A DNA stretch of 64,000 nt from Allomuricauda sp. (GTDB lineage Bacteria > Bacteroidota > Bacteroidia > Flavobacteriales > Flavobacteriaceae): contig RHLF01000002.1 in assembly GCA_003712125.1 (NCBI GenBank), forward strand, positions 248,001 through 312,000, in the 5' to 3' direction. The position numbers were made by a program, and so were the translations under genes. The first letter of the stretch is position 1; each line of letters starts with the position of its first letter. The notes beneath the pieces are model-generated. The model did not search any database. It saw only the letters and a list, made by a program, of their open reading frames with translations, and was not told the origin of the DNA. This document shows, one piece after another, positions 1 to 64,000 of this stretch.

Positions 1-86
1 CTAAAAGATGGACAAAAATATATTTTTATGTATAATATCAATCGATTTATAGGGTTAAATACACAGAAATATCGATATATTTTTCA

Positions 87-110
87 ACACCCCTGTTGAT
101 AAGGGGGTGT
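87..110. promoter_or_regulatory. Inverted repeat CCCC-N10-GGGG upstream of glnN
   Basis: Imperfect palindrome ACACCCC...GGGGTGT with exactly 10 bases between the C4 and G4 blocks, centred about 82 bases before the glnN start. The same C4-N10-G4 arrangement occurs ahead of glnK-amtB (27924-27945). Seen in sequence: the symmetry and spacing. Inference: an operator for a nitrogen-responsive regulator. It has no T-run after it, so it is not an obvious terminator. Confidence 0.45.
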
Positions 111-180
111 ATTGTGTAAAAAACAATATTTTTCATTTATTTTGTCAAATTGTTAATTCTGACCATAAAAAAAGAAGATA

Positions 181-2367
181 ATGCCAAAAGCAAGATTTGA
201 GGCTCTGGGAAACACCGGAAATACTGGAATAACAGAAATTGAAGAGACTGTAAAGCGGTCAGAACTGTTCGCGAAACTGGTTTTTAATGATGAGAAAATG
301 TTGCGGTTTTTGACCGATGAGGCCTACTCGAAGGTGAAATCTGCCATTTTTTCGGGCAGCAAGATCGATCGTAAGATCGCCGATCAAGTGGCCGAAGGAA
401 TGAAGGCCTGGGCGCTATCTATGGGTGCCACCCATTATACGCATTGGTTTCAACCACTGACAGGGGCAACAGCTGAAAAACACGATGCCTTTTTTGATTT
501 GTTGCCAGATGGTCGTGCCATGGAAAAATTTGGTGGTGGGCAACTGGTTCAGCAAGAGCCCGATGCTTCCAGTTTTCCAAGTGGAGGACTTCGAAATACC
601 TTCGAAGCAAGAGGGTATACCGCATGGGATCCGACTTCACCGGCATTTATCTACAAAACGACACTTTGTATCCCTACCATTTTTGTGTCCTACACCGGAG
701 AGGCATTGGACAATAAGGCACCTTTGTTACGCGCCTTAAACGCTGTTGATGAAGCGGCCACGGGAGTGGCACAGTACTTTGACAAGAACGTTCGAAAGGT
801 AAATGCCACCTTAGGATGGGAACAAGAATATTTCTTGGTTGATAAGGCCTTGGCACAATCACGCCCCGATATTTTAATCACAGGACGCACATTATTGGGC
901 ACGGCTCCTGCCAAAGGGCAACAACTTGACGATCATTATTTTGGTGTCATTCCGCCGCGGGTATTGGGTTTTATGAGTGATTTGGAAAAACAGTGTACGC
1001 AACTTGGCATACCTGTTAAGACTCGACATAATGAAGTGGCGCCCAACCAATACGAACTTGCTCCTGTCTTTGAAGAGGCCAACCTCTCGGTGGATCATAA
1101 TCTGTTATTGATGGATGTGATGGATGAAGTAGCGTCGAAACATGGTTTTTCTGTTTTATTTCATGAAAAGCCTTTTGCCGGTATCAATGGTTCTGGCAAG
1201 CATAACAACTGGTCCTTGGCCACCGATACGGGGGTCAACTTGCTCAGCCCGGGCAAAACGCCAATGAAGAACCTTCAGTTTTTGACCTTTTTCGTGAATA
1301 CGATCAAGGCTGTGGATACCTATGAAGAATTGTTACGATCATCAATAGCATCGGCAGGAAATGACCATCGTTTGGGAGCCAATGAGGCACCACCGGCCAT
1401 TATCTCCATTTTTATCGGCCAGCAACTCGCCAATGTTTTGGATGAACTGGAAGGGGTTTCCAAAGGAAAACTCTCGCCAGAGGAAAAGACAGAATTAAAG
1501 TTGAATGTAGTAGGTAAAATTCCCGAGATATTGGTTGACAATACCGATCGCAACCGCACCTCTCCCTTTGCCTTTACCGGAAATAAATTTGAGATCAGGG
1601 GGGTAGGTTCCGGGATGAACTGTGCCAAGCCCATGACCGTTTTGAATACCATTGTAGCCAAGCAATTAAACGACTTCAAAAAGGAGGTGGACGCCTTGAT
1701 TGAAAAAAAGAAACTCAAAAAGGACGAAGCGGTATTTAATGTGTTGCGCGAATACATTAAGACCTCAAGAAGAATCCGATTTGATGGCGATGGGTACAGC
1801 AATGAATGGGCTGAAGAAGCGCGGCGAAGAAAACTGAGCAACAACCAGAATACTCCTGAGGCATTACAGATACTTATGGCCAAAGATACCATAGACCTCT
1901 TTGAAGAGATTGAGGTGCTCAGCGAGGCGGAATTAAAAGCACGTCAAGAGGTTGAATTGGAGGCGTATGCGCTTCACATCCAAATTGAAGGTCGCATTTT
2001 GGGCGAGATGGTCTATAACCATATTATTCCAGCGGCGATAGCCTACCAAAATGTTTTGCTTGAAAATGTCAACGGCTTAAAGGAAGTATATGGGGCAGCA
2101 CACAAAAACATTACCGAGGCACAGCTAAATATCATTGAAAAAATAGGTGGACATATTAACACCGCAAAAAAGTTAACCGATGCCATGGTAGAAGCCCGCA
2201 AAAGCGCCAATGGCATGGCAACGGCGAGCCGCAAGGCACAGGCCTATTGTACCAAGGTGAAACCATATTTCGAAGATATTAGGGTGGCCTGTGACAAACT
2301 TGAAAAATTGGTAGCCGACGAGAAATGGCCGTTCACCAAGTACCGAGAGTTGTTATTCAGCAAATAA
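181..2367 (+). CDS. glnN: Type III glutamine synthetase (GSIII)
   Basis: ATP-dependent condensation of ammonium with glutamate to glutamine, the entry point of nitrogen assimilation in the cytosol. The 728-residue length is the usual size of GSIII and far longer than GSI or GSII. Catalytic-core signatures are visible at about residues 399-406 (GANEAPPA) and 458-467 (NRTSPFAFTG); the last 250 residues are the helical C-terminal region typical of the family. The ATG at 181 follows an AT-rich leader holding the inverted repeat at 87-110, which resembles the one ahead of glnK-amtB, so joint nitrogen control is plausible (inference). Assignment is secure; the symbol glnN is the one commonly used for GSIII, although some annotations call it glnA. 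Confidence 0.96.
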   Translation: MPKARFEALGNTGNTGITEIEETVKRSELFAKLVFNDEKMLRFLTDEAYSKVKSAIFSGSKIDRKIADQVAEGMKAWALSMGATHYTHWFQPLTGATAEKHDAFFDLLPDGRAMEKFGGGQLVQQEPDASSFPSGGLRNTFEARGYTAWDPTSPAFIYKTTLCIPTIFVSYTGEALDNKAPLLRALNAVDEAATGVAQYFDKNVRKVNATLGWEQEYFLVDKALAQSRPDILITGRTLLGTAPAKGQQLDDHYFGVIPPRVLGFMSDLEKQCTQLGIPVKTRHNEVAPNQYELAPVFEEANLSVDHNLLLMDVMDEVASKHGFSVLFHEKPFAGINGSGKHNNWSLATDTGVNLLSPGKTPMKNLQFLTFFVNTIKAVDTYEELLRSSIASAGNDHRLGANEAPPAIISIFIGQQLANVLDELEGVSKGKLSPEEKTELKLNVVGKIPEILVDNTDRNRTSPFAFTGNKFEIRGVGSGMNCAKPMTVLNTIVAKQLNDFKKEVDALIEKKKLKKDEAVFNVLREYIKTSRRIRFDGDGYSNEWAEEARRRKLSNNQNTPEALQILMAKDTIDLFEEIEVLSEAELKARQEVELEAYALHIQIEGRILGEMVYNHIIPAAIAYQNVLLENVNGLKEVYGAAHKNITEAQLNIIEKIGGHINTAKKLTDAMVEARKSANGMATASRKAQAYCTKVKPYFEDIRVACDKLEKLVADEKWPFTKYRELLFSK

Positions 2368-2415
2368 TCTCTTTTGGGCATTTTTTTAGAACACAGGAAT
2401 CCATAATTTCACAGC

Positions 2416-3405
2416 ATGGATTTGACACTTTCTGATATTGAAGCGGCCAAAAGGCGTATAGATCCTTTTATCAATGAAACGCCAATTTTACACTCCACCC
2501 AATTGAACAATTGGTTGGGACACGAGATTTTTTTCAAGTGTGAAAACTTCCAAAAAATAGGGGCCTTCAAAGCCAGAGGGGGCTTGAACACCGTGGCTTG
2601 GTTGGTTGAGAAGGGTCAAAAACCCAAGCATATTGTGGCCAATAGTTCGGGCAACCATGCCCAGGCCGTGGCCTATGCCGCCAAGCAGTTCGACATTCCC
2701 GCCACCATATTTATGCCCGAGTATTCTTCACAGGTGAAGATCCAGGCGACCCGATCGTATGGTGCTCAAGTGGTGCTCAGCGAAACCCGTGATATCACTG
2801 ATGAATTGGTGCGTGCGGCGGCCGAAAAAGAAGGCACGTATTGGATACCGCCCTTTAACCACGAGCAGGTTATATCTGGGCAGGGTACGGCGGCTTTCGA
2901 GGCCTTACAGGAATTAAAAGACATCGATGCCGTTTTTACCCCTTGCGGTGGGGGAGGGCTAACTTCGGGTACTTTGATAGCCACTAAAGGCCTATCCCCA
3001 AGTACCAAGGTTTTTGGCGTAGAGCCCTTAAACGCCAATGATGCCGCTGAATCATTGCGCAGGGGCAGTATTCAACGCCTATCCGGTATACCCAATACCT
3101 TGGCCGATGGGGCCATGACCATGGCCGTTGGTGACATTACTTTTGGATATTTGAAACAATTGAATGGTTTTTATGAAGTATCGGAAGAACAATTGGTGTA
3201 CTGGACCCAGTGGTTGACCCATTTGCTCAAGTGCAGGCTAGAACCTACCTGCGCCATGCCCATGGGCGCTATTTGTGAATGGCTGCGAACACAAAAGACA
3301 AAACAACGGGTATTGATGATTGTATCCGGTGGCAATGTTGACCAACCCACCACCTTAAAAATTTGGGAGCAAGATCATTTAACCCATATTCCTTCAATCC
3401 GTTAA
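2416..3405 (+). CDS. Threonine/serine dehydratase-like PLP enzyme
   Basis: Fold type II pyridoxal-phosphate enzyme of the threonine dehydratase / serine racemase family, expected to deaminate threonine or serine to a 2-oxo acid. The PLP lysine is in the GAFKARGG motif (Lys52) and the phosphate-binding glycine loop is at about residues 178-181 (CGGGGLTSG). At 329 residues it has only the catalytic domain, without the ACT regulatory domain of biosynthetic IlvA, so it is more likely catabolic or a serine racemase-like enzyme. It begins 48 bp after glnN on the same strand; shared transcription is possible but not shown. The exact substrate cannot be read from the sequence. Confidence 0.88.
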   Translation: MDLTLSDIEAAKRRIDPFINETPILHSTQLNNWLGHEIFFKCENFQKIGAFKARGGLNTVAWLVEKGQKPKHIVANSSGNHAQAVAYAAKQFDIPATIFMPEYSSQVKIQATRSYGAQVVLSETRDITDELVRAAAEKEGTYWIPPFNHEQVISGQGTAAFEALQELKDIDAVFTPCGGGGLTSGTLIATKGLSPSTKVFGVEPLNANDAAESLRRGSIQRLSGIPNTLADGAMTMAVGDITFGYLKQLNGFYEVSEEQLVYWTQWLTHLLKCRLEPTCAMPMGAICEWLRTQKTKQRVLMIVSGGNVDQPTTLKIWEQDHLTHIPSIR

Positions 3406-3471
3406 GTAAAACCCACAATTCAGAAAAATTTTAGGTGCGTTGCACGAATTGAACCAACATTTGACATAAAG

Positions 3472-4704
3472 ATGAAAAAACTCATTTTAGCCCTAACCCT
3501 TCTCATGACCTTTTCGTACGCCTATGCCCAAGAAAGTGCGGTAGATCATCAAAAAATCGAGGAGGATTTTGAACAGATGGTATCCGATATCAAGAACAAC
3601 TACATTTATTTGAAGGATAAAAAAGTCGATATTGATTGTATTTACAGTCAATACAAAGCCAAGATTGCGGCCATAACTTCAGAATCGGACCGCTTGCTGT
3701 TCTTTGAATATCTTCTTGATGAGTTTTATGATAGTCACATGATATTGATGAAAGCCATTTGGCCGTCGTATCGACTTGATGCCCCCATTTATGCGGTTAC
3801 CGAAAATGGAAGAACGCGAATCACCAACCTCTGGCAAACCCAAATTGAATCCTTGGATGTCAATGTGTTGGGCGCCGAGGTTTTAAAAATCAACGGTGTG
3901 GACATCGCAACCAAAATAGCGCAGTTTCCTACCACCTGTGCCGACAAACAAGATCCCGAAACAAGAAATTGGATAGCCAACAAGGTTATTTCGGGGAGGT
4001 ATAGTGAACCCAGAATATTGACGCTAAAACTAAGTACCGGTAAAATCCTTGAATTTGATTTGGATCAAATCACCCTAAAAAAAGAGAGTGACTTCTTAAC
4101 GGTCTCCAAAAGAAACAATATCGGTATCCTTAGGATCAATAATGCGTTGGGTGAAAATCGTTTGATCGAAAAATTCGACGCCGCGTTGGATAGCTTGATG
4201 AACACCGAGGGATTGATCATCGATCTTCGGAACACCACAGGAGGAGGTAATTCTTATGTTGCCCGTGGCATCATGAGCAGGTTTGTTGAGAAAAGCCTTC
4301 CCTATCAATTGCATCAAATTTTTGACGAGAGTTGGGACGATCAGCCTGTGATCAAAAGAAGTTGGGCAGAGTACGTTAGCCCTCGGGGGAAGCGATATGA
4401 AAAACCGGTTGCCATACTTGTTGGCCGATGGACAGGAAGTATGGGTGAAGGGCTCGCCATTGGTTTCGATGGTTTGGGCCGGGCCGAGATTGTTGGTACC
4501 GAAATGAAACGACTCGCTGGCGGCTCAACGAATGATTTTCATCTCAACAATGAAAATTTGAACTACAAGCTTATGACTGAAAAATTGTTCCATTTAAACG
4601 GAACACCACGGGAATACTACGTGCCCGAAAATTATGTAATACAGACCTCAATAAAGACCGATGAGGTTTTGGTAAAAGCTTTGGAGCTGATTCAAGAAAA
4701 TTGA
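3472..4704 (+). CDS. Secreted S41-family serine protease
   Basis: Begins with a clear signal peptide (residues 1-20, ending in AYAQ), so it is exported to the periplasm or outer envelope. The C-terminal half is an S41 (tail-specific protease-like) domain: the IDLRNTTGGG strand at about 250-259 and the TGSMGEG motif at 321-327, where Ser323 is the expected nucleophile. The N-terminal 200 residues are helical followed by a region that may bind substrate; no sharp PDZ signature was recognised. It stands alone, 66 bp after the dehydratase gene. Bacteroidota carry many S41 paralogues of unknown substrate, so the physiological role is open. Confidence 0.85.
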   Translation: MKKLILALTLLMTFSYAYAQESAVDHQKIEEDFEQMVSDIKNNYIYLKDKKVDIDCIYSQYKAKIAAITSESDRLLFFEYLLDEFYDSHMILMKAIWPSYRLDAPIYAVTENGRTRITNLWQTQIESLDVNVLGAEVLKINGVDIATKIAQFPTTCADKQDPETRNWIANKVISGRYSEPRILTLKLSTGKILEFDLDQITLKKESDFLTVSKRNNIGILRINNALGENRLIEKFDAALDSLMNTEGLIIDLRNTTGGGNSYVARGIMSRFVEKSLPYQLHQIFDESWDDQPVIKRSWAEYVSPRGKRYEKPVAILVGRWTGSMGEGLAIGFDGLGRAEIVGTEMKRLAGGSTNDFHLNNENLNYKLMTEKLFHLNGTPREYYVPENYVIQTSIKTDEVLVKALELIQEN

Positions 4705-4805
4705 ATTAAATGTTTATAAATCAATATATTTAAATCGTGTAACCTACTTAAAATAAGAAGAATCCCAAGTCATCTATCCTAGGCAAAATGGAACAGTAGT
4801 TAAAG

Positions 4806-5432
4806 ATGACCAAGAAACGATTCCTTAAGAAATGGATTTCAGCCAATACCTTGGCATTTTTGATTGGATATTTGTTGTATACCCCAATAGGGCATGGTAT
4901 TACAGGGAATCATGGCCGAGAATTAAGTGCCAACCAGATAATTGCACATACACTAGCATTGGCCGTGGTCGCACTCGTTTTATTCTCATTTCAAAAAAAT
5001 GTACTTAAGCATTTTTTCTCTATTTCTTCTATAAGAATAGTCCTAGCAACCGTTGCTTTTATTGGGCTTTTTTGGGTTGGTTATTATCAAACTTTTGTTC
5101 CAGGTGAACTTGATTATGATATCTTATTTGCCTATGTGGTGCTGGGTAGTGGACTTTGGACACATAAAATTAAATTCAATGAAAACGAAATGAAATGGCT
5201 AATTGCTGTTCTAAGCTTTCCAATTGCGAGTTTTGTCGGTGAAGTTATTTTGTTTTTAATTTTCACCTCTTTCGATTTGAATATGGATATGCAGAATACT
5301 ACTAATGATATGATATTCTGGATTACGGTTGGAGTAACCACTGGAATCTTGGGTGGTTGGATAAGTGGTGAAATGATTTATAGAATGCTTCACAAGAATA
5401 AAGACCTAGAAAAGACCAAAGAAGTATCCTAG
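4806..5432 (+). CDS. Multi-pass inner-membrane protein, unknown function
   Basis: No family recognised. The 208-residue protein has a basic N-terminus (MTKKRFLKKW) and five or six hydrophobic segments at roughly residues 14-28, 45-61, 76-95, 105-121, 131-156 and 168-190, with a charged C-terminal tail. It lies 101 bp after the S41 protease gene and ends 6 bp from the convergent DUF1080 gene. The coding frame is open over its full length and the hydrophobic pattern is consistent, so it is probably a real gene, but no catalytic or transport motif can be seen. Confidence 0.7.
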   Translation: MTKKRFLKKWISANTLAFLIGYLLYTPIGHGITGNHGRELSANQIIAHTLALAVVALVLFSFQKNVLKHFFSISSIRIVLATVAFIGLFWVGYYQTFVPGELDYDILFAYVVLGSGLWTHKIKFNENEMKWLIAVLSFPIASFVGEVILFLIFTSFDLNMDMQNTTNDMIFWITVGVTTGILGGWISGEMIYRMLHKNKDLEKTKEVS

Positions 5433-5438
5433 TTAGCG

Positions 5439-6212
5439 CTATAGTTCACGAATCTTCATATTTCTAAATCGGGCCTCAAAATACCAGTTTTGAAGGGCTA
5501 TCTTGCCTTTGGCTGCCTTTGCGTAATTTGGGTTTTCCGCAAAACCTGATTGGGCCACTTTCCGCCGCCATTCCTCAGAAGTAAGGTCTTCCTTGGCCGT
5601 TAAAATGCCATTTAAATAAAATTCAATTTGCCCGTTTTGCTGTATAATTTTTGTCGTGTTCCATTGTCCAACAGGCTTCGCTTCAACGGTATTGCGTTGC
5701 GGTGCAACACCCCACAGGCATCCTGGTCTTTTTAAAGGGGTTTTGGTATCAGAATGGGCAGGTTCTAAGAGTTGGTATTCGGGTCCGGTAGTATAAGTTG
5801 CTGCAAATTCTGGCGTTTCCTGCACATTGATAAATACACCACCATTACCCCTAAGGGCCATTTGCCAATCAAAAACCAATTCATAGTTTTCGTATTCCTT
5901 GTCTGTGACCAAATCACCAAAAACTTTGGTTTCATCAGTGGCATTGCAAAATATGGTGCCCTCTCGTACCTCCCAGGCCGATTGTTGGGTAGCATCCGGT
6001 TTGTTGTACAGATGCCAGCCCGTTAAGGTCTCTCCGTCGAACAATAAGGTCCACCCCTGTTGTTTTTCAATGGCCATCAATTCATTGTGCACGGCATTTT
6101 CTACAGCCATTTTCTTGGTATGCCATATTGGCCCTTCTGTTTTTTTATTGGAATTGCAGGCGCTAAAAAAGAGGATGCTGAGCAATGAAATCAGGAGGAG
6201 ACTTCGGGTCAT
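5439..6212 (-). CDS. DUF1080-family (3-keto-disaccharide hydrolase-like) lipoprotein
   Basis: N-terminal lipoprotein signal peptide with lipobox FSAC (Cys19), so the protein is anchored in the envelope. The rest matches the DUF1080 / 3-keto-disaccharide hydrolase family: WTLLFDGETLTGWHLY near residue 55, the ENYELVFDWQMALRGNGGVF block, and a conserved C-terminal strand ending KNMKIREL-like. These concanavalin-like beta-sandwich domains are linked to breakdown of 3-keto-glycosides or related glycans. It is monocistronic, convergent with the upstream membrane-protein gene and divergent from purM. Substrate is not inferable from context. Confidence 0.85.
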   Translation of the reverse strand: MTRSLLLISLLSILFFSACNSNKKTEGPIWHTKKMAVENAVHNELMAIEKQQGWTLLFDGETLTGWHLYNKPDATQQSAWEVREGTIFCNATDETKVFGDLVTDKEYENYELVFDWQMALRGNGGVFINVQETPEFAATYTTGPEYQLLEPAHSDTKTPLKRPGCLWGVAPQRNTVEAKPVGQWNTTKIIQQNGQIEFYLNGILTAKEDLTSEEWRRKVAQSGFAENPNYAKAAKGKIALQNWYFEARFRNMKIREL

Positions 6213-6278
6213 TGGTATTTCGTTTTTCTAAAAATAAGAATTCCCATACGGTTGTTCGCTCCACAACCTTCATTTTTC

Positions 6279-6286
6279 TATTTTTG
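6279..6286 (+). promoter_or_regulatory. Promoter -7 element TATTTTTG for purM
   Basis: Exact match to the Bacteroidota -7 consensus TAnnTTTG, 14 bases before the purM ATG. No convincing TTG element at the expected distance upstream, so the -33 half is weak. Confidence 0.5.
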
Positions 6287-6300
6287 CCCAAATTCAATTC

Positions 6301-7479
6301 ATGTCTTCAGACACCAGCAAACGATATGCACAACGTGGGGTTTCTGCCTCAAAGGAAGACGTGCACAATGCAATCAAGAATATTGACAAGGGCTTGTATC
6401 CCAAAGCATTTTGCAAAATTGTGCCAGACTATTTGACCGGCAGTGAAGACCATTGTTTGGTGATGCATGCCGATGGTGCGGGTACCAAGTCCTCTTTGGC
6501 TTATCTGTACTGGAAAGAAACGGGTGATATCAGTGTTTGGAAAGGTATTGCCCAAGATGCCCTCATCATGAATATTGATGACTTGATTTGCGTTGGGGCC
6601 ACCGAAAATATAATGCTCTCCTCAACCATTGGGCGAAACAAAAATTTAGTTCCGGGCGAAGTAATTTCAGCCATTATCAATGGCACCGAGGCCTTATTGG
6701 CCAATTTGCGCAACCACGGCATCAACATACATTCTACCGGAGGCGAGACTGCCGACGTAGGGGATTTGGTGCGCACCATTATTGTAGATAGCACGGTAAC
6801 AGCACGAATGAAGCGAAGTGCCGTGATCGATAATGCCAATATAAAAGCTGGGGATGTGATCATAGGCCTGGCATCTTATGGGCAGGCAACTTATGAAGAC
6901 ACCTATAATGGTGGTATGGGCAGCAATGGTTTGACCTCTGCGAGGCACGACGTATTTTCAAAATACCTTGCCGACAGCTATCCAGAAAGCTTTGATCCTT
7001 CCGTACCTTCCGAATTGGTTTATTCGGGAAGCAAGAAGTTGACCGATCCAGTTTCGGGTGCGCCTTTGGATGCCGGTAAATTGGTACTTTCGCCCACCCG
7101 AACCTACGCTCCGATCATGAAATCAATTCTTGAACATTTTGATTCAAAAACCATTCACGGGGCGGTGCATTGCAGTGGTGGTGCGCAGACAAAAATTCTA
7201 CATTTTGTTGACAACCTCCATATCATCAAGGACAATATGTTTGCGGTACCCCCATTGTTCAAACTGATTCAGCAAGAATCGGGTACCGATTGGAAAGAAA
7301 TGTATCAGGTTTTTAACTGTGGTCATAGGCTTGAATTGTATGTTGATGAGACCAACGCAGAAAATATTATCCAGATTTCGAAAGACTTTGGAGTCGATGC
7401 CCAGATTATAGGAAGGGTAGCGGCAGCTGATGCTAAAAAACTAACCATCCAAAGCGAGTACGGCCTTTTTGAATACTGA
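6301..7479 (+). CDS. purM: Phosphoribosylformylglycinamidine cyclo-ligase (AIR synthase)
   Basis: Cytosolic purine biosynthesis enzyme converting FGAM to AIR with ATP. The N-terminal half has the AIR-synthase signatures DGAGTKSSLAY (from about residue 58) and STGGETADVGD (from about 145), followed by the YGQATYEDTYNGGMGSNGLTS-type loop (about 195-215). At 392 residues it is longer than the roughly 345-residue enterobacterial PurM, which is usual for the Bacteroidota form. The ATG follows a TATTTTTG promoter element at a suitable distance. It is not clustered with other pur genes here, and its divergent neighbour is the DUF1080 lipoprotein gene. Confidence 0.92.
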   Translation: MSSDTSKRYAQRGVSASKEDVHNAIKNIDKGLYPKAFCKIVPDYLTGSEDHCLVMHADGAGTKSSLAYLYWKETGDISVWKGIAQDALIMNIDDLICVGATENIMLSSTIGRNKNLVPGEVISAIINGTEALLANLRNHGINIHSTGGETADVGDLVRTIIVDSTVTARMKRSAVIDNANIKAGDVIIGLASYGQATYEDTYNGGMGSNGLTSARHDVFSKYLADSYPESFDPSVPSELVYSGSKKLTDPVSGAPLDAGKLVLSPTRTYAPIMKSILEHFDSKTIHGAVHCSGGAQTKILHFVDNLHIIKDNMFAVPPLFKLIQQESGTDWKEMYQVFNCGHRLELYVDETNAENIIQISKDFGVDAQIIGRVAAADAKKLTIQSEYGLFEY

Positions 7480-7527
7480 CCATACGATTTCGGATGTTTT
7501 AGCGTTTTAAGGTAAACCCCGAATACT

Positions 7528-7983
7528 ATGGAAAGAAAAGAATTTTTACAGAGCCTGGGAGCCGGTGCAGCCTTTGCATTGCTTTTTCCATGCGCTAGTG
7601 GTTGTTCCACAGATGGTGAAGACCTGGAAACTTTTCCGGAACCCGATGGTGTTGATTTCAATGTAGATCTTACATCACCAGAGGCGGCCCCATTGGCAAA
7701 CAATGGTGGTTTTATATCCATAAAATCTGACCCAGCATTGACCTATCTTGATATCGTCGTAGCCCGAAACCTGGAGGGCAATTTGATAGCGGCAAGTAAA
7801 ATTTGCAGTCATCAACAGACAGAGGAAGTCCGTTTTATTACAGAAGATGGTGGTATTTTTAATTGTACGACACATGGTTCGAGGTTTGCTCAAAACGGTA
7901 CGCCGTTAAATTCGGTAACAAACAACCCCCTTAAGGTTTTCAATACCGAACTCAATGGGGATCTGTTACGCGTGTTCGAATAG
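7528..7983 (+). CDS. Rieske-type [2Fe-2S] lipoprotein
   Basis: Small exported Rieske protein. The N-terminus has a hydrophobic stretch after RKEFLQSLGAG and a lipobox-like ASGC (Cys26), suggesting a lipid-anchored, extracytosolic protein. Cluster ligands are Cys93-x-His95 and Cys113-x-x-His116, the standard CxH and CxxH pairs 18 residues apart. It has no link to a cytochrome bc complex: it is the first gene of a short-spaced run with a thioredoxin-like protein, ApbE, DUF4266 and DUF3570, so I infer a role as an electron-transfer component in that envelope redox cassette. The alternative is an independent gene that merely neighbours the cassette. Confidence 0.88.
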   Translation: MERKEFLQSLGAGAAFALLFPCASGCSTDGEDLETFPEPDGVDFNVDLTSPEAAPLANNGGFISIKSDPALTYLDIVVARNLEGNLIAASKICSHQQTEEVRFITEDGGIFNCTTHGSRFAQNGTPLNSVTNNPLKVFNTELNGDLLRVFE

Positions 7984-8008
7984 ATAAAGGATACTATTTT
8001 TACTGAAA

Positions 8009-8443
8009 ATGAAATCGCTTCTGACCTTACTTTGTTTAGGTTTCTCTAGTCTTTTACTGGCGCAAGATTGGCATGAAGACTTCACGCAAGCCGTCTATTT
8101 GGCAAAAAAGGAGCAAAAACCAATTGTATTGGTGTTCGCCGGTTCAGATTGGTGTGCCCCGTGCAAAAAGCTTGAAAGACAAATTTGGGCCACAGAAGAA
8201 TTTAAGGCATATGCTAAAGATCATTATGTACTATACAAAGCCGACTTTCCCCGGAAGAAGAAAAATCAGCTGCCACAGCATAGGATCGATCAAAACAAAG
8301 GATTAGCAGAAAAATACAACGTACGAGGATATTTTCCATTGGTATTGGTATTGGATCCGGCAACTTCGGTATTGGGTACCATGGGCTATGAGAATCTTTC
8401 TGCGAAGGCTTATATTAATCGACTGAATTCCTTTTTAAGATGA
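8009..8443 (+). CDS. Exported thioredoxin-fold protein
   Basis: Signal peptide at residues 1-18 (ending LLLAQ) followed by one thioredoxin domain with redox motif WCAPC at about residues 48-52, placing disulfide chemistry in the periplasm. The family resembles thioredoxin_7 / DUF255-like small thioredoxins (KKEQKPIVLVFAGSDWCAPCK pattern, preceded by an EDFTQAVYLA helix). Its stop overlaps the apbE start by 4 bases (ATGA), so the two are translationally coupled. In this cassette it may keep the cysteines of the DUF4266 lipoprotein reduced (inference). Confidence 0.88.
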   Translation: MKSLLTLLCLGFSSLLLAQDWHEDFTQAVYLAKKEQKPIVLVFAGSDWCAPCKKLERQIWATEEFKAYAKDHYVLYKADFPRKKKNQLPQHRIDQNKGLAEKYNVRGYFPLVLVLDPATSVLGTMGYENLSAKAYINRLNSFLR

Positions 8444-9432
8444 GAATATACCTCGCCTTATTTTTTTCACTGGTGCTTACTGTGGCGAGTGGTCAAAAGA
8501 AATATGTGTCGGTCAAGAAGGCCATGAAATTGATGGGTACAGCCTTTGAAATAACTGTGGTTGCCCAAAATGAAGACATCGGCTATATCAATATCAGTGA
8601 AGCGGTTTCCGAAATTGAACGCATCGAAAAAATGATTTCTTCGTGGAACCCTGATTCTGAAACTTCTTTGATCAATAAGAATGCGGGTATCAAACCAGTT
8701 AAGGTGAGCCATGAGTTGTATGCTCTAATCGAAAGGGCACAAAAGATCTCTGAAATCACCGATGGGGCATTTGATATAACCTATGCTTCAATGGATAGGG
8801 TTTGGAAATTTGATGGCAGCATGGAAAAAATGCCCACCGAGCTCGAAATCCAAAAATCCATCGAAAAAATCGGGTATCAAAAAATTAGATTGGACGCGGA
8901 TGCCAAAACCGTTTTTTTAACCGAAAAAGGAATGAAAATTGGTTTTGGGGCAATAGGTAAAGGGTACGCTGCCGATAAGGCCAAAGAATTATTAATGTCA
9001 AAACAGGTCAAAGGCGGATTGATCAATGCATCTGGTGATTTGACAACCTGGGGCACCAAGGCCACCGGCGAAAAATGGATGGTGGGCATTGCCAACCCCC
9101 TCAGTAAGGAAAAGGTATTTAGTTGGCTTCCCATTATTGAGTCCGCTGTGGCGACATCGGGCAATTATGAGAAGTTTGTGAAGTTCAAGGGCCAGAAGTA
9201 TTCCCATATCATAGATCCACGAACCGGGTATCCCACAAAAGGCATACAAAGTGTATCCATCTTTGCAAAGAACGCTGAACTTTGCGATGCGATGGCTACT
9301 GCGGTTTTCGTGATGGGGAGAGACAGTGGTTTGCACCTTATCAATCAAATAGGAGGGGTAGAGGCCGTTGTGGTAGATTCGGACAACAAATTGCACAAAA
9401 GCTCGGGTATAGTCTTTGACAATAATCAGTAA
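8440..9432 (+). CDS. apbE: FAD:protein FMN transferase
   Basis: ApbE-family flavin transferase that attaches FMN to threonine or serine of extracytosolic proteins using FAD and Mg2+. Signal peptide at residues 1-18. Family hallmarks are KKAMKLMGTAFEITV at the N-terminus, the GFGAIGKGYAADKA segment at about 168-181, the NASGDLTTWG block, and the HIIDPRTGYPT motif at about 256-266. Its start overlaps the thioredoxin gene stop by 4 bases. No typical flavin-acceptor domain (FMN-binding, Rnf or Nqr type) is encoded nearby, so its target is either one of the cassette proteins or encoded elsewhere. Confidence 0.94.
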   Translation: MRIYLALFFSLVLTVASGQKKYVSVKKAMKLMGTAFEITVVAQNEDIGYINISEAVSEIERIEKMISSWNPDSETSLINKNAGIKPVKVSHELYALIERAQKISEITDGAFDITYASMDRVWKFDGSMEKMPTELEIQKSIEKIGYQKIRLDADAKTVFLTEKGMKIGFGAIGKGYAADKAKELLMSKQVKGGLINASGDLTTWGTKATGEKWMVGIANPLSKEKVFSWLPIIESAVATSGNYEKFVKFKGQKYSHIIDPRTGYPTKGIQSVSIFAKNAELCDAMATAVFVMGRDSGLHLINQIGGVEAVVVDSDNKLHKSSGIVFDNNQ

Positions 9433-9441
9433 CTTTAAAGT

Positions 9442-9651
9442 ATGGTACGCTTGTTCTTTTTTGGTCTATTGCTACTATTCGCCAGCTCTTGTGTGGCCGT
9501 TCGGGAATATGACAAGGTCTATATCAATGACTTGGATATGCAATTGGGTGCCAAGGGCACTGAACGTTTTGAAACTAATTTTCAAATATATCGAGAGGCA
9601 TCAGCAGGAGCCAATGGTGGAAAAACCGGAGGTGGCTGTGGCTGTAACTAG
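9442..9651 (+). CDS. DUF4266 lipoprotein with C-terminal GGGCGCN tail
   Basis: 69-residue precursor. Residues 1-16 form a lipoprotein signal with lipobox ASSC (Cys17), giving a mature lipoprotein of about 53 residues. The conserved DUF4266 core contains VREYDKVYINDLDM, and the protein ends in a flexible Gly/Ala/Asn-rich stretch closing with GGGCGCN: two cysteines at the extreme C-terminus in a CGC arrangement. It lies 9 bp after apbE and 12 bp before the DUF3570 gene. Function is unknown in the family. The tail looks suited to metal or cofactor binding or to covalent modification (inference). Confidence 0.85.
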   Translation: MVRLFFFGLLLLFASSCVAVREYDKVYINDLDMQLGAKGTERFETNFQIYREASAGANGGKTGGGCGCN

Positions 9652-9663
9652 TGATTGCTTTTA

Positions 9664-10935
9664 ATGAAGTATTTACCCATATTTCTTCTTTTTAGTTGGG
9701 TGCTCAGTGCGCAACAGAACACGACTACCTACCAAAAGCGGGTGTTGGAGACCAGTGAGGTGGATCTGCTGCTTAGTTATTACAATCAGGATGGGAACAA
9801 TGCTGCCGTTACCGGAGGTGAAGGAACCGAAGCCTTGACCGACGCCACATCGTCAATCGTATTGCGAATGCCCCTGAATGCAGACGCTATTTTGACCGTA
9901 GATGTGGGCCTGTCGGCCTATACCTCTGCATCTTCAAGCAATGTGAACCCCTTAGATGGAAATTCAACCAACGTTAGCCCGTTTGACGCTTCATCAGGAG
10001 AATCTAGAAAAGATCAGTTGGTATATATCAATCCAACCTATCAACGCAGTTCAGAAGATCGCAATACGATTTGGAGTGTAAATGGTTATTTTTCAGCCGA
10101 ATATGATTACAATTCGGTAGGTTTTGGTGGCACCTATGCGCGCTTGTTCAACGAAAAGAATACGGAAGTCTCCATAGGTGGACAAGTCTACCTCGACCGT
10201 TGGAACCCCCAATACCCCATTGAACTTCGTAGTGGTTTTTTTGATGATCGGGTCACAGGGCCGGGAACCTATGCCCCAGGCTTTACTGAATTTGATAGAA
10301 CAACCAGAAACTCGTACGCGCTGTCCCTTGGCTTTTCTCAGATTTTGGGAAAACGGATGCAAGCTGCGCTTTTTATGGATTTGGTGCAGCAGAACGGTCT
10401 GTTAAGTACCCCATTTCAGCGGGTTTACTTAGGCGATGTGCCTGACTTTTTTATTGATGACTTTCAATTGGCAGATGATGTCGAACGATTACCCGATAGT
10501 CGTTTTAAAATCCCAGTGGGTGGCCGCCTAAACTACTATTTGAACGATGTGGTGGTTTTACGTTCCTATTATCGTTTTTACTGGGATGATTGGGGTGTTA
10601 CTTCGCATACGGCAAGTTTGGAAACGCCAATTAAGCTTAGTGACAGTTTCACCGTCTACCCGACCTACCGTTATTACACCCAAAGTGAAGCCGACTACTT
10701 TTTTGAAAAAGAAAGTGCCCTATCTACTTTTGAATTTTATACCTCTGATTATGATCTTTCAAAGTACGATGCACATCAGTACGGCCTGGGATTACAGTAC
10801 AGGGATATTTTTAACAAGGCAAAGATTTTTTCATTTGGTTTAAAATCCATTGAGTTACGGTTCAACCAATATGATCGCAGCGATGGCCTGAATGCCTTTA
10901 TTATCACAATGGGCACCACATTTGTTGGTAACTAA
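9664..10935 (+). CDS. DUF3570 outer-membrane protein
   Basis: Signal peptide MKYLPIFLLFSWVLSAQ followed by a roughly 400-residue protein of alternating amphipathic strands, ending in a strand (AFIITMGTTFVGN) that fits an outer-membrane beta-barrel. The N-terminal region has the family's NAAVTGGEGTEALTDATSS segment. I chose the ATG at 9664 over the upstream TTG at 9655 because it starts a clean signal peptide. DUF3570 genes recur next to DUF4266, thioredoxin and apbE genes, so this is probably the outer-membrane partner of the DUF4266 lipoprotein; the transported or bound ligand is unknown. Confidence 0.85.
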   Translation: MKYLPIFLLFSWVLSAQQNTTTYQKRVLETSEVDLLLSYYNQDGNNAAVTGGEGTEALTDATSSIVLRMPLNADAILTVDVGLSAYTSASSSNVNPLDGNSTNVSPFDASSGESRKDQLVYINPTYQRSSEDRNTIWSVNGYFSAEYDYNSVGFGGTYARLFNEKNTEVSIGGQVYLDRWNPQYPIELRSGFFDDRVTGPGTYAPGFTEFDRTTRNSYALSLGFSQILGKRMQAALFMDLVQQNGLLSTPFQRVYLGDVPDFFIDDFQLADDVERLPDSRFKIPVGGRLNYYLNDVVVLRSYYRFYWDDWGVTSHTASLETPIKLSDSFTVYPTYRYYTQSEADYFFEKESALSTFEFYTSDYDLSKYDAHQYGLGLQYRDIFNKAKIFSFGLKSIELRFNQYDRSDGLNAFIITMGTTFVGN

Positions 10936-11012
10936 GGGCAGCCCCTTTATCATTTCATGACCAAATAATCCTATTAAAAGTCGTAAATTCGTAGGCTTTA
11001 TAAAGCAGGTAT

Positions 11013-12089
11013 ATGCTTGAAAAACTCAACATTGTTAAGCAGCGTTTTGACGAAGTATCGGACTTGATTATTCAACCCGATATCATTTCGGACCAAAAGC
11101 GCTACGTGAAACTCAATAAAGAATACAAAGACCTAAAAATTCTGGTAGATAAACGCGATGTGTATATTGAGTTAACACAAAATATCGCTGAAGCTGAGGA
11201 AATTATCGCAGATGGTAGTGATCCTGAAATGGTTGAAATGGCCAAAATGCAGTTGGATGAGGCCAAGGGTGCACTTCCCAAATTGGAAGATGAAATCAAG
11301 TTTTTGCTAATTCCAAAAGATCCTGAGGACGAAAAGGATGTGGTCATGGAGATACGCGCCGGAACCGGTGGGGATGAGGCCAGTATTTTCGCAGGAGATT
11401 TGTATCGAATGTATGCCAAGTACTGCGAGTCAAAAGGCTGGAAGACCAACATCATCGATTTAAACGAAGGAACAGCAGGGGGCTACAAAGAAATACATTT
11501 TGAGGTTTCGGGCGAAGATGTCTATGGTACCTTAAAATTCGAAGCTGGGGTGCACAGGGTGCAGCGTGTGCCACAAACCGAGACACAGGGTAGGGTTCAT
11601 ACCAGTGCTGCTACGGTCATGGTGATTCCTGAAGCTGAAGAATTTGATGTGCAAATCGATCCCAAGGATGTGAGAATCGATTATTTCTGTTCTTCGGGTC
11701 CAGGGGGGCAATCCGTTAATACAACCTATTCCGCAGTGCGGTTGACACATGTGCCAACCGGAATTGTGGCCCAATGCCAAGATGAAAAATCACAGCATAA
11801 GAACAAAGACAAAGCCTTTAAAGTGTTAAGGTCACGTTTGTATGACTTGGAATTGGCAAAAAAGCAAGCAGAAGATGCGGCGAAGCGAAACTCCCAAGTT
11901 AGCAGTGGAGACCGTTCTGCCAAAATTCGCACCTATAACTATCCGCAGGGTAGGGTAACGGACCATAGAATTGGGCTTACGTTATATGATTTGCAAAACA
12001 TCATTAACGGTGATGTTCAAAAAATTATTGACGAATTGATGCTTGTAGAGAATACCGAAAAATTAAAGGAAGCCTCTGAAATTTTCTAA
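11013..12089 (+). CDS. prfA: Peptide chain release factor 1
   Basis: Class I release factor recognising UAA and UAG stop codons on the ribosome. The catalytic GGQ loop is at residues 231-233 within [17 protein letters not shown], and the HVPTGIV and [12 protein letters not shown] segments that follow are typical of RF1. Total length of 358 residues is normal for RF1. A second class I factor (RF2) is not in the window. Four bases separate its stop from the pyrF start, indicating an operon, a common arrangement in Flavobacteriia. Confidence 0.96.
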
Positions 12090-12092
12090 TAC

Positions 12093-12917
12093 ATGAGAAT
12101 AGAAGATTTAGTAGCTCAAATAAAGAAGAAAAAGTCTTTTTTATGTGTCGGCCTCGATACGGATTTGGAGAAAATTCCATCCCATTTGCTTGATGAAGAA
12201 GACCCCATATTTGCCTTTAATAAAGCAATTATAGATGCCACCCACAACTATTGCGTAGCTTACAAACCCAATATTGCCTTTTACGAGGCCTATGGTGTTA
12301 AAGGATGGGAGGCTTTAGAAAAGACGATTGCGTACCTGAATAAGAATTACCCTGAACAATTTACCATCGCAGACGCCAAACGAGGGGATATTGGAAACAC
12401 CTCAACACGTTACGCGAAAGCTTTTTTTGAAGAATTAAATTTCGATTCCATTACCATAGCCCCTTATATGGGCAAAGATTCTGTGGAACCCTTTCTTGAA
12501 TTTGAGGATAAATACGCTATTCTTTTGGCACTTACCTCGAATCAGGGAGCCTTTGACTTTCAGTCCAAAAAAATGGAGGGTTCTGAATTATATAAGCATG
12601 TAATTCGGGTCTCAAAAAGTTACGATAATTCCGATCGCCTCATGTATGTCGTCGGCGCGACCAAGGCCGAATATATAGGGGAAATAAGGAAAGTCATTCC
12701 CGAAAGCTTTTTATTGGTGCCCGGAGTGGGTGCACAAGGCGGAAATCTTCAAGAAGTGTGTGCGCATGGTTTGACCAAAAATGTGGGCTTATTGGTCAAT
12801 TCCTCACGTGGGATCATCTATGCCTCGAAGCGCACAGACTTTGCCGAAACAGCAGCAAAAAAAGCATCAGAAATTCAGCAACTAATGGCGGTTGAGCTAG
12901 CGCGATTAAGCGAATAG
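12093..12917 (+). CDS. pyrF: Orotidine 5'-phosphate decarboxylase
   Basis: Final step of UMP synthesis: decarboxylation of OMP to UMP in the cytosol. The active-site motif DAKRGD is at residues 94-99 (Asp94, Lys96, Asp99), and [11 protein letters not shown] near residue 210 forms the phosphate-binding loop. At 274 residues it belongs to the longer PyrF subfamily 2, not the roughly 230-residue enterobacterial type. It starts 4 bp after prfA and ends convergent with the small hypothetical gene at 12921. Confidence 0.95.
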
Positions 12918-12920
12918 CGA

Positions 12921-13115
12921 TTAAACCAAACTCTCTAGAACTTTCTTGATGTTTTGGGCTTTTTTCTCGAAAAACTCTCCAAGTGCAGTGCCAATATAAG
13001 TTGCATCAGCAGCCTTTTCGATAAAACTTTGATAACGGTACTCTAAGACTGCTACAGCTTGTGTGCCACTCGTGATTGGGGTAACTGCTCCAACCCTACA
13101 ATTTTGCTTTTCCAT
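12921..13115 (-). CDS. Small hypothetical protein (64 residues)
   Basis: Open frame starting MEKQNCRVGAVTPITSG and ending in an amphipathic, lysine-rich helix. An in-frame ATG upstream at 13187 would add 24 residues, but the inner ATG gives the more protein-like sequence. No family recognised. It sits 4 bp from the pyrF stop in the convergent orientation, with no obvious promoter element. Codon use is not clearly different from its neighbours; it may be a real small gene or a chance frame. Confidence 0.4.
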   Translation of the reverse strand: MEKQNCRVGAVTPITSGTQAVAVLEYRYQSFIEKAADATYIGTALGEFFEKKAQNIKKVLESLV

Positions 13116-13286
13116 AGTCAAAAGATTTGTTCTACCAAAGATACGTTCAAAACGAGGTTTTGGATGTTGCATAACTATGGTATTCAACTAAAAATCAGGG
13201 ACTTCATCTAATTTTAACGCAGATTTGGCAAAAGAGCGAATGTTTTCAGGTTTCGTTGGCTAAAAATTAACGTACTTTTATTCTTT

Positions 13287-14072
13287 ATGCTTCACTACAC
13301 AGAATACCGGCATTCCGATTCCAAAAAATGGGTCACTTTTATACATGGGGCCGGAGGAAGTTCAACTATTTGGTACAAGCAGCTTAGAGATTTTAAAAAG
13401 CATTTCAATGTGTTGTTACTTGATCTAAGGGGGCATGGGAATTCAAAGCCCAGTATCAAAGAGGCATTTGACGAAAAATATACCTTTGATAACATCACCC
13501 AAGACGTGGTTGAAGTTTTAGATCATGCGAACATCAAAAAGTCGCATTTTGTAGGAATCAGCTTGGGTACCATATTAATCCGGAATTTGGCGGAAAATCA
13601 TCCTGAACGTGTGGATAGTATGATTATGGGCGGGGCTATTATGAAACTCAATTTAAGGTCACAGGTTTTGATGCGACTAGGTAACATTTTTAAATCTGTT
13701 GTTCCTTATTTGTGGTTGTACAAGTTTTTTGCATTTATCATTCTGCCCAATAAAAATCATAGGGAGTCCCGTTTACTCTTTGTGCGGGAAGCCAAAAAAT
13801 TGTATCAAAAGGAGTTTTTGCGTTGGTACAAGCTCACTTCTGAAATAAATCCATTATTGCGCTTTTTTAGGTCGGTAGATATCAAAATACCCACCCTTTA
13901 TGTGATGGGCAGTGAAGACTACCTTTTTTTACCCTCGATCAAGAAGATTACAAAAGCACATCAAAGCTCTGAACTGTTTGTAGTACCGAACTGTGGCCAT
14001 GTGGTCAATGTGGAGCAATCCCGAATTTTCAACGACAAGGTCATTGCGTATATCTCTGATTTTAGATCATGA
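13287..14072 (+). CDS. Alpha/beta hydrolase
   Basis: Cytosolic alpha/beta-hydrolase-fold protein. The oxyanion-hole segment is FIHGAGGSS at about residues 18-26; the nucleophile elbow is VGISLGT with Ser92; an acid is expected near VMGSEDYLF (about 208-216), and the catalytic His lies in CGHVVNVE near the C-terminus. Substrate is unknown (esterase or lipase-like). Its stop overlaps the next gene by 4 bases (ATGA), so it is coupled to the small secreted protein downstream. Confidence 0.88.
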   Translation: MLHYTEYRHSDSKKWVTFIHGAGGSSTIWYKQLRDFKKHFNVLLLDLRGHGNSKPSIKEAFDEKYTFDNITQDVVEVLDHANIKKSHFVGISLGTILIRNLAENHPERVDSMIMGGAIMKLNLRSQVLMRLGNIFKSVVPYLWLYKFFAFIILPNKNHRESRLLFVREAKKLYQKEFLRWYKLTSEINPLLRFFRSVDIKIPTLYVMGSEDYLFLPSIKKITKAHQSSELFVVPNCGHVVNVEQSRIFNDKVIAYISDFRS

Positions 14073-14575
14073 ATCCAAAAAGATTACTCCTCTTCTTTCT
14101 TTGCATACCCATCTTTGCCTTTGCGCAAAATGATTGCAACTGTTGTTCCACAGACCATAAGGGATTTGATTTTTGGTTGGGCGCGTGGACCGTCAATAAT
14201 GCCGATGGATCGCCTGCAGGACAGAGTTTGATCACAAAAGAAGAAGATGGTTGTGTCATCCGAGAGAACTGGATAAGTGCCAAAACTGGGTTTACGGGTA
14301 CAAGTCTCAATTTTTACAATGCGACCGACAAACAATGGGAACAACTTTGGGTGGATAATTCAGGAAACCATTTAAAATTAAAGGGTATGCCCTCACAAGA
14401 CCAAATGATACTTGAATCGGCGCCTTTTCAGCAAGCTGATGGCATTACCTATACCAATCGAATTACCTGGACAAAAAATCAGAATGGCACCGTGAGGCAG
14501 CTTTGGGAGTTGTTGGAAGGGGATCAGGTAAGGAAAGTTCTTTTTGACGGGCTGTATACCAAGGTAGAAAGGTAA
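14069..14575 (+). CDS. Secreted DUF1579-like protein
   Basis: Signal peptide at residues 1-19 (FAFAQ), then a short cysteine cluster (NDCNCCS) and a domain starting FDFWLGAW, the opening motif of small beta-barrel proteins of the DUF1579 type. The rest alternates short strands (RENWISAKTGFTGTSLNFY, ESAPFQQADG, RKVLFDGLYT). 168 residues. Translationally coupled to the preceding alpha/beta hydrolase by an ATGA overlap. No catalytic residues can be assigned; I am confident of export but not of function. Confidence 0.7.
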   Translation: MNPKRLLLFFLCIPIFAFAQNDCNCCSTDHKGFDFWLGAWTVNNADGSPAGQSLITKEEDGCVIRENWISAKTGFTGTSLNFYNATDKQWEQLWVDNSGNHLKLKGMPSQDQMILESAPFQQADGITYTNRITWTKNQNGTVRQLWELLEGDQVRKVLFDGLYTKVER

Positions 14576-14669
14576 AAACAGTCCTGTAATGCATCTTGAT
14601 GACTAATTCAAAAAACACCTGAAAATGAGACTAAAAAAGTGTATTGTAATACATTTTACAGGACTGTTT
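14576..14669. repeat. Long inverted repeat with an internal hairpin between convergent genes
   Basis: Perfect 14-base arms AAACAGTCCTGTAA (14576-14589) and TTACAGGACTGTTT (14656-14669) are separated by 66 bases, and a smaller palindrome GTATT-GT-AATAC lies just inside the right arm (14641-14652). It starts directly at the end of the secreted-protein gene and faces the 3' end of the AraC-type gene. It may act as a bidirectional transcription end or be a remnant of a small non-coding element; no coding frame is present. Confidence 0.6.
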
Positions 14670-14757
14670 GAAAGGTGTAGTTGAAAGTAGTGGGGTAAGC
14701 TGAGAAATTGGAAAACACCTATCAACCCTTACTTCTTGCCGACCTAAATGGAAGCAT

Positions 14758-16272
14758 TTAGGTTCCCCAACTATTTTTTTGGTATTCTGAGGGGGTAAGA
14801 TTGGTATCTTTTTTAAAAGCCTTGTTGAATGTCACCTTGTTGTTATAACCCACCTCATAGGCCACTTCGATAATGTTCCAATTCAACTTCGAATCATCCT
14901 CCAAAAGCTGTTTGGCCTCACTGATACGATATTTATTGACCAACTCATGAAAGCTCATATCAAAGTGTTCGTTAATGACCTGTGAGGCATTGTGTCTTGT
15001 GGTATCCAGCCGTTCTGCCAACATATCGAGGTTGATGTTGTTCTCCTTGTACAGTTTCTCTTTGGAAAACAAATATTCCACTTTATCCTTCAGTTCGTGC
15101 GAAAGACTTGTGGTTAGACCTGATTTTTCATATTTGGGAAACAAACGGTTCACATAAGAATAGGCGCCACTGAACACCTGCGGTTGTATGTTGGCGGAAT
15201 AGCCCACATAAAGAACCATGACGGCCATGGCCGCTACCGAGGCATGAAATAAAATACCAGAAGGTTGCCCATTGATGATTATAATACCGTAAACCGCATA
15301 GATCAATACATAGGATATATGGAGGTGGTAAATGTTCTTTTGCCACGTTTTGCTAATGGGGTCAAAATCTTCTCTCTTTTTTGAGGATCGGTAAACCTGG
15401 TGGATAAAATACCCGTAGGCTACCAACGAAATGATTTTTAAAACAACCAGTAAGGTTAATTTATTTGAATCATGCGGTGCAACTCCATATTGGAGCCGCG
15501 TAAGCATCAGGGCAATTTTTTCTGAACCAGAAATGGCATAGACTTGCGGAATCAGGAAAGCCAATAATATCGCAGTGGGCAGTAAGTGAAGCAAATCCCA
15601 TTTACGAAAGGAGTACCTCTGGGTGGTTCGTTTAAAATAAAAATAAAGAAGCGGACCATACAAGAATATAGCCCAGGTTGAAATCAGGTAAAAATGGGGA
15701 AAATCAAATAGATAATTGGCTCTGTTGACAGCTATATTTAGGATAAATATGGAGTGAATAAAAATAAATGCGCCTATAAGATACCCAGCTACCGGCCTAA
15801 TTTTCCGATTCAAGAGAATTAGGGCAATCACATAAAAACCAACAAGCGCTACAAAAAGGTACAAGACTACCCAAAATGTGATTTTGGGCACAATGGCTTC
15901 AGAGAGTTTTTTGAAACCCTCGTCTTCACGAATATTATCGAAGCCCTCATGGGCCAAAAAAGAAGGATTAAAATCTAAAAAAAGGTAAGCGTAAACGTTC
16001 GACAAGCTTGCTTCCGGATTTTCGATTGCAGCATGACTTAATGCCAATTTCTTTAAAATATGCGGTTTGTCCGCGCCTTGGTTTTCTAGGCTTTTTTCAT
16101 AAATCGAAATGGCCTTTTTATAGCGATGTACATTGTAATAGTAATCGGCCCATGCCAAGGAATCTTGTAAGGACTCCATTGCGAATGCGGCATTCTTTTC
16201 CGTAGAGGCTGCCTTTACACCCCCGGCCAGGAATAGGAATAGTAGTAAGGTTATAAAACCTAGGAGTCTCAT
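14758..16272 (-). CDS. Membrane-bound AraC-family regulator with N-terminal TPR-like region
   Basis: 504 residues in a chimeric layout. A signal peptide (1-21) leads into a periplasmic helical, TPR-like segment (about 35-115: SIYEKSLENQGADKPHILKKLALSHA). Then come seven or eight membrane helices (about 132-365) and a C-terminal AraC/XylS DNA-binding domain (about 390-504) with two helix-turn-helices (LDMLAERLDTTRHNASQVINE and IIEVAYEVGYNNKVTFNKAFKK). Such proteins sense something in the periplasm or membrane and bind DNA while membrane-tethered. Its target is unknown; it is monocistronic, with a 367-base gap upstream. Confidence 0.9.
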   Translation of the reverse strand: MRLLGFITLLLFLFLAGGVKAASTEKNAAFAMESLQDSLAWADYYYNVHRYKKAISIYEKSLENQGADKPHILKKLALSHAAIENPEASLSNVYAYLFLDFNPSFLAHEGFDNIREDEGFKKLSEAIVPKITFWVVLYLFVALVGFYVIALILLNRKIRPVAGYLIGAFIFIHSIFILNIAVNRANYLFDFPHFYLISTWAIFLYGPLLYFYFKRTTQRYSFRKWDLLHLLPTAILLAFLIPQVYAISGSEKIALMLTRLQYGVAPHDSNKLTLLVVLKIISLVAYGYFIHQVYRSSKKREDFDPISKTWQKNIYHLHISYVLIYAVYGIIIINGQPSGILFHASVAAMAVMVLYVGYSANIQPQVFSGAYSYVNRLFPKYEKSGLTTSLSHELKDKVEYLFSKEKLYKENNINLDMLAERLDTTRHNASQVINEHFDMSFHELVNKYRISEAKQLLEDDSKLNWNIIEVAYEVGYNNKVTFNKAFKKDTNLTPSEYQKNSWGT

Positions 16273-16639
16273 TGTTTGATTGATGAATTAGCACTTACTT
16301 GAAATTAACAAATTGTTATGCAACTGATGTTAAAAAAACCTTAATAGAGTAACTCCCGATAAGAATTTACCTGTGTTAAATTAGAAATTCGCGGTTTCCT
16401 TTTTTTGAGTAATGCACTGAACGCTAAATATTTGAGGTCTATAAAAAATCAAAACCGGCCATTTGGCCGGTTTTAAAACTAACTAACTCAAAAAAATGCT
16501 AACTCAGATAACTTAAAACAAAATTCAATTTTTTCCTCTGAAAAGAGGTTAATTTTATTTTAGCAATTTGTTATAATTGCCTTGTTTTCTTGATGTTATA
16601 ACGCAGCTTGTTTCGGGTTATTGTATACGCTTCAGCATT
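16273..16639. other. Intergenic region with terminator and small hairpins, no gene
   Basis: 367 bases without a usable coding frame. It holds the perfect 10-bp hairpin at 16451-16474, a CCTCT-GAAA-AGAGG stem with a GAAA loop (16535-16548) and a GCAATT/AATTGC stem (16563-16580), in AT-rich sequence. The cluster of small stems could reflect a structured 3' UTR of the DUF4197 gene or a small RNA; no promoter consensus was convincing. Confidence 0.5.
16451..16474 (-). terminator. Rho-independent terminator for the DUF4197 gene
   Basis: Perfect inverted repeat AAAACCGGCC-ATTT-GGCCGGTTTT. Read on the minus strand it is followed by GATTTTTTAT, the expected U-rich tail; read on the plus strand the stem itself ends in TTTT, so it could work in both directions. 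Confidence 0.75.
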
Positions 16640-17341
16640 TTAATCCTGCATCGCGAAAACCTTTCGAAGTAAATCTGTTGTCCGAGATGAAATTTTGTTT
16701 CGTATTTCCTTTTCCTCAAGGGCAATCATAACATAAACACCACTTAGTGCTTCACGCGTCACATAATCGGTCAAATCGGGGTTGACATCAGTAGTTAAGG
16801 GAATGCTGTTATACCTTCGAATTAATTCACTCCACACCATATCTGCACCAACTTTGGAGAACGATTTCTGGATTATTGGATGAAACCGATCATAAAGTTC
16901 TTTTTGGGTAGTCGTTCTAAGATAATTAGTGGCGGCTTCGTCATTACCAAACAAAATGGTTTTGGCATCAGCGAAGGTGATTCCTTTTACCGCATTGATA
17001 AAAACAGGGGTTGCTTCACTAACGGCGTCTTCAGCGGCCCGGTTCAACACACGTAGGCCTTCATCTGCTAAGTTGTCAAGACCAATATCTCGAAGGGTTT
17101 TATCCACCTTGCGCAGTTCTTCGGGCAATAGAATCTTGACGAGTTCATTTTTAAAGAATCCATCTTCTTGAGACAATTTGGTAACCTGAAGATCTATTCC
17201 CTTTTGAAACGCTTCTCGCAGGCCAGCTGCAATCTGTTCATTGGTCATAGGAACATTCTGGGGCAATTGATTGACCACCTGTTGCAACTCGGCACAAGAA
17301 GCGATAAATAGAATTGAAAGGAAAAGGAGCGTTTTTTTCAT
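16640..17341 (-). CDS. DUF4197 lipoprotein
   Basis: Lipoprotein signal MKKTLLFLSILFIASC with lipobox Cys16, then an alpha-helical protein of 233 residues in total. The sequence matches DUF4197: MTNEQIAAGLREAFQKG near residue 37, FKNELVKILLPEELRKV, a central EDAVSEATPVFINAVKGITFADA segment, and a C-terminal TREALSGVYVMIALEEKEIR helix. Function of the family is unknown; it is a common Gram-negative envelope lipoprotein. Monocistronic, divergent from icmF across 215 bases, and followed by a strong terminator. Confidence 0.9.
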   Translation of the reverse strand: MKKTLLFLSILFIASCAELQQVVNQLPQNVPMTNEQIAAGLREAFQKGIDLQVTKLSQEDGFFKNELVKILLPEELRKVDKTLRDIGLDNLADEGLRVLNRAAEDAVSEATPVFINAVKGITFADAKTILFGNDEAATNYLRTTTQKELYDRFHPIIQKSFSKVGADMVWSELIRRYNSIPLTTDVNPDLTDYVTREALSGVYVMIALEEKEIRNKISSRTTDLLRKVFAMQD

Positions 17342-17556
17342 TATTCAGGGTTTAGGGCAAAAATAATAGCATTGTCAACTCGATTTGGATGATGAATGGT
17401 ATCTGTTTCCATAGGCACCAGGCAACAGGACATAAAATTATGATATTCTAAAAAGCAAGTCCTAAATAATTAATGTTTTTGTAAAATTCTGATAATAAGT
17501 CATTTTTCTTTGCGTTTTCTGTAAATTGCAGGACTTATTTCGATCTCTTTTTAGTA

Positions 17557-20500
17557 ATGAAGCAAATACCTCCTTACAAACCCAAAAACAAGATTAGAGT
17601 GGTGACCGCGGCCTCTTTATTTGACGGTCATGATGCGGCCATCAATATCATGCGGAGAATTATTCAATCGACTGGGGTGGAGGTGATTCATTTGGGTCAT
17701 GATAGGAGTGTTGCCGAGGTGGTTGAATGTGCCATTCAAGAAGATGCCAACGCCATTGCCATTACTTCCTATCAAGGGGGGCACAATGAATATTTCAGGT
17801 ATATGCATGACCTTTTACAGGAAAGAGGTGCCGGACATATCAAGATTTTCGGTGGTGGTGGAGGTGTGATTTTGCCCGCAGAAATTAAAAGCCTAATGCA
17901 ATATGGCATTGCCCGAATATACTCACCCGATGATGGCAGGAAGATGGGGCTTCAGGGAATGATAAATGATTTGGTGAAAACCATAGATAATCAAGTTCCC
18001 CCATTGAATATCGATCACGAACAATCTATTCAGGCGCTTTTAGAGCATAAAGACATCAAAACAATTGCTCGTTTAATATCCCTAGCGGAGAATAGGCCCA
18101 AAGAATTTAAAGGACATTTTAATACCCTAAAACCAAAGTCAAAAGTTCCGGTTTTAGGTATCACAGGTACTGGAGGAGCGGGAAAATCCAGCTTGGTGGA
18201 TGAACTGGTGCGGCGATTTTTGATCGATTTCCCAAAAAAATCCATGGCAATTGTTTCTGTCGACCCTTCGAAGCGGAAAACTGGCGGTGCCCTATTGGGT
18301 GATAGAATTCGAATGAATGCCATTAACAATGAACGGGTGTATATGCGTTCCTTGGCCACAAGGCAGTCAAACTTAGCACTATCAAAGCATGTGAGTGAAG
18401 CTATTGAAGTGCTAAAAGCAGCACAATTCGATTTAATTGTTTTGGAGACTTCAGGCATTGGGCAATCTGACACAGAAATACTCGAGCATAGTGACGCGTC
18501 GCTGTATGTAATGACGCCAGAATTTGGAGCAGCTACACAGCTTGAGAAAATAGATATGCTTGATTTTGCTGACGTTGTTGCCATCAACAAATTTGACAAA
18601 CGTGGCGCGCTTGACGCCATACGCGATGTCAAGAAGCAATATATGCGGAACCACAACCTGTGGGATGTGGATCAAGCCGATCTGCCCATCTTCGGAACCA
18701 TAGCATCACAGTTTAACGATGCAGGCATGAATCGGTTGTACAAAAAAATAATGGATGTATTGGTTGACAAGGGAGGTGTTGACCTCAAATCTGCTTTTAA
18801 AGTTGGTACTGGTGCGGATGAAAAGAATTATGTAATTCCCCCTGCAAGAACTAGATACCTTTCTGAGATTTCAGAAAACAATCGTGATTATGATGCCAAA
18901 AGTTTGGAGCAATCGAGCATTGCGCAGCGGTTGTATGGTATTTTTATGGCCATAGCCTCCTTGCTTCATATTGACCAGAACGAAACTGATATTTTGAACA
19001 AATCAGGGTTGGATGAAAAGAAGATTTTGTCTAAGGTTGCCAATGATGGCGATTACGCGCTCCTAAAATCCTTGATTGATCAATTTGATACTATTAAAGT
19101 AGGTCTTGACCAACACAATTGGTTGCTCATTTTAGATTGGAACGACAAAAAACAGCGTTATAAATCCGATGTATACACCTTTAAGGTTAGAGACCAAGAA
19201 ATTGAGATAGAGACGCATACGAAGTCCCTTTCCCACTCCAAGATTCCGAAAGTAGCCCTTCCAAAAATGAAGGCTTGGGGCGATTTGTTGTTATGGATGT
19301 TACAAGAGAATGTACCAGGCGAATTTCCGTTTGCCGCTGGTATTTATCCCTTTAAGAGAACACAGGAAGACCCCACAAGAATGTTTGCGGGCGAAGGTGG
19401 GCCAGAACGCACCAACAGAAGGTTTCATTATGTAAGCCTTGATATGGATGCCAAACGTCTTTCAACCGCCTTTGATTCTGTAACCCTTTATGGTAATGAT
19501 CCGGATCATAGACCAGATATTTATGGAAAAATCGGAAATGCTGGTGTATCGGTCTGCTGTTTGGACGATGCCAAAAAGTTATACTCTGGTTTTGATTTGA
19601 GCAATCCGATGACATCGGTCAGTATGACAATAAACGGTCCGGCGCCCATGCTTTTGGCATTTTTCATGAATGCAGCCATCGACCAAAACTGTGAAAAGTA
19701 CATTAAAGCCCATGGACTTGAAAAAAAGGTAGCGCAAAAAATAGGTGCGATTTACAAAGGCAAGAAAAAACTTCAACCCCAATACTTGGGTAAATTACCG
19801 GAAGGGAACAATGGGCTGGGATTATTGTTGTTAGGTGTGACCGGTGATCAGGTACTTCCAGAAGACGTTTATGAAAAAATAAAACGGGAAACCTTAAATC
19901 AGGTGCGAGGAACGGTTCAGGCCGATATACTTAAAGAAGATCAAGCACAGAATACCTGTATTTTTTCAACTGAGTTTGCACTGCGATTAATGGGTGATGT
20001 GCAGCAATATTTTATTGAAAACCAAGTCCGAAACTTTTATTCTGTTTCTATTTCAGGTTATCATATTGCAGAAGCAGGAGCTAACCCGATTTCACAGCTT
20101 GCCTTTACCTTGGCCAATGGTTTTACCTATGTGGAATACTATTTAAGCAGGGGCATGGATATTGACAAATTTGGACCCAACCTCTCGTTTTTCTTTTCCA
20201 ATGGAATTGATCCTGAGTACGCGGTGATCGGTAGGGTGGCCCGAAAGATATGGTCAAAGGCCATGCGTGAGAAGTATGGCGCAGGTCCGCGTGCCCAAAT
20301 GTTGAAATACCATATTCAGACCTCAGGACGAAGCTTGCACGCCCAAGAAATTGATTTTAATGACATCCGTACCACGCTTCAAGCCTTGTACGCCATATAT
20401 GACAATTGCAACTCATTGCACACCAATGCCTATGACGAGGCCATTACCACCCCAACGGAAGAGTCTGTTCGCCGGGCTATGGCCATTCAATTGATCATCA

Positions 20501-21006
20501 ATAAGGAATTGGGCTTGGCCAAAAATGAAAACCCTTTACAGGGATCTTTTATTATTGAAGAACTTACCGATTTGGTTGAAGAGGCCGTTCTCATTGAATT
20601 TGATCGTATTACGGAACGAGGCGGTGTGTTGGGAGCCATGGAAACCATGTACCAGCGCTCAAAGATCCAGGAAGAAAGTTTACATTATGAAACCCTCAAG
20701 CATACAGGGGCCTACCCCATTATAGGCGTAAATACTTTTTTAAGTTCTAAAGGGTCACCTACAATTCTTCCCGCAGAGGTAATTAGGGCCACGGAGAAAG
20801 AGAAAAAATATCAAATAAAAACCCTTCAGGATCTAAAATCCAAAAACGAGGCCGCGACACCGAAACTTTTAAAAGAATTGCAGGAGGTTGCCGTGAAAAA
20901 TGAAAATATTTTTGAGAAGCTCATGGAGGTTTCAAAATATTGCTCACTGGGTCAAATTACCCATGCGCTCTTTGAAGTTGGCGGTCAGTACCGAAGAAAT
21001 ATGTAA
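17557..21006 (+). CDS. icmF: Fused isobutyryl-CoA mutase IcmF
   Basis: Adenosylcobalamin-dependent mutase with its G-protein chaperone in one chain (1149 residues). Domain order: B12-binding domain (about 12-150, with the FDGHDAA His motif), a MeaB/ArgK-like GTPase (about 190-420, P-loop [12 protein letters not shown]), then a linker and the mutase TIM barrel (about 540-1149). Substrate-pocket positions read as the isobutyryl type: Phe610 in TRMFAGEG and Gln798 in QAQNT, where methylmalonyl-CoA mutases have Tyr and Arg. It therefore interconverts isobutyryl-CoA and n-butyryl-CoA, useful in valine or branched fatty-acid catabolism. Monocistronic with a 215-base leader; no cobalamin riboswitch recognised there. 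Confidence 0.95.
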
Positions 21007-21110
21007 GTTGGTCACCGTAAAAAGGGGTGCAAATGGATGCTATCCTCAACAATACAGAACCGTTGTACACAGTTGGTAGTAACGGAAGTTAGAGCGAGTA
21101 AAATAGGGTG

Positions 21111-21515
21111 CTATTGACCTTCGCCTCCTTTAAGGGATTTTCTCCAATTTTTAAAGGAACTCCTAAAGGTTTTGATTTCGGTTCGGAGTAGATTTAAATA
21201 TTCTTTCTCTTTCACACCATCGCGCTCTAGACCATTGCAATAAGCCAAAATATTTCGCGTCATGATATTGATGAAGGTAAGGCTCTTCATTTTGGCCGTG
21301 TACGAATTGCTTCTAAATGCAATCTCAATCTCTTTGGTAATCATTTGGGAATCGGTCAAAAGAGATTCTGATAGATTATCCCTAAAACTCGTTGAACTTT
21401 TAAGTGAGAACACATCTTTGTTATATGAAAAATAAGAGGCTATAGCCTTGCTCAAATCATATAAATCCAACGATTTTTTATAAATGGGTAGGGAATTGAC
21501 CGAACCTGGTGTCAT
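21111..21515 (-). CDS. Hypothetical alpha-helical protein
   Basis: 134 residues, predicted almost entirely helical (LPIYKKSLDLYDLSKAIASYF, then further amphipathic helices and a basic C-terminus). The size and opening recall four-helix-bundle proteins related to those encoded in 23S rRNA intervening sequences, but the characteristic SIPSNIAEG-type motif is absent, so this is only a structural resemblance. It lies between icmF (convergent) and an Lrp-type regulator (divergent). No catalytic motif visible. Confidence 0.65.
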   Translation of the reverse strand: MTPGSVNSLPIYKKSLDLYDLSKAIASYFSYNKDVFSLKSSTSFRDNLSESLLTDSQMITKEIEIAFRSNSYTAKMKSLTFINIMTRNILAYCNGLERDGVKEKEYLNLLRTEIKTFRSSFKNWRKSLKGGEGQ

Positions 21516-21636
21516 GTTTCAAAACAATTTTTATAACATAAAATTACGTTCGAAAATGTAAAGAACACTTTTATTTTTAAAGCTAAATGTTTAATTTTCT
21601 TTAATTTTAAAGATAAATTTCCTTTTTCTTTTTAAT

Positions 21637-22074
21637 ATGGACGATTTGAATTGGCGTATCTTAAAATGTCTTCAATCCAATGCCCGTGTATCTTTTTCTA
21701 GCATTGGTAGGGAGATTGGCCTTACACCCCCTGCTGTTGCGGAACGCGTTAAAAAAATGGAGGATATGGGGATTATTGAAGGGTATCGAACCGAGATTTC
21801 GCCGTTTTTGGTGGGTTATCAACTTAAGGCCGTGATCATGTTACGGGCTTTTGTTGGAAAGTTGAAGCCATTTTTGGATAAGGTGCGATCATTTGATGAA
21901 GTCAAAAACTGCTATCGAATTACGGGCAATGAAAATATTATCATGGAGGTGCTGTTGCGTGATCAGGAACATCTTGAGAAATTTATTGACGAATTAATCG
22001 TTTATGGAGAGTGTCGTACCCATATTATTTTGTCCAGTGTCGTTTCTGACACAGTAACCATGAAACCGAATTAG
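21637..22074 (+). CDS. Lrp/AsnC-family transcriptional regulator
   Basis: Winged-helix HTH at residues 3-60 (DDLNWRILKCLQSNARVSF, then LTPPAVAERVKKMEDMGII) followed by the RAM ligand-binding domain (about 70-140). 145 residues, typical for the family. Such proteins usually respond to amino acids and form octamers. It precedes an exported hydrolase gene by 64 bp, and its divergent neighbour is the helical protein at 21111; either could be a target (inference). The very AT-rich intergenic upstream (21516-21636) may hold its operators. Confidence 0.92.
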   Translation: MDDLNWRILKCLQSNARVSFSSIGREIGLTPPAVAERVKKMEDMGIIEGYRTEISPFLVGYQLKAVIMLRAFVGKLKPFLDKVRSFDEVKNCYRITGNENIIMEVLLRDQEHLEKFIDELIVYGECRTHIILSSVVSDTVTMKPN

Positions 22075-22138
22075 AAATTAATTGTAGCACATGGCGCTGA
22101 TTGAGATATTTTGGCTAGGTTTTTGCAGCAAAAGGAGT

Positions 22139-23557
22139 ATGACTAAAAACTCTTGGATCGTACTCTTCCTATTTTTTGCGATTTCTGGCGTAAGTGCTCA
22201 GCAACTCACCCTAAAAAAAGGTACTGTTCTTGACTCGATTCCAATAAATGAGCCTGGTGAGGGGACGTTTTCACTTTTTTTACCCACCTCCTTTAATGTC
22301 AATAAAAATTGGCCCGTTGTAACTGTACTTGATTTGAAAGGCGGAGGGAGAAAGGCCCTATCGATGTTCACTGCAGCAGCAGAGGCCGAAGGTTTTGTTT
22401 TGGCTTCACCCAATACCTTATCCGATACCATCCCTTTGTCTAAAAATGTAGAGCATTTGGGAACAATGCTCCAAAAGGTGCTGGATATATTGCCTATCAA
22501 TAAAAATCGAATCTATACAGCTGGGTTTTCTTCAGGCGCCCAATTTGCCAGTCTTGTACCCCTCTTTATTAAAGAAGTGGATGGTGTGCTTTCAATAGGT
22601 GCTTCACTACCCAACGCAGAATTGTTGAGCACGAAAAACCGTTTTCATTTTGTGGGTATGGTCGCAAGGGAAGAATTTAGTTTTCGCAATCTCATCCAAT
22701 CGAAAAAAATATTAAACCAGCTCAAATTTGAAAATCAACTCCTATTATTTGATTCCGATAATAAATTACCTGAGCAGTCCCATTTGGTGCGTGCGTTGCG
22801 GTGGTTGAAACTTTCAGATATGGCAAAAGGCATATTGCCTAAAGATTCGGTCTTTATTCAGAAGGCTTTTGCGCAAGACAACCAAAAAGTGGATGCACTC
22901 GTAAAAGCAAACACCCTTTTATTGGCTGAACAGTTGATGGGTGAAATGCAATCTGTTTACCGTCTTCATACGAACATTGACTCCTTGAAGGAGGCTCGAA
23001 AAGAACTGAGAAAACAAAAAGATTATCGCTCGCAACGAAGGGCACAAAATGCGGTATTCTTTAAAGAAAATTTGGTAAGGGAGGATTATCAATATTATTT
23101 AGAAGAAGATGTATTGACCCATAACTTTAACAACCTGGGTTGGTGGAATTATCAAATGGGAGAACTCAATAAGTTTATGAACAGCTCAAATAGGTTTGAA
23201 AAACAAATGGGCAAAAGACTGATGAGTTTTGCGAATGCACTGGTTGAAGACGATATAAATAGTATTGAGGCAGAAGAGACCATTGATGAAGATGCACTTA
23301 CTTTTTTATGGATGTTGAAGACCATTACAGAACCAGCAAAGCCCGATTACTACTTAAAAGTAATTTCCATTAGTGCCAAAAACGAAGATTACGGAACAGC
23401 GCTTTTTTATCTTGAAGAACTTTTGAAAACCGGTTTTAAGGATAAGGAAAGACTGTATTCTTTGGAACATACGGCACTTTTTAGAATTACTCCCGACTTT
23501 AATAAAACTGTCTCGAAATATTTGGCCGACGCACGTTACGATGTCATCAAGGACTAA
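22139..23557 (+). CDS. Exported alpha/beta hydrolase with C-terminal helical repeat region
   Basis: The ATG at 22139 is preferred to the one at 22091 because it begins a clean signal peptide (MTKNSWIVLFLFFAISGVSAQ). The N-terminal half (about 30-240) is an alpha/beta-hydrolase domain with nucleophile elbow GFSSG (Ser131), resembling secreted esterases of the PHB-depolymerase or dienelactone-hydrolase type. The C-terminal half (about 250-470) is helical and TPR-like, without clear motifs. 472 residues. It follows the Lrp gene on the same strand. Substrate unknown. Confidence 0.75.
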   Translation: MTKNSWIVLFLFFAISGVSAQQLTLKKGTVLDSIPINEPGEGTFSLFLPTSFNVNKNWPVVTVLDLKGGGRKALSMFTAAAEAEGFVLASPNTLSDTIPLSKNVEHLGTMLQKVLDILPINKNRIYTAGFSSGAQFASLVPLFIKEVDGVLSIGASLPNAELLSTKNRFHFVGMVAREEFSFRNLIQSKKILNQLKFENQLLLFDSDNKLPEQSHLVRALRWLKLSDMAKGILPKDSVFIQKAFAQDNQKVDALVKANTLLLAEQLMGEMQSVYRLHTNIDSLKEARKELRKQKDYRSQRRAQNAVFFKENLVREDYQYYLEEDVLTHNFNNLGWWNYQMGELNKFMNSSNRFEKQMGKRLMSFANALVEDDINSIEAEETIDEDALTFLWMLKTITEPAKPDYYLKVISISAKNEDYGTALFYLEELLKTGFKDKERLYSLEHTALFRITPDFNKTVSKYLADARYDVIKD

Positions 23558-24278
23558 CTTTGGCTACAGTGTCCAAATCCCAATCTATGACCAGCCCTTT
23601 GGATAAGGATACTGCGATCTCTTTGCCATACAAATATTCGCACAAGTAAAGGGCCGCTTCAAAACTTTTTGCCCCTCCGGCTGAAGTAATATACTTTCCG
23701 TCATGTACAAACAAAACGCTATCGATAACCTCTAATTGGGGGAACATCTTTCTATACTGTTCGATATCGCTGGGAAAAGTTGTGGATGCAACATCATTTA
23801 GAAGTCCTGCTTTAGCCAATACAAAAGCCCCATCACAATGCGAGGTGACAAAGAGGGCCTCTTGGTCAACCTGTTTCACAAAATTCAACATGGTGGTATC
23901 CTCGAGGTCTGTATCCAAATGATGTTCCGCGCTCGGAACCACAAGAATGTCTATCCGTGGCAATTGGTCTTGGGTGTAATCAAAATCGGGAAGTACACGT
24001 ACCCCTTCAAAAGTGGTAATTGGCTCAAGGGTGTTGGCTACGGTAAAGGTATTCATTGCCTTTATGCCTTGCCTGTATTGTGTATGTTGGAAAATGTCAT
24101 AGGGTGCTGTGAATTCTGTATTGTACGTACCTTCCATAATCAGGAATGCCACATTGTATCGGCCCTCAACTAGCGCAGGGGTTTCCCGCTTGCTTTCAGG
24201 GAGGGTGTCTTTATCCCCGTTGGTTTGGCATGCATTCAATAAGAGGCTGAAAATCAAATAAAATAGAGTAAACCGCAT
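23547..24278 (-). CDS. DJ-1/PfpI-family lipoprotein
   Basis: Class I glutamine-amidotransferase-like fold of the DJ-1/PfpI type. The ATG at 24278 is preferred to a GTG nine bases upstream; it begins a lipoprotein signal with Cys in LLNAC (Cys17), so the domain is anchored outside the cytosol, which is unusual for this family. The reactive cysteine is in SHCDGAFVLAKAG (Cys148), preceded by the ILVVPSAEHH strand; SAGGAKSFEAALYL is also typical. Resembles the amidase-like domain of GlxA regulators without their AraC part. Its 3' end overlaps the preceding plus-strand gene by 11 bases (convergent). Confidence 0.85.
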   Translation of the reverse strand: MRFTLFYLIFSLLLNACQTNGDKDTLPESKRETPALVEGRYNVAFLIMEGTYNTEFTAPYDIFQHTQYRQGIKAMNTFTVANTLEPITTFEGVRVLPDFDYTQDQLPRIDILVVPSAEHHLDTDLEDTTMLNFVKQVDQEALFVTSHCDGAFVLAKAGLLNDVASTTFPSDIEQYRKMFPQLEVIDSVLFVHDGKYITSAGGAKSFEAALYLCEYLYGKEIAVSLSKGLVIDWDLDTVAKVSP

Positions 24279-24344
24279 AGTTGTCACTTTCTAGTACAAA
24301 GAAAAACAATCTATCGGGAAAAAGAGAAGTTGTAATTTTACCGT

Positions 24345-24995
24345 ATGAATTTAAAAACAGCTTTATTAAGTCTATTTCTTTGTGTCGTACTTATAGGATG
24401 TGGACAGGAAAAACGGTATCACGACACCCAACAACTGGCTTCGTCTGACAACAAAAAGATAAAAGCTGTATTGCAATTTCAGAAGGAGTTGAATGACGAA
24501 TACCGAGACCCAGAAACTTCTCCTTTGTTGGATAAACACCGCAAAACTTTCGAGACCTTAGACTTTTTTCCACCGGATACCACCTATGTGGTTATAGCGC
24601 GATTTGAACGTACCCCGGATGCCGTTCCTTTTTTAATGGCTACCACTACAGATCGTAAAGCCCATGAAGTGGTTTACGGTATTGCCCATTTTGAATTGAA
24701 TGGAAAGCCCCATAAACTTGAGGTTTACCAGAGTCTTGACCTAGTAAGAAAGACGCAGTATAAGGATTATCTGTTCTTGCCGTTTCTTGACGAAACCAAT
24801 GGCGCTGAAACCTATGGAGGTGGTCGCTATATCGATTTAACCATTCCTGAGGGCAATACTCTGGTAATTGACTTTAACAAGGCTTACAATCCCTATTGTG
24901 TGTATAACAAAAAGTATTCGTGCCCACTCGTGCCGCGGCAAAACTTTTTGGGCACCCCGGTAAGGGCAGGAGTGAAGGATTTTGTTCCCAACTAA
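24345..24995 (+). CDS. DUF1684 lipoprotein
   Basis: Lipoprotein signal with lipobox LIGC (Cys19). The family pattern is clear: an N-terminal helix with PLLDKHRKTFETLDFFP, then VVIARFERTPDAVPFLMATTTDR, a central GIAHFELNGKPHKLEVYQS, FLPFLDETNGAETYGGGRYIDL, and a C-terminal motif FNKAYNPYCVYN-x-SCPLVPRQNFL. These proteins form a small beta-rich domain of unknown function. 216 residues, monocistronic, divergent from the DJ-1-like lipoprotein gene with only 66 bp between the starts, so the two may share control. Confidence 0.88.
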   Translation: MNLKTALLSLFLCVVLIGCGQEKRYHDTQQLASSDNKKIKAVLQFQKELNDEYRDPETSPLLDKHRKTFETLDFFPPDTTYVVIARFERTPDAVPFLMATTTDRKAHEVVYGIAHFELNGKPHKLEVYQSLDLVRKTQYKDYLFLPFLDETNGAETYGGGRYIDLTIPEGNTLVIDFNKAYNPYCVYNKKYSCPLVPRQNFLGTPVRAGVKDFVPN

Positions 24996-24996
24996 A

Positions 24997-25025
24997 AATC
25001 CCCCAACAGCAACTGCTAGGGGATT
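24997..25025. terminator. Putative bidirectional terminator
   Basis: Stem AATCCCC (24997-25003) / GGGGATT (25019-25025) with an inner AGCA/TGCT pairing, directly between the convergent DUF1684 and porin genes. No strong T-run on either side, so the call rests on position and symmetry. Confidence 0.45.
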
Positions 25026-25053
25026 CATACACAACAACTAAATTCTCAATCTA

Positions 25054-26094
25054 TCAAAAGCTGTAGATTGCTGCGATCAAGAATGAAGATAAGCTATTGG
25101 TGGCCGCTCCATCGCTATCTAAGAAGGGTTCATTGTCATCACCGAAACTATCCAATCTGATTTCAGGTTTGATAATAAGGTTGTCTTTTGTAAAACTTCC
25201 TGTGAGGGTCAATGCTGTTACGGGAACATCGTCAAATCCGTCGGCTGTGGCAACAAAATATTCACCTCTTAACCCAATGGCGAAACTTTCAGATGTTGTA
25301 AGCTGCGGATAAAGAGCAGCACCGTAGAAGCCAGTCTCAGTCTCTGAATTGTCATTGTAGGCTGCATTGATACCCAAGAAGAAGTCATCGGAAAGATCAA
25401 ATCCACCGGTATAGTCAACTTCGAATCCTAAACCGCCGTTTGCACCACTATCATAGTAGAAGTTCAAGTACTGATCATAAAAACCCAATTGGGCACCCAG
25501 GGCATACTCACCCGTAGCGCTGATGTTATTCGTGTCCCAAGGGTTGGTAACTGCGAGCATTAAACTCCAATCATCTGCCAATGCAAAGTCGGCTTTAACC
25601 CCAAGGTGCGAAAAGGGTCCGTTTGAAAACAGATAGGAAACACTATAATTGAAGTTGGCTTGTGGTGCAATTACCTCGTAGCCTACCCAGGTATTGAAAC
25701 GACCGATGGTCAATGTGGTTTTATCAGATACATTCCAATAGGCATAGGCCTGGTTGATGATGCCATTTAATACATCATTTTCAAAGGTGGCTTGCGTACC
25801 CCTTGGTCCGAAAACCAAGTCAACGACAAACCCTGTCGACTCGCCTTCATAGCTTCCCACCAGATTGGCCATCCCCAGGGCAAAACCAGTTTGGTTGGCA
25901 AACGAGGTTGGTGTTGCTGTCGTGGCCAGTCCGGCATCATTGAATGTTGTCCTGAAATAAGTGTCGATACTTCCCGACAAAGAGAAAGGACTTTTCGATT
26001 CATCTTCTTCTTGGGCAAAAACACCAATGGTAGTAAGGCTTAGGGTGAAAAAGAATAATTTTTTTATGTACTTTGTAATTGTAATCGCTTTCAT
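25054..26094 (-). CDS. Outer-membrane beta-barrel porin (OmpL-like)
   Basis: Signal peptide to about residue 27 (GVFAQ), then a strand-rich protein rich in Asp, Gly and aromatic residues, ending in Phe (FLIAAIYSF), as outer-membrane barrels do. The sequence (SIDTYFRTTFND, GMANLVGSYEGESTGFVVDLVFGPRG, TIGRFNTWVGYE) fits the OmpL-like putative beta-barrel porin-2 group. It lies 111 bp downstream of amtB in the same direction, so it may act as the outer-membrane entry route for small nitrogen compounds (inference). The gap holds hairpins, so its expression may differ from glnK-amtB. Confidence 0.85.
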   Translation of the reverse strand: MKAITITKYIKKLFFFTLSLTTIGVFAQEEDESKSPFSLSGSIDTYFRTTFNDAGLATTATPTSFANQTGFALGMANLVGSYEGESTGFVVDLVFGPRGTQATFENDVLNGIINQAYAYWNVSDKTTLTIGRFNTWVGYEVIAPQANFNYSVSYLFSNGPFSHLGVKADFALADDWSLMLAVTNPWDTNNISATGEYALGAQLGFYDQYLNFYYDSGANGGLGFEVDYTGGFDLSDDFFLGINAAYNDNSETETGFYGAALYPQLTTSESFAIGLRGEYFVATADGFDDVPVTALTLTGSFTKDNLIIKPEIRLDSFGDDNEPFLDSDGAATNSLSSFLIAAIYSF

Positions 26095-26166
26095 ATTTCA
26101 AAAATTTAATGCCCCGCTTAGCGGAAGCGTTATTTTACGTTGATAATAGATTTTGAAAAGGTTACC

Positions 26167-26194
26167 AACGGAGCGTTCTGCCAAACGCTCCGTT
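26167..26194 (-). terminator. Hairpin after amtB
   Basis: Perfect 11-bp stem AACGGAGCGTT / AACGCTCCGTT with a 6-base loop, starting 12 bases after the amtB stop. The minus-strand tail is only moderately T-rich (GGTAACCTTTTC), so it may attenuate rather than stop transcription into the porin gene. Confidence 0.6.
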
Positions 26195-26205
26195 ACTTTT
26201 CTATA

Positions 26206-27459
26206 TTAATGTTGGTTCATTCTAAAGTCAGCATAGGCATCCATTCCATGTTCGTGGATATCAAGACCCTGCAATTCTTCTTGCTCAGATACCCTAAGCC
26301 CAATTGTTTTCTTCAACACAAATAGGATTAGGAATCCGAATACGGAACAAAAAACGGCTGCCGCTCCAACCCCTGCAAGCTGCACGAGGAATTGGTCCAA
26401 ACCAGCTTTGTCACCGAACAAGCCTACGGCCAAGGTTCCCCAAATACCACAAATCAAGTGCACAGCTACGGCCCCAACGGGATCATCAAGCTTCAATTTG
26501 TCGATTAATGCAACACCCAATACGATAATGATACCGGCCAGCAAGCCTATCATTACAGCTTCATTGGGTGACATAAGGTCTGCTCCTGCAGTAATTCCTA
26601 CCAATCCCCCCAAAATACCATTCAAGAACATGGTCAGGTCATAGTTTTTATAAAGGGCGGCCGACATTAAGAATGCCGATACACCTCCAGCAGCTGCGGC
26701 CAAAGAAGTTGTTACCAATACTAGGGAGGTTAATGCTGGATCTGCTGAAAGCACGGATCCCCCATTAAATCCAAACCAGCCCAACCATAAAATAAGCACA
26801 CCTGCAGCGGTGAGTGGAAGGTTGTGCCCGGGTATGGCTTTTGGCTTTCCATCCTCGCCAAATTTTCCAATTCGCGCTCCGAGAAGATAAATGGCAATCA
26901 ATGCTCCCCATCCTCCAACAGAATGTACCAAGGTTGAACCTGCAAAATCGTAGAATCCTTCGGCTTCACCATAGGCTAGTGACGATAAGAAACCGCCGCC
27001 CCACTGCCATGAACCTACGATTGGATAAACCAATCCGACATACAAAACGGTGAAGATCATAAAGCTTCCCAGTTTTATACGCTCAGCAACCGCCCCTGAA
27101 ACAATAGTGGCCGCAGTTGCTGCGAACATGCCTTGGAACAAAAAGTCTGTCCAATAGGTGTATCCTTCATTATAGGTTAAATCCAAAGCACCTTCGGGTG
27201 TCACTGGGGCTGGTAATCCAAAACCACCAAAACCAACATAGCCGTTGAAGTCACCTGGATACATCAAATTAAATCCACCTATATAATAAATAAGTAATCC
27301 CACTGTGATAATGAATACGTTTTTAAACAATATGTTCACTGTATTCTTCTGACGGGTAAGCCCGATCTCCAAAAAAGAGAATCCTAGGTGCATAAAAAAC
27401 ACCAATGCGGTACAGACCATCATCCATAAATTATTTGCTGTAAATAATCCTGCTTCCAT
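26206..27459 (-). CDS. amtB: Ammonium transporter
   Basis: Amt/Rh/MEP channel for ammonium in the inner membrane, about 11 transmembrane helices over 417 residues. The two pore histidines are visible in STLVHSVGGWG and VAVHLICGIWG, and the DFAGS and GFNGGS motifs are present. There is no cleavable signal peptide; the chain starts MEAGLFTANNLWMM. It follows glnK by 27 bp, the classic PII-Amt pair, in which GlnK blocks the channel when nitrogen is plentiful. Confidence 0.96.
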   Translation of the reverse strand: MEAGLFTANNLWMMVCTALVFFMHLGFSFLEIGLTRQKNTVNILFKNVFIITVGLLIYYIGGFNLMYPGDFNGYVGFGGFGLPAPVTPEGALDLTYNEGYTYWTDFLFQGMFAATAATIVSGAVAERIKLGSFMIFTVLYVGLVYPIVGSWQWGGGFLSSLAYGEAEGFYDFAGSTLVHSVGGWGALIAIYLLGARIGKFGEDGKPKAIPGHNLPLTAAGVLILWLGWFGFNGGSVLSADPALTSLVLVTTSLAAAAGGVSAFLMSAALYKNYDLTMFLNGILGGLVGITAGADLMSPNEAVMIGLLAGIIIVLGVALIDKLKLDDPVGAVAVHLICGIWGTLAVGLFGDKAGLDQFLVQLAGVGAAAVFCSVFGFLILFVLKKTIGLRVSEQEELQGLDIHEHGMDAYADFRMNQH

Positions 27460-27486
27460 ATCAATAATTTGTTAGTTAGTTTTTCT

Positions 27487-27825
27487 TTAGTTGATTCCAG
27501 CGCTGCCGCTCTCCTTAGTTCTTATTCGGTAAGCCTCGATAACATCGGACACGAAGATTTTACCATCACCCACATTGCCGGTAGATGCCGCTTCGAAAAG
27601 CGTGTTCACAGTGCGCTCCACAAAACTGTCTGAAACGACTATGACCAAATACCTGCGTTGTATATCGGTGGTACTGTAAGAAATACCGCGATATACATGT
27701 CCTTGTTTTTCATTTCCCACTCCGGTTACATCCCAGTAACTGAAGAAGTTTACCTCAATCTCATGAAGTGCTTTCTTGACCTCATCAAACTTGGATTTTC
27801 TAATGATTGCCTCAACTTTTTTCAT
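27487..27825 (-). CDS. glnK: PII signal-transduction protein
   Basis: 112-residue PII protein that senses 2-oxoglutarate, ATP and ADP and controls AmtB. The start (MKKVEAIIRKSKFDEVKKAL), the GDGKIFV segment and the C-terminal AYRIRT are typical. The T-loop is shortened: it reads KQGHVYRGISY where the enterobacterial loop has KGHTELYRGAEY, losing the Thr-Glu pair while keeping the YRG tyrosine that is the uridylylation site in other bacteria. First gene of the glnK-amtB unit, with a CCCC-N10-GGGG palindrome and a TAnnTTTG promoter element upstream. Confidence 0.95.
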   Translation of the reverse strand: MKKVEAIIRKSKFDEVKKALHEIEVNFFSYWDVTGVGNEKQGHVYRGISYSTTDIQRRYLVIVVSDSFVERTVNTLFEAASTGNVGDGKIFVSDVIEAYRIRTKESGSAGIN

Positions 27826-27850
27826 AATTCAGTTTGTTATTAATCGGGGC

Positions 27851-27858
27851 CAAATATA
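27851..27858 (-). promoter_or_regulatory. Promoter -7 element TATATTTG for glnK
   Basis: Exact TAnnTTTG match on the minus strand, 25 bases before the glnK ATG. No TTG is present at the normal -33 distance, which suggests dependence on an activator binding at the G-rich sites just upstream. Confidence 0.55.
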
Positions 27859-27884
27859 AATTATTGATGTATGTATTAAAAAAA

Positions 27885-27895
27885 TTAGGGGGTAT
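27885..27895. promoter_or_regulatory. Half-site TTAGGGGGTAT upstream of glnK
   Basis: Same word as the right arm of the palindrome at 27924-27945 (TTAGGGGTA) with one extra G, about 27 bases upstream of the glnK -7 element. Proposed as a second binding half-site (inference). Confidence 0.35.
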
Positions 27896-27923
27896 GTCCT
27901 TAATTTTTATCATATGAATAAAA

Positions 27924-27945
27924 TACCCCTAAAAAATTAGGGGTA
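27924..27945. promoter_or_regulatory. Palindrome TACCCCTAA-N4-TTAGGGGTA upstream of glnK-amtB
   Basis: Perfect 9-bp inverted repeat with a 4-base loop (CCCC-N10-GGGG core), about 110 bases before the glnK start. It shares core and spacing with the element upstream of glnN (87-110). The AT-only centre and lack of a following T-run on the minus strand argue for a protein-binding site rather than a terminator of crcB, though termination cannot be excluded. Confidence 0.5.
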
Positions 27946-28088
27946 TAAAATTTTAAAACTGTAATAAATTAATTATTGACAATTTTTAGCGAATAATAGT
28001 CCTGTTTTATTGAAAAAAATTTGATGAAAAGGGTAAAATGATACGATTAAATCAATGTTATTAACAAAAAGTTGATAAAATGTTAGCT

Positions 28089-28460
28089 TTAAGCAAGTTT
28101 AGAAAGCCATAGTCCTAAAAGGACAGCAAGAACGCCCAGGATCAAACTTGAGGCAATGTAAATGGTGAAGTTGATGTACTGTCCGGTCTTCAACAGTTCA
28201 TTTTGTTCAAGGGCGAATGCAGAGAAAGTGGTGAAGCCACCGCAAAAACCGGTAGCAAGTAAGAGCACATAATTCTGGGAGAGGGTATTTTCTTTAAGGG
28301 CGTACCCAAGAACAAAACCCATGATAAGGCAACCAAGCACATTGACCGTGAAGGTTCCCAGGTAAAAATTAGTAAAAAGTGGATTTAAATATTTTGAAAT
28401 AAGAAAACGTAGTGCGCTTCCAAGACCGCCCCCCAAAAAAACCAATAAAAACTGTTTCAT
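28089..28460 (-). CDS. crcB: CrcB/Fluc fluoride channel
   Basis: 123-residue, four-helix fluoride exporter that works as a dual-topology dimer. Motifs visible: GGGLGSALRFLISKYL, GTFTVNVLGCLIMGF and GFCGGFTTFSAFALE, containing the pore Asn and Phe residues. No fluoride riboswitch can sit directly ahead of it, because only 18 bases separate it from the small membrane-protein gene upstream; the two form an operon. Confidence 0.94.
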   Translation of the reverse strand: MKQFLLVFLGGGLGSALRFLISKYLNPLFTNFYLGTFTVNVLGCLIMGFVLGYALKENTLSQNYVLLLATGFCGGFTTFSAFALEQNELLKTGQYINFTIYIASSLILGVLAVLLGLWLSKLA

Positions 28461-28478
28461 GAACAGCTAAGGTATGAA

Positions 28479-28658
28479 CTATACCGCTTCTTTGTATTCG
28501 GTTTCTTGATATTGCCCTTCAAATAAATTGATATCTGATGCTTTGGCCATATCTTGAAGCGGCTTTTTTACAGAAGTTTTAAAGCCTTTGGTGCCAAAAA
28601 TCAAAAGCGTGGCGTTGCCTGCCAAAAGGACAAAAAGAATGGTTAAAAATGTGGTCAT
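28479..28658 (-). CDS. 59-residue single-pass membrane protein
   Basis: Begins MTTFLTILFVLLAGNATLLIF: one transmembrane helix at residues 4-22, then a cytosolic-type basic and polar tail ending QETEYKEAV. It has its own TAnnTTTG element 22 bases upstream (28680-28687) and precedes crcB by 18 bases. The membrane part aligns without gaps to two even shorter proteins at 53443 and 53593: Phe4, Ile7, Leu11, Leu12, Asn15 and Leu19 are identical in all three. No known family; possibly an accessory subunit of a membrane complex. Confidence 0.7.
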   Translation of the reverse strand: MTTFLTILFVLLAGNATLLIFGTKGFKTSVKKPLQDMAKASDINLFEGQYQETEYKEAV

Positions 28659-28679
28659 GTTGTTTTTTGTTGTCCACTA

Positions 28680-28687
28680 CAAAAGTA
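28680..28687 (-). promoter_or_regulatory. Promoter -7 element TACTTTTG for the small protein-crcB operon
   Basis: Exact TAnnTTTG on the minus strand, 22 bases before the ATG at 28658; no clear -33 element. Confidence 0.5.
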
Positions 28688-28767
28688 CGTCTTTTCCTAT
28701 ACTGAACGAGGGAAAAGCGAATAATGTTGTGTAATGACCAATTTTTGTGGTGTAGGCAATAGTTGTG

Positions 28768-28956
28768 TTAATTTTTGAGGAAGTGTTTGATCAGAAAAAG
28801 GATAATTACGAATGTGATAAAGGATATTAGCACCCATTTCACACCTTTATAATTCCTAAGATGAAGCTTTTTATCTTTTTTATATGCGAAGGCCAAAAAG
28901 ATCGTGAAAAAAATGATGAAAAGTGCTGCAAATATCAGTTGACCCTTACTAAACAT
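28768..28956 (-). CDS. Small membrane protein, two helices
   Basis: 62 residues from the ATG at 28956 (MFSKGQLIFAALFIIFFTIF); an upstream in-frame start at 28995 would run across the promoter region and is rejected. Two transmembrane helices (about 6-23 and 38-58) are joined by a basic loop containing KKDKKLHLRNYKGVKW. I recognise the pattern as a conserved hypothetical protein of Flavobacteriia, without known function. It is divergent from the MazG-like gene, 38 bases between starts, with face-to-face promoter elements. Confidence 0.75.
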   Translation of the reverse strand: MFSKGQLIFAALFIIFFTIFLAFAYKKDKKLHLRNYKGVKWVLISFITFVIILFLIKHFLKN

Positions 28957-28969
28957 ATATCTAGTTTTG
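28939..28969 (+). promoter_or_regulatory. Promoter TTG-N20-TAGTTTTG for the MazG-like gene
   Basis: TTG at 28939-28941 and TAGTTTTG at 28962-28969, 25 bases before the ATG at 28995. One base beyond it, on the opposite strand, is the -7 element of the divergent gene, so the two polymerase sites exclude each other. Confidence 0.6.
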
Positions 28970-28970
28970 G

Positions 28971-28978
28971 CAAAGCTA
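28971..28978 (-). promoter_or_regulatory. Promoter -7 element TAGCTTTG for the small membrane protein
   Basis: Exact TAnnTTTG on the minus strand, 14 bases before the ATG at 28956; together with the plus-strand element it makes a near-palindrome (28962-28978). Confidence 0.5.
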
Positions 28979-28994
28979 ATGCAATAACTGAACA

Positions 28995-29381
28995 ATGGAA
29001 AGTAAAATCAAAGCTGTAGAACTTTTTCATAATTCTTTTGGGTTGGGTGTTTCAAAACAGCCCGTTGCCAACCTTGGTAAAGGCAAAAACCAATTGCGCT
29101 TTAATCTTATGGATGAAGAGAACAAAGAGTATTTGGAAGCCGCCAATGAAGGAGATTTGATCGAAGTAGCCGATGCCCTTGGCGATATGCTCTATATTTT
29201 ATGCGGCACGATATTGGAACACGGTATGCAGTATAAAATCGAGGAGGTATTCGAAGAAATCCAAAAAAGCAATATGAGCAAACTTGGATTGGACGGAAAA
29301 CCTATTTATCGCGAAGATGGCAAGGTTTTAAAAGGCCCCAATTATTTTAAGCCCAACATTAAGGCCATACTTGAAAATTGA
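28995..29381 (+). CDS. MazG-like nucleotide pyrophosphohydrolase
   Basis: All-alpha NTP pyrophosphohydrolase fold (128 residues). The metal-binding pattern is EENKEYLEA (about 41-49) followed by EVADALGDMLYIL (about 57-69), i.e. the ExxE...ExxD arrangement of the MazG/dUTPase-like superfamily. The C-terminus (GKPIYREDGKVLKGPNYFKPN) is typical of the HAD-linked phosphoribosyl-ATP-pyrophosphohydrolase-like subgroup. It probably cleans up non-canonical nucleotides. Convergent with ilvE, with one base between the stops. Confidence 0.85.
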   Translation: MESKIKAVELFHNSFGLGVSKQPVANLGKGKNQLRFNLMDEENKEYLEAANEGDLIEVADALGDMLYILCGTILEHGMQYKIEEVFEEIQKSNMSKLGLDGKPIYREDGKVLKGPNYFKPNIKAILEN

Positions 29382-29382
29382 C

Positions 29383-30456
29383 TTAGACGACCTTGTGGCG
29401 CCAACCGTATTTATCTTCTCCCGTATTGTATTGGATATCGGTAATTTGCTTTTTCAATAAGGTTGCATAACTATCATCCACTTCAGGCAGGGAATAGTCA
29501 ACACCTTGATAACCAAATGCGGCAATAGGTGACACCACTGCAGCAGTACCAGCACCGAACATTTCCTTGAGTGTTCCTTCCTTTGCGGCATTAACGACCT
29601 CTGTTACTGAAATTTTTCTGACCTCAGTTGGAATATCAAAGTCATTGGCGATTTCAAGGATACTTTTTCTTGTAATACCATCAAGAATCCGATCACTTGT
29701 AGGTCCGGTCAAAAGGGTGTCCCCAATTCGAACAAAAACGTTCATGGCACCTGCTTCTTCAAGATACTCATGCGTATTGTCATCAGTCCAAATCACCTGA
29801 TGATATCCTTTTTCGATCGCCAATTGAGTAGGGTAAAACTGTCCGGCATAGTTTCCACCGGCTTTGGCATACCCGACCCCACCGTTGGCGGCACGGGAAT
29901 ATTTTTCTTCGATCAACACACGCACCTTACCGCTGAAATAGGCTCCTGATGGCGCGAGGGCAATGATAAATGTATAGGAGTCAGCAGGTGAAGCGTGAAA
30001 TCCCTCACCAGAGGCGAACATAAAGGGACGTATGTATAACGAACTTCCCAAATCTGAAGGGATCCAATCCTTCTCCAATTTTATGAGTGCCTCAAGACCA
30101 TTCATAAAAATGTGTTCTGGTAGTTCGGGCATGGCCATACGACTGGCAGATATATTGAATCTTTTACGGTTTTCTTCCGGACGGAAAAGCCAAACAGACC
30201 CCTCAGCATCCTTGTAGGCTTTCATTCCTTCAAAAATGGATTGCCCGTAATGGAAAATTTTGGCTGATGGATTTAGGCTCAAGGGCTGATAGGGAACAAT
30301 CTTTGGATTTTCCCAGTTACCATTTTTATATTCGGCCACCAACATATGGTCGGTGAAAACATTCCCAAAGGACAAATTGTCAAAATCCACCTCATGAATG
30401 CGGGACGATTTGACTTTTTCAACAGGAATATTTTCAATAAGTGTCGACATACCCAT
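29383..30456 (-). CDS. ilvE: Branched-chain amino-acid aminotransferase
   Basis: Fold type IV PLP transaminase for Leu, Ile and Val, 357 residues, of the longer IlvE subgroup. Features: KIFHYGQSIFEGMKAY (about 69-84), the SLYIRPFMFASGEGF block, and the PLP-lysine region AKAGGNYAGQFYPTQ. A start two codons downstream (MSTLIEN, 30450) is equally possible. Monocistronic and divergent from the DUF4920 gene with 99 bases between. Confidence 0.94.
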   Translation of the reverse strand: MGMSTLIENIPVEKVKSSRIHEVDFDNLSFGNVFTDHMLVAEYKNGNWENPKIVPYQPLSLNPSAKIFHYGQSIFEGMKAYKDAEGSVWLFRPEENRKRFNISASRMAMPELPEHIFMNGLEALIKLEKDWIPSDLGSSLYIRPFMFASGEGFHASPADSYTFIIALAPSGAYFSGKVRVLIEEKYSRAANGGVGYAKAGGNYAGQFYPTQLAIEKGYHQVIWTDDNTHEYLEEAGAMNVFVRIGDTLLTGPTSDRILDGITRKSILEIANDFDIPTEVRKISVTEVVNAAKEGTLKEMFGAGTAAVVSPIAAFGYQGVDYSLPEVDDSYATLLKKQITDIQYNTGEDKYGWRHKVV

Positions 30457-30555
30457 AACTTTATACTCTAAAATTAGCGATAAAAGTCAATTAAATTTGC
30501 ATTTTTACTTTGAAAATACCCACTCGCTAAGGGTTCAAAATAAATATTCTCAATA

Positions 30556-31035
30556 ATGAAAAGTTTTAACATAATGCTTGCAGCATTCTTAGCGGTTAAT
30601 GTCATGTTTGGTCAAGAAAATGACAGCCAACAGTCCACTTCGGTATATGGTGAGTCCTTTGTTCCAAGTAAGGTTCGTACTGCCAAAGAAATGCTTTCGG
30701 AATTTAAGAATATTGCACCAGGAGATTCAATTCAGACGGTTTTCAGTGCGAAAACAACTAAGGTTTGTCAAGCTAAAGGATGTTGGATGACCTTGCAACT
30801 AGATGACGAAAACGAGGTGCTGGTAAAATTTAAGGACTATGGCTTTTTTGTGCCAACGGATTGGGACAAGCAAGAGGTCACGGTCAAGGGCAAGGCCTTT
30901 ATTGATGAAATCTCAGTGGAGGAACAAAGGCATTACGCCGAGGATGCTGGAAAATCTGCCTCGGAAATAGCCAAAATTACAACACCCAAAAGAACGCTTC
31001 GTTTTCAGGCATCGGGGGTCCTTATTGACGAATAG
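30556..31035 (+). CDS. DUF4920 exported protein
   Basis: Signal peptide to about residue 20 (MFGQ), then a small beta-barrel-like domain: YGESFVPSKVRTAKEML, KTTKVCQAKGCWMTLQL (two cysteines), VLVKFKDYGFFVPTDW and a hydrophobic end (KRTLRFQASGVLI). This combination is the DUF4920 signature, an OB-fold-like family in Bacteroidota. The paired cysteines may bind metal or form a disulfide (inference). Its stop is immediately followed by the mnmD ATG, so the two are co-transcribed. Confidence 0.85.
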   Translation: MKSFNIMLAAFLAVNVMFGQENDSQQSTSVYGESFVPSKVRTAKEMLSEFKNIAPGDSIQTVFSAKTTKVCQAKGCWMTLQLDDENEVLVKFKDYGFFVPTDWDKQEVTVKGKAFIDEISVEEQRHYAEDAGKSASEIAKITTPKRTLRFQASGVLIDE

Positions 31036-31698
31036 ATGCGTCGGAAGATCATCACCACTGGAGATGGTTCTAGCACGATTCATATTGAAGACTGGAATGA
31101 GCAGTACCACTCTAAACATGGCGCAATACAAGAGGCCTATCATGTCTTTATTCAGAATGGCCTTCACTTGTTTAAACAGCCTTCAATACATGTTCTTGAA
31201 ATGGGTTTCGGAACAGGGCTAAACGCGCTCATTACCTTGTTGGAATCCAATAAATTAAAACTTGACGTCAAGTATACCGGAGTGGAGGCCTTCCCTATTT
31301 CGAAAATGGAATTTGACCAACTAAATTATGTCGAGGAACTGAATGCCCATGAAGTTAGGCAACAGTTCAAAAGAATGCACGACTTCGAATGGGGCAAGCA
31401 ACTCCAATTGACAAACAATTTTAGTCTACAAAAGCGCAATTGTGACTTCTTTGAAGTCGCCGATGTCGAAGTTTTCGACCTGATCTATTTTGACGCTTTC
31501 GGGGCCCGGGTGCAACCTCAATTATGGACAGCCGAAATGTTCGGTATCATGTACAATGCGCTTAAACCCAAAGGAGTTTTGGTCACCTACGCAGCCAAAG
31601 GAAGTGTGCGAAGGGCCATGCAAGAAGTTGGGTATGCTGTGGAGCGGCTTCCTGGCCCCCCTGGCAAACGGGAAATGTTACGAGCAACAAGGCCTTAA
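31036..31698 (+). CDS. mnmD: tRNA (5-aminomethyl-2-thiouridine) methyltransferase MnmD
   Basis: Rossmann-fold SAM methyltransferase performing the last step of mnm5s2U34 tRNA modification. SAM-binding motif LEMGFGTGLNAL at about 55-66; DLIYFDAFGARVQPQLWT (about 150-167) and KGVLVTYAAKGSVRRAM are MnmC methyltransferase-domain signatures. Only this domain (220 residues) is present; the FAD oxidase domain fused in enterobacterial MnmC is missing, as is usual for stand-alone MnmD. Starts directly at the end of the DUF4920 gene. Confidence 0.9.
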   Translation: MRRKIITTGDGSSTIHIEDWNEQYHSKHGAIQEAYHVFIQNGLHLFKQPSIHVLEMGFGTGLNALITLLESNKLKLDVKYTGVEAFPISKMEFDQLNYVEELNAHEVRQQFKRMHDFEWGKQLQLTNNFSLQKRNCDFFEVADVEVFDLIYFDAFGARVQPQLWTAEMFGIMYNALKPKGVLVTYAAKGSVRRAMQEVGYAVERLPGPPGKREMLRATRP

Positions 31699-31776
31699 TT
31701 TGCAAAAATTAACCCAAAAAACAGCGCCATTCGTTAAACCTATTTTAATAACCCAAATTCAAGATGTTAAAACCCC

Positions 31777-31784
31777 TAGATTTG
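31777..31784 (+). promoter_or_regulatory. Promoter -7 element TAGATTTG
   Basis: Exact TAnnTTTG 14 bases before the ATG at 31799, in the 100-base gap after mnmD; supports that start. Confidence 0.45.
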
Positions 31785-31798
31785 TAAAAAAAGTTGTT

Positions 31799-32764
31799 AT
31801 GCGTGTTTTGATTACAGGTGCCACAGGTCTTATAGGACAGGCCATCACAGGCTTACTTCATCAGCAGGGGCATGCTGTTCACTACCTCACTACCAGTCGA
31901 AAAAAAATCGTTCACCAAGATAATTATCGGGGTTTTTATTGGGATCCGAGGAATGGAGAAATGGACATGGAGAGTTTGACAGGGGTAAATGCCATAATTA
32001 ATTTGGCTGGAGCTACGGTCACAAAAAAATGGACCAAGGCATACAAAAAACAAATACAAGATAGTCGCACCCATAGCCTAGCGACCTTGAAAAGGGCCAT
32101 CGAAAATGCGGAACATTTAAAAATCGATTCGTTTGTTTCCGCATCAGCAATTGGAATTTACCCAAGTTCATTTGATTCGCTGTATGACGAAGACGAAATT
32201 AAGGTCGATGAAAGTTTTTTGGGCAGCGTTGTCAAGAACTGGGAGCAGGAACTTGATGGCATAAAAAGTTTTGGTTTTCCTGTGGCAACCATAAGAATAG
32301 GATTGGTGTTGGCAGCCGAAGGAGGTGCCTTGGACAAAATGACCCAACCCATTCGGAATTATGTGGGCGCAGCATTTGGATCGGGAGAGCAATGGCAATC
32401 TTGGATTCACATTAATGATTTAGCTCGTATGTTTCTTCATGTGATAGCAAACAAATTTGAGGGAATATTTAATGGTGTCGCACCGAACCCGGTGACCAAT
32501 ACCAAACTGACCCGAGAAATAGCAGCCATCTTACAACGCCCTTTATTTCTTCCGAACATACCTCAGATAGCCATGAAAATTGCACTTGGCGAGATGTCCT
32601 ATATTTTGTTTTCAAGCCAAAGGGTGAGCAGTATAAAGATTCAGAAAACAGGCTTTGAATTTAATCACTCGAATTTGCAAAGTGCTTTATCTGACCTTCT
32701 TCTTAGTGAAAATCACAAGGATTCTGGGTCGAAATCCTCAGTTCTGAATGAATTTGCCCAGTGA
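31799..32764 (+). CDS. TIGR01777-family NAD-dependent epimerase-like protein
   Basis: Atypical SDR of the TIGR01777 (SDR39U1/YfcH-like) family. The true start is the ATG at 31799 (MRVLITGATGLIGQAIT, the Rossmann glycine motif); an open frame running back to 31490 overlaps mnmD in another frame and is spurious. Other family marks: VNAIINLAGATVTKKWT (about 63-79), SASAIGIYPS, the EWE-like KNWEQELD segment, RIGLVLAAEGGALDKM and a C-terminal DUF1731-like end. Role unknown. Confidence 0.88.
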   Translation: MRVLITGATGLIGQAITGLLHQQGHAVHYLTTSRKKIVHQDNYRGFYWDPRNGEMDMESLTGVNAIINLAGATVTKKWTKAYKKQIQDSRTHSLATLKRAIENAEHLKIDSFVSASAIGIYPSSFDSLYDEDEIKVDESFLGSVVKNWEQELDGIKSFGFPVATIRIGLVLAAEGGALDKMTQPIRNYVGAAFGSGEQWQSWIHINDLARMFLHVIANKFEGIFNGVAPNPVTNTKLTREIAAILQRPLFLPNIPQIAMKIALGEMSYILFSSQRVSSIKIQKTGFEFNHSNLQSALSDLLLSENHKDSGSKSSVLNEFAQ

Positions 32765-32825
32765 GGGTGTAGGACAAGACTATTTTTCTGTTTCTGTCGT
32801 GATTCGCTGATTTTACAATGACATT

Positions 32826-32857
32826 TTGACATTTTTCAGGAATTGGCAGTACTTTTG
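32826..32857 (+). promoter_or_regulatory. Promoter TTG-N21-TACTTTTG for grpE-dnaJ
   Basis: TTG at 32826-32828 and TACTTTTG at 32850-32857, 33 bases before the grpE ATG. No CIRCE-type inverted repeat is visible, so heat-shock control would not be by HrcA at this site. Confidence 0.6.
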
Positions 32858-32890
32858 CCGACTCTTATTTGTTAAATCAAGAAAAGCACA

Positions 32891-33442
32891 ATGAGCAAAA
32901 AAGATAAGGTTCAAGAAATGGATGAGGAATTAAAAGATGCTTCGACCATTCAAGACGAGGAACTTAATGGGGAGGAAACTGAAGGGGCGCTTTCACCTGA
33001 AGAAGCGTTAAGTGAGGAATTGGAAAAAGAAAAGGACAAGTTTCTTCGATTATTTGCTGAATTCGAAAACTTTAAGAAGCGAACTTCAAAGGAACGAATT
33101 GAAATGTTCAAGACCGCAGGTCAAGAAGTTATCATTGCTCTTTTGCCTGTGCTTGATGATTTTGACCGCGCCTTAAACGAACTTTCTAAATCAGAGGATA
33201 AAGAAATGTTCAAAGGAGTTGAACTTATCAATAACAAATTAAAGGAGACTTTGAAAGGTAAAGGGCTTGAACAGTTTGAAGTCAAAGCGGGTGATGTTTT
33301 TGACGCTGAGGTTCATGATGCCATAACACAAATTCCGGCCCCCAACAAGAAAATGAAAGGGAAGATAATTGATGTGGTCGAGAAAGGCTTTAAGCTGGGA
33401 GATAAGATTATTAGACACCCAAAAGTGGTGGTAGGTAACTAG
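32891..33442 (+). CDS. grpE: Nucleotide exchange factor GrpE
   Basis: Exchange factor for DnaK: a long acidic, coiled-coil N-terminus (about 10-80) followed by the GrpE head (about 100-183) with [34 protein letters not shown] and the C-terminal [17 protein letters not shown]. 183 residues. Seven bases separate it from dnaJ, a two-gene chaperone operon; dnaK is not in the window. Confidence 0.96.
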
Positions 33443-33449
33443 ATATGTC

Positions 33450-34559
33450 ATGAAACAAGACTACTACGAAGTATTGGGGGTGTCGAAAGGGGCATCTGCG
33501 GCTGAAATTAAAAAAGCTTACCGCAAAAAAGCTTTGGAATACCATCCCGACAAAAACCCAGGTGATACCAAAGCAGAGGAACTCTTTAAAAAATCGGCCG
33601 AGGCGTATGAGGTCTTGAGTGACCCTGACAAACGTGCCAAATATGACCAATTTGGCCACGCTGCCTTTGAGGGAGGTGGTTTTGGCGGAGGCGGAATGAA
33701 TATGGATGATATCTTCAGTCAATTTGGAGATATTTTTGGCAGTGCCTTCGGCGGCGGATTTGGTGGATTTGGTGGTTTTGGCGGTCAACGAAGGGTAAAG
33801 GGAAGTAACCTGCGTATCCGTGTGAAACTTAATTTGGAAGAAATTGCCAATGGGGTTGAGAAAAAAGTTAAGGTGCGCCGTAAAGTCCAAGCAGATGGGG
33901 TAACCTACAAAACCTGCCCTACCTGCAATGGAACAGGCCAAATGACAAAAATCACCAATACCATATTGGGCCGTATGCAAACGGCAACTACCTGTAGTAC
34001 CTGTGGTGGTGCTGGTCAGACCATTGATAAGCGACCAAGTGATGCCGATGCCCAAGGCTTGAAGGTGGCCGAAGAAACAGTCTCAATAAAAATTCCGGCT
34101 GGGGTTGAAGATGGGATGCAGCTGAAGGTTTCCGGAAAGGGAAATGGAGCTCCTGGCGATGGTATACCCGGGGATCTTTTGGTGGCCATAGAGACTGAAG
34201 AACATCCAACCTTGAAAAGAGAAGGGGATAACCTGCATTATGATCTTTATATCAGTATTTCAGAAGCGGTTTTGGGCAGCTCTAAAGAAATTGATTCTGT
34301 GGGTGGTAAAGTTCGCATCAAATTGGAATCGGGCATTCAATCGGGCAAGATTCTCCGTTTAAGGGGAAAGGGTATCCCTAGCCTAAATAGTTATGGAAGC
34401 GGAGATCTTTTGGTTCATGTCAACGTGTGGACGCCAAAGGAACTGACCAAAGAGCAACGTGAGTTTTTTGAGCGCATGCAGAATGATGAAAATTTTGAGC
34501 CAAAACCTGAGAAATCAGACAAATCATTTTTTGAAAAAGTCAAGGACATGTTCTCTTGA
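33450..34559 (+). CDS. dnaJ: Chaperone DnaJ with a reduced zinc finger
   Basis: J-domain co-chaperone of DnaK. J domain at 4-70 with HPD at residues 32-34; Gly/Phe-rich linker (about 75-115, [13 protein letters not shown]); zinc region; two C-terminal substrate-binding domains. The zinc region has only two CxxCxGxG motifs (Cys156/159 and Cys182/185) instead of the four of E. coli DnaJ, with a short insert between, so only one zinc site can form. I recall this reduced form from other Flavobacteriia. 369 residues; a terminator follows. Confidence 0.95.
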
Positions 34560-34652
34560 CGAATTAGCGATTCGCTTTTAAATAAAAAACGTATATTTGA
34601 TTTTGATATTGGGTAACCAATATTTAATTTTCTTTTTCATAGCAATTTTTTT

Positions 34653-34678
34653 CCCATCCTTAAACCTTTAAGGGTGGG
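34653..34678 (+). terminator. Rho-independent terminator after dnaJ
   Basis: Stem CCCATCCTTAAA / TTTAAGGGTGGG (one G-T pair) around a CC loop, followed by TTTTGTTTTTTA. Ends the grpE-dnaJ transcript about 95 bases after the dnaJ stop. Confidence 0.8.
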
Positions 34679-34719
34679 TTTTGTTTTTTAGAGCCTTATG
34701 GAGGCCATAATGATTTAAT

Positions 34720-34727
34720 TATCTTTG
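34720..34727 (+). promoter_or_regulatory. Promoter -7 element TATCTTTG
   Basis: Exact TAnnTTTG 14 bases before the ABC-ATPase ATG at 34742; starts the transcription unit that may extend to 39959. Confidence 0.5.
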
Positions 34728-34741
34728 AAAAAATCAGCTGG

Positions 34742-35677
34742 ATGAACCACATTCTCGTTGCCGAGGGCGTATCAAAAAAGTTTGGATCGCACACAGCCTT
34801 GAGCAACATTTCACTTGAAATACCCAAAAATTGTATTTATGGTCTTTTAGGACCTAACGGGGCTGGTAAAACCACCTTGATTCGCATAATAAACCAAATT
34901 ACCCATCCCGATACCGGCGGCGTATATTTTGATGGTAAGCCTTTGGCACCAGAACATATTGCCAGCATAGGATATCTTCCGGAAGAACGCGGCTTGTACA
35001 AAAGCATGAAAGTTGGGGAGCAGGCGTTGTATTTGGCACAACTCAAGGGGCTCTCAAAAGTAGAAGCAAAAAAAAGGTTGAAATATTGGTTTGAGCGGCT
35101 TGAAATTGATGGGTGGTGGAACAAAAAGGTTCAGGAGCTTTCGAAGGGTATGGCTCAAAAAATTCAATTTATCGTTACCGTTTTGCACCAACCCAAATTA
35201 TTGATTTTCGATGAGCCTTTTAGTGGTTTCGACCCTATTAATGCGAACAAGATAAAAGATGAAATTTTAAACTTGAAAGCACAGGGAACATCAATCATTT
35301 TTTCAACTCATCGCATGGAATCTGTGGAAGAACTTTGTGAGTATATCGCCCTTTTGAACCATTCGGAAAAAATATTGGATGGCAAGCTGTCAGATATCAA
35401 AAAGGCCTATAAAAACAATGTATTTTCTGTGGGCATCCAACTCGATGGTGACCCTAATGGATTGTTGCGGACATTCGATGAATTTCAACCATCGAATGAC
35501 GTCTACAATGCTGAAGAAAAACAATTAAGTTTTGAGGTAAAACTACCATCTGAAGGTACATCAAACTTTTTGGGAAAACTTGCTGAGAGGGGCAGAATCA
35601 ACCATTTTGAGGAAAATGTGCCATCTGCGAATGACATTTTTATCCAAACCGTAAACCAAAGAAATGGCCATGGGTAA
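34742..35677 (+). CDS. ABC-2-type exporter ATPase
   Basis: ABC ATP-binding subunit (311 residues). Walker A GPNGAGKTT at about 38-46, ABC signature LSKGMAQKIQ, Walker B LLIFDEPFSGFDP, and H-loop FSTHRME. The C-terminal DUF4162-type extension (about 225-311) is that of NatA-like exporters. It overlaps the permease gene by 14 bases, so the two subunits are co-translated. Resembles the NatAB sodium-export family; substrate here is not established. Confidence 0.93.
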   Translation: MNHILVAEGVSKKFGSHTALSNISLEIPKNCIYGLLGPNGAGKTTLIRIINQITHPDTGGVYFDGKPLAPEHIASIGYLPEERGLYKSMKVGEQALYLAQLKGLSKVEAKKRLKYWFERLEIDGWWNKKVQELSKGMAQKIQFIVTVLHQPKLLIFDEPFSGFDPINANKIKDEILNLKAQGTSIIFSTHRMESVEELCEYIALLNHSEKILDGKLSDIKKAYKNNVFSVGIQLDGDPNGLLRTFDEFQPSNDVYNAEEKQLSFEVKLPSEGTSNFLGKLAERGRINHFEENVPSANDIFIQTVNQRNGHG

Positions 35678-36995
35678 GTTAAAACTAATAATCAAGCGTG
35701 AGTACTTGGCCAAAGTAAGGAACAAGTCGTTTATCATCATGACATTTTTAAGTCCCATTCTTATGGTGGGCATGATTGTGTTGATTGCTTATTTAGCTAA
35801 AGTCAATGATAGCGAGCAACGGGTTATCACCATATTGAATGAAGGTGAATACTTTCAAGACACTTTTAAAAACACAGCCTCCCTGTCCTTTATTCAATTA
35901 CGTGATTTGACATTAGAACAAGCGCGAGACACCACCTTGGCGATGGAATATTATGGATTGCTGCACATTCCGCCCGAGGAGAAATTAGAGACCGCTGCAG
36001 GCAATGCATTTTTATACACCAAAGACAGTCCGGTGAGTTATGTTTTGGATCGTTTAGAGTCGACCTTCCAAAGTAAGCTTAGACAACAACGCCTTCAAGA
36101 TTTGGGAGTATCGACTGCAGAATTTGAACACATAGAACAAGATTTTGAGATAAGAACCCAAACTTTCGAAGGTGAAAAAAGCGTTAAGGGCATAACTGAA
36201 ATCAGAGCTTTTATTGGAGGGGGATTTGGGTATTTGATCATGATGTTCATAATTATTTATGGCGGGTTTGTAATGCGAAGTGTGATTGAGGAAAAAACAA
36301 GCCGAATTATTGAGGTAATTATATCCTCTGTCAAACCGTTTCAACTCATGTTGGGTAAAATTATAGGTACTTCATTGGCAGGAGTGACCCAATTCGCCAT
36401 ATGGATTTTTTCGGCCTCACTTTTACTTGTAATTGCGATGCTGCTTATGGATATCGACCTAAGCGCATTAAATGCAGGCCCAGCAATGGGTGGCATGGCC
36501 ACCTTGCCTACAGAACCGGTAAACGAAATGCAGCCTTATATCAATGAAATGATGAAAATACCTTGGATGCTGTTAATTGTTTCTTTTATCATTTATTTTG
36601 TTTTGGGCTATTTGATATATAGTTCTATTTATGCCGCAATCGGGGCAGCAGTTGATAACGAGACGGATACGCAACAGTTTATTTTTCCAATAATTCTGCC
36701 TTTGATGCTGGCCATTTACGTTGGGTTTTTCTCGGTATTTAGCAATCCTCACGGTCCGATTGCCGTAGGTTTTTCATTGTTTCCATTAACTTCTCCCATT
36801 GTGATGTTGATGCGATTGCCCAGCGGGATTGGTGAGGGTGGTGTTCCTTGGTGGCAACTTTTAACTTCGATTTTCCTGTTAATAGTTACATTTATAGGAA
36901 TCGTATGGCTCGCTGCCAAGATTTATAGGGTTGGAATTTTGATGTATGGCAAAAAACCAACCTATCGAGAACTTCTCAAATGGTTAAAATATTAG
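35664..36995 (+). CDS. ABC-2-type permease (NatB-like)
   Basis: 443-residue membrane subunit: a first helix near residues 22-44 (ILMVGMIVLIAYLA), a large extracytosolic domain (about 50-170), then five or six further helices (about 180-420). The VIEEKTSRIIEVIISSVKPFQLMLGKI segment is the conserved ABC2/NatB cytosolic motif. Two start codons lie 6 bases apart (35664 and 35670). Partner of the ATPase upstream; followed 3 bases later by the MscS-type gene. Confidence 0.92.
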   Translation: MAMGKLKLIIKREYLAKVRNKSFIIMTFLSPILMVGMIVLIAYLAKVNDSEQRVITILNEGEYFQDTFKNTASLSFIQLRDLTLEQARDTTLAMEYYGLLHIPPEEKLETAAGNAFLYTKDSPVSYVLDRLESTFQSKLRQQRLQDLGVSTAEFEHIEQDFEIRTQTFEGEKSVKGITEIRAFIGGGFGYLIMMFIIIYGGFVMRSVIEEKTSRIIEVIISSVKPFQLMLGKIIGTSLAGVTQFAIWIFSASLLLVIAMLLMDIDLSALNAGPAMGGMATLPTEPVNEMQPYINEMMKIPWMLLIVSFIIYFVLGYLIYSSIYAAIGAAVDNETDTQQFIFPIILPLMLAIYVGFFSVFSNPHGPIAVGFSLFPLTSPIVMLMRLPSGIGEGGVPWWQLLTSIFLLIVTFIGIVWLAAKIYRVGILMYGKKPTYRELLKWLKY

Positions 36996-36998
36996 CAC

Positions 36999-37898
36999 AT
37001 GCAACAGGACGAATCCGAAGGCCTTCAAGAAGTTATCAAAGAAGATATTTGGGGCTCTATTAAGGAGTTTTTGGGTTGGGGTTTTCATTGGACGGAAGAC
37101 GGCAAGTCCATCCATATTACCATCGGCCTGATACTATTGCTCATTTTAGCTTTTCTTGCTACCAGTTTTGCCCTGAAGTTGGTCCGAACCATTTTCACTA
37201 GAAAAATGGAGACAGATGACAAACTAAAGTTCATAAGCGTCTTCAAATTTATCAAGTATGTGGTGTATGTGGCAGTGATCTTACTGACCATGAGTGCGGC
37301 CGGTATCGATGTGACCGTATTGATAACAGCATCAGCTGTTTTGTTTGTTGGTTTGGGCCTTGCCCTTCAGGAACTCTTTCAAGATTTAATCGGAGGCGTT
37401 TTTATTATCATTGATAAATCATTGCAGGTTGGTGACATTGTTGAGGTTGATGGGAAGGTTGGTAAGGTGTTTGAAATAAAATTAAGAACTACAAGAGCGA
37501 TTACAAGAGATGACAAGGTCATCATCATTCCCAATCATAAATTAATCAGTGATACGATATATAACTATACACAAAATCATAAAACCACCCGTGAAAAGGT
37601 AGGCGTAGGAGTGGCGTACGGTAGTGATGTTCAGCTGGTGACCGCGTTGTTACTCGAAGTGGCCCAAGAGCAACGAGGTGTGTTGAAAAACCCAAAACCT
37701 TTTGTTTTGTTTGAAGATTTTGGGGAATCCGCATTACAATTTTCAATTCACTTCTTTGTGAATGACAGCTTTACCGATCCAAGAATTAAAAGTGAAATGC
37801 GGTATCGAATAGATACCAAATTCAGGAAAAATAACGTTACAATACCGTTCCCACAACGCGATGTACATTTATTTCAAGGGCCAACAGATAAAAACTAA
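36999..37898 (+). CDS. MscS-family mechanosensitive channel
   Basis: Small-conductance mechanosensitive channel, 299 residues: a helix at 40-60, further helices at about 85-105 and 108-135, then the pore-lining TM3 with the Gly/Ala-rich pattern VLFVGLGLALQELFQDLIGGVFIII and the beta domain beginning VGDIVEVDGKVGKV. The N-terminal 35 residues are a charged cytosolic helix. It directly follows the ABC permease, suggesting an envelope or osmotic role for the whole run (inference). Confidence 0.93.
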   Translation: MQQDESEGLQEVIKEDIWGSIKEFLGWGFHWTEDGKSIHITIGLILLLILAFLATSFALKLVRTIFTRKMETDDKLKFISVFKFIKYVVYVAVILLTMSAAGIDVTVLITASAVLFVGLGLALQELFQDLIGGVFIIIDKSLQVGDIVEVDGKVGKVFEIKLRTTRAITRDDKVIIIPNHKLISDTIYNYTQNHKTTREKVGVGVAYGSDVQLVTALLLEVAQEQRGVLKNPKPFVLFEDFGESALQFSIHFFVNDSFTDPRIKSEMRYRIDTKFRKNNVTIPFPQRDVHLFQGPTDKN

Positions 37899-37905
37899 GG
37901 TGTTA

Positions 37906-38787
37906 ATGGCTAAAAATCATTTTTTTGCCGCTTTTCTCATATGCTTCATTTTCTTGGGCCATTGTGCCTTAGCCCAGAGTACCGATCTTGTTCGGGTAGA
38001 ATACCTCAATATACCTGAAAATGATTCGGGTATAAAAACGGAACGCTATAAGTTTTTATTGAATTACCCCATCAAGTTGAGTTGGGATAACTATTTGGTG
38101 CTGGGGGCTGAGTACAATAAGTTTAAGGCCGAATTCCCAGAAGATTTCCCCTTCGATAGAGATGAATTGGATTCTTTCCATGTAGTGGATTTTAATTTGG
38201 GATACATCACCCGTTGGAATGAAAATTGGCGGTTAATTTCCATTGTGACCCCGCGATTGGCCTCAAACTTTACCGATGGGGTGCGCAATGATGATTTCTT
38301 CATCAATGCAACAGCAACATTTTGGAAAGAGGGAACACGAAAGGAAAACCCCTTTAGACTTGTTCTCGGATTGTCATTCAACAGTACAACAGGCCTACCT
38401 TTTCCGTTGCCCTTGGTGAGTTATTACTACAGGTTCCATCCAAAATGGTCCTATACCTTGGGCATCCCAAGAATGAACTTTAAATACCATCCTGCTGAAA
38501 AGCATACCCTTCAATTTGCATTGCTGTTCGATGGTTATTTTATTAATATCCAAGATGATATTTTGCTGTCAACTAATGAGGTGGGTTCTCGAATTTCCTT
38601 GTCCTCTTTGGTGGGTGCATTGGGATATCAATATAATGTGACTAAAAAAGCTTCGTTTTTTGTTTTGGCCGGCCGTTCGATACTACAAGAGGGAATATTG
38701 CGTAATGACCAACGAGACAATGTTTTTTTATTGAATGATGAACCGAATTTTTATCTTCGGGGAGGGTTCAAAATATCAATTTTTTAA
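37906..38787 (+). CDS. Outer-membrane beta-barrel protein (DUF6268-like)
   Basis: The ATG at 37906 starts a clean signal peptide (MAKNHFFAAFLICFIFLGHCALAQ); an earlier in-frame start at 37861 overlaps the MscS gene and is rejected. The mature part consists of alternating strands (LDSFHVVDFNLGYITRW, FRLVLGLSFNSTTGLPFPL, KHTLQFALLFDGYF) and ends in Phe (GGFKISIF), as expected for a barrel. I place it in the DUF6268 group with moderate certainty. It starts 8 bases after the MscS stop and ends 8 bases before the sigma-54 regulator. Confidence 0.78.
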   Translation: MAKNHFFAAFLICFIFLGHCALAQSTDLVRVEYLNIPENDSGIKTERYKFLLNYPIKLSWDNYLVLGAEYNKFKAEFPEDFPFDRDELDSFHVVDFNLGYITRWNENWRLISIVTPRLASNFTDGVRNDDFFINATATFWKEGTRKENPFRLVLGLSFNSTTGLPFPLPLVSYYYRFHPKWSYTLGIPRMNFKYHPAEKHTLQFALLFDGYFINIQDDILLSTNEVGSRISLSSLVGALGYQYNVTKKASFFVLAGRSILQEGILRNDQRDNVFLLNDEPNFYLRGGFKISIF

Positions 38788-38795
38788 AAGTACTT

Positions 38796-39959
38796 ATGTC
38801 AAGAATTTTAGTAATAGAAGATGAGTCTGCCATTCGCAGGGTGCTGGTCAAAATATTGACCGAAGAAAGTGACACCTACGAAGTTCTGGAGGCTGAAGAT
38901 GGATTAAAAGGTATAGAAGCCATCAAAAAGGAAGATTTTGACCTGGTACTATGTGATATTAAGATGCCCAAAATGGATGGTGTTGAAGTATTGGAAGCTG
39001 CCCGTAAAATAAAACCAGAAACTCCGTTTATCATGATATCGGGTCATGGTGATCTGGATACTGCGGTCAATACAATGCGCCTTGGAGCCTTTGATTATAT
39101 TTCAAAACCACCAGATCTGAATCGATTGCTTACCACGGTCCGCAATGCTCTGGATCGAAAAGAATTGGTTGTAGAGAATAAAATACTGAAGAAAAAGGTC
39201 AGTAAAAATTATGAGATGATTGGTGAGAGCAAAGAAATTTCGAACATCAAAGAGATGATTGAAAAGGTTGCCCCCACCGATGCCAGGGTATTGATTACAG
39301 GTTCCAATGGTACCGGGAAAGAATTAGTCGCCCACTGGTTGCACCAAAAAAGCCCAAGGTCTTCAGCCCCATTCATTGAGGTAAATTGTGCTGCCATCCC
39401 TTCTGAATTGATCGAAAGTGAGTTGTTTGGGCATGTTAAGGGCGCCTTTACCTCTGCTGTAAAAGACAGGGCTGGTAAATTCGAAACCGCCAACAAAGGG
39501 ACTATTTTTTTGGATGAAATTGGTGATATGAGTCTATCTGCTCAGGCCAAAGTACTTCGGGCCTTGCAGGAGAATAAAATATCAAGGGTAGGTTCTGACA
39601 AAGATATTAAGGTAGATGTTAGGGTCGTTGCAGCGACAAATAAGGATTTGAAAAAGGAAATCGCTGAAAATAAGTTTCGGGAAGACCTGTATCATAGGTT
39701 GGCGGTCATCTTGATAAAAGTGCCCTCGCTTAATGATAGAAGAGATGACATTCCGCTGTTGGTAGCTCATTTTTCTGGCCAAATAGCGGCTGAACAAGGA
39801 GCTGTACAAAAATCTTTTTCGAAAAAAGCAATCGAACTGCTCAAAGGTTACGATTGGACCGGCAATGTCCGAGAATTACGAAATGTAGTGGAACGCTTAA
39901 TTATATTGGGCGGAAAGGAAGTGACCGAAGAAGATGTCAAATTATTTGCCAGTAAGTGA
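38796..39959 (+). CDS. Sigma-54-dependent response regulator lacking a DNA-binding domain
   Basis: NtrC-type architecture cut short: receiver domain (1-115, phospho-acceptor Asp54 in VLCDIKMPKMDG) and AAA+ sigma-54 activator domain (about 140-375) with Walker A GSNGTGKE, the sigma-54 contact loop GAFTSA at 216-221 (canonical GAFTGA) and GTIFLDEIGDM. The chain ends at residue 387, soon after the GNVRELRN sensor II helix, so the Fis-type HTH of NtrC (usually about 80 further residues) is absent. It may activate sigma-54 promoters from solution. No histidine kinase is adjacent. The preceding barrel gene is 8 bases upstream. Confidence 0.93.
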   Translation: MSRILVIEDESAIRRVLVKILTEESDTYEVLEAEDGLKGIEAIKKEDFDLVLCDIKMPKMDGVEVLEAARKIKPETPFIMISGHGDLDTAVNTMRLGAFDYISKPPDLNRLLTTVRNALDRKELVVENKILKKKVSKNYEMIGESKEISNIKEMIEKVAPTDARVLITGSNGTGKELVAHWLHQKSPRSSAPFIEVNCAAIPSELIESELFGHVKGAFTSAVKDRAGKFETANKGTIFLDEIGDMSLSAQAKVLRALQENKISRVGSDKDIKVDVRVVAATNKDLKKEIAENKFREDLYHRLAVILIKVPSLNDRRDDIPLLVAHFSGQIAAEQGAVQKSFSKKAIELLKGYDWTGNVRELRNVVERLIILGGKEVTEEDVKLFASK

Positions 39960-40661
39960 TAACGAACTGCAGTCACTGTTAATCTTAAGCAAAGCGGCAT
40001 TGGTTATTTCAACCACTCGTGTCAAATAGTATATTTTGCGATTTGTCAAATTCTTTTTTCCCAACTTTTCATGGGTTTCATCTTGCATGGCCCTAATAAA
40101 CTTGTAAGCGTTTTGGCAGTCTTCCAGAGCAACAACGTTATTCAGTGAATTTTCAAATTTTGACAATGCCTCTTCAATTTGCTTTAAATAGGTCTCTTCG
40201 ACCAGTTTTCGAGAAGTGTCAACTGTTTTGGCAGCTTCAATGGTTTCATTTTGTATCGTATTCCTTTTCCCAGTTTTATGGCGACCTTCAATAGCGGTCA
40301 TACCAATTACTGTGTTCTGCATGGCAATTTTTAGGAATACTTTCTGGTCTTCGAGTGTAAGGGCCTTGGTGGCCTCTTTTAAATTTTTTGCGGCCAGGTC
40401 CATATTGGTGGCCAACCCATCGCATTCACATTCCGAAAAACTGTATTGCGCTTTCCAAATACCACTGATGGCCTTAAAGGCGTGATAACGAGACATTTGA
40501 AAATCTTGGGTATCTAGGGCCAATTGAGTTTGATTCTTAACGAAAATGACATTGCTGTTGGCTACCTCACATACATTAAACGTAAAGAAGGAAAACAAGG
40601 GAAGAATCCCTATTACTGCCATAGCCAGGCATATGATATGTAGGTATCGTTTTAAATGCAT
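39942..40661 (-). CDS. Exported helical protein, unknown function
   Basis: The ATG at 40661 is preferred to the GTG one codon upstream. Signal or anchor helix at residues 5-26 (IICLAMAVIGILPLFSFF), then about 200 residues of charged helices; several cysteines (e.g. CECDGLATN). No family recognised. Its 3' end overlaps the convergent regulator gene by 18 bases. Divergent from the PPK2 gene, with 135 bases between the starts. Confidence 0.65.
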   Translation of the reverse strand: MHLKRYLHIICLAMAVIGILPLFSFFTFNVCEVANSNVIFVKNQTQLALDTQDFQMSRYHAFKAISGIWKAQYSFSECECDGLATNMDLAAKNLKEATKALTLEDQKVFLKIAMQNTVIGMTAIEGRHKTGKRNTIQNETIEAAKTVDTSRKLVEETYLKQIEEALSKFENSLNNVVALEDCQNAYKFIRAMQDETHEKLGKKNLTNRKIYYLTRVVEITNAALLKINSDCSSLSLTGK

Positions 40662-40796
40662 CACGCAAGATTTGGGATATTGCGTAGTATTTTTCTTAAA
40701 AATATTTCAGAAATCGATAATTGGCTAAAATTATCGCTTAAGGTGTCAATTTCTTCTTTAAACGGTCAATACGCCCAAAATGGTTATATTTCAATT

Positions 40797-41681
40797 ATGG
40801 ACAACATTCAAATAAAAGACTACCAAGTAACAACTGCTGTTGAACTCGCCCAAAGGCCCACTTATGAAGACTTGGGCCAAACGGAAAAACAACTCAAAAA
40901 GGGGCTGAAAAAACTACGAAGGGAACTGGGTAAGTTTCAAGATACGCTATACGCGCATGGCAAGTATGGTGTTTTGATTTGTATTCAGGGTATGGATACA
41001 GCGGGTAAGGATAGTCTTATTCGTGAGGTATTCAAAGATTTTAATGTGCGTGGGGTAGTGGTGCACAGCTTTAAGGTGCCCACCCCAAAGGAATTAAAAC
41101 ACGATTACCTATGGCGGCACTATATTGCACTTCCGGAGCGGGGCAAATTCAGTGTGTTCAATAGAACCCATTACGAAAACGTGCTGGTCACCAAGGTACA
41201 TCCCCAATATATACTTGGAGAGCAGATTCCAGGAATCGATTCTGTCGCTAAGATCGATAATGCATTTTGGGAAAAGCGCTACCGTCAAATCAATGATTTT
41301 GAGCGCCATATTGCTGAAAATGGCACCTTGGTTTTTAAGTTCTTCCTGCATCTTTCAAAAGAGGAACAACGACAACGATTGTTACGTAGGTTGCGTTTAC
41401 GTGAAAAAAATTGGAAGTTTTCACCAGGTGATTTAAAAGAACGCAAGCTTTGGGACAAGTACCAAACCTGTTATCAGGAGGCCTTAAACAAAACCTCCAA
41501 ATCGCATGCGCCATGGTATATTGTTCCTGCAGACAACAAACCTGCCGCCCGTGTTATTTTGACAAGTATTTTGCTGGGAGCGTTAAAAAAATACAAAGAT
41601 GTTCAAGAACCTGAGCTTGACGAAGAAATAAAGGCTAACTTAGAATCTTTCAAAATCGAGCTTGAAAAAGAGAAAGAATGA
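40797..41681 (+). CDS. Polyphosphate kinase 2 family protein
   Basis: PPK2-type phosphotransferase using polyphosphate to phosphorylate nucleotides (294 residues from the ATG at 40797; an upstream in-frame extension to 40656 is judged non-coding because it overlaps the divergent gene's start region). Walker A GMDTAGKD at 65-72, lid region rich in Arg (EEQRQRLLRRLRLREKNWKFS) and the FNRTHYENVLV Walker B-like segment. Length and sequence fit the single-domain class I/III enzymes; NDP- versus NMP-kinase specificity cannot be decided. Its stop overlaps the M28 peptidase start by 4 bases. Confidence 0.92.
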   Translation: MDNIQIKDYQVTTAVELAQRPTYEDLGQTEKQLKKGLKKLRRELGKFQDTLYAHGKYGVLICIQGMDTAGKDSLIREVFKDFNVRGVVVHSFKVPTPKELKHDYLWRHYIALPERGKFSVFNRTHYENVLVTKVHPQYILGEQIPGIDSVAKIDNAFWEKRYRQINDFERHIAENGTLVFKFFLHLSKEEQRQRLLRRLRLREKNWKFSPGDLKERKLWDKYQTCYQEALNKTSKSHAPWYIVPADNKPAARVILTSILLGALKKYKDVQEPELDEEIKANLESFKIELEKEKE

Positions 41682-43075
41682 GACTACCGTTACTTACTTT
41701 AGCCCTACTGACCTTTGCATTGGGTTTTACGCAATCTGAAGATGAAAAACAGTTGCGGGCAATATATGATGCCGCATTGACGCAGAGCAAAGCTTATGAT
41801 TGGCTCAATCATTTGTCCAACCAAATCGGAGGGCGACTTTCGGGCTCTGTTCAGGCACAACAGGCAATAGAATATACACGGGACCAATTGGACTCCCTAG
41901 GTTTAGACCGTGTATGGCTACAACCGGTCATGGTACCCAAATGGGTACGGGGAACCCCAGAATTTGCGTATATCGAAACTAAGCCTGGTCGCACAACCAA
42001 TGTGCCCATCTGCGCGCTGGGAGGTTCCGTGGCCACCCCAGACATTGGCCTCAAAGCGCAAGTTATTGAGGTAACGGGTATCGAAGAACTTGAGGCCTTG
42101 GGCCAAGAAAAAATTCAAGGAAAGATTGTGTTCTATAATCGCCCAATGGATCCTACCTCGATCAGTACTTTTAGATCCTATTCGGGCTGTGTGGATCAAC
42201 GCTACTCTGGTGCAGCCGAAGCCGGCAAGTATGGTGCTGCTGGAGTCATTGTTCGCTCCATGAATTTAAGATTGGATGATTATCCCCATACAGGATCAAT
42301 GAGTTATGGAGATACCCCAGTTGAAAAACGTATTCCTGCTGCAGCAATCAGTACTAAGGGAGCAGAACTGTTGAGTACAACCTTAAAACTGAACCCCGAA
42401 ATTAAATTTTTCTTTAAGCAAAATTGTAAGCAATATCCAGATGTTCAATCGTATAACGTGATTGGTGAGATACGGGGCAGTGAATTTCCGAATGAGATTA
42501 TGGTCGTGGGAGGTCATTTAGATTCTTGGGATTTGGGTGACGGTTCCCATGATGATGGTGCTGGCTGCGTACAGAGTATGGAAGTATTGCACTTATTCAA
42601 AAAAATAGGGTACAAACCCAAACGGACCTTGCGCGTCGTTTTATTTATGAATGAGGAGAATGGTTTACGCGGCGGAAATAAATATGCTGAAGTAGCAAAA
42701 AGTAAAAAAGAAAACCATGTTTTTGCTCTAGAAAGTGATGCCGGTGGCTTCACTCCAAGAGGATTCTCATTTGATACCGACGAGGCTAATTTTAAACAGG
42801 TCCAGAGCTGGAAATCACTCTTTGAGCCCTATCTGATACATCTTTTCGTAAAAGGTGGAAGCGGAGCAGATATTGGTCCATTAAAAGATGAAAACTTGGT
42901 CTTGGCAGGATTACGTCCTGACTCCCAAAGGTATTTTGATCATCATCATGCCGAAAACGATACGTTTGAGCATGTCAATAAGCGTGAGTTGGAACTTGGT
43001 GCTGCTACAATGACCAGTTTGGTATACCTTATTGACAAATATGGCACAGTGCAACCTACAAAGATCAAAGGTTAA
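41678..43075 (+). CDS. Secreted M28-family zinc aminopeptidase
   Basis: Signal peptide at 1-18 (ALGFTQ), an N-terminal lid with an inserted PA domain (about 120-250, IQGKIVFYNRP...AAGVIVRS), then the M28 catalytic domain with zinc ligands in GHLDSWDLGDGSHDDGAG (His280 onward) and the catalytic NEENG at about 325-329. 465 residues. It resembles plasma glutamate carboxypeptidase-like enzymes. The ATGA overlap with the PPK2 gene makes a mixed operon with no evident metabolic link. Confidence 0.92.
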   Translation: MRLPLLTLALLTFALGFTQSEDEKQLRAIYDAALTQSKAYDWLNHLSNQIGGRLSGSVQAQQAIEYTRDQLDSLGLDRVWLQPVMVPKWVRGTPEFAYIETKPGRTTNVPICALGGSVATPDIGLKAQVIEVTGIEELEALGQEKIQGKIVFYNRPMDPTSISTFRSYSGCVDQRYSGAAEAGKYGAAGVIVRSMNLRLDDYPHTGSMSYGDTPVEKRIPAAAISTKGAELLSTTLKLNPEIKFFFKQNCKQYPDVQSYNVIGEIRGSEFPNEIMVVGGHLDSWDLGDGSHDDGAGCVQSMEVLHLFKKIGYKPKRTLRVVLFMNEENGLRGGNKYAEVAKSKKENHVFALESDAGGFTPRGFSFDTDEANFKQVQSWKSLFEPYLIHLFVKGGSGADIGPLKDENLVLAGLRPDSQRYFDHHHAENDTFEHVNKRELELGAATMTSLVYLIDKYGTVQPTKIKG

Positions 43076-43114
43076 AAATTGCCTAGTGTGGCTTGACGGC
43101 CAATTGCAATTGTA

Positions 43115-43663
43115 TTAATCTAAATTGAGTTGCCAAGACACTCCGAATTGGTCTTCGACAAAACCGAATTTTTGACTGAAGCCATAGTTGTTCAAGGGCA
43201 TCAACACTTTACCGTTTTCAGACAATTTGGTGAATAATTGTTCGAGTTCACTCTCACTCTCACAGGCTACATAATTGGAGACCGCTGGTGTAAAACCCCA
43301 TTCATGAATCGGTGGACTATCACTGCACATAAACAGCTTTCCATTTAAGGTAAAGCTGGCATGCATAATGGTCCCCTCTTTCGCTGGGCCGTCTTTCCCC
43401 CAACGTTTTACAGTTTTAATCTCAGAATTTTCAAAGAGCGCAATGTAAAAGTTCATCGCTTGCTCAGCATCCTCTTTTTGAAATGTCAAGAATGTGGCGA
43501 TTTGTCCCTTGGCACCAATTGGAGGTTTCAGGTCTGTAGATTTGGCATCGTCCCTTGGCGCATTCAACGCCAATAATGCCTCTTTGGCATCAACTTTTTT
43601 TTGGAAGTTGGAACAGCTAAAAACCAACAGTATTACGGACAATAAGGGTGCGATTCTTTTCAT
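43115..43663 (-). CDS. Lipid-anchored VOC-fold (PhnB-like) protein
   Basis: Lipoprotein signal with lipobox VFSC (Cys17), then a VOC domain of the PhnB / 3-demethylubiquinone-like type: IATFLTFQKEDAEQAMNFYIALF, KEGTIMHASFTLNGKLFMCSDS, and FGFVEDQFGVSWQLNLD at the end. Envelope anchoring is unusual, because VOC proteins of this group are normally cytosolic. It is the third gene of an AraC-VOC-VOC unit, 18 bases after the preceding VOC gene. Confidence 0.88.
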   Translation of the reverse strand: MKRIAPLLSVILLVFSCSNFQKKVDAKEALLALNAPRDDAKSTDLKPPIGAKGQIATFLTFQKEDAEQAMNFYIALFENSEIKTVKRWGKDGPAKEGTIMHASFTLNGKLFMCSDSPPIHEWGFTPAVSNYVACESESELEQLFTKLSENGKVLMPLNNYGFSQKFGFVEDQFGVSWQLNLD

Positions 43664-43681
43664 GGTTTGTGTTTTATTTTG

Positions 43682-44077
43682 TTAGCGCATTTCAACGATT
43701 TGCATATTATTTCCGCAGGTGTCGTTGAACACTGCGAATTTTGAGGTTCCCATAACGGTAGGCTTAACACTAAATTCAACCCCTAATTTCATAAGGCGTT
43801 CGTATTCAGCATCAACATTGTCCACATCAAATTGTGTCCAGGGTATGCCTGCTTCCCTCAAGGCGTTTTGATAAACTTTTGAAGGTTCAAAATGAAGCGG
43901 TGCGGGTTCTAGCAATATTTCAGGTCCGTCTTGCCATTCGGGAGAGACCAAGGTGAGCCATCGGTTACCACCATCTAAGGGAATATCACGCTTTTTAAGA
44001 AATCCGAGTATTTCTGTATAAAATTTTAAAGCCTTTTCTTGATCCAGTACTGGAATGCTAATTGCCGTTACTTTCAT
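43682..44077 (-). CDS. VOC-family (glyoxalase/bleomycin-resistance-fold) protein
   Basis: 131-residue cytosolic VOC protein with paired beta-alpha-beta-beta-beta modules: MKVTAISIPVLDQEKALKFYTEILGF and WTQFDVDNVDAEYERLMKLGVEF. Metal-ligand-like positions occur but the substrate is unknown. It sits between an AraC-type regulator (28 bases upstream) and the lipid-anchored VOC protein, so the regulator probably controls both. Confidence 0.9.
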   Translation of the reverse strand: MKVTAISIPVLDQEKALKFYTEILGFLKKRDIPLDGGNRWLTLVSPEWQDGPEILLEPAPLHFEPSKVYQNALREAGIPWTQFDVDNVDAEYERLMKLGVEFSVKPTVMGTSKFAVFNDTCGNNMQIVEMR

Positions 44078-44105
44078 CTTTAGGTTGTTTGTTGCGAATC
44101 AAAGT

Positions 44106-44510
44106 TCAGGATTCGATACGCAATTTACTTCTTGAAAGTTGCTCTTTTTGGAATTGACTAGGTGATTTGCCTGTTTTGGTCTTAAATAAAGTGCTAAACG
44201 AGCCCACACTCTCGAAACCCACGGCATAACAGGTTTCCGTTACCGATAGTTTATTAAGGAGCAATTCCTTTGATTTTTCGATTCGCTTGTCAATCAAATA
44301 TTGTCTTGGCGTCACGCCATAATGCTTTTTGAAGAGACGCAGTAAATGGTATTTTGAGACAAAACGGGTGTGGGATAAGAAATCCAAATTCAAATTACTT
44401 TCATAATTGTTGTCAATGTAATTTCGCATACCAATGACAGTCTCGATTTGTTTGTCATTGGAAAAGCAACTTTCCTTTATCCGCTTTATTTCCGATTCGT
44501 AAAACGTCAT
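44106..44510 (-). CDS. AraC-family regulator (DNA-binding domain only)
   Basis: 134 residues holding just the AraC/XylS DNA-binding domain with its two HTHs (LNLDFLSHTRFVSKYHLLRLFKKHYGV and SVTETCYAVGFESVGSFSTLFKTKTGKSPSQF). No ligand-binding domain, similar to small SoxS/MarA-like regulators or to activators that respond through a partner protein. First gene of a minus-strand unit with two VOC genes. Confidence 0.92.
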   Translation of the reverse strand: MTFYESEIKRIKESCFSNDKQIETVIGMRNYIDNNYESNLNLDFLSHTRFVSKYHLLRLFKKHYGVTPRQYLIDKRIEKSKELLLNKLSVTETCYAVGFESVGSFSTLFKTKTGKSPSQFQKEQLSRSKLRIES

Positions 44511-44566
44511 CCTTGTTCGGTTGGTTCAAAACAAAGGTTGAAAACCCTGTTGCAGTTGGGTCTTGC

Positions 44567-45109
44567 TTACCAAGTATGCTCCCTGTTCTTTAAGATTACC
44601 AATGTGATAATATAAATCAAAACAATCCCAAAAGGTATGGCCACAAACCGATAGTCTGGTAAGAGATACCAAAGTGCAAGTACCAATACTGTTCTGGTCA
44701 AGGTATGAAAAATTCCGCACCAGTGCTTTATAATCCATGAGAAGGGCAACCACATTAATCCCGTTAAAATACCCACGGTCATGGGCAAGGAAGTATGATC
44801 AACCAGAAAAAAGGGAATTGCTATTGCATATACCAGAATGGCCTGGGCCGCTGTAAAAAGAAATAGGGTGTCGAATTCATTTTTTGGTTTTGTCTTGTCA
44901 AGGAAGTTTTCGCCCGTATACTTCGAGATAAATAATCCAAGATAGACAATGCTACCTGTTCCGATAAATATGGCCCAAACTGCGATGAAATCCGAGAAAA
45001 ATATCCCAATACAACCTATAATGGTCCAGATTATTAATCCGGCCAATGGAGTGGCAAGAAATTTTTGTTTGGCAAATTCAATTCGCTGTTGCTCTAAGGT
45101 TCGTTCCAT
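44567..45109 (-). CDS. Multi-pass membrane protein, unknown function
   Basis: 180 residues from the ATG at 45109 (MERTLEQQRIEFAKQKFLATPLAG); an upstream start at 45211 adds a segment that does not look coding. Five or six helices (about 20-40, 45-63, 85-105, 110-130, 135-170) with a short polar loop containing KTKPKNEFDT. No function assigned. Monocistronic and divergent from the Nramp-like gene. Confidence 0.75.
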   Translation of the reverse strand: MERTLEQQRIEFAKQKFLATPLAGLIIWTIIGCIGIFFSDFIAVWAIFIGTGSIVYLGLFISKYTGENFLDKTKPKNEFDTLFLFTAAQAILVYAIAIPFFLVDHTSLPMTVGILTGLMWLPFSWIIKHWCGIFHTLTRTVLVLALWYLLPDYRFVAIPFGIVLIYIITLVILKNREHTW

Positions 45110-45323
45110 TGATTTGTTTTCTATTGCTATATATGAATGTTTCTTTACGCTTAGTAGGCTTGAAGTTAAGCAATTGTGGCAATAAATTATGGGCATTACT
45201 GGGGTTGCCAAATTGAATATCCGCTATAGGCACCATGGTTGGGGTACGAACTGATTATAATTGACAATACCATCCCAAAATCACGTTTGATTTTTTACTT
45301 TTAGAATTGTTCAGTATAGTTCA

Positions 45324-46937
45324 ATGAAAGACGATTCGCCACTACCTTCCTCAGATTCTTTATTTAAGCGTGGTATGCACTATGCCCGTATGAGTGGCCC
45401 TGGATGGATACAGGCCGCTGTCACCTTGGGAGGTGGCACACTTGTAAGTGCCCTTTACCTTGGGGTAATCGGAGGTTTTGAATTCCTTTGGTTACAGCCT
45501 TTGGCCATGCTGTGCGGCGTAATCATGCTGTCTGCGCTTTCATACATTACTTTGAGCATTCAAGAGCGACCCTTTAGAGCCGCAAAAAAAAGAGTTTCAC
45601 CTGTGCTGGCTTGGGGATGGTTGGTAGCTACCGTAGTAGCCAACGTAGTGTTTTGTGCTTCACAATTTGCCCTGGGTACCGATGCCATACAAAACAATTT
45701 AGGTCTTGACGGCAATCCATTTTTGATTACAGCCTTACTTTTTTTGGTGAGTATGACATTGATTTGGCAGTTTTCAGGAAAGGGCAGAGGTGCCGTGTTA
45801 ATTGATCAGATCATTAAAGTGCTTGTTGCCGTAATAGTTTTGGCATTTATTGCGGTTGTCGTTTTATTGATTGCCAAGGGTGAAGTTGCTTGGGGTCAAA
45901 TTGGTTCGGGACTGCTACCAGATTTCAGCGCCTTGTTCCACCCAACAGAAGCTTACGAACCATTTATTGCGAAGGCAGGGAGCTATGGATCCTTTTGGTC
46001 AGAATATATCGTGACCAATCAACGAAATATTATCATTGGGGCCTTCGGCACAGCAGTTGGAATCAATATGACTTTTTTATTGCCCTATACCATTCTGAAA
46101 AGGAAGTGGGGTAAGAAGCATCGTGAATTGGCTCGATTCGATTTGCTATTGGGTCTATTATTGCCTTTTATCCTTGGGGCCTCTGCGTTAATAATCGCTT
46201 CTGCTTCTCAATTTCATGCCAATGAAAGCGCATCGGTTAACGAACAAGCTTACCACGAGGTTTTGGATGCACGATTATTAGAAGAACATAAGGGTTATGC
46301 CCATTACACCATAACACAAAAAAATCAGCTAAGAACAACGGTTAGCCAAGCAGATAAAAAATTGGCAATACTGCTTTCAAAGCGCAATGCGAAAGATTTG
46401 GCTGTGGCATTGGAACCATTTTTGGGGCAATGGGCACAATTGATTTTTGGCATTGGAATATTGGCCATGGCCCTGAGCACCATGATCGTTCATATGATGA
46501 TGAACGGCTATGCTTTTAGTGAAGCGATCAATAAATATGGAAATAGAAAGGTTTTTTTCTTGGGCGCATTAATCCCTGCTTTTATGGGTCTTGTATCCCC
46601 CATAATTTGGTCTGGGAGTATTAAAAGTGCCTTGGTGATCCCCGCTTCGGTAATCGCCACTACCTTACTACCCATTGCTTATTTGATCATAGTCTTGTTA
46701 ATGAATTCGCGCTCGGCTTTACAATCGGAGCTACCGAGAAACCGATTCGCTATAAATTTACTTATGTTTATTGCCATGGGATTTGCCAGCTTTGCCTCAT
46801 TTTGGGCATTGTGGGGAAAAATGGGTAGTCCTAATCCGTTTGAAAGATTCCTGGCAATTGGGGCCATAGTTCTTTTGCTGGTTTTGATTCTTATGGGGTG
46901 TTATAATTTTTACAGGAAGGAAAAAAAGAGTTTATGA
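45324..46937 (+). CDS. Nramp-fold transporter without canonical metal-binding motifs
   Basis: 537-residue inner-membrane protein of about 11 helices that by overall sequence belongs to the Nramp (LeuT-fold) superfamily: it opens MSGPGWIQAAVTLGGG. The TM1 DPGN motif is replaced by TLGGGT (about 34-39) and the TM6 MPHN motif by INMTFLLPYT (about 247-256), so the usual Mn2+/Fe2+ ligands are missing. An insert of roughly 60 polar residues (about 295-365) lies outside the helices. Its stop overlaps the Gfo/Idh gene by 4 bases (ATGA). The substrate is therefore open: a different metal (as in Mg or Al transporting relatives) or a sugar-derived solute (inference). Confidence 0.85.
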   Translation: MKDDSPLPSSDSLFKRGMHYARMSGPGWIQAAVTLGGGTLVSALYLGVIGGFEFLWLQPLAMLCGVIMLSALSYITLSIQERPFRAAKKRVSPVLAWGWLVATVVANVVFCASQFALGTDAIQNNLGLDGNPFLITALLFLVSMTLIWQFSGKGRGAVLIDQIIKVLVAVIVLAFIAVVVLLIAKGEVAWGQIGSGLLPDFSALFHPTEAYEPFIAKAGSYGSFWSEYIVTNQRNIIIGAFGTAVGINMTFLLPYTILKRKWGKKHRELARFDLLLGLLLPFILGASALIIASASQFHANESASVNEQAYHEVLDARLLEEHKGYAHYTITQKNQLRTTVSQADKKLAILLSKRNAKDLAVALEPFLGQWAQLIFGIGILAMALSTMIVHMMMNGYAFSEAINKYGNRKVFFLGALIPAFMGLVSPIIWSGSIKSALVIPASVIATTLLPIAYLIIVLLMNSRSALQSELPRNRFAINLLMFIAMGFASFASFWALWGKMGSPNPFERFLAIGAIVLLLVLILMGCYNFYRKEKKSL

Positions 46938-47977
46938 CTTTTGGAATAATTGGGGGAGGAATGATCGCAAAGTTTCATGCACGGGCCATTCAAGCATTAG
47001 AAGGGTCTGAATTGGGCGGTATTTATGCGCGCGATCCTGCCAAGGCGGAAGCGCTTGGCAAAGAATTTGGTTGTCGGTATTATTCCAATCTAGCAGAATT
47101 GCTCAACAACCCGTCAATTGATATTGTCACCATTGCTACCCCTTCTGGGGCACATTTAGAACCTTGTTTGGCAGCAGCAAAAGCAGGAAAGCATATTGTT
47201 TGTGAGAAACCGCTGGAAATTAATCCGAACCGAATTCAACAAATGATCCATGCAGCGAAAGAAGCCGGGGTGGTCTTAAGTGGGATATTCAATAGGCGTT
47301 TCAACCCAGCCTTGCAACACTTAAAATTGGCCCTTGAAAATAACCGATTTGGTCAACTCACCCTTTGTGATGCCCAAATTAAATGGTTTAGAGACCAAGC
47401 TTATTACGATTCGGGAGCATGGCGCGGAACATGGGATCTTGATGGGGGCGGGACCCTTATGAATCAAGCCATACATACCATTGACCAATTGCTTTATTTG
47501 GTTGGTCCTGTGAAACGTTTGTCCGGGTCGGTTGCCACTTTAACCCATACCAGAATTGAAGTTGAAGATACTGCTGTTGCGCTCTTGGAATTTGAAAATG
47601 GTGCCCGAGGAAGTATCCAAGCCTCTACGGGATGCTATGCTTCGGACGGTCATCCCGCCCAAATCCAAATTTGTGGCGAAAGCGGTTCGGTCTTTATGAA
47701 GGACGAAAAGTTTAGTGTTTGGGATTTTAAGGATAGCTTACCAGAAGATGCCATTGTGCATAACACCTTGATGGAGGGCAACGAAAAGGCATTGGGGGCC
47801 AGTGATCCAAAAGCGATTAACTATATCGGGCATCAGCGAAATTTCGAGGATGTTATCGAAGCGGTGCAAAATAACCGGACGCCTTTGATTTCAGGTCAAG
47901 AGGCATTGAAGTCCGTTCAACTGATAACAGCAATATATGCTTCAGCACGCAATAATGGAGCTTGGATTGCTCTTTAA
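46934..47977 (+). CDS. Gfo/Idh/MocA-family oxidoreductase
   Basis: NAD(P)-dependent sugar or inositol-type dehydrogenase, 347 residues. Rossmann motif GIIGGGMIAKFHARAI at 4-19, the CEKPLEI lysine motif at about 90-96, and the substrate-side GGGTLMNQAIHTIDQLLYLVG with catalytic-type Asp and His (about 172-192). Coupled by an ATGA overlap to the Nramp-like transporter and followed by a TIM-barrel isomerase, so it probably acts on a sugar or sugar acid handled by these neighbours. Confidence 0.92.
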   Translation: MTFGIIGGGMIAKFHARAIQALEGSELGGIYARDPAKAEALGKEFGCRYYSNLAELLNNPSIDIVTIATPSGAHLEPCLAAAKAGKHIVCEKPLEINPNRIQQMIHAAKEAGVVLSGIFNRRFNPALQHLKLALENNRFGQLTLCDAQIKWFRDQAYYDSGAWRGTWDLDGGGTLMNQAIHTIDQLLYLVGPVKRLSGSVATLTHTRIEVEDTAVALLEFENGARGSIQASTGCYASDGHPAQIQICGESGSVFMKDEKFSVWDFKDSLPEDAIVHNTLMEGNEKALGASDPKAINYIGHQRNFEDVIEAVQNNRTPLISGQEALKSVQLITAIYASARNNGAWIAL

Positions 47978-47997
47978 TCTTAAGGAGAAAAATCGAT

Positions 47998-48879
47998 TTG
48001 GACAGCAATTATAAAAATAGACTTTCAGGATTTACCGATGAAGCTTCCCCTGATTTGAAAGAACAGATTAAACTGACCAAGGAGCTTGGCTGGAGTTTTA
48101 TTTCGGCCCGGACAATTGGATCAGCCAATATTCATGATATTTCCGATTCCGCTTTTGAGGATACCGCAAATGCTTTGTCCGAAGCGAACATAAGAGTGGT
48201 GGAGTTTGGCAGCCTTATTGGCAACTGGGCAAAGTCAATACAGTCTGATTTTGAAATCACTAAAAAAGAAATCGATGCGTGTATTCCTCGAATGAAAAAA
48301 TTGGGGGTGAAATACGTAAGGGTGATGTCCTATGCCCAAGAACCTTGGGGCGAAGAACAATATGAAAAAGAGCGGTTTAAGCGGCTGAATTATATCGTCC
48401 AGCGCTTCAAGGATGCAGGTTTGACCGCCTTACATGAAAATTGCATGAATTGGGGTGGTTTCTCAGCGAATCATACCCTTCGACTTCTAAATGCGGTACC
48501 TGATCTGCAGTTGGTTTTCGATACGGGGAATCCCATCTTCCAAAAAGATCGATCTAAAGAAGCGCCTTACCCTTGGCAAGATTCCTTGGAGTTCTATCAT
48601 GAAGTCAAGCATGCCATCGCCCATGTTCACATAAAAGATGCTGTAATGACGGCTCAAAATACGCCACAATATACCTTTCCTGGAGAGGGCCTTGGTCATG
48701 TCAAAACGATTGTAAAGGATCTAATTGATAACGGCTATGAAGGGATGTTTGCCGTTGAGCCCCATATGGGAAAAGTTTTTCACGATGCATCACAAAATCA
48801 AGATGATGAATATGCCTATTCGATATTTAAGACCTATGCCCAGCGGTTTGAACTAATGTTGGCAGATGTAATACCCTAG
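47998..48879 (+). CDS. Sugar-phosphate isomerase/epimerase family protein
   Basis: AP-endonuclease-2-like TIM barrel (xylose-isomerase-like), 293 residues from the TTG at 47998. No ATG lies before the conserved SGFTDEASPDLKEQI start; this TTG is preceded at a good distance by AAGGAG, while another in-frame TTG at 47962 overlaps the previous gene. Metal-binding residues are expected in ALHENCMNW, LVFDTGNP, VHIKDA and the FAVEPHMG end. It could epimerise a sugar acid or keto-sugar produced by the Gfo/Idh enzyme. Its 3' end overlaps uxaC by 4 bases (convergent). Confidence 0.88.
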   Translation: MDSNYKNRLSGFTDEASPDLKEQIKLTKELGWSFISARTIGSANIHDISDSAFEDTANALSEANIRVVEFGSLIGNWAKSIQSDFEITKKEIDACIPRMKKLGVKYVRVMSYAQEPWGEEQYEKERFKRLNYIVQRFKDAGLTALHENCMNWGGFSANHTLRLLNAVPDLQLVFDTGNPIFQKDRSKEAPYPWQDSLEFYHEVKHAIAHVHIKDAVMTAQNTPQYTFPGEGLGHVKTIVKDLIDNGYEGMFAVEPHMGKVFHDASQNQDDEYAYSIFKTYAQRFELMLADVIP

Positions 48880-50282
48880 AAATTAAAATAATTTTTTGCG
48901 TTCCTGTAGCAAATGTCCTCTACCATGTTTCCAATCCATTTGATATCATTGGGCAATTCCCCATTTTCAATGTCTTGACCCAAAAGATTGCATAGAATTC
49001 TTCGAAAATATTCATGTCTCGGAAATGATAACAGGCTACGACTATCAGTAAGCATTCCCACAAACCTGCTTAATAAGCCCATATTGCTTAGGGTATTGAT
49101 CTGCCTTTCCATACCGTCTTTTTGGTCTAAAAACCACCAAGCCGACCCCCATTGAATTTTACCCGCGGAACTACCATCATTAAAATTTCCAGCCATCGTG
49201 GCAAAGAGTTCATTGTCTTTTGGATTCAGATTATATAAAATGGTTTTGGCCAGTTTGCCTTGGTCATCCAAGCGATTCAAAAAGGCAGATAGGCCTCTCG
49301 CTTGTTCAAATTCACCGATGCTATCTGCCCCTGCATCTGCTCCAAGCATCCGTGTCAAACGGTTACTATTATTGCGCAAGGCTCCCAAATGAAATTGCAT
49401 GGTCCAGTTTTTTTGATGGTAAATTTGAGCCAGTTCATAAAGGGTTGCCATTTGAAATTGGGCGACTTCATCAGGTGATAGGCTTTCATTGGCCCTTCTC
49501 CGTAGCAAAATTACATCGAGGTTTTTGCCAGAGTATTCGATATCATACAATTGTGATAAACCATGATCTGCCAATAGACATCCGTGATTTTCAAAAAATG
49601 AAATACGTTGTTCTAAAGCCGAAATCAGATTTTCGAAGGTGGTAATCTCTTTTCCCTCAATTTCCTCCAACTTTGCTAAATGATTTAGAAAGTCAGGGTT
49701 ATCAATAATCATTAAGTTATCGGGCCGAAATGTTGGAAGCATTTTTAGGTCCGAATTTGAATTTTTATGTGCAATATGATTTTCTAAACTATCGGTGGGT
49801 TGGTCGGTGGTGCAAATTACCTCGACCTTCATTTTATGCAAAAGCCCAAGAGCAGTTGAGGAGCTTTGTTGTAATTGAACTTTTGTTCGATCATAAATGG
49901 CATCGGCCGTTTTGCCGTTGAGCAACTCATGTATGTCAAAATACCGTTGCAATTCCAAATGCGTCCAATGGAACAAAGGATTTCTTAGGGTATAGGGGAC
50001 CGTTTCGGCCCAGTGCTGAAATTTATCCCTGTCAGAGGCATCACCCGTTATGTATTTTTCAGCAATGCCATTGGCCCGCATTGCCCGCCATTTGTAGTGA
50101 TCTTCCTTCAGCCAGAGTTCCGTTATGTTTTCAAATGTCTTATTTGATGCAATATGGGCGGGGTCGAGATGGTTGTGATAGTCGATAATAGGTTGTGGCT
50201 TCGCATATTCATGATACAAAACTTCAGCACTTGAATTCTGCAGCAGGAAATGATGATCTAAAAAGGCCTTTTTCATTTGCAT
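48876..50282 (-). CDS. uxaC: Glucuronate isomerase
   Basis: Uronate isomerase converting D-glucuronate to D-fructuronate (and galacturonate to tagaturonate), amidohydrolase-fold metal enzyme of 468 residues. Zinc-site motif IDYHNHLDPAHIA at about 33-45; the WRAMRANG segment, CTTDQPTD, and the FHLGALRNNNR-type motif are conserved. Last gene of the minus-strand SDR-uxuA-uxaC unit, 2 bases after uxuA. Confidence 0.95.
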   Translation of the reverse strand: MQMKKAFLDHHFLLQNSSAEVLYHEYAKPQPIIDYHNHLDPAHIASNKTFENITELWLKEDHYKWRAMRANGIAEKYITGDASDRDKFQHWAETVPYTLRNPLFHWTHLELQRYFDIHELLNGKTADAIYDRTKVQLQQSSSTALGLLHKMKVEVICTTDQPTDSLENHIAHKNSNSDLKMLPTFRPDNLMIIDNPDFLNHLAKLEEIEGKEITTFENLISALEQRISFFENHGCLLADHGLSQLYDIEYSGKNLDVILLRRRANESLSPDEVAQFQMATLYELAQIYHQKNWTMQFHLGALRNNSNRLTRMLGADAGADSIGEFEQARGLSAFLNRLDDQGKLAKTILYNLNPKDNELFATMAGNFNDGSSAGKIQWGSAWWFLDQKDGMERQINTLSNMGLLSRFVGMLTDSRSLLSFPRHEYFRRILCNLLGQDIENGELPNDIKWIGNMVEDICYRNAKNYFNF

Positions 50283-50284
50283 TG

Positions 50285-51460
50285 TTACATGTTTGATTTG
50301 ATGATGCCTAACTCTAATCCGCGAAGCTCTGCAAGGCCACGTAAACGACCGATTGCAGAATACCCGGGATTGGTTTTTTTCTTGAGGTCATCCAACATTT
50401 GATGTCCGTGATCCGGACGCATTGGAAGGGAGCAGTCTTGCAACTTTGCAGCTTGCAATAGCTTTTTCATAACGGTATACATGTCAACATCCCCTTCCAA
50501 ATGATTGGCTTCATAAAAGTTCCCTTTCGCATCTCGTTTGGTAGCACGTAAATGAATAAAATGAATGCGGTCTTGAAATTGACCCACCATTTGTGGCAAG
50601 TCATTATCGGGCCGTACCCCGAACGAACCTGTACAAAAACATAGCCCATTGTTTGTTGAAGGTACTTGGGAAAAAATATAAGCAACATCCTTTGCCGTAC
50701 TCATAATTCTAGGAAGCCCTAATAGTGGAAATGGAGGGTCGTCAGGATGAATAGCCAGTTTAACCCCCGCTTGCTCAGCAACAGGAACGATCTCTTTTAA
50801 AAAGTGCACCAGATTGGCCCTTAAAGTTTCCGCACTTATGCCTGCGTAACTATCTAAAATGCCTTGAAACGTCTTTAAATCAGAGACACCATTTGTTGTC
50901 CCACCGGGCAAACCGGCAATGATGTTTTCGGTCAGTTTTTGTTTGTCCGTTGTTGACAAGGCCAAAAAAAATGTTTGCGCAGCTTGAAATTCGGGTTTAC
51001 TGTAATGTTCAGAGGCATTCGTTCTTTGCAACAGAAATAAATCGAAGGCCGCAAATGCCGTTTTATCAAAATACAGGGCGGTTGACCCGTCCGGCATGGG
51101 ATAGGTCAAATCGGTACGCGACCAATCCAATACGGGCATAAAATTGTAGGTAACAATTCGAATACCACATTGGGCCAAATTTTGAATGCTCTGTTTGTAA
51201 TTGTTTATGTAGGTTTTATAATCTCCAGACTTACGTTTGATGTCTTCATGCACCGGGATACTTTCGACAACCGACCAGCGCAGACCCGCCCCTTCGATGA
51301 GCAGCTTTCGTTGTTGGATTTCTTCTACCGGCCAAACTTCCCCGTTGGGTATGTGATGTAGGGCGGTGACAATACCTGTTGCTCCCGCTTGTTTTATAGC
51401 GGAAAGATCTACCCCGTCATCAGGGCCGTACCAACGCCAAGTCTTTTCTAATTTTCTCAT
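50285..51460 (-). CDS. uxuA: Mannonate dehydratase
   Basis: Converts D-mannonate to 2-keto-3-deoxygluconate; Mn2+/Fe2+-dependent TIM-barrel enzyme, 391 residues. Canonical opening [21 protein letters not shown] and [16 protein letters not shown]; metal-binding [15 protein letters not shown] (about 236-250), [13 protein letters not shown] and MRPDHGHQ near the C-terminus. It sits between the SDR (16 bases upstream) and uxaC, completing the glucuronate-to-KDG pathway. KDG kinase and aldolase are not in the window. Confidence 0.96.
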
Positions 51461-51475
51461 TTGAAAACCAACTTC

Positions 51476-52273
51476 TTATACACCGCTAAAGGCGCTAAAT
51501 CCTCCATCTACTGGAATGATGACCCCATTTACAAAACTTGATCTATCATCACACAGCCAAAGCAAGGTGCTCAACAGCTCCTCTGGTTTGCCAAATCGTT
51601 TTGCCGGAGTTTGATTTAATATGGTTTCTCCTCTTGGGGTCAGACTGCCATCATCATTTACCAATAATTTACGATTTTGGTCAGCGATAAAGAATCCAGG
51701 GGCAATAGCGTTCACCCGAATACCCTCACCATACTTGCTTGCAAATTCAACTGCCAGCCAGCGCGTGAAATTATCCACGGCGGCTTTGGAGGCGGAATAC
51801 CCAACAACCCGTGTAAGGGGCAATTGGGCTGCCATGGAGGAAATATTTATGATACATCCCGTGCCCTGAGCAATCATCGGTTTTGAAAAGGCCATAGATG
51901 GAATAACCGTTCCTAACAAATTTAGATCGGTTACCTGTTTGAATGCTTCAAGGGAAACATCGGCGAAGGCTTGATCTGGTTTGATTGTTGCTCGAGGGTG
52001 GTTACCTCCCGCTGCATTGATCAGAATGTCGACCCTTTGGGCCTGCTTTAAAACGGCTTGTACAGCCGTTTCAACAGCTTGCTGATCCAGTACATCACAG
52101 GTAAGGGTATGGATTTCAAGATGTTGACTTTTTAGGGCTTCTTTCAGCATTTGCGATTTTTCAGCATCCCGGCCCAACACATAAACCCTTGCACCGCGTT
52201 CAGCCAACCCTTTTGTAAAGGTGGTGCCCAGGGTACCATTTCCTCCGGTTATTACGGCAACTTTCCCTTTCAT
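51476..52273 (-). CDS. SDR-type fructuronate reductase (D-mannonate oxidoreductase-like)
   Basis: Classical short-chain dehydrogenase of 265 residues: GGNGTLGTTF cofactor motif at about 10-19, NAAGG at about 87-91, catalytic YSASK at about 158-162 preceded by the Ser in INISSMAAQ. Placed first in the operon with uxuA and uxaC, it fits the reduction of D-fructuronate to D-mannonate, the step that links them; enterobacteria use an unrelated UxuB for this. Function rests on context, as SDR sequences do not fix substrate. Confidence 0.87.
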   Translation of the reverse strand: MKGKVAVITGGNGTLGTTFTKGLAERGARVYVLGRDAEKSQMLKEALKSQHLEIHTLTCDVLDQQAVETAVQAVLKQAQRVDILINAAGGNHPRATIKPDQAFADVSLEAFKQVTDLNLLGTVIPSMAFSKPMIAQGTGCIINISSMAAQLPLTRVVGYSASKAAVDNFTRWLAVEFASKYGEGIRVNAIAPGFFIADQNRKLLVNDDGSLTPRGETILNQTPAKRFGKPEELLSTLLWLCDDRSSFVNGVIIPVDGGFSAFSGV

Positions 52274-52394
52274 TCTAGAAACTTAAAATTTTTAAGGACG
52301 AAATACAATGGTTGATCTATTCAATTTAGTCAATGTCAATGTGAATGTCCACTAACCTTTTCAACACAAAATACCCGACTGACCTTAAAGATAA

Positions 52395-52420
52395 TTGATA
52401 ATTCGAATTTGTTATTTTTG
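52395..52420 (+). promoter_or_regulatory. Promoter TTG-N15-TATTTTTG
   Basis: TTG at 52395-52397 and TATTTTTG at 52413-52420, 22 bases before the ATG at 52443. An in-frame start at 52395 would fall inside this promoter, supporting the later ATG. Confidence 0.55.
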
Positions 52421-52442
52421 CCCCTCATTTAAATTATGTAAG

Positions 52443-53375
52443 ATGCAAGATGGTATTTACGCCAAATTCAATACGACCAAAGGAGAAATCTTGGTCAAAC
52501 TCACTCATGACAAAACACCGGGTACGGTAGGTAACTTTGTGGCCCTTGCCGAAGGGAGTATGAAAAATACTGCCAAAGCTGAAGGTGAGCCCTATTACAA
52601 TGGGCTTACGTTTCATAGGGTCATTCCCGATTTCATGATTCAAGGAGGCTGTCCGCAAGGCACAGGAACAGGTGATGCGGGTTATAAATTCGACGATGAA
52701 TTCCATGATGAACTGACCCATGATGGTCCTGGGGTACTTTCCATGGCCAATGCTGGGCCAGGTACCAATGGCAGTCAATTTTTTATCACCCACGTGGCAA
52801 CCCCATGGTTAGATGGGAAACACACCGTTTTTGGACATGTAGATCATGGTCAAGAGGTGGTTGACGCCATTGCCCAAGGCGATAGCATAGACAGTCTTGA
52901 AATTGTTCGAGTAGGTGAGGCCGCCAATCAATGGGATGCCATGCAGGCGTTTCAAGAGTTCGATGCTGCAAAGGAAAAAAGATTGGCAGAACAAAAGGCT
53001 AAAGCAGAAGCTGAATTGGAAAAATTGGCCGCAGGTTTCGACAAAACCGAAAGTGGATTGCGGTATAAAAAGATAAATACTGGTAGCGGTGCAAAGGCAG
53101 AAAAAGGAAAAAAAGTATCCGTGCACTACGAGGGTAGTTTGACTAACGGTCAAGTATTTGATTCTTCCTATAGTCGCAACCAGCCCATTGATTTTCAATT
53201 GGGCGTAGGGCAAGTGATTCCTGGTTGGGATGAAGGTATAGCACTATTGCAAGTAGGGGATAAGGCTCGTTTTGTCATTCCGTCCCATTTGGCTTATGGA
53301 AGTCGAGGAGCCGGAGGTGTCATTCCACCTGATGCCACACTTATATTTGACGTAGAGTTGATGGATGTCAACTAA
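52443..53375 (+). CDS. Cyclophilin-FKBP fusion peptidyl-prolyl isomerase
   Basis: Two unrelated prolyl-isomerase folds in one 310-residue cytosolic chain: a cyclophilin domain at about 1-165 ([40 protein letters not shown]), a charged Ala/Glu/Lys helix (about 170-205), and an FKBP domain at about 210-310 ([52 protein letters not shown]). No signal peptide from this start. It acts in protein folding; the double-domain form is known in Bacteroidota. A strong terminator follows. Confidence 0.93.
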
Positions 53376-53414
53376 TAAAAATTTAGACAGTCGTATGACT
53401 GCACAACTGATGAG

Positions 53415-53441
53415 AAGGACTTTCCGATTCGGAAGGTCCTT
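53415..53441 (+). terminator. Rho-independent terminator
   Basis: Stem AAGGACTTTCCG / CGGAAGGTCCTT (one T-G pair) with loop ATT, followed by TTTATTT on the plus strand; 39 bases after the stop of the cyclophilin-FKBP gene. It abuts the stop of the minus-strand micro-ORF at 53443. Confidence 0.85.
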
Positions 53442-53442
53442 T

Positions 53443-53526
53443 TTATTTGGCGCGCTTACTGCTCACGAATAAAAGAAGCAGATTAAGCAACAACAGCATA
53501 ATCAAAATGGTAAAAAAGGTTTGCAT
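53443..53526 (-). CDS. 27-residue membrane micro-protein
   Basis: MQTFFTILIMLLLLNLLLLF followed by VSSKRAK: one leucine-rich helix with a central Asn15 and a short basic tail, i.e. N-out or N-in single-pass topology with positive charge at the C-terminal side. It has a promoter-like TTG-N16-TACTTTG just upstream, only 4 bases before the ATG, which would give a nearly leaderless mRNA. It aligns without gaps to the proteins at 53593 and 28479 (identical Phe4, Ile7, Leu11, Leu12, Asn15, Leu19), the main reason to call it real. Confidence 0.55.
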   Translation of the reverse strand: MQTFFTILIMLLLLNLLLLFVSSKRAK

Positions 53527-53530
53527 CGTC

Positions 53531-53556
53531 CAAAGTATTACACGGGGTTTATACAA
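53531..53556 (-). promoter_or_regulatory. Promoter-like TTG-N16-TACTTTG for the 27-residue protein
   Basis: TTG (complement of 53554-53556) and TACTTTG (complement of 53531-53537), one base short of the TAnnTTTG consensus, ending 4 bases before the ATG. Confidence 0.4.
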
Positions 53557-53592
53557 CGAACACTTGTACGTTAAAAAACCCTACTTCAGATG

Positions 53593-53691
53593 TTACGTTT
53601 GACCTTTATTTTTTTGTCTGTCGAAGCTGATAAGCAATATCAGTGCATTTACCAGTAGCAAAAGGGTAATAATACCCAAAAAGATGTCCAT
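53593..53691 (-). CDS. 32-residue membrane micro-protein
   Basis: MDIFLGIITLLLLVNALILL then ISFDRQKNKGQT: single helix with a central Asn15 and a basic, polar tail. It lies 66 bases upstream of the 27-residue gene in the same direction, apparently a tandem duplicate, and has an exact TAnnTTTG promoter element at 53736-53743. Shared residues with the other two micro-proteins are Phe4, Ile7, Leu11, Leu12, Asn15 and Leu19. A longer frame overlapping it (53606-53806) looks non-coding. Confidence 0.55.
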   Translation of the reverse strand: MDIFLGIITLLLLVNALILLISFDRQKNKGQT

Positions 53692-53735
53692 TGTCCTGTT
53701 TGTTTATTGTGGGGTGTTTTCTTAAGAGATGGACA

Positions 53736-53743
53736 AATATAAT
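53736..53743 (-). promoter_or_regulatory. Promoter -7 element TATATTTG for the 32-residue protein
   Basis: Exact TAnnTTTG on the minus strand, 44 bases before the ATG at 53691; a TTG lies about 22 bases further upstream. Confidence 0.45.
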
Positions 53744-53892
53744 TGGGTTGCGCCCAAAAAGGTGCAAGTTGTGTACAAGTTGTTCATAATTATATATGTT
53801 TGGCAATCAGTTTATTATATATGAGTTATGCGAGGTCGGGCGAACTTCAAAATTAACCGATAATTACGATGAAGAAAGGGTATCTTTAGGCT

Positions 53893-54435
53893 ATGGAAAA
53901 AGAGACTCTCGAAAAGTTACGCTACCCAATTGGAAAATATGAAATTCCCGATCCAATTACAGATAAGCATTTAGAAGAATGGATTTCGATTTTGGAAAAC
54001 TTGCCACAGCGCCTAAGTACACTTGTTGAACCTCTATCCGAAGCGCAGTTGGAGACTCCCTATCGTCCGGGAGGTTGGACCGTCAGACAGGTCATTCACC
54101 ATGTTTCCGATAGCCATCACCATAGTTACATCCGATTTAAATGGGCCCTGACCGAAGACAATCCAACCATAAAGCCCTATTTACAAAGCGGGTGGGCCGA
54201 ACTGTTCGATTCCCGAATTGCACCCATTCAAATGTCGCTGGACCATTTGAAAGTGGTGCATCACAAATTGGTGTATTTGCTACGTGGACTTTCAAGGGAA
54301 CAATTGCAACGCAAGTTCACGCATCCTGAAGATAATTCTGAGACTTCTTTACTTGAGAATATTGGTCGCTATGTTTGGCATGGAAACCACCATTTTGCAC
54401 ATATCAATAACTTAATACATCGTGAAGGATGGTAG
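53893..54435 (+). CDS. DinB/YfiT-family putative metal-dependent hydrolase
   Basis: 180-residue DinB four-helix-bundle protein of the YfiT type (bacillithiol-transferase-like in Firmicutes). Metal-ligand histidines: WTVRQVIHHVSDSHHHSY (about 61-78) and YVWHGNHHFAHI near the C-terminus, three of which would bind one metal. Opening LRYPIGKYEIPDPIT is typical of YfiT. In Bacteroidota the thiol cofactor and substrate are not certain. Monocistronic; convergent with the GNAT gene. Confidence 0.9.
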   Translation: MEKETLEKLRYPIGKYEIPDPITDKHLEEWISILENLPQRLSTLVEPLSEAQLETPYRPGGWTVRQVIHHVSDSHHHSYIRFKWALTEDNPTIKPYLQSGWAELFDSRIAPIQMSLDHLKVVHHKLVYLLRGLSREQLQRKFTHPEDNSETSLLENIGRYVWHGNHHFAHINNLIHREGW

Positions 54436-54436
54436 T

Positions 54437-54961
54437 TTAAAGTGATTTGGCTAGAACCCGCATAGCCTTTTCAGTTGCTAGTATTCCATGAAGATCCACT
54501 TCAGATTTACCAACAATCGTATAGCCATGTTGAACATAAAAATGCAGTGCAGGACCGTTGTTCATGGCTTCCAACCAGATCACTTTTTTTCCTAAACTTT
54601 CAGCTATGGTTTGGGTAAAATCCAAGACCGCTTTTCCAATTCCCTTACCCGTAAAAGACTTCATTAAGTAAATCCGGTGCAGGTATAGGGCCTCTTTTGC
54701 CGACCAGTTGCCCCAACCTTGATGATGGGATATTTTAAGGATACCCGCATTTTGGTTTTCATACCTGACCAGATAATTGGCACAATTGGGGTCTTTTAAC
54801 TCGTCTTGTACAATTTGTTGGGTAAAGCTGGTGGCCAAGTAGGATGTTGGGTTGCGATCTTTCCAAAGGTGAAGGTAATGCGCGTTGTAAGACCGGGTTC
54901 CAACCTCAATGTAGGTGGCAACCTTACTTTGCGTAAGGGCTTCAAAGCTTACCTTGGTCAT
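54437..54961 (-). CDS. GNAT-family N-acetyltransferase
   Basis: 174 residues from the ATG at 54961 (MTKVSFEALTQSKVATYIEVG); starting at 54994 would overlap the cupin gene. GNAT core: LYLHRIYLMKSFTGKGIGKAVLDFTQTIAE, containing the acetyl-CoA pyrophosphate loop (FTGKGIGKA), then VIWLEAMNNGPALHFYVQHGYTIVG. Acceptor unknown. Four bases after the cupin gene, in a minus-strand run with a redoxin gene. Confidence 0.9.
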   Translation of the reverse strand: MTKVSFEALTQSKVATYIEVGTRSYNAHYLHLWKDRNPTSYLATSFTQQIVQDELKDPNCANYLVRYENQNAGILKISHHQGWGNWSAKEALYLHRIYLMKSFTGKGIGKAVLDFTQTIAESLGKKVIWLEAMNNGPALHFYVQHGYTIVGKSEVDLHGILATEKAMRVLAKSL

Positions 54962-54965
54962 TTCC

Positions 54966-55286
54966 TTATTTTTTTTCACCTCCTTCGGGCCCATAAAATA
55001 TCACCCATGTAGCAAAATCTTCGGTAAAGTTTTGAAATCGATGGTCTACACCCGCAGGGACAAAAAGAAAATCTCCCGGTGCAAAGGTGGTGCGTACCTC
55101 GCCATTTAAGAATTCACCAGAGCCAGAAATGATGACGTATACTTCATCACGGCTATGCGGCGTTTGTAAATCAATTTTTTCTGGTTTATAAATTTCGACA
55201 GTAAGGCTTCCATGGGCGAACAATTCCAAAAAAGGGGATTTTTGGTTGTTCAATTTTTCCAGAGCAGCTTTTGGATCCAATTTCAT
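54966..55286 (-). CDS. Cupin-domain protein
   Basis: Single small cupin barrel, 106 residues, with the two motifs RDEVYVIISGSGEF and PGDFLFVPAGVDHRFQNF carrying His-type metal ligands. Likely a small-molecule binding or isomerase-type protein; no partner domain. Flanked by the GNAT gene (4 bases downstream) and the redoxin gene (18 bases upstream), so an operon of three is likely. Confidence 0.9.
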   Translation of the reverse strand: MKLDPKAALEKLNNQKSPFLELFAHGSLTVEIYKPEKIDLQTPHSRDEVYVIISGSGEFLNGEVRTTFAPGDFLFVPAGVDHRFQNFTEDFATWVIFYGPEGGEKK

Positions 55287-55304
55287 GTGCTTCCTTTATT
55301 CGGA

Positions 55305-55871
55305 TCAATGCTCGGAACTGATCCATTTAATATTACAGCCGATACTAGGTTTTTGATTTTCCATTATCTCGGCACCGGAAATGAGGGCATCGATTGCTGT
55401 TCTCAGGTCGTTTCCTGTAAGGGGTAGCCCATTGCCAGGTCGAGAATCGTCAAGTTGCCCTCGATATACGAGTTTTGATTCCGAATCAAAGAGATAAAAA
55501 TCGGGTGTACAAGCCGCATCATAGGCCAGAGCAACTTCCTGGGTTTCATCATACAAATAGGGGAAGGTGTAGCCTTCTTCCTTGGCCACCTCTGTCATTA
55601 GGTTCGGGGCATCCTGTGGATAGTTCTTCACATCGTTGCTTGAAATAGCGATGAAACCAATTCCTTTTTTTTGATATTCCCTGCCCATTTTTGAGATTTC
55701 AGGATTAACATGAACAACAAAAGGGCAGTGATTACAGATGAACATGACTACCGTTCCTTTTTCACCTTTAAGTTCTGATAAGGTGAGCGTCTTACCACTT
55801 ACTGTGTCATACAATGAAAAGTCTGGAGCAAGTGTTCCTAAGGGAAGCATATTGCTTGGTGTTCTGGCCAT
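55305..55871 (-). CDS. Thioredoxin-fold redoxin (AhpC/TSA-like)
   Basis: 188 residues from the ATG at 55871 (MARTPSNMLPLGTLAPDFSLYDT); eight more residues would be added by an ATG at 55895. Redoxin fold with FICNHCPFVVHVNPEI as the active-site loop: a single CNHC-type motif where thioredoxins have CGPC. YDAACTPDFYLFDSESKLVYRGQLDDSRPGN follows, as in this peroxiredoxin-like family. Cytosolic. First gene of a run with cupin and GNAT genes. Confidence 0.9.
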   Translation of the reverse strand: MARTPSNMLPLGTLAPDFSLYDTVSGKTLTLSELKGEKGTVVMFICNHCPFVVHVNPEISKMGREYQKKGIGFIAISSNDVKNYPQDAPNLMTEVAKEEGYTFPYLYDETQEVALAYDAACTPDFYLFDSESKLVYRGQLDDSRPGNGLPLTGNDLRTAIDALISGAEIMENQKPSIGCNIKWISSEH

Positions 55872-55952
55872 AATTTTTTTTACAAAATTAAGCATTACGC
55901 ATTTCCTCCGATGAAATCATGGAATACCTTATATTGAAGCAGAAATAAGATT

Positions 55953-56870
55953 TTGGAACAACTCATAGATCAAGTTCATATTAATTTTGATACCCAATCA
56001 CTATGGACACTTAACTTGGCACTCGCTTTGGTCATGTTCGGTATTGCCCTAGAGATCAATACCAACGACTTCAAGCAATTATTTAGACAGCCTAAACTGG
56101 TGTTCACAGGGGTTGCCTGCCAATTTTTGGTGCTTCCAGCACTTACATTCTTTTTGGTTTGGGTAATTCAACCTTTGCCCAGTATTGCTCTTGGTATGTT
56201 TATGGTTGCTGCATGCCCAGGCGGCAATGTTTCAAATTTTTTCACCCATTTGGCCGGTGGCAATTCCGCTCTTTCGGTTACCTTGACAGCTATTGCTACC
56301 TTGTTGGCTGTCGTAATGACCCCCTTTAATCTCAATTTTTGGGGGAGCCTTTATGAGCCTACCGCATCCATATTAACTCAAGTGTCTATTGAACCATTGG
56401 AAATGGTTAAATTGGTGGCCTTACTCTTAGGAGTTCCCTTGGTGCTGGGTATGTTGGTGGGTCATTATATGCCTACAATAGCAAAGAAGATGGCAAAGGG
56501 TTTCAAAATAGGTTCCCTATTATTTTTTATTGCTTTGGTGTTCTTAGCACTTTCAAAAAACATGGATATTTTTTTCGAATACGTCTTCTACGTTTTTTGG
56601 TTGGTGCTGTTCCATAATTTGGTGGCCATGCTTACAGGATTTTCCATTGCAACTTTTTTGGGCTTCAATAAGGCCGATGTGCGCTGTCTAACAATAGAGA
56701 CAGGAATCCAGAACTCGGGACTGGGATTATTGTTGATTTTTACCTTTTTTGATGGTTTGGGTGGCATGGCGCTTTTGGCAGCGTTTTGGGGTATTTGGCA
56801 CCTTATTTCTGGTCTGGCCCTCGCCAGTTTTTGGGGATATAAAGGAGTTCAACAAAAGGAGGTGGTTTGA
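55953..56870 (+). CDS. Bile-acid:sodium-symporter (BASS) family transporter
   Basis: 305-residue, roughly ten-helix BASS protein. Begins at a TTG (55953), since no ATG precedes the conserved LNLALALVMFGIALEINTNDF. Sodium-binding signatures: MVAACPGGNVSNFFTHLAGGNSALSVTLTAIAT (about 85-117) and CLTIETGIQNSGLGLLL. Transports an organic anion with Na+; substrate unknown. Overlaps the acyltransferase start by 4 bases (TTGA). Confidence 0.9.
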   Translation: MEQLIDQVHINFDTQSLWTLNLALALVMFGIALEINTNDFKQLFRQPKLVFTGVACQFLVLPALTFFLVWVIQPLPSIALGMFMVAACPGGNVSNFFTHLAGGNSALSVTLTAIATLLAVVMTPFNLNFWGSLYEPTASILTQVSIEPLEMVKLVALLLGVPLVLGMLVGHYMPTIAKKMAKGFKIGSLLFFIALVFLALSKNMDIFFEYVFYVFWLVLFHNLVAMLTGFSIATFLGFNKADVRCLTIETGIQNSGLGLLLIFTFFDGLGGMALLAAFWGIWHLISGLALASFWGYKGVQQKEVV

Positions 56871-57913
56871 AAAAGCTGGGGTACTATCTTTTCAAACGCT
56901 GGATTTCAATTGGGTTGTTTTGTTACTACCAAAAAATACGCGTTGAAGGTCTTGAAGATGTACCCCAAAATCAACCGGTATTTTTTCTCTCAAATCACCA
57001 AAATGCACTTATGGATGTGTTGTTGTTGGCCACTCGATGCCAGCGCAAACCCTGGTTTTTGACCCGTTCAGATGTGTTTTCCAATTCGCTTTTAAGAGCT
57101 CTTTTCAGTTTTTTGCAGATGATACCAATTTACCGGATTAGGGACGGGAAAGAAAACTTATCAAAAAATCATGCAGTTTTTGCCCGCTGTTCAGATTTGA
57201 TGGCGAATAACGAGTCACTTTTACTTTTTCCAGAAGCGAACCACAATTTAAAACGCCGTGTGCGTCCTTTAAGCAAGGGGTTTACAAGAATTATTGACCG
57301 AACACTGGAAGAGCGACCAAATCTTGTTTTACAACTGGTTCCCGTTGGACAAAACTACCAGAATCCGACCCAAATAGGGGATAGTGCATCGGTTCATTTT
57401 GGAAAACCGATCGGTGTTTCTTCTGACCAATATGGTACCAATTCAATACACCTTAAAAAGGTAGTTTCAACGGCACTAAAAAAGCTGACCACGCATATCG
57501 ATGATGAGGAGAACTATGCGTTGATTTTAGACCAAATGGATTCAGTTGGTGTTGACTATCTAAATCCTACGAAGGTTAACAAAATGCTACGTAACAACAA
57601 ATTCGTAAAAAACAACAAAATTTTGGGAATCTCAAGAGGCCCAAATCGATTCTTGTTTTACCTATTGAATTTGCCCCAAGTTTTTATTTGGCGGGTAATG
57701 GTAAAACCAAGGGTCCCCGAACCTGAATTCATGGCTACCTTCAGATTCGGATTTTCTATGATTTGTTACCCGTTATTTTATGTTTTACTTTTCATGGTCA
57801 TCTCCAAATCCTTTGGCCTACTTAGCGCATTTTTTGTCGTGCTCGGGCATTTCGCACTAAACATTGTGCTCATCAAGGTTATTGGGATTACATCATCTGA
57901 CCAAAGAAAATAG
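56867..57913 (+). CDS. PlsC-family 1-acyl-sn-glycerol-3-phosphate acyltransferase-like
   Basis: 348 residues from a TTG at 56867 that overlaps the preceding TGA and is preceded by AAAGGAGG, an unusually strong ribosome-binding site for this phylum. Acyltransferase motifs: FLSNHQNALMDVL (NHxxxxD, about 41-52), FPEANHNLKRRVRPLSKGF (motif III region) and a C-terminal pair of membrane helices (about 300-340). Likely acylates a lysophospholipid or related lipid at the inner membrane. Convergent overlap of 26 bases with the M14 peptidase gene. Confidence 0.9.
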   Translation: MKKLGYYLFKRWISIGLFCYYQKIRVEGLEDVPQNQPVFFLSNHQNALMDVLLLATRCQRKPWFLTRSDVFSNSLLRALFSFLQMIPIYRIRDGKENLSKNHAVFARCSDLMANNESLLLFPEANHNLKRRVRPLSKGFTRIIDRTLEERPNLVLQLVPVGQNYQNPTQIGDSASVHFGKPIGVSSDQYGTNSIHLKKVVSTALKKLTTHIDDEENYALILDQMDSVGVDYLNPTKVNKMLRNNKFVKNNKILGISRGPNRFLFYLLNLPQVFIWRVMVKPRVPEPEFMATFRFGFSMICYPLFYVLLFMVISKSFGLLSAFFVVLGHFALNIVLIKVIGITSSDQRK

Positions 57914-60413
57914 CGTTCATCAACAATTTATTGGTGCCGTACCAAAAGGCCCTAAAATTTGTGTTATCTGTAAATAAGATGACGCGACCTTTACCCATTC
58001 GTTTGACCTTAAAGGGAACACTGTTTTTTATGAGGGCTTCATTCTCTTCTGAAATGTAACCGCTCTGTAAGGGATCATTGGTGTACTGAATGGGATTGTT
58101 GTAACTATCCTTGTCTGGCTTTAAATAAATGTTCGTGTTTCTGAACATCGAAATACGATTGTTTTTATAGCCGTATCCAACAGGATGTGAGCGATCTAAT
58201 TTTGCCTCAAATATGGCACCCCCAGTAACTTGTGCACCCAAAAAATCCCCTTTTTGATCAAAAGGGATATCCTTGGCCACCAAAGTGTCCTTTTTCATTT
58301 CAAGTTTTAGGAACTCATACTTGTTGAACCAATTGGCAACATTTCTATACCCGATCAGGGTACCACCGTTTTTTACCCACTGTTTTACTTTTTCTGCCCC
58401 GGACTTATTCAAAATTCCACTGCCCCAGCCACTGGGTAATATCAAGTCGGTGTACTCGCTCAAATCAACACTATTGAAATAACGCGTATCTATTTTGGTA
58501 ATCTTCATGTCATAGCGGGTATCGAATAGATGCCAAATTTCACCTGCATCATATGAACGTACCCCATCACCCACCAGAATAGCAACCTTCTGTTTCTTGA
58601 CGGGATCAAAATCGTTACTTCCCAAATCAATTCCTTTTGTCAGGCCGGTAGAAACAGCTGTCAAATCAATTTGACAGGTTGCAGCCACTTTTTGAAGAAA
58701 TTTATGGAGTTCATCTTGATCTAATTTTTGATTTTGAACAGGAATCATGATGGTGCCATAATCATATTGTTTTCCCTCCAAGGTAAAGGGAGATTTGGCC
58801 ACTTTGGCGCGTATACCCTTTTGTACAATTTGGTTGAGTGCCTTTGGGGTGTAATACCCGTGCCATTCGAAAAGATAGGCGTAGTTACTTTTTCCACTCA
58901 CTTCTCCCGATAGGGTTTTGAAGTCTGCAACTTCAGGGCCCGCATTGGATAAGGAAGTCAAAGCGGAATAATCCATATTAAAGGATAATGGAAATGTCCA
59001 TGCAGATACATCGTAAAAAAGGCTGTCGGTAAAGGTGGTTCGTTTTTCAAACATGGCTTTGATAAGCCTTGGATTCTTTTGGTTCATAGGAACCACATAA
59101 CTTGCTCCTTTTTTATAAGATTTTCCATTAATCGTGGCATCATTGGCCAATTCATGAAATTTAATCTTATGACGGTTCAGAATTTCAGCCAAATGCCATG
59201 TTCTGGCCCTATCTTTGGCATCTCCAAAAACGTATCCCTTGGTTTTATCCCGTACAGCTTCATTCTTTATGTCACTAAAATATTTCCTTTGGTAATCTAA
59301 AATTTTAACACGCATATTTTTTGCCGCTTCAATGGTCGACACGGCTGTGGTAAACTGGTTTCGTATGGTGAATGGGAAGGTCAAAAGACCATTTTCACTT
59401 TCTTGGATATGACCGCGAGAACTCCCTTGTTCAAACAAGATGCCTATACCGCCATTCACATCCGGAAATGTTGAACCCTTGCCGTAATAATAATCGTCAA
59501 AATTCTCTTCAGAGTAATACAATGATCCTATGTTATCCAAGGCTTTTGCATGGTATTTTCCAATTTCAGCTGTTAATTCTTGATTCATTTTTGGGGTCAA
59601 GGGGTGTACCCTTGAAGGTTCTCCTGGCTGAAAAAAGAAGGTGGAATTGGTTCCCATTTCATGATGATCGGTCAATATGTTGGGCATCCATTTATGAAAG
59701 GTCTCAATGCGCGCCCTACTTTCTGGTAATTGAACAGGCAACCAATCGCGGTTCATGTCAAACCAATAGTGATTGGTACGGCCTCCTGGCCAAATTTCGT
59801 GATATTCCCGCTCGTTTGCATCTGGATTCAAATTTTGGCTTCGATGAACATTGGCCCAGTAGGCAAATCGCTGCAGCCCGTCTGGATTAAAACTGGGGTC
59901 AAGTAAAATGACCATGTTATCCAACATATTCTCAATTTCCTGACCCTGTGCCGCGGCTAAATAATAGGCATAGGCCAATGAGGCATTGCTACCGCTCGAT
60001 TCATTGCCGTGAATTGAAAACCCTTGGTAGACCACCACAGGCATCGATGCGGTATCGAACCCATTACTCCCCGCTTCGGTCAGGGCCACATGATCCCTGC
60101 GAATCTGTTCAAGTTTTTGATGGTTTTTTGGAGCCGTCACAGTTACCAACAAGATGGGCCTACCTTCAAAAGTTTTGCCACGGGTCTTGATGGTCATCCT
60201 ATCGCTGGCATTGGCCAAGGTCTGCATATAGTAGACCAGCTTATCATGGGTAACATGCCATTCACCCACTTCGTGTCCAATCACATCTTTTGGTTTGGGT
60301 ATCGAAGGGTCATAGGTGACATTTTGGGGTAAGTAATAATCAAGGGTCACATCGTTCTGTGCAAATAGCTGCAGACAAACAAAGCAGGCTACTAGCAGCG
60401 TGGCTTTTTTCAT
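57888..60413 (-). CDS. Secreted M14-family zinc carboxypeptidase
   Basis: 841 residues with a signal peptide at 1-18 (LQLFAQ). M14 domain at about 50-370: zinc site QGFSIHGNESSGS with His135 and Glu138, NPDGLQRFAYW, TDHHEMGTNSTFFF, and catalytic-region GGIGILFEQGSSRGH. The C-terminal half carries a class-I-glutamine-amidotransferase-like (ThuA-like) domain at about 600-800 (VAILVGDGVRSYDAGEIWHL, DLILPSGWGSG), a fusion seen in secreted M14 peptidases of Bacteroidota. Scavenges peptides outside the cell. Confidence 0.9.
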   Translation of the reverse strand: MKKATLLVACFVCLQLFAQNDVTLDYYLPQNVTYDPSIPKPKDVIGHEVGEWHVTHDKLVYYMQTLANASDRMTIKTRGKTFEGRPILLVTVTAPKNHQKLEQIRRDHVALTEAGSNGFDTASMPVVVYQGFSIHGNESSGSNASLAYAYYLAAAQGQEIENMLDNMVILLDPSFNPDGLQRFAYWANVHRSQNLNPDANEREYHEIWPGGRTNHYWFDMNRDWLPVQLPESRARIETFHKWMPNILTDHHEMGTNSTFFFQPGEPSRVHPLTPKMNQELTAEIGKYHAKALDNIGSLYYSEENFDDYYYGKGSTFPDVNGGIGILFEQGSSRGHIQESENGLLTFPFTIRNQFTTAVSTIEAAKNMRVKILDYQRKYFSDIKNEAVRDKTKGYVFGDAKDRARTWHLAEILNRHKIKFHELANDATINGKSYKKGASYVVPMNQKNPRLIKAMFEKRTTFTDSLFYDVSAWTFPLSFNMDYSALTSLSNAGPEVADFKTLSGEVSGKSNYAYLFEWHGYYTPKALNQIVQKGIRAKVAKSPFTLEGKQYDYGTIMIPVQNQKLDQDELHKFLQKVAATCQIDLTAVSTGLTKGIDLGSNDFDPVKKQKVAILVGDGVRSYDAGEIWHLFDTRYDMKITKIDTRYFNSVDLSEYTDLILPSGWGSGILNKSGAEKVKQWVKNGGTLIGYRNVANWFNKYEFLKLEMKKDTLVAKDIPFDQKGDFLGAQVTGGAIFEAKLDRSHPVGYGYKNNRISMFRNTNIYLKPDKDSYNNPIQYTNDPLQSGYISEENEALIKNSVPFKVKRMGKGRVILFTDNTNFRAFWYGTNKLLMNAIFFGQMM

Positions 60414-60450
60414 AAAATCAGGTATTGTGAATTAGTCGATTCTAAAAATA

Positions 60451-60480
60451 AAAAACGACCTGCAGAAACAGGTCGTTTTT
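60451..60480 (-). terminator. Rho-independent terminator after the DUF3276 gene
   Basis: Perfect 12-bp stem AAAAACGACCTG / CAGGTCGTTTTT with a 6-base loop; minus-strand tail TATTTTTAG. Both stems end in A/T runs, so it may also work on the plus strand. Confidence 0.8.
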
Positions 60481-60501
60481 AAATATAATTTTCATTTCAT
60501 T

Positions 60502-60873
60502 TCAGATATCGTCAAAATCTACATCGGTAAAGTTTTCAGCGGATCCATTTTCACTTGGAGCCACTTCGTCCTCTTTCTTGAAATCTTTTTTGTGGCGTTC
60601 TGATATGACCTCCAATCCTTTTTCATCAATGATATAATCCATCATTTCTTCCATGATTTCTCGGAACGACTGGAAATCTTCTTTGTAGAGGTAAATTTTG
60701 TGTTTTTTATAGTGAAACGACCCATCGTCATGGGTGAATTTTTTGCTTTCTGTAATGGTGAGGTAGTAATCACCGGCTTTTGTGCTTCGCACATCAAAGA
60801 AATAAGTTCTTCTCCCTGCCCGTAAAACTTTGGAATATATCTCTTCTTGATCCATCAATTCCTTGTCGCCCAT
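60502..60873 (-). CDS. DUF3276 (PUR-domain, nucleic-acid-binding) protein
   Basis: 123 residues: acidic start, then one PUR repeat (SKVLRAGRRTYFFDVRSTKAGDYYLTITESKK, then KHKIYLYKEDFQSFREIMEEMMDYII), and an acidic tail ending FTDVDFDDI. DUF3276 is the bacterial PUR-alpha family, whose Borrelia member BpuR binds RNA and DNA. Probably a small post-transcriptional or transcriptional regulator. Monocistronic; ends at a strong terminator. Confidence 0.9.
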   Translation of the reverse strand: MGDKELMDQEEIYSKVLRAGRRTYFFDVRSTKAGDYYLTITESKKFTHDDGSFHYKKHKIYLYKEDFQSFREIMEEMMDYIIDEKGLEVISERHKKDFKKEDEVAPSENGSAENFTDVDFDDI

Positions 60874-60950
60874 TTATGTAGTGTTTATTGCAATTGTGTT
60901 AGTTAATCCTACCAAAAATGTAAAAAAATTGCTAATTCACCAACTTTTGC

Positions 60951-62702
60951 CTAATCTTTCTCTGACAGTTGATCGAGATACAGATCTTTGTAATAGCCCT
61001 CGATATTGTTCAATTCTTCATGGGTTCCTTCTTGTAAAATTTTCCCATTTTCGAGCACAATAATCTTATCGGCATTTTTGGCTGAAGATACCCTGTGGCT
61101 AACGATAAGTGTGGTCCTATGTTGGGAGGCTTCTTTAAGATTGTTCAGGATTTCTTCTTCGGTTTCGGTGTCTACCGCAGACAAACAATCATCAAACAGA
61201 TATATTTTAGGGTTTTTCAATAGTGCCCTTGCAATCGATACCCGTTGTTTTTGTCCCCCGCTGAGTGTTATCCCACGCTCCCCCAAAATAGTATCGTATT
61301 TTTTGGTAAAGCCCATGATATTTTCATGAACCACAGCTTTTTTGGCTACGGCAATGATTTGGTCCATGGTGGCATTTTCATCACCAAACCTAACATTGTT
61401 TTCTATGGTGTCAGAAAACAAAAATGCGTCTTGGGGAACTGCCCCTATGGAACTGCGTAAGCTATTTAAATTGAGGTGTTGGATCGGCGTATCATCAATC
61501 AAAATTTCACCTGCAGCCACATCATAAAGCCGGGCCACCAAATCTAAAATTGTTGATTTTCCAGAACCTGTTTTCCCCAAGAATGCCACCGTTTGACCTT
61601 GTTCGATGGTAAAGGAAATATTTTTTAAAGCCTCTATATGGGTGTCTTCATAAGTAAAGGAAACGTTTTTGAATTCGATCTTTCCTTTTAAGGGTGTTTC
61701 TTCGCGCACCGAGTTGGCAATGCTCGGTTCTTCTTGCAAGAATTCGTTAATTCGTTTTTGTGAGGCCTCGGCACGCTGAACGATTGAGGTCAACCAACCC
61801 ACCACGGCAACTGGCCAAGTCAGCATGTTCACATAGAGTATGAATTCAGCGATAATTCCCACGGACTCTATCTCGCCATTTATGTATTGTTTGCCTCCAA
61901 TATAAATCACAAAGACATTGCTGATCCCAATCAACAAAATCATCAACGGAAAGAACCAGGCATTCACCTTGGCAAGTGCCATGCTGGTATCTTTGCCTTC
62001 GATGGCTAAATCTGTAAGTTCTTGGTTTGTTTTGTCTTCAAGGCTGTAGGCCTTAATGACAGCCACTCCAGAAAAGGATTCTTGGGCAAAGGTGGAAAGG
62101 GTCGATAAAAACTCTTGAACCTTGGTACTTCGCTTATGAATGATTCTGCTAATTTGATAGATCAAAACCGATAACACCGGTAAGGGCACCAAGGTGTAAA
62201 ACGCTATCGTTGGTGCCTTGATGAACATTAAGGGAATCAAGCAAACAAACAGTGTCAAGGTCTGAATGCCGTACATAATGGCGGGACCGGCATACAATCG
62301 TACCTGCCCAACATCTTCGCTTATTCGATTCATTAAATCACCAATGCGATTTCGCTTGTAAAAATTCAAGCTGAGCAATTGGTAATGGTCGAAAACCTCA
62401 TTCTTTAAATCGTATTCTATATAACGCGAAACATTAATAATGGTCTGGCGCATTAAAAATGTAAACAAACCTGATAGCAGTGCCGCACCAATGATGATCA
62501 GAATATATTCTTGCAACAAGTCCTTGGCTTGATCTGCGGTCAGTGTTTTGGCGAAGAATCCCTCAACTGCAGTAATCGACTTATTTACATAGGAAGGCAT
62601 CACTAAGGAAAAAACCCGAGCTATTATGGTAATTATGATGCCAACGAAAAGTTTGAGCCAGTATTTTTTTAAATACTTATTGAGGTATTTAAGTTCTTTC
62701 AT
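60951..62702 (-). CDS. ABC-type exporter, fused membrane and ATPase domains
   Basis: 583-residue type IV (MdlB/MsbA-like) half-transporter: six membrane helices over about 1-320 and ATPase domain at about 340-575 with Walker A GKTGSGKST, signature LSGGQKQR and Walker B IYLFDDCLSAVD. Works as a homo- or heterodimer for lipid, drug or peptide export. Divergent from nusB, 172 bases between starts. Its substrate cannot be told from context. Confidence 0.94.
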   Translation of the reverse strand: MKELKYLNKYLKKYWLKLFVGIIITIIARVFSLVMPSYVNKSITAVEGFFAKTLTADQAKDLLQEYILIIIGAALLSGLFTFLMRQTIINVSRYIEYDLKNEVFDHYQLLSLNFYKRNRIGDLMNRISEDVGQVRLYAGPAIMYGIQTLTLFVCLIPLMFIKAPTIAFYTLVPLPVLSVLIYQISRIIHKRSTKVQEFLSTLSTFAQESFSGVAVIKAYSLEDKTNQELTDLAIEGKDTSMALAKVNAWFFPLMILLIGISNVFVIYIGGKQYINGEIESVGIIAEFILYVNMLTWPVAVVGWLTSIVQRAEASQKRINEFLQEEPSIANSVREETPLKGKIEFKNVSFTYEDTHIEALKNISFTIEQGQTVAFLGKTGSGKSTILDLVARLYDVAAGEILIDDTPIQHLNLNSLRSSIGAVPQDAFLFSDTIENNVRFGDENATMDQIIAVAKKAVVHENIMGFTKKYDTILGERGITLSGGQKQRVSIARALLKNPKIYLFDDCLSAVDTETEEEILNNLKEASQHRTTLIVSHRVSSAKNADKIIVLENGKILQEGTHEELNNIEGYYKDLYLDQLSEKD

Positions 62703-62825
62703 TTAAAAAGATAGGTGTAGCCTTATACAGATGCAATTCGTCAAAGATATGGGTTTAACAAGAATAGAAATGTTATCAAACTGATAAGATAACTTCATCC
62801 CCTAGGCGAAAACCGATTATAGCCT

Positions 62826-62833
62826 TATTTTTG
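62826..62833 (+). promoter_or_regulatory. Promoter -7 element TATTTTTG for nusB
   Basis: Exact TAnnTTTG 41 bases before the nusB ATG; -33 element not obvious. Confidence 0.45.
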
Positions 62834-62874
62834 CTCCGTGAAGTTTAATCAATCTGCACCAAAAGTTCTTTAAC

Positions 62875-63822
62875 ATGCTCACCAGAAGGCATATCAGGGT
62901 AAAGGTAATGCAGTGCATTTATGCGCTGGTTCAAGCCAAGGATGAATCGCTGCAAAAACAAGAGAAGTTTTTGAGATTTAGCATCGAGAATATGTACACC
63001 CTTTATCTCTTGGTGTTGGGGCTGCTCGCTGAATTGCATCAATTGGCCCAAAAGCATGTCAGCCATGCAGAAAAAAAGTACATTTCTACAGCGGAAGATC
63101 AATACCCCGATAAGGAAAAGTTTGTAAATAACCAGCTATTGCTCCAAATAGCGACCAACCCCATATTAGGCAACGAACTCAAAAAGCGGAAGCTTGATAA
63201 TTGGAATATGCATGCCGATTATGTAAAGATCATCTACAAGGATATTTGTGAGAGTGATCTATACAAGTCCTATATGCTTGATCAAAAAAACAGCTATGAA
63301 AAGGACAGGGATTTTTTGATTGACATCTTCAAGCAAATCGTGGCGCCCAATGAAAAGATTTATGAATATTTCGAGGACGATCAACTGACTTGGGTAGATG
63401 ATATCCCCATTATTAATACCTATTTGGTCAAGCATTTAAAAAAGGCTACTTCGTCCGTAGGGGATCGTTTTTTCTTGCCCAGATTGTTGAAAGATGAGCA
63501 AGACATGGTTTTTGCCAATGATCTGCTTACCAAAACTTTGTTGAATGATGCACAATGGGAGGCTGAAATCGAACAAAAAACCCCAAATTGGGACAATGAT
63601 CGAATTGCAGAGGTTGATTTCATTTTACTCAAAATGGCGATTTGTGAACTATTGAACTTTCCCTCAATTCCAGAAAAGGTGACCTTAAACGAGTATTTAG
63701 AAATTGCCAAAGAGTATTCAACACCAAAAAGTAGCATTTTTATCAATGGGGTGCTTGATAAATTGGTCAAGGAATATAAGTCAAGTGGTAGGTTGCAAAA
63801 AGTGGGCAGGGGTTTGCTTTAA
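62875..63822 (+). CDS. nusB: Transcription antitermination factor NusB (long form)
   Basis: rRNA antitermination protein. 315 residues, more than twice the E. coli length, as is usual in Bacteroidota: the first part (1-170, MLTRRHIRVKVMQCIYALVQ) is an extra helical region and the NusB fold occupies about 175-305 (LLTKTLLNDAQWEAEIEQ, DFILLKMAICELLNFPSIPEKVTLNEYLEIAKEYSTPKSSIFINGVLDKL). Followed after 41 bases by a DUF1573-like lipoprotein gene, a conserved order in the class. Confidence 0.93.
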   Translation: MLTRRHIRVKVMQCIYALVQAKDESLQKQEKFLRFSIENMYTLYLLVLGLLAELHQLAQKHVSHAEKKYISTAEDQYPDKEKFVNNQLLLQIATNPILGNELKKRKLDNWNMHADYVKIIYKDICESDLYKSYMLDQKNSYEKDRDFLIDIFKQIVAPNEKIYEYFEDDQLTWVDDIPIINTYLVKHLKKATSSVGDRFFLPRLLKDEQDMVFANDLLTKTLLNDAQWEAEIEQKTPNWDNDRIAEVDFILLKMAICELLNFPSIPEKVTLNEYLEIAKEYSTPKSSIFINGVLDKLVKEYKSSGRLQKVGRGLL

Positions 63823-63842
63823 AGAAGAATTAATTATTTTTG
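63814..63842 (+). promoter_or_regulatory. Promoter TTG-N18-TATTTTTG
   Basis: TTG at 63814-63816, inside the end of nusB, and TATTTTTG at 63835-63842; 21 bases before the ATG at 63864. Confidence 0.6.
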
Positions 63843-63863
63843 TAGAAATCAAAAAGTGATATA

Positions 63864-64000
63864 ATGAAAAGAATAGTCAGTTTATTTAGTGCTTTGGTAC
63901 TTGTAGGTGTTTTTGCCTCTTGTAAAGACAAGGCAACTGAAAAAATCAAAACAGACAATGTTGAAGTAGCTGCAAATCGTGATGCAGAGCAGAAAAATCT
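63864..64000 (+). CDS. Lipoprotein, DUF1573-like (partial, runs off the window)
   Basis: Starts MKRIVSLFSALVLVGVFASC with lipobox FASC (Cys20), then KDKATEKIKTDNV. Only the first 45 codons are in the window. In related genomes the gene after nusB encodes a DUF1573 lipoprotein followed by yajC, so this is the probable identity (inference from order; the DUF1573 domain itself is not visible). Confidence 0.7.
   Translation, partial: MKRIVSLFSALVLVGVFASCKDKATEKIKTDNVEVAANRDAEQKN

Follow-up and report, generated by a model that had tools for sequence, protein, structure and literature searches.

Do the two CCCC-N10-GGGG inverted repeats that stand ahead of nitrogen-assimilation genes in a 64,000-nucleotide stretch of Allomuricauda DNA (the window) mark a dedicated nitrogen operator, as originally predicted? 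An exact pattern scan of the 64 kb found the palindrome at the two predicted places and nowhere else, at 90-107 and 27926-27943 (dyads and half-sites are given without strand). The first belongs to a strong dyad, ACACCCCTGTTGATAAGGGGGTGT (87-110, with C4 at 90-93 and G4 at 104-107), that is also found in orthologous regions. It occupies the short gap between glnN (181-2367, plus strand), which encodes a type III glutamine synthetase (PF12437, PF00120 and PF18318), and a divergent gene with its start just outside the left edge of the window. The second belongs to a strong distal dyad, ATACCCCTAAAAAATTAGGGGTAT (27923-27946), ahead of glnK (27487-27825, minus strand; P-II protein, PF00543) and amtB (26206-27459, minus strand; ammonium transporter, PF00909). 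By number alone, two such sites are not significantly above chance: shuffles had a mean of 0.91, with two or more in 26 of 100, and the whole genome holds the pattern at 27 places compared with 14 for a reversed control. Because the count in the window is unremarkable, the finding depends on conservation. Other loci served to train a weight matrix, and when the whole window was scored with it, only these two sites reached 12 or more, with best scores of 21.8 bits (registers 89-90) and 29.2 bits (registers 27925-27927).

Conservation was assessed at glnN (PF12437) and glnK (PF00543) loci from 40 genomes, of which 30 have glnN and 22 have P-II. The matrix was trained on 77 loci of named genomes, and a region was scored as positive if a site of at least 14 occurred within 250 bp upstream of the gene. 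Two loci from the same assemblies as test genomes (L086 and L087) were left out of training, one with less than 200 bases upstream (L010) was removed from the glnK test before counting, and the near-identical L067 and L068 were each counted. A dyad was found upstream of glnN in 25 of 30 loci, compared with 13 of 3000 shuffled regions, and upstream of glnK in 10 of 24 loci, compared with 10 of 2400. Among 581 control regions upstream of other genes in the fetched loci, none reached a score of 14. The motif is thus kept at orthologous glnN and glnK genes and is not equally frequent in other upstream regions, which supports the idea of a dedicated nitrogen operator. Five of the 30 glnN loci fell under the threshold (L041, L046, L054, L055 and L063). 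The 14 glnK loci that lack the dyad include five with tandem dyads ahead of a porin gene in the same cluster (L015, L016, L017, L024 and L025), three that are second P-II copies (L001, L003 and L004) and six without explanation. Altogether, 28 genomes are dyad-positive, 25 via glnN, two via glnK (G006 and G026) and one, G022, via the porin site.

The original prediction treated the single palindrome as the unit. The dyad is real, but the full element comprises two dyads 51-54 bp apart, one of which is often degenerate. In 29 of 35 regions obtained by family searches, with no selection on spacing, the next-best site lies 51-54 bp from the strong dyad, a count that takes in weak partners, the window's own included. 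We base the spacing claim on this set because a larger set of 103 regions contains loci chosen by spacing. The ald gene of L072 has further dyads upstream in the same register. Counting from the first C of the gene-proximal dyad, a TAnnTTTG -7 box follows after 33-37 bp in 45 of the 103 regions, where about one would be expected. This canonical spacing was seen in 24/40 glnK, 12/40 glnN, 9/20 porin and 0/3 ald regions; thus, glnN regions often deviate from it. The glnN loci of Bacteroides have the same dyads and the same -7 spacing. In 73 of the 103 regions, an A5 or T5 run occupies the middle of the spacer, upstream of the proximal dyad, and the centre of the dyad itself tends to an A or T tract.

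The glnK promoter of the window follows this standard order. Past the distal dyad comes a gene-proximal half-site, TTAGGGGGTAT (27885-27895), at a distance of 51-52 bp, with its partner half missing (score -12.3), and then the putative -7 box, TATATTTG (27858-27851, minus strand), at the typical distance of ca. 33 bp past the C run of the half-site. Both the extra half-site on the promoter side and the lack of a -33 element had been noted, and both were confirmed, with the half-site occupying the position of the -33 box. The dyads belong to a promoter element that recurs at fixed spacing before the ammonium-assimilation genes of many Bacteroidota. This recurrence suggests that these genes share a nitrogen regulator.

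At the left end of the window, the dyad had been assigned to a glnN leader. The site is present as described, but the region is divergent, and the other gene, just outside the window, resembles glutamine synthetase: its best NCBIfam match is GlnII (E 7e-118, but below the curated cut-off), and it has Pfam matches to Gln-synt_N/C. A putative -7 box for this GlnII-like gene, TATTTTTG (20-13, minus strand), lies 87 bp from the dyad, as in relatives; where GlnII-like genes are divergent from glnN, 16 of 19 regions have a -7 box at a distance of 86-87 bp from the strong dyad. This distance equals 53 plus 33-34 bp, i.e., the sum of the canonical spacings. The extra half-site had been reported for glnK only, but this region also has one, a degenerate and weak AGGGT (51-55; score -6.2) at a 52 bp register from the strong dyad. 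Toward glnN, no exact TAnnTTTG was found in the intergenic region of the window. Thus, the 90-107 site would suit the divergent GlnII-like gene better than glnN in its geometry, and the region is better named a shared glnII/glnN promoter.

Could such palindromes instead act in RNA, as terminators of transcription or as hairpins, e.g., of the crcB gene upstream of glnK? The glnK dyad does look terminator-like on the minus strand (one found, 0.1 expected) and it lies between crcB and glnK. However, of 283 sites, only 28% and 14% have complementary bases at the two innermost pairs of the dyad, below the 46% and 47% expected, and a centre that is not self-complementary argues against an RNA hairpin. 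Moreover, the sites occur in divergent promoters at a constant distance from the -7 box, and positions 27486-28500 gave no Rfam match up to E 1. We therefore regard this explanation as extremely improbable.

A tandem pattern search of a public collection of named genomes returned at least 116 stretches. Among the 116 matches listed, 79 lie no more than 450 bp from a nitrogen gene: 25 amtB plus glnK, 19 glnN, 13 porin plus gltB, eight ald, four porin, three a Gcw_chp-type membrane protein beside glnK, three glnK, two glnII plus glnN, one Gcw_chp plus gltB and one gltB. By record title, these 79 listed matches comprise 77 from Bacteroidota and two from a MAG labelled Chlorobiota. The other 37 of the matches listed comprise four from Bacteroidota (L106, L124, L174 and L177) and 33 from other or unlabelled groups. 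Of the four, L106, L124 and L174 have no nitrogen neighbour, and the L177 site lies at the end of its stretch beside a DUF5686 gene, a family that adjoins glnN in other Bacteroides. A strict tandem pattern run on 148 genomes gave 11 rows, corresponding to 10 distinct sites in eight genomes, and none in the reversed control; all 10 sites are at glnK, glnN/glnII, porin/gltB or ald. It was found in 7 of 15 genomes of the same family (the window's own included) and in one of two of the same order, with no matches in 20 genomes of the same class or 111 others of the same phylum. A looser pattern with up to three mismatches gave 142 forward hits in 40 genomes, barely over the 121 of the reversed control. 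Fifteen sites scored at least 14 in a set of 15 chosen stretches from 14 genomes (297,638 bases), and all but one of them (14 of 15) precede a nitrogen gene, although the matrix is not independent of these genomes. The shared site is thus concentrated at nitrogen-assimilation genes, as is typical of nitrogen-control operators.

The targets also include the genes of GlnII-like synthetase and alanine dehydrogenase as well as porin-amtB/gltB, and the ald gene of the window's own genome has a strong site of 27.4 bits (L035). The operator had been proposed for Flavobacteriia; it does occur there, but its range is wider and reaches Bacteroides and other Bacteroidales. gltB, one of the genes originally proposed for a motif scan, is supported by divergent porin/gltB loci, but the dyad close to gltB in the genome of the window (G000:C2:6410; L348 1502) is ambiguous. 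This is a strong single dyad (26.5) between gltB and an acyl-CoA dehydrogenase-like gene, named by eye. It lies just behind the stop of the latter gene and 275 bp from the -7 candidate of gltB, and for this reason it may be a terminator rather than an operator.

Several tandem dyads were seen in other surroundings. Those at 5066-5139 of L124 (an Alistipes MAG) and 6537-6608 of L174 (Hymenobacter) have no recognised nitrogen neighbour. Among the 33 matches from other or unlabelled groups, one Candidatus Kuenenia MAG carries the pattern on five contigs (L071, L091, L099, L111 and L155), again without nitrogen neighbours, and these copies are apparently a repeat family. In Bacteroides and one other MAG, a DUF5686 gene is divergent from glnN across the operator (L088 3632-5953; L083 4736-6937; L182; L177 5489-7699) and, given this arrangement, may belong to the regulon.

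Taken as a whole, we consider it probable (roughly 0.7) that Bacteroidota have a nitrogen-control regulon and that these sites are its operator, read by one putative DNA-binding protein that is most likely an activator. The site, its spacing, its position in the promoter and its target genes are drawn from sequence, from which we infer the dimer binding, the activation and the nitrogen signal. The protein, probably a dimer, would read dyads resembling TACCCCTA-N6-TAGGGGTA with an A/T-tract centre, and the spacing of ca. 53 bp, or five helical turns, would let two dimers sit on the same face of the helix. The gene-proximal dyad would stand in for the -33 element, 33-37 bp before the TAnnTTTG -7 box, and the protein bound there would most likely act as an activator touching RNA polymerase, with help from the distal dyad. 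When nitrogen is short relative to carbon, the glutamine synthetases, the P-II/ammonium transporter pair, glutamate synthase and alanine dehydrogenase would be turned on.

An activator is argued for because the -33 box has given way to the proximal dyad, which keeps a fixed distance from the -7 box. Activation is thus suggested by position, and a repressor sitting over the promoter is possible: two phased sites, one of which overlaps the promoter, would suit a loop that keeps the genes off when nitrogen is plentiful. With the -33 element replaced, however, a weak promoter would presumably remain after such a repressor leaves, and we consider repression doubtful.

The proposed nitrogen operator is consistent with physiological data from two other strains, compared here by gene set. 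In a study of Formosa B, the cluster of porin, ammonium transporter, P-II and glutamate synthase was seen on peptone only after addition of glucose or laminarin; the porin, undetectable on peptone alone, came to 10% riBAQ with both glucose and laminarin, and the adjoining nitrogen genes behaved alike (PMC6246565). Likewise, the excerpts of a study of Prevotella ruminicola describe amtB, glnK, glnN-2 and gltBD as responding together to ammonium, with fold changes of 69 (amtB), 46 (glnK) and 35 (glnN-2) upon altered ammonium supply; both limiting and non-limiting ammonium are named there as inducing (PMC5552732). These observations fit a nitrogen-responsive unit. No transcriptional regulator is named for these genes in the portions of PMC6246565 and PMC5552732 considered here.

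How does this element relate to the nitrogen operators of other bacteria? In cyanobacteria, the genes for glutamine synthetase, Amt and P-II are preceded by sites of the nitrogen-control activator NtcA, which substitute for the upstream promoter box, and the dyads described here are alike in occupying that position. The NtcA motif GTA-N8-TAC, however, is in neither window leader and in 6 of 121 dyad-bearing regions, compared with a shuffled mean of 8.4, and one genome (G033) carries dyads without a detected Crp-family gene. NtrC/sigma54 enhancers are paired dyads in helical phase ahead of glnA or glnK-amtB; the phased pairs before glnK-amtB are similar, but the NtrC core and a strict sigma54 (-24/-12) pattern were each found in 0/121 regions, a loose sigma54 form was found in 6/121 (6.2 in shuffles), and a TAnnTTTG -7 box is present instead. 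Thus, the original prediction that the operator is distinct from NtcA and NtrC sites is supported, with both patterns absent from the window leaders and not enriched over shuffles. GlnR and TnrA of Firmicutes also bind dyads with an A/T centre ahead of glutamine synthetase and amtB-glnK, a likeness in both site and targets, but TGTNA-N7-TNACA is in 0/2 window leaders and 5/121 regions, a small excess over the shuffled mean of 0.6. The Crp-family regulator Cur/BT4338 of Bacteroides binds a 22 bp dyad, and some Bacteroides loci have a Crp-family gene after glnN; the consensus of Cur, however, is TATGTT...AACATA, as given in PMC6989115, and the core TATGTT-N4-AACATA is in none of the 121 regions. 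In the open PMC literature, we found no description of this operator or of any nitrogen operator or regulator in Bacteroidota, which form a major phylum in the gut and in algal blooms. The proposed nitrogen operator has a site, a spacing and a promoter position of its own. A fragment of ca. 100 bp with two dyads would serve as bait for the regulator, whose targets in Bacteroides and marine flavobacteria are predicted by the sequence of the element.

Which protein reads the dyads was addressed through gene content. Crp-type promoters, with a site over the -33 region and a second site five turns upstream, resemble the layout seen here, and HTH_Crp_2 exceeds its cut-off in 27 of the 28 dyad-positive genomes; an NtcA-like activator of this family would use the promoter-proximal site and a second one upstream. 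The exception, however, is G033 (92% complete), which has strong tandem dyads, no cNMP-binding match and no HTH_Crp_2 over the cut-off. The Crp-type gene beside Bacteroides glnN is presumably Cur/BT4338, the consensus of which differs, as noted above. Crp/Cur was disfavoured on these two grounds, the different motif and the lack of a detected Crp gene in G033, and we hold a Crp-family regulator to be unlikely.

Enhancer-binding proteins of the sigma54 type, including NtrC-like ones, read X3/4-N10-X3/4 dyads, and their domains were matched in 40/40 genomes, G033 included. The promoters, however, carry TAnnTTTG and are not of the sigma54 type, with the loose pattern no more frequent than in shuffles; such a protein was rejected as a very improbable regulator. 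Some MerR-family sites have the form ACCC...GGGT, and a small MerR-family protein (ca. 110 amino acids; 39/40 genomes) could be an analogue of GlnR/TnrA. MerR_1 was found in all 28 dyad-positive genomes, as were the sigma54-activator domains, and there is a weak NCBIfam match, far under the cut-off, to a TnrA-type model. Against this, both kinds of domain are present in most dyad-negative genomes (MerR in 11 of 12 without a detected dyad), the MerR gene lies in a non-nitrogen block in the five loci read, and its own loci have no site scoring at least 15 (best 14.4 in 30 loci), so that we rate it as rather improbable. A GerE/LuxR-type regulator was also considered and disfavoured: the GerE domain is in 27 of 28 dyad-positive genomes and was not found in G033 (92% complete). 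The presence of Lrp genes close to both ald and glnK made Lrp an appealing candidate, but Lrp/AsnC was rejected since the dyad-positive genomes G030 and G036 (99% complete) and G033 (92%) have no PF01037 match. Thus, gene content argues against Lrp and, less strongly, against Crp and GerE. No tandem dyad was found at 110 Crp, Lrp and enhancer-protein loci, where the best single sites scored 16.1 and 13.5, and 20 further stretches with Crp-type candidates had no site of 12 or more.

We tentatively propose, at a little less than even odds, that one ancient nitrogen regulator of Bacteroidota, from a family not known for nitrogen control (not NtrC, NtcA or Lrp), reads phased C4-N10-G4 dyads that replace the -33 element of a primary-sigma promoter. 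Such a protein would unite both glutamine synthetases, P-II/AmtB, glutamate synthase and alanine dehydrogenase phylum-wide.

Some regulator-type genes in the vicinity were also recorded. Lrp/AsnC-type genes occur near the glnK cluster in the window (21637-22074, plus strand) and near ald in a relative (L356 8812-9261, minus strand). The window also encodes, at 38796-39959 (plus strand), a receiver plus AAA+ "sigma54 activator" with GAFTSA instead of GAFTGA and no C-terminal DNA-binding domain by Pfam. Such a receiver/AAA+ gene lies 7-13 kb from glnK in nine of the genomes listed (G000, G002, G003, G004, G007, G014, G021, G023 and G024).
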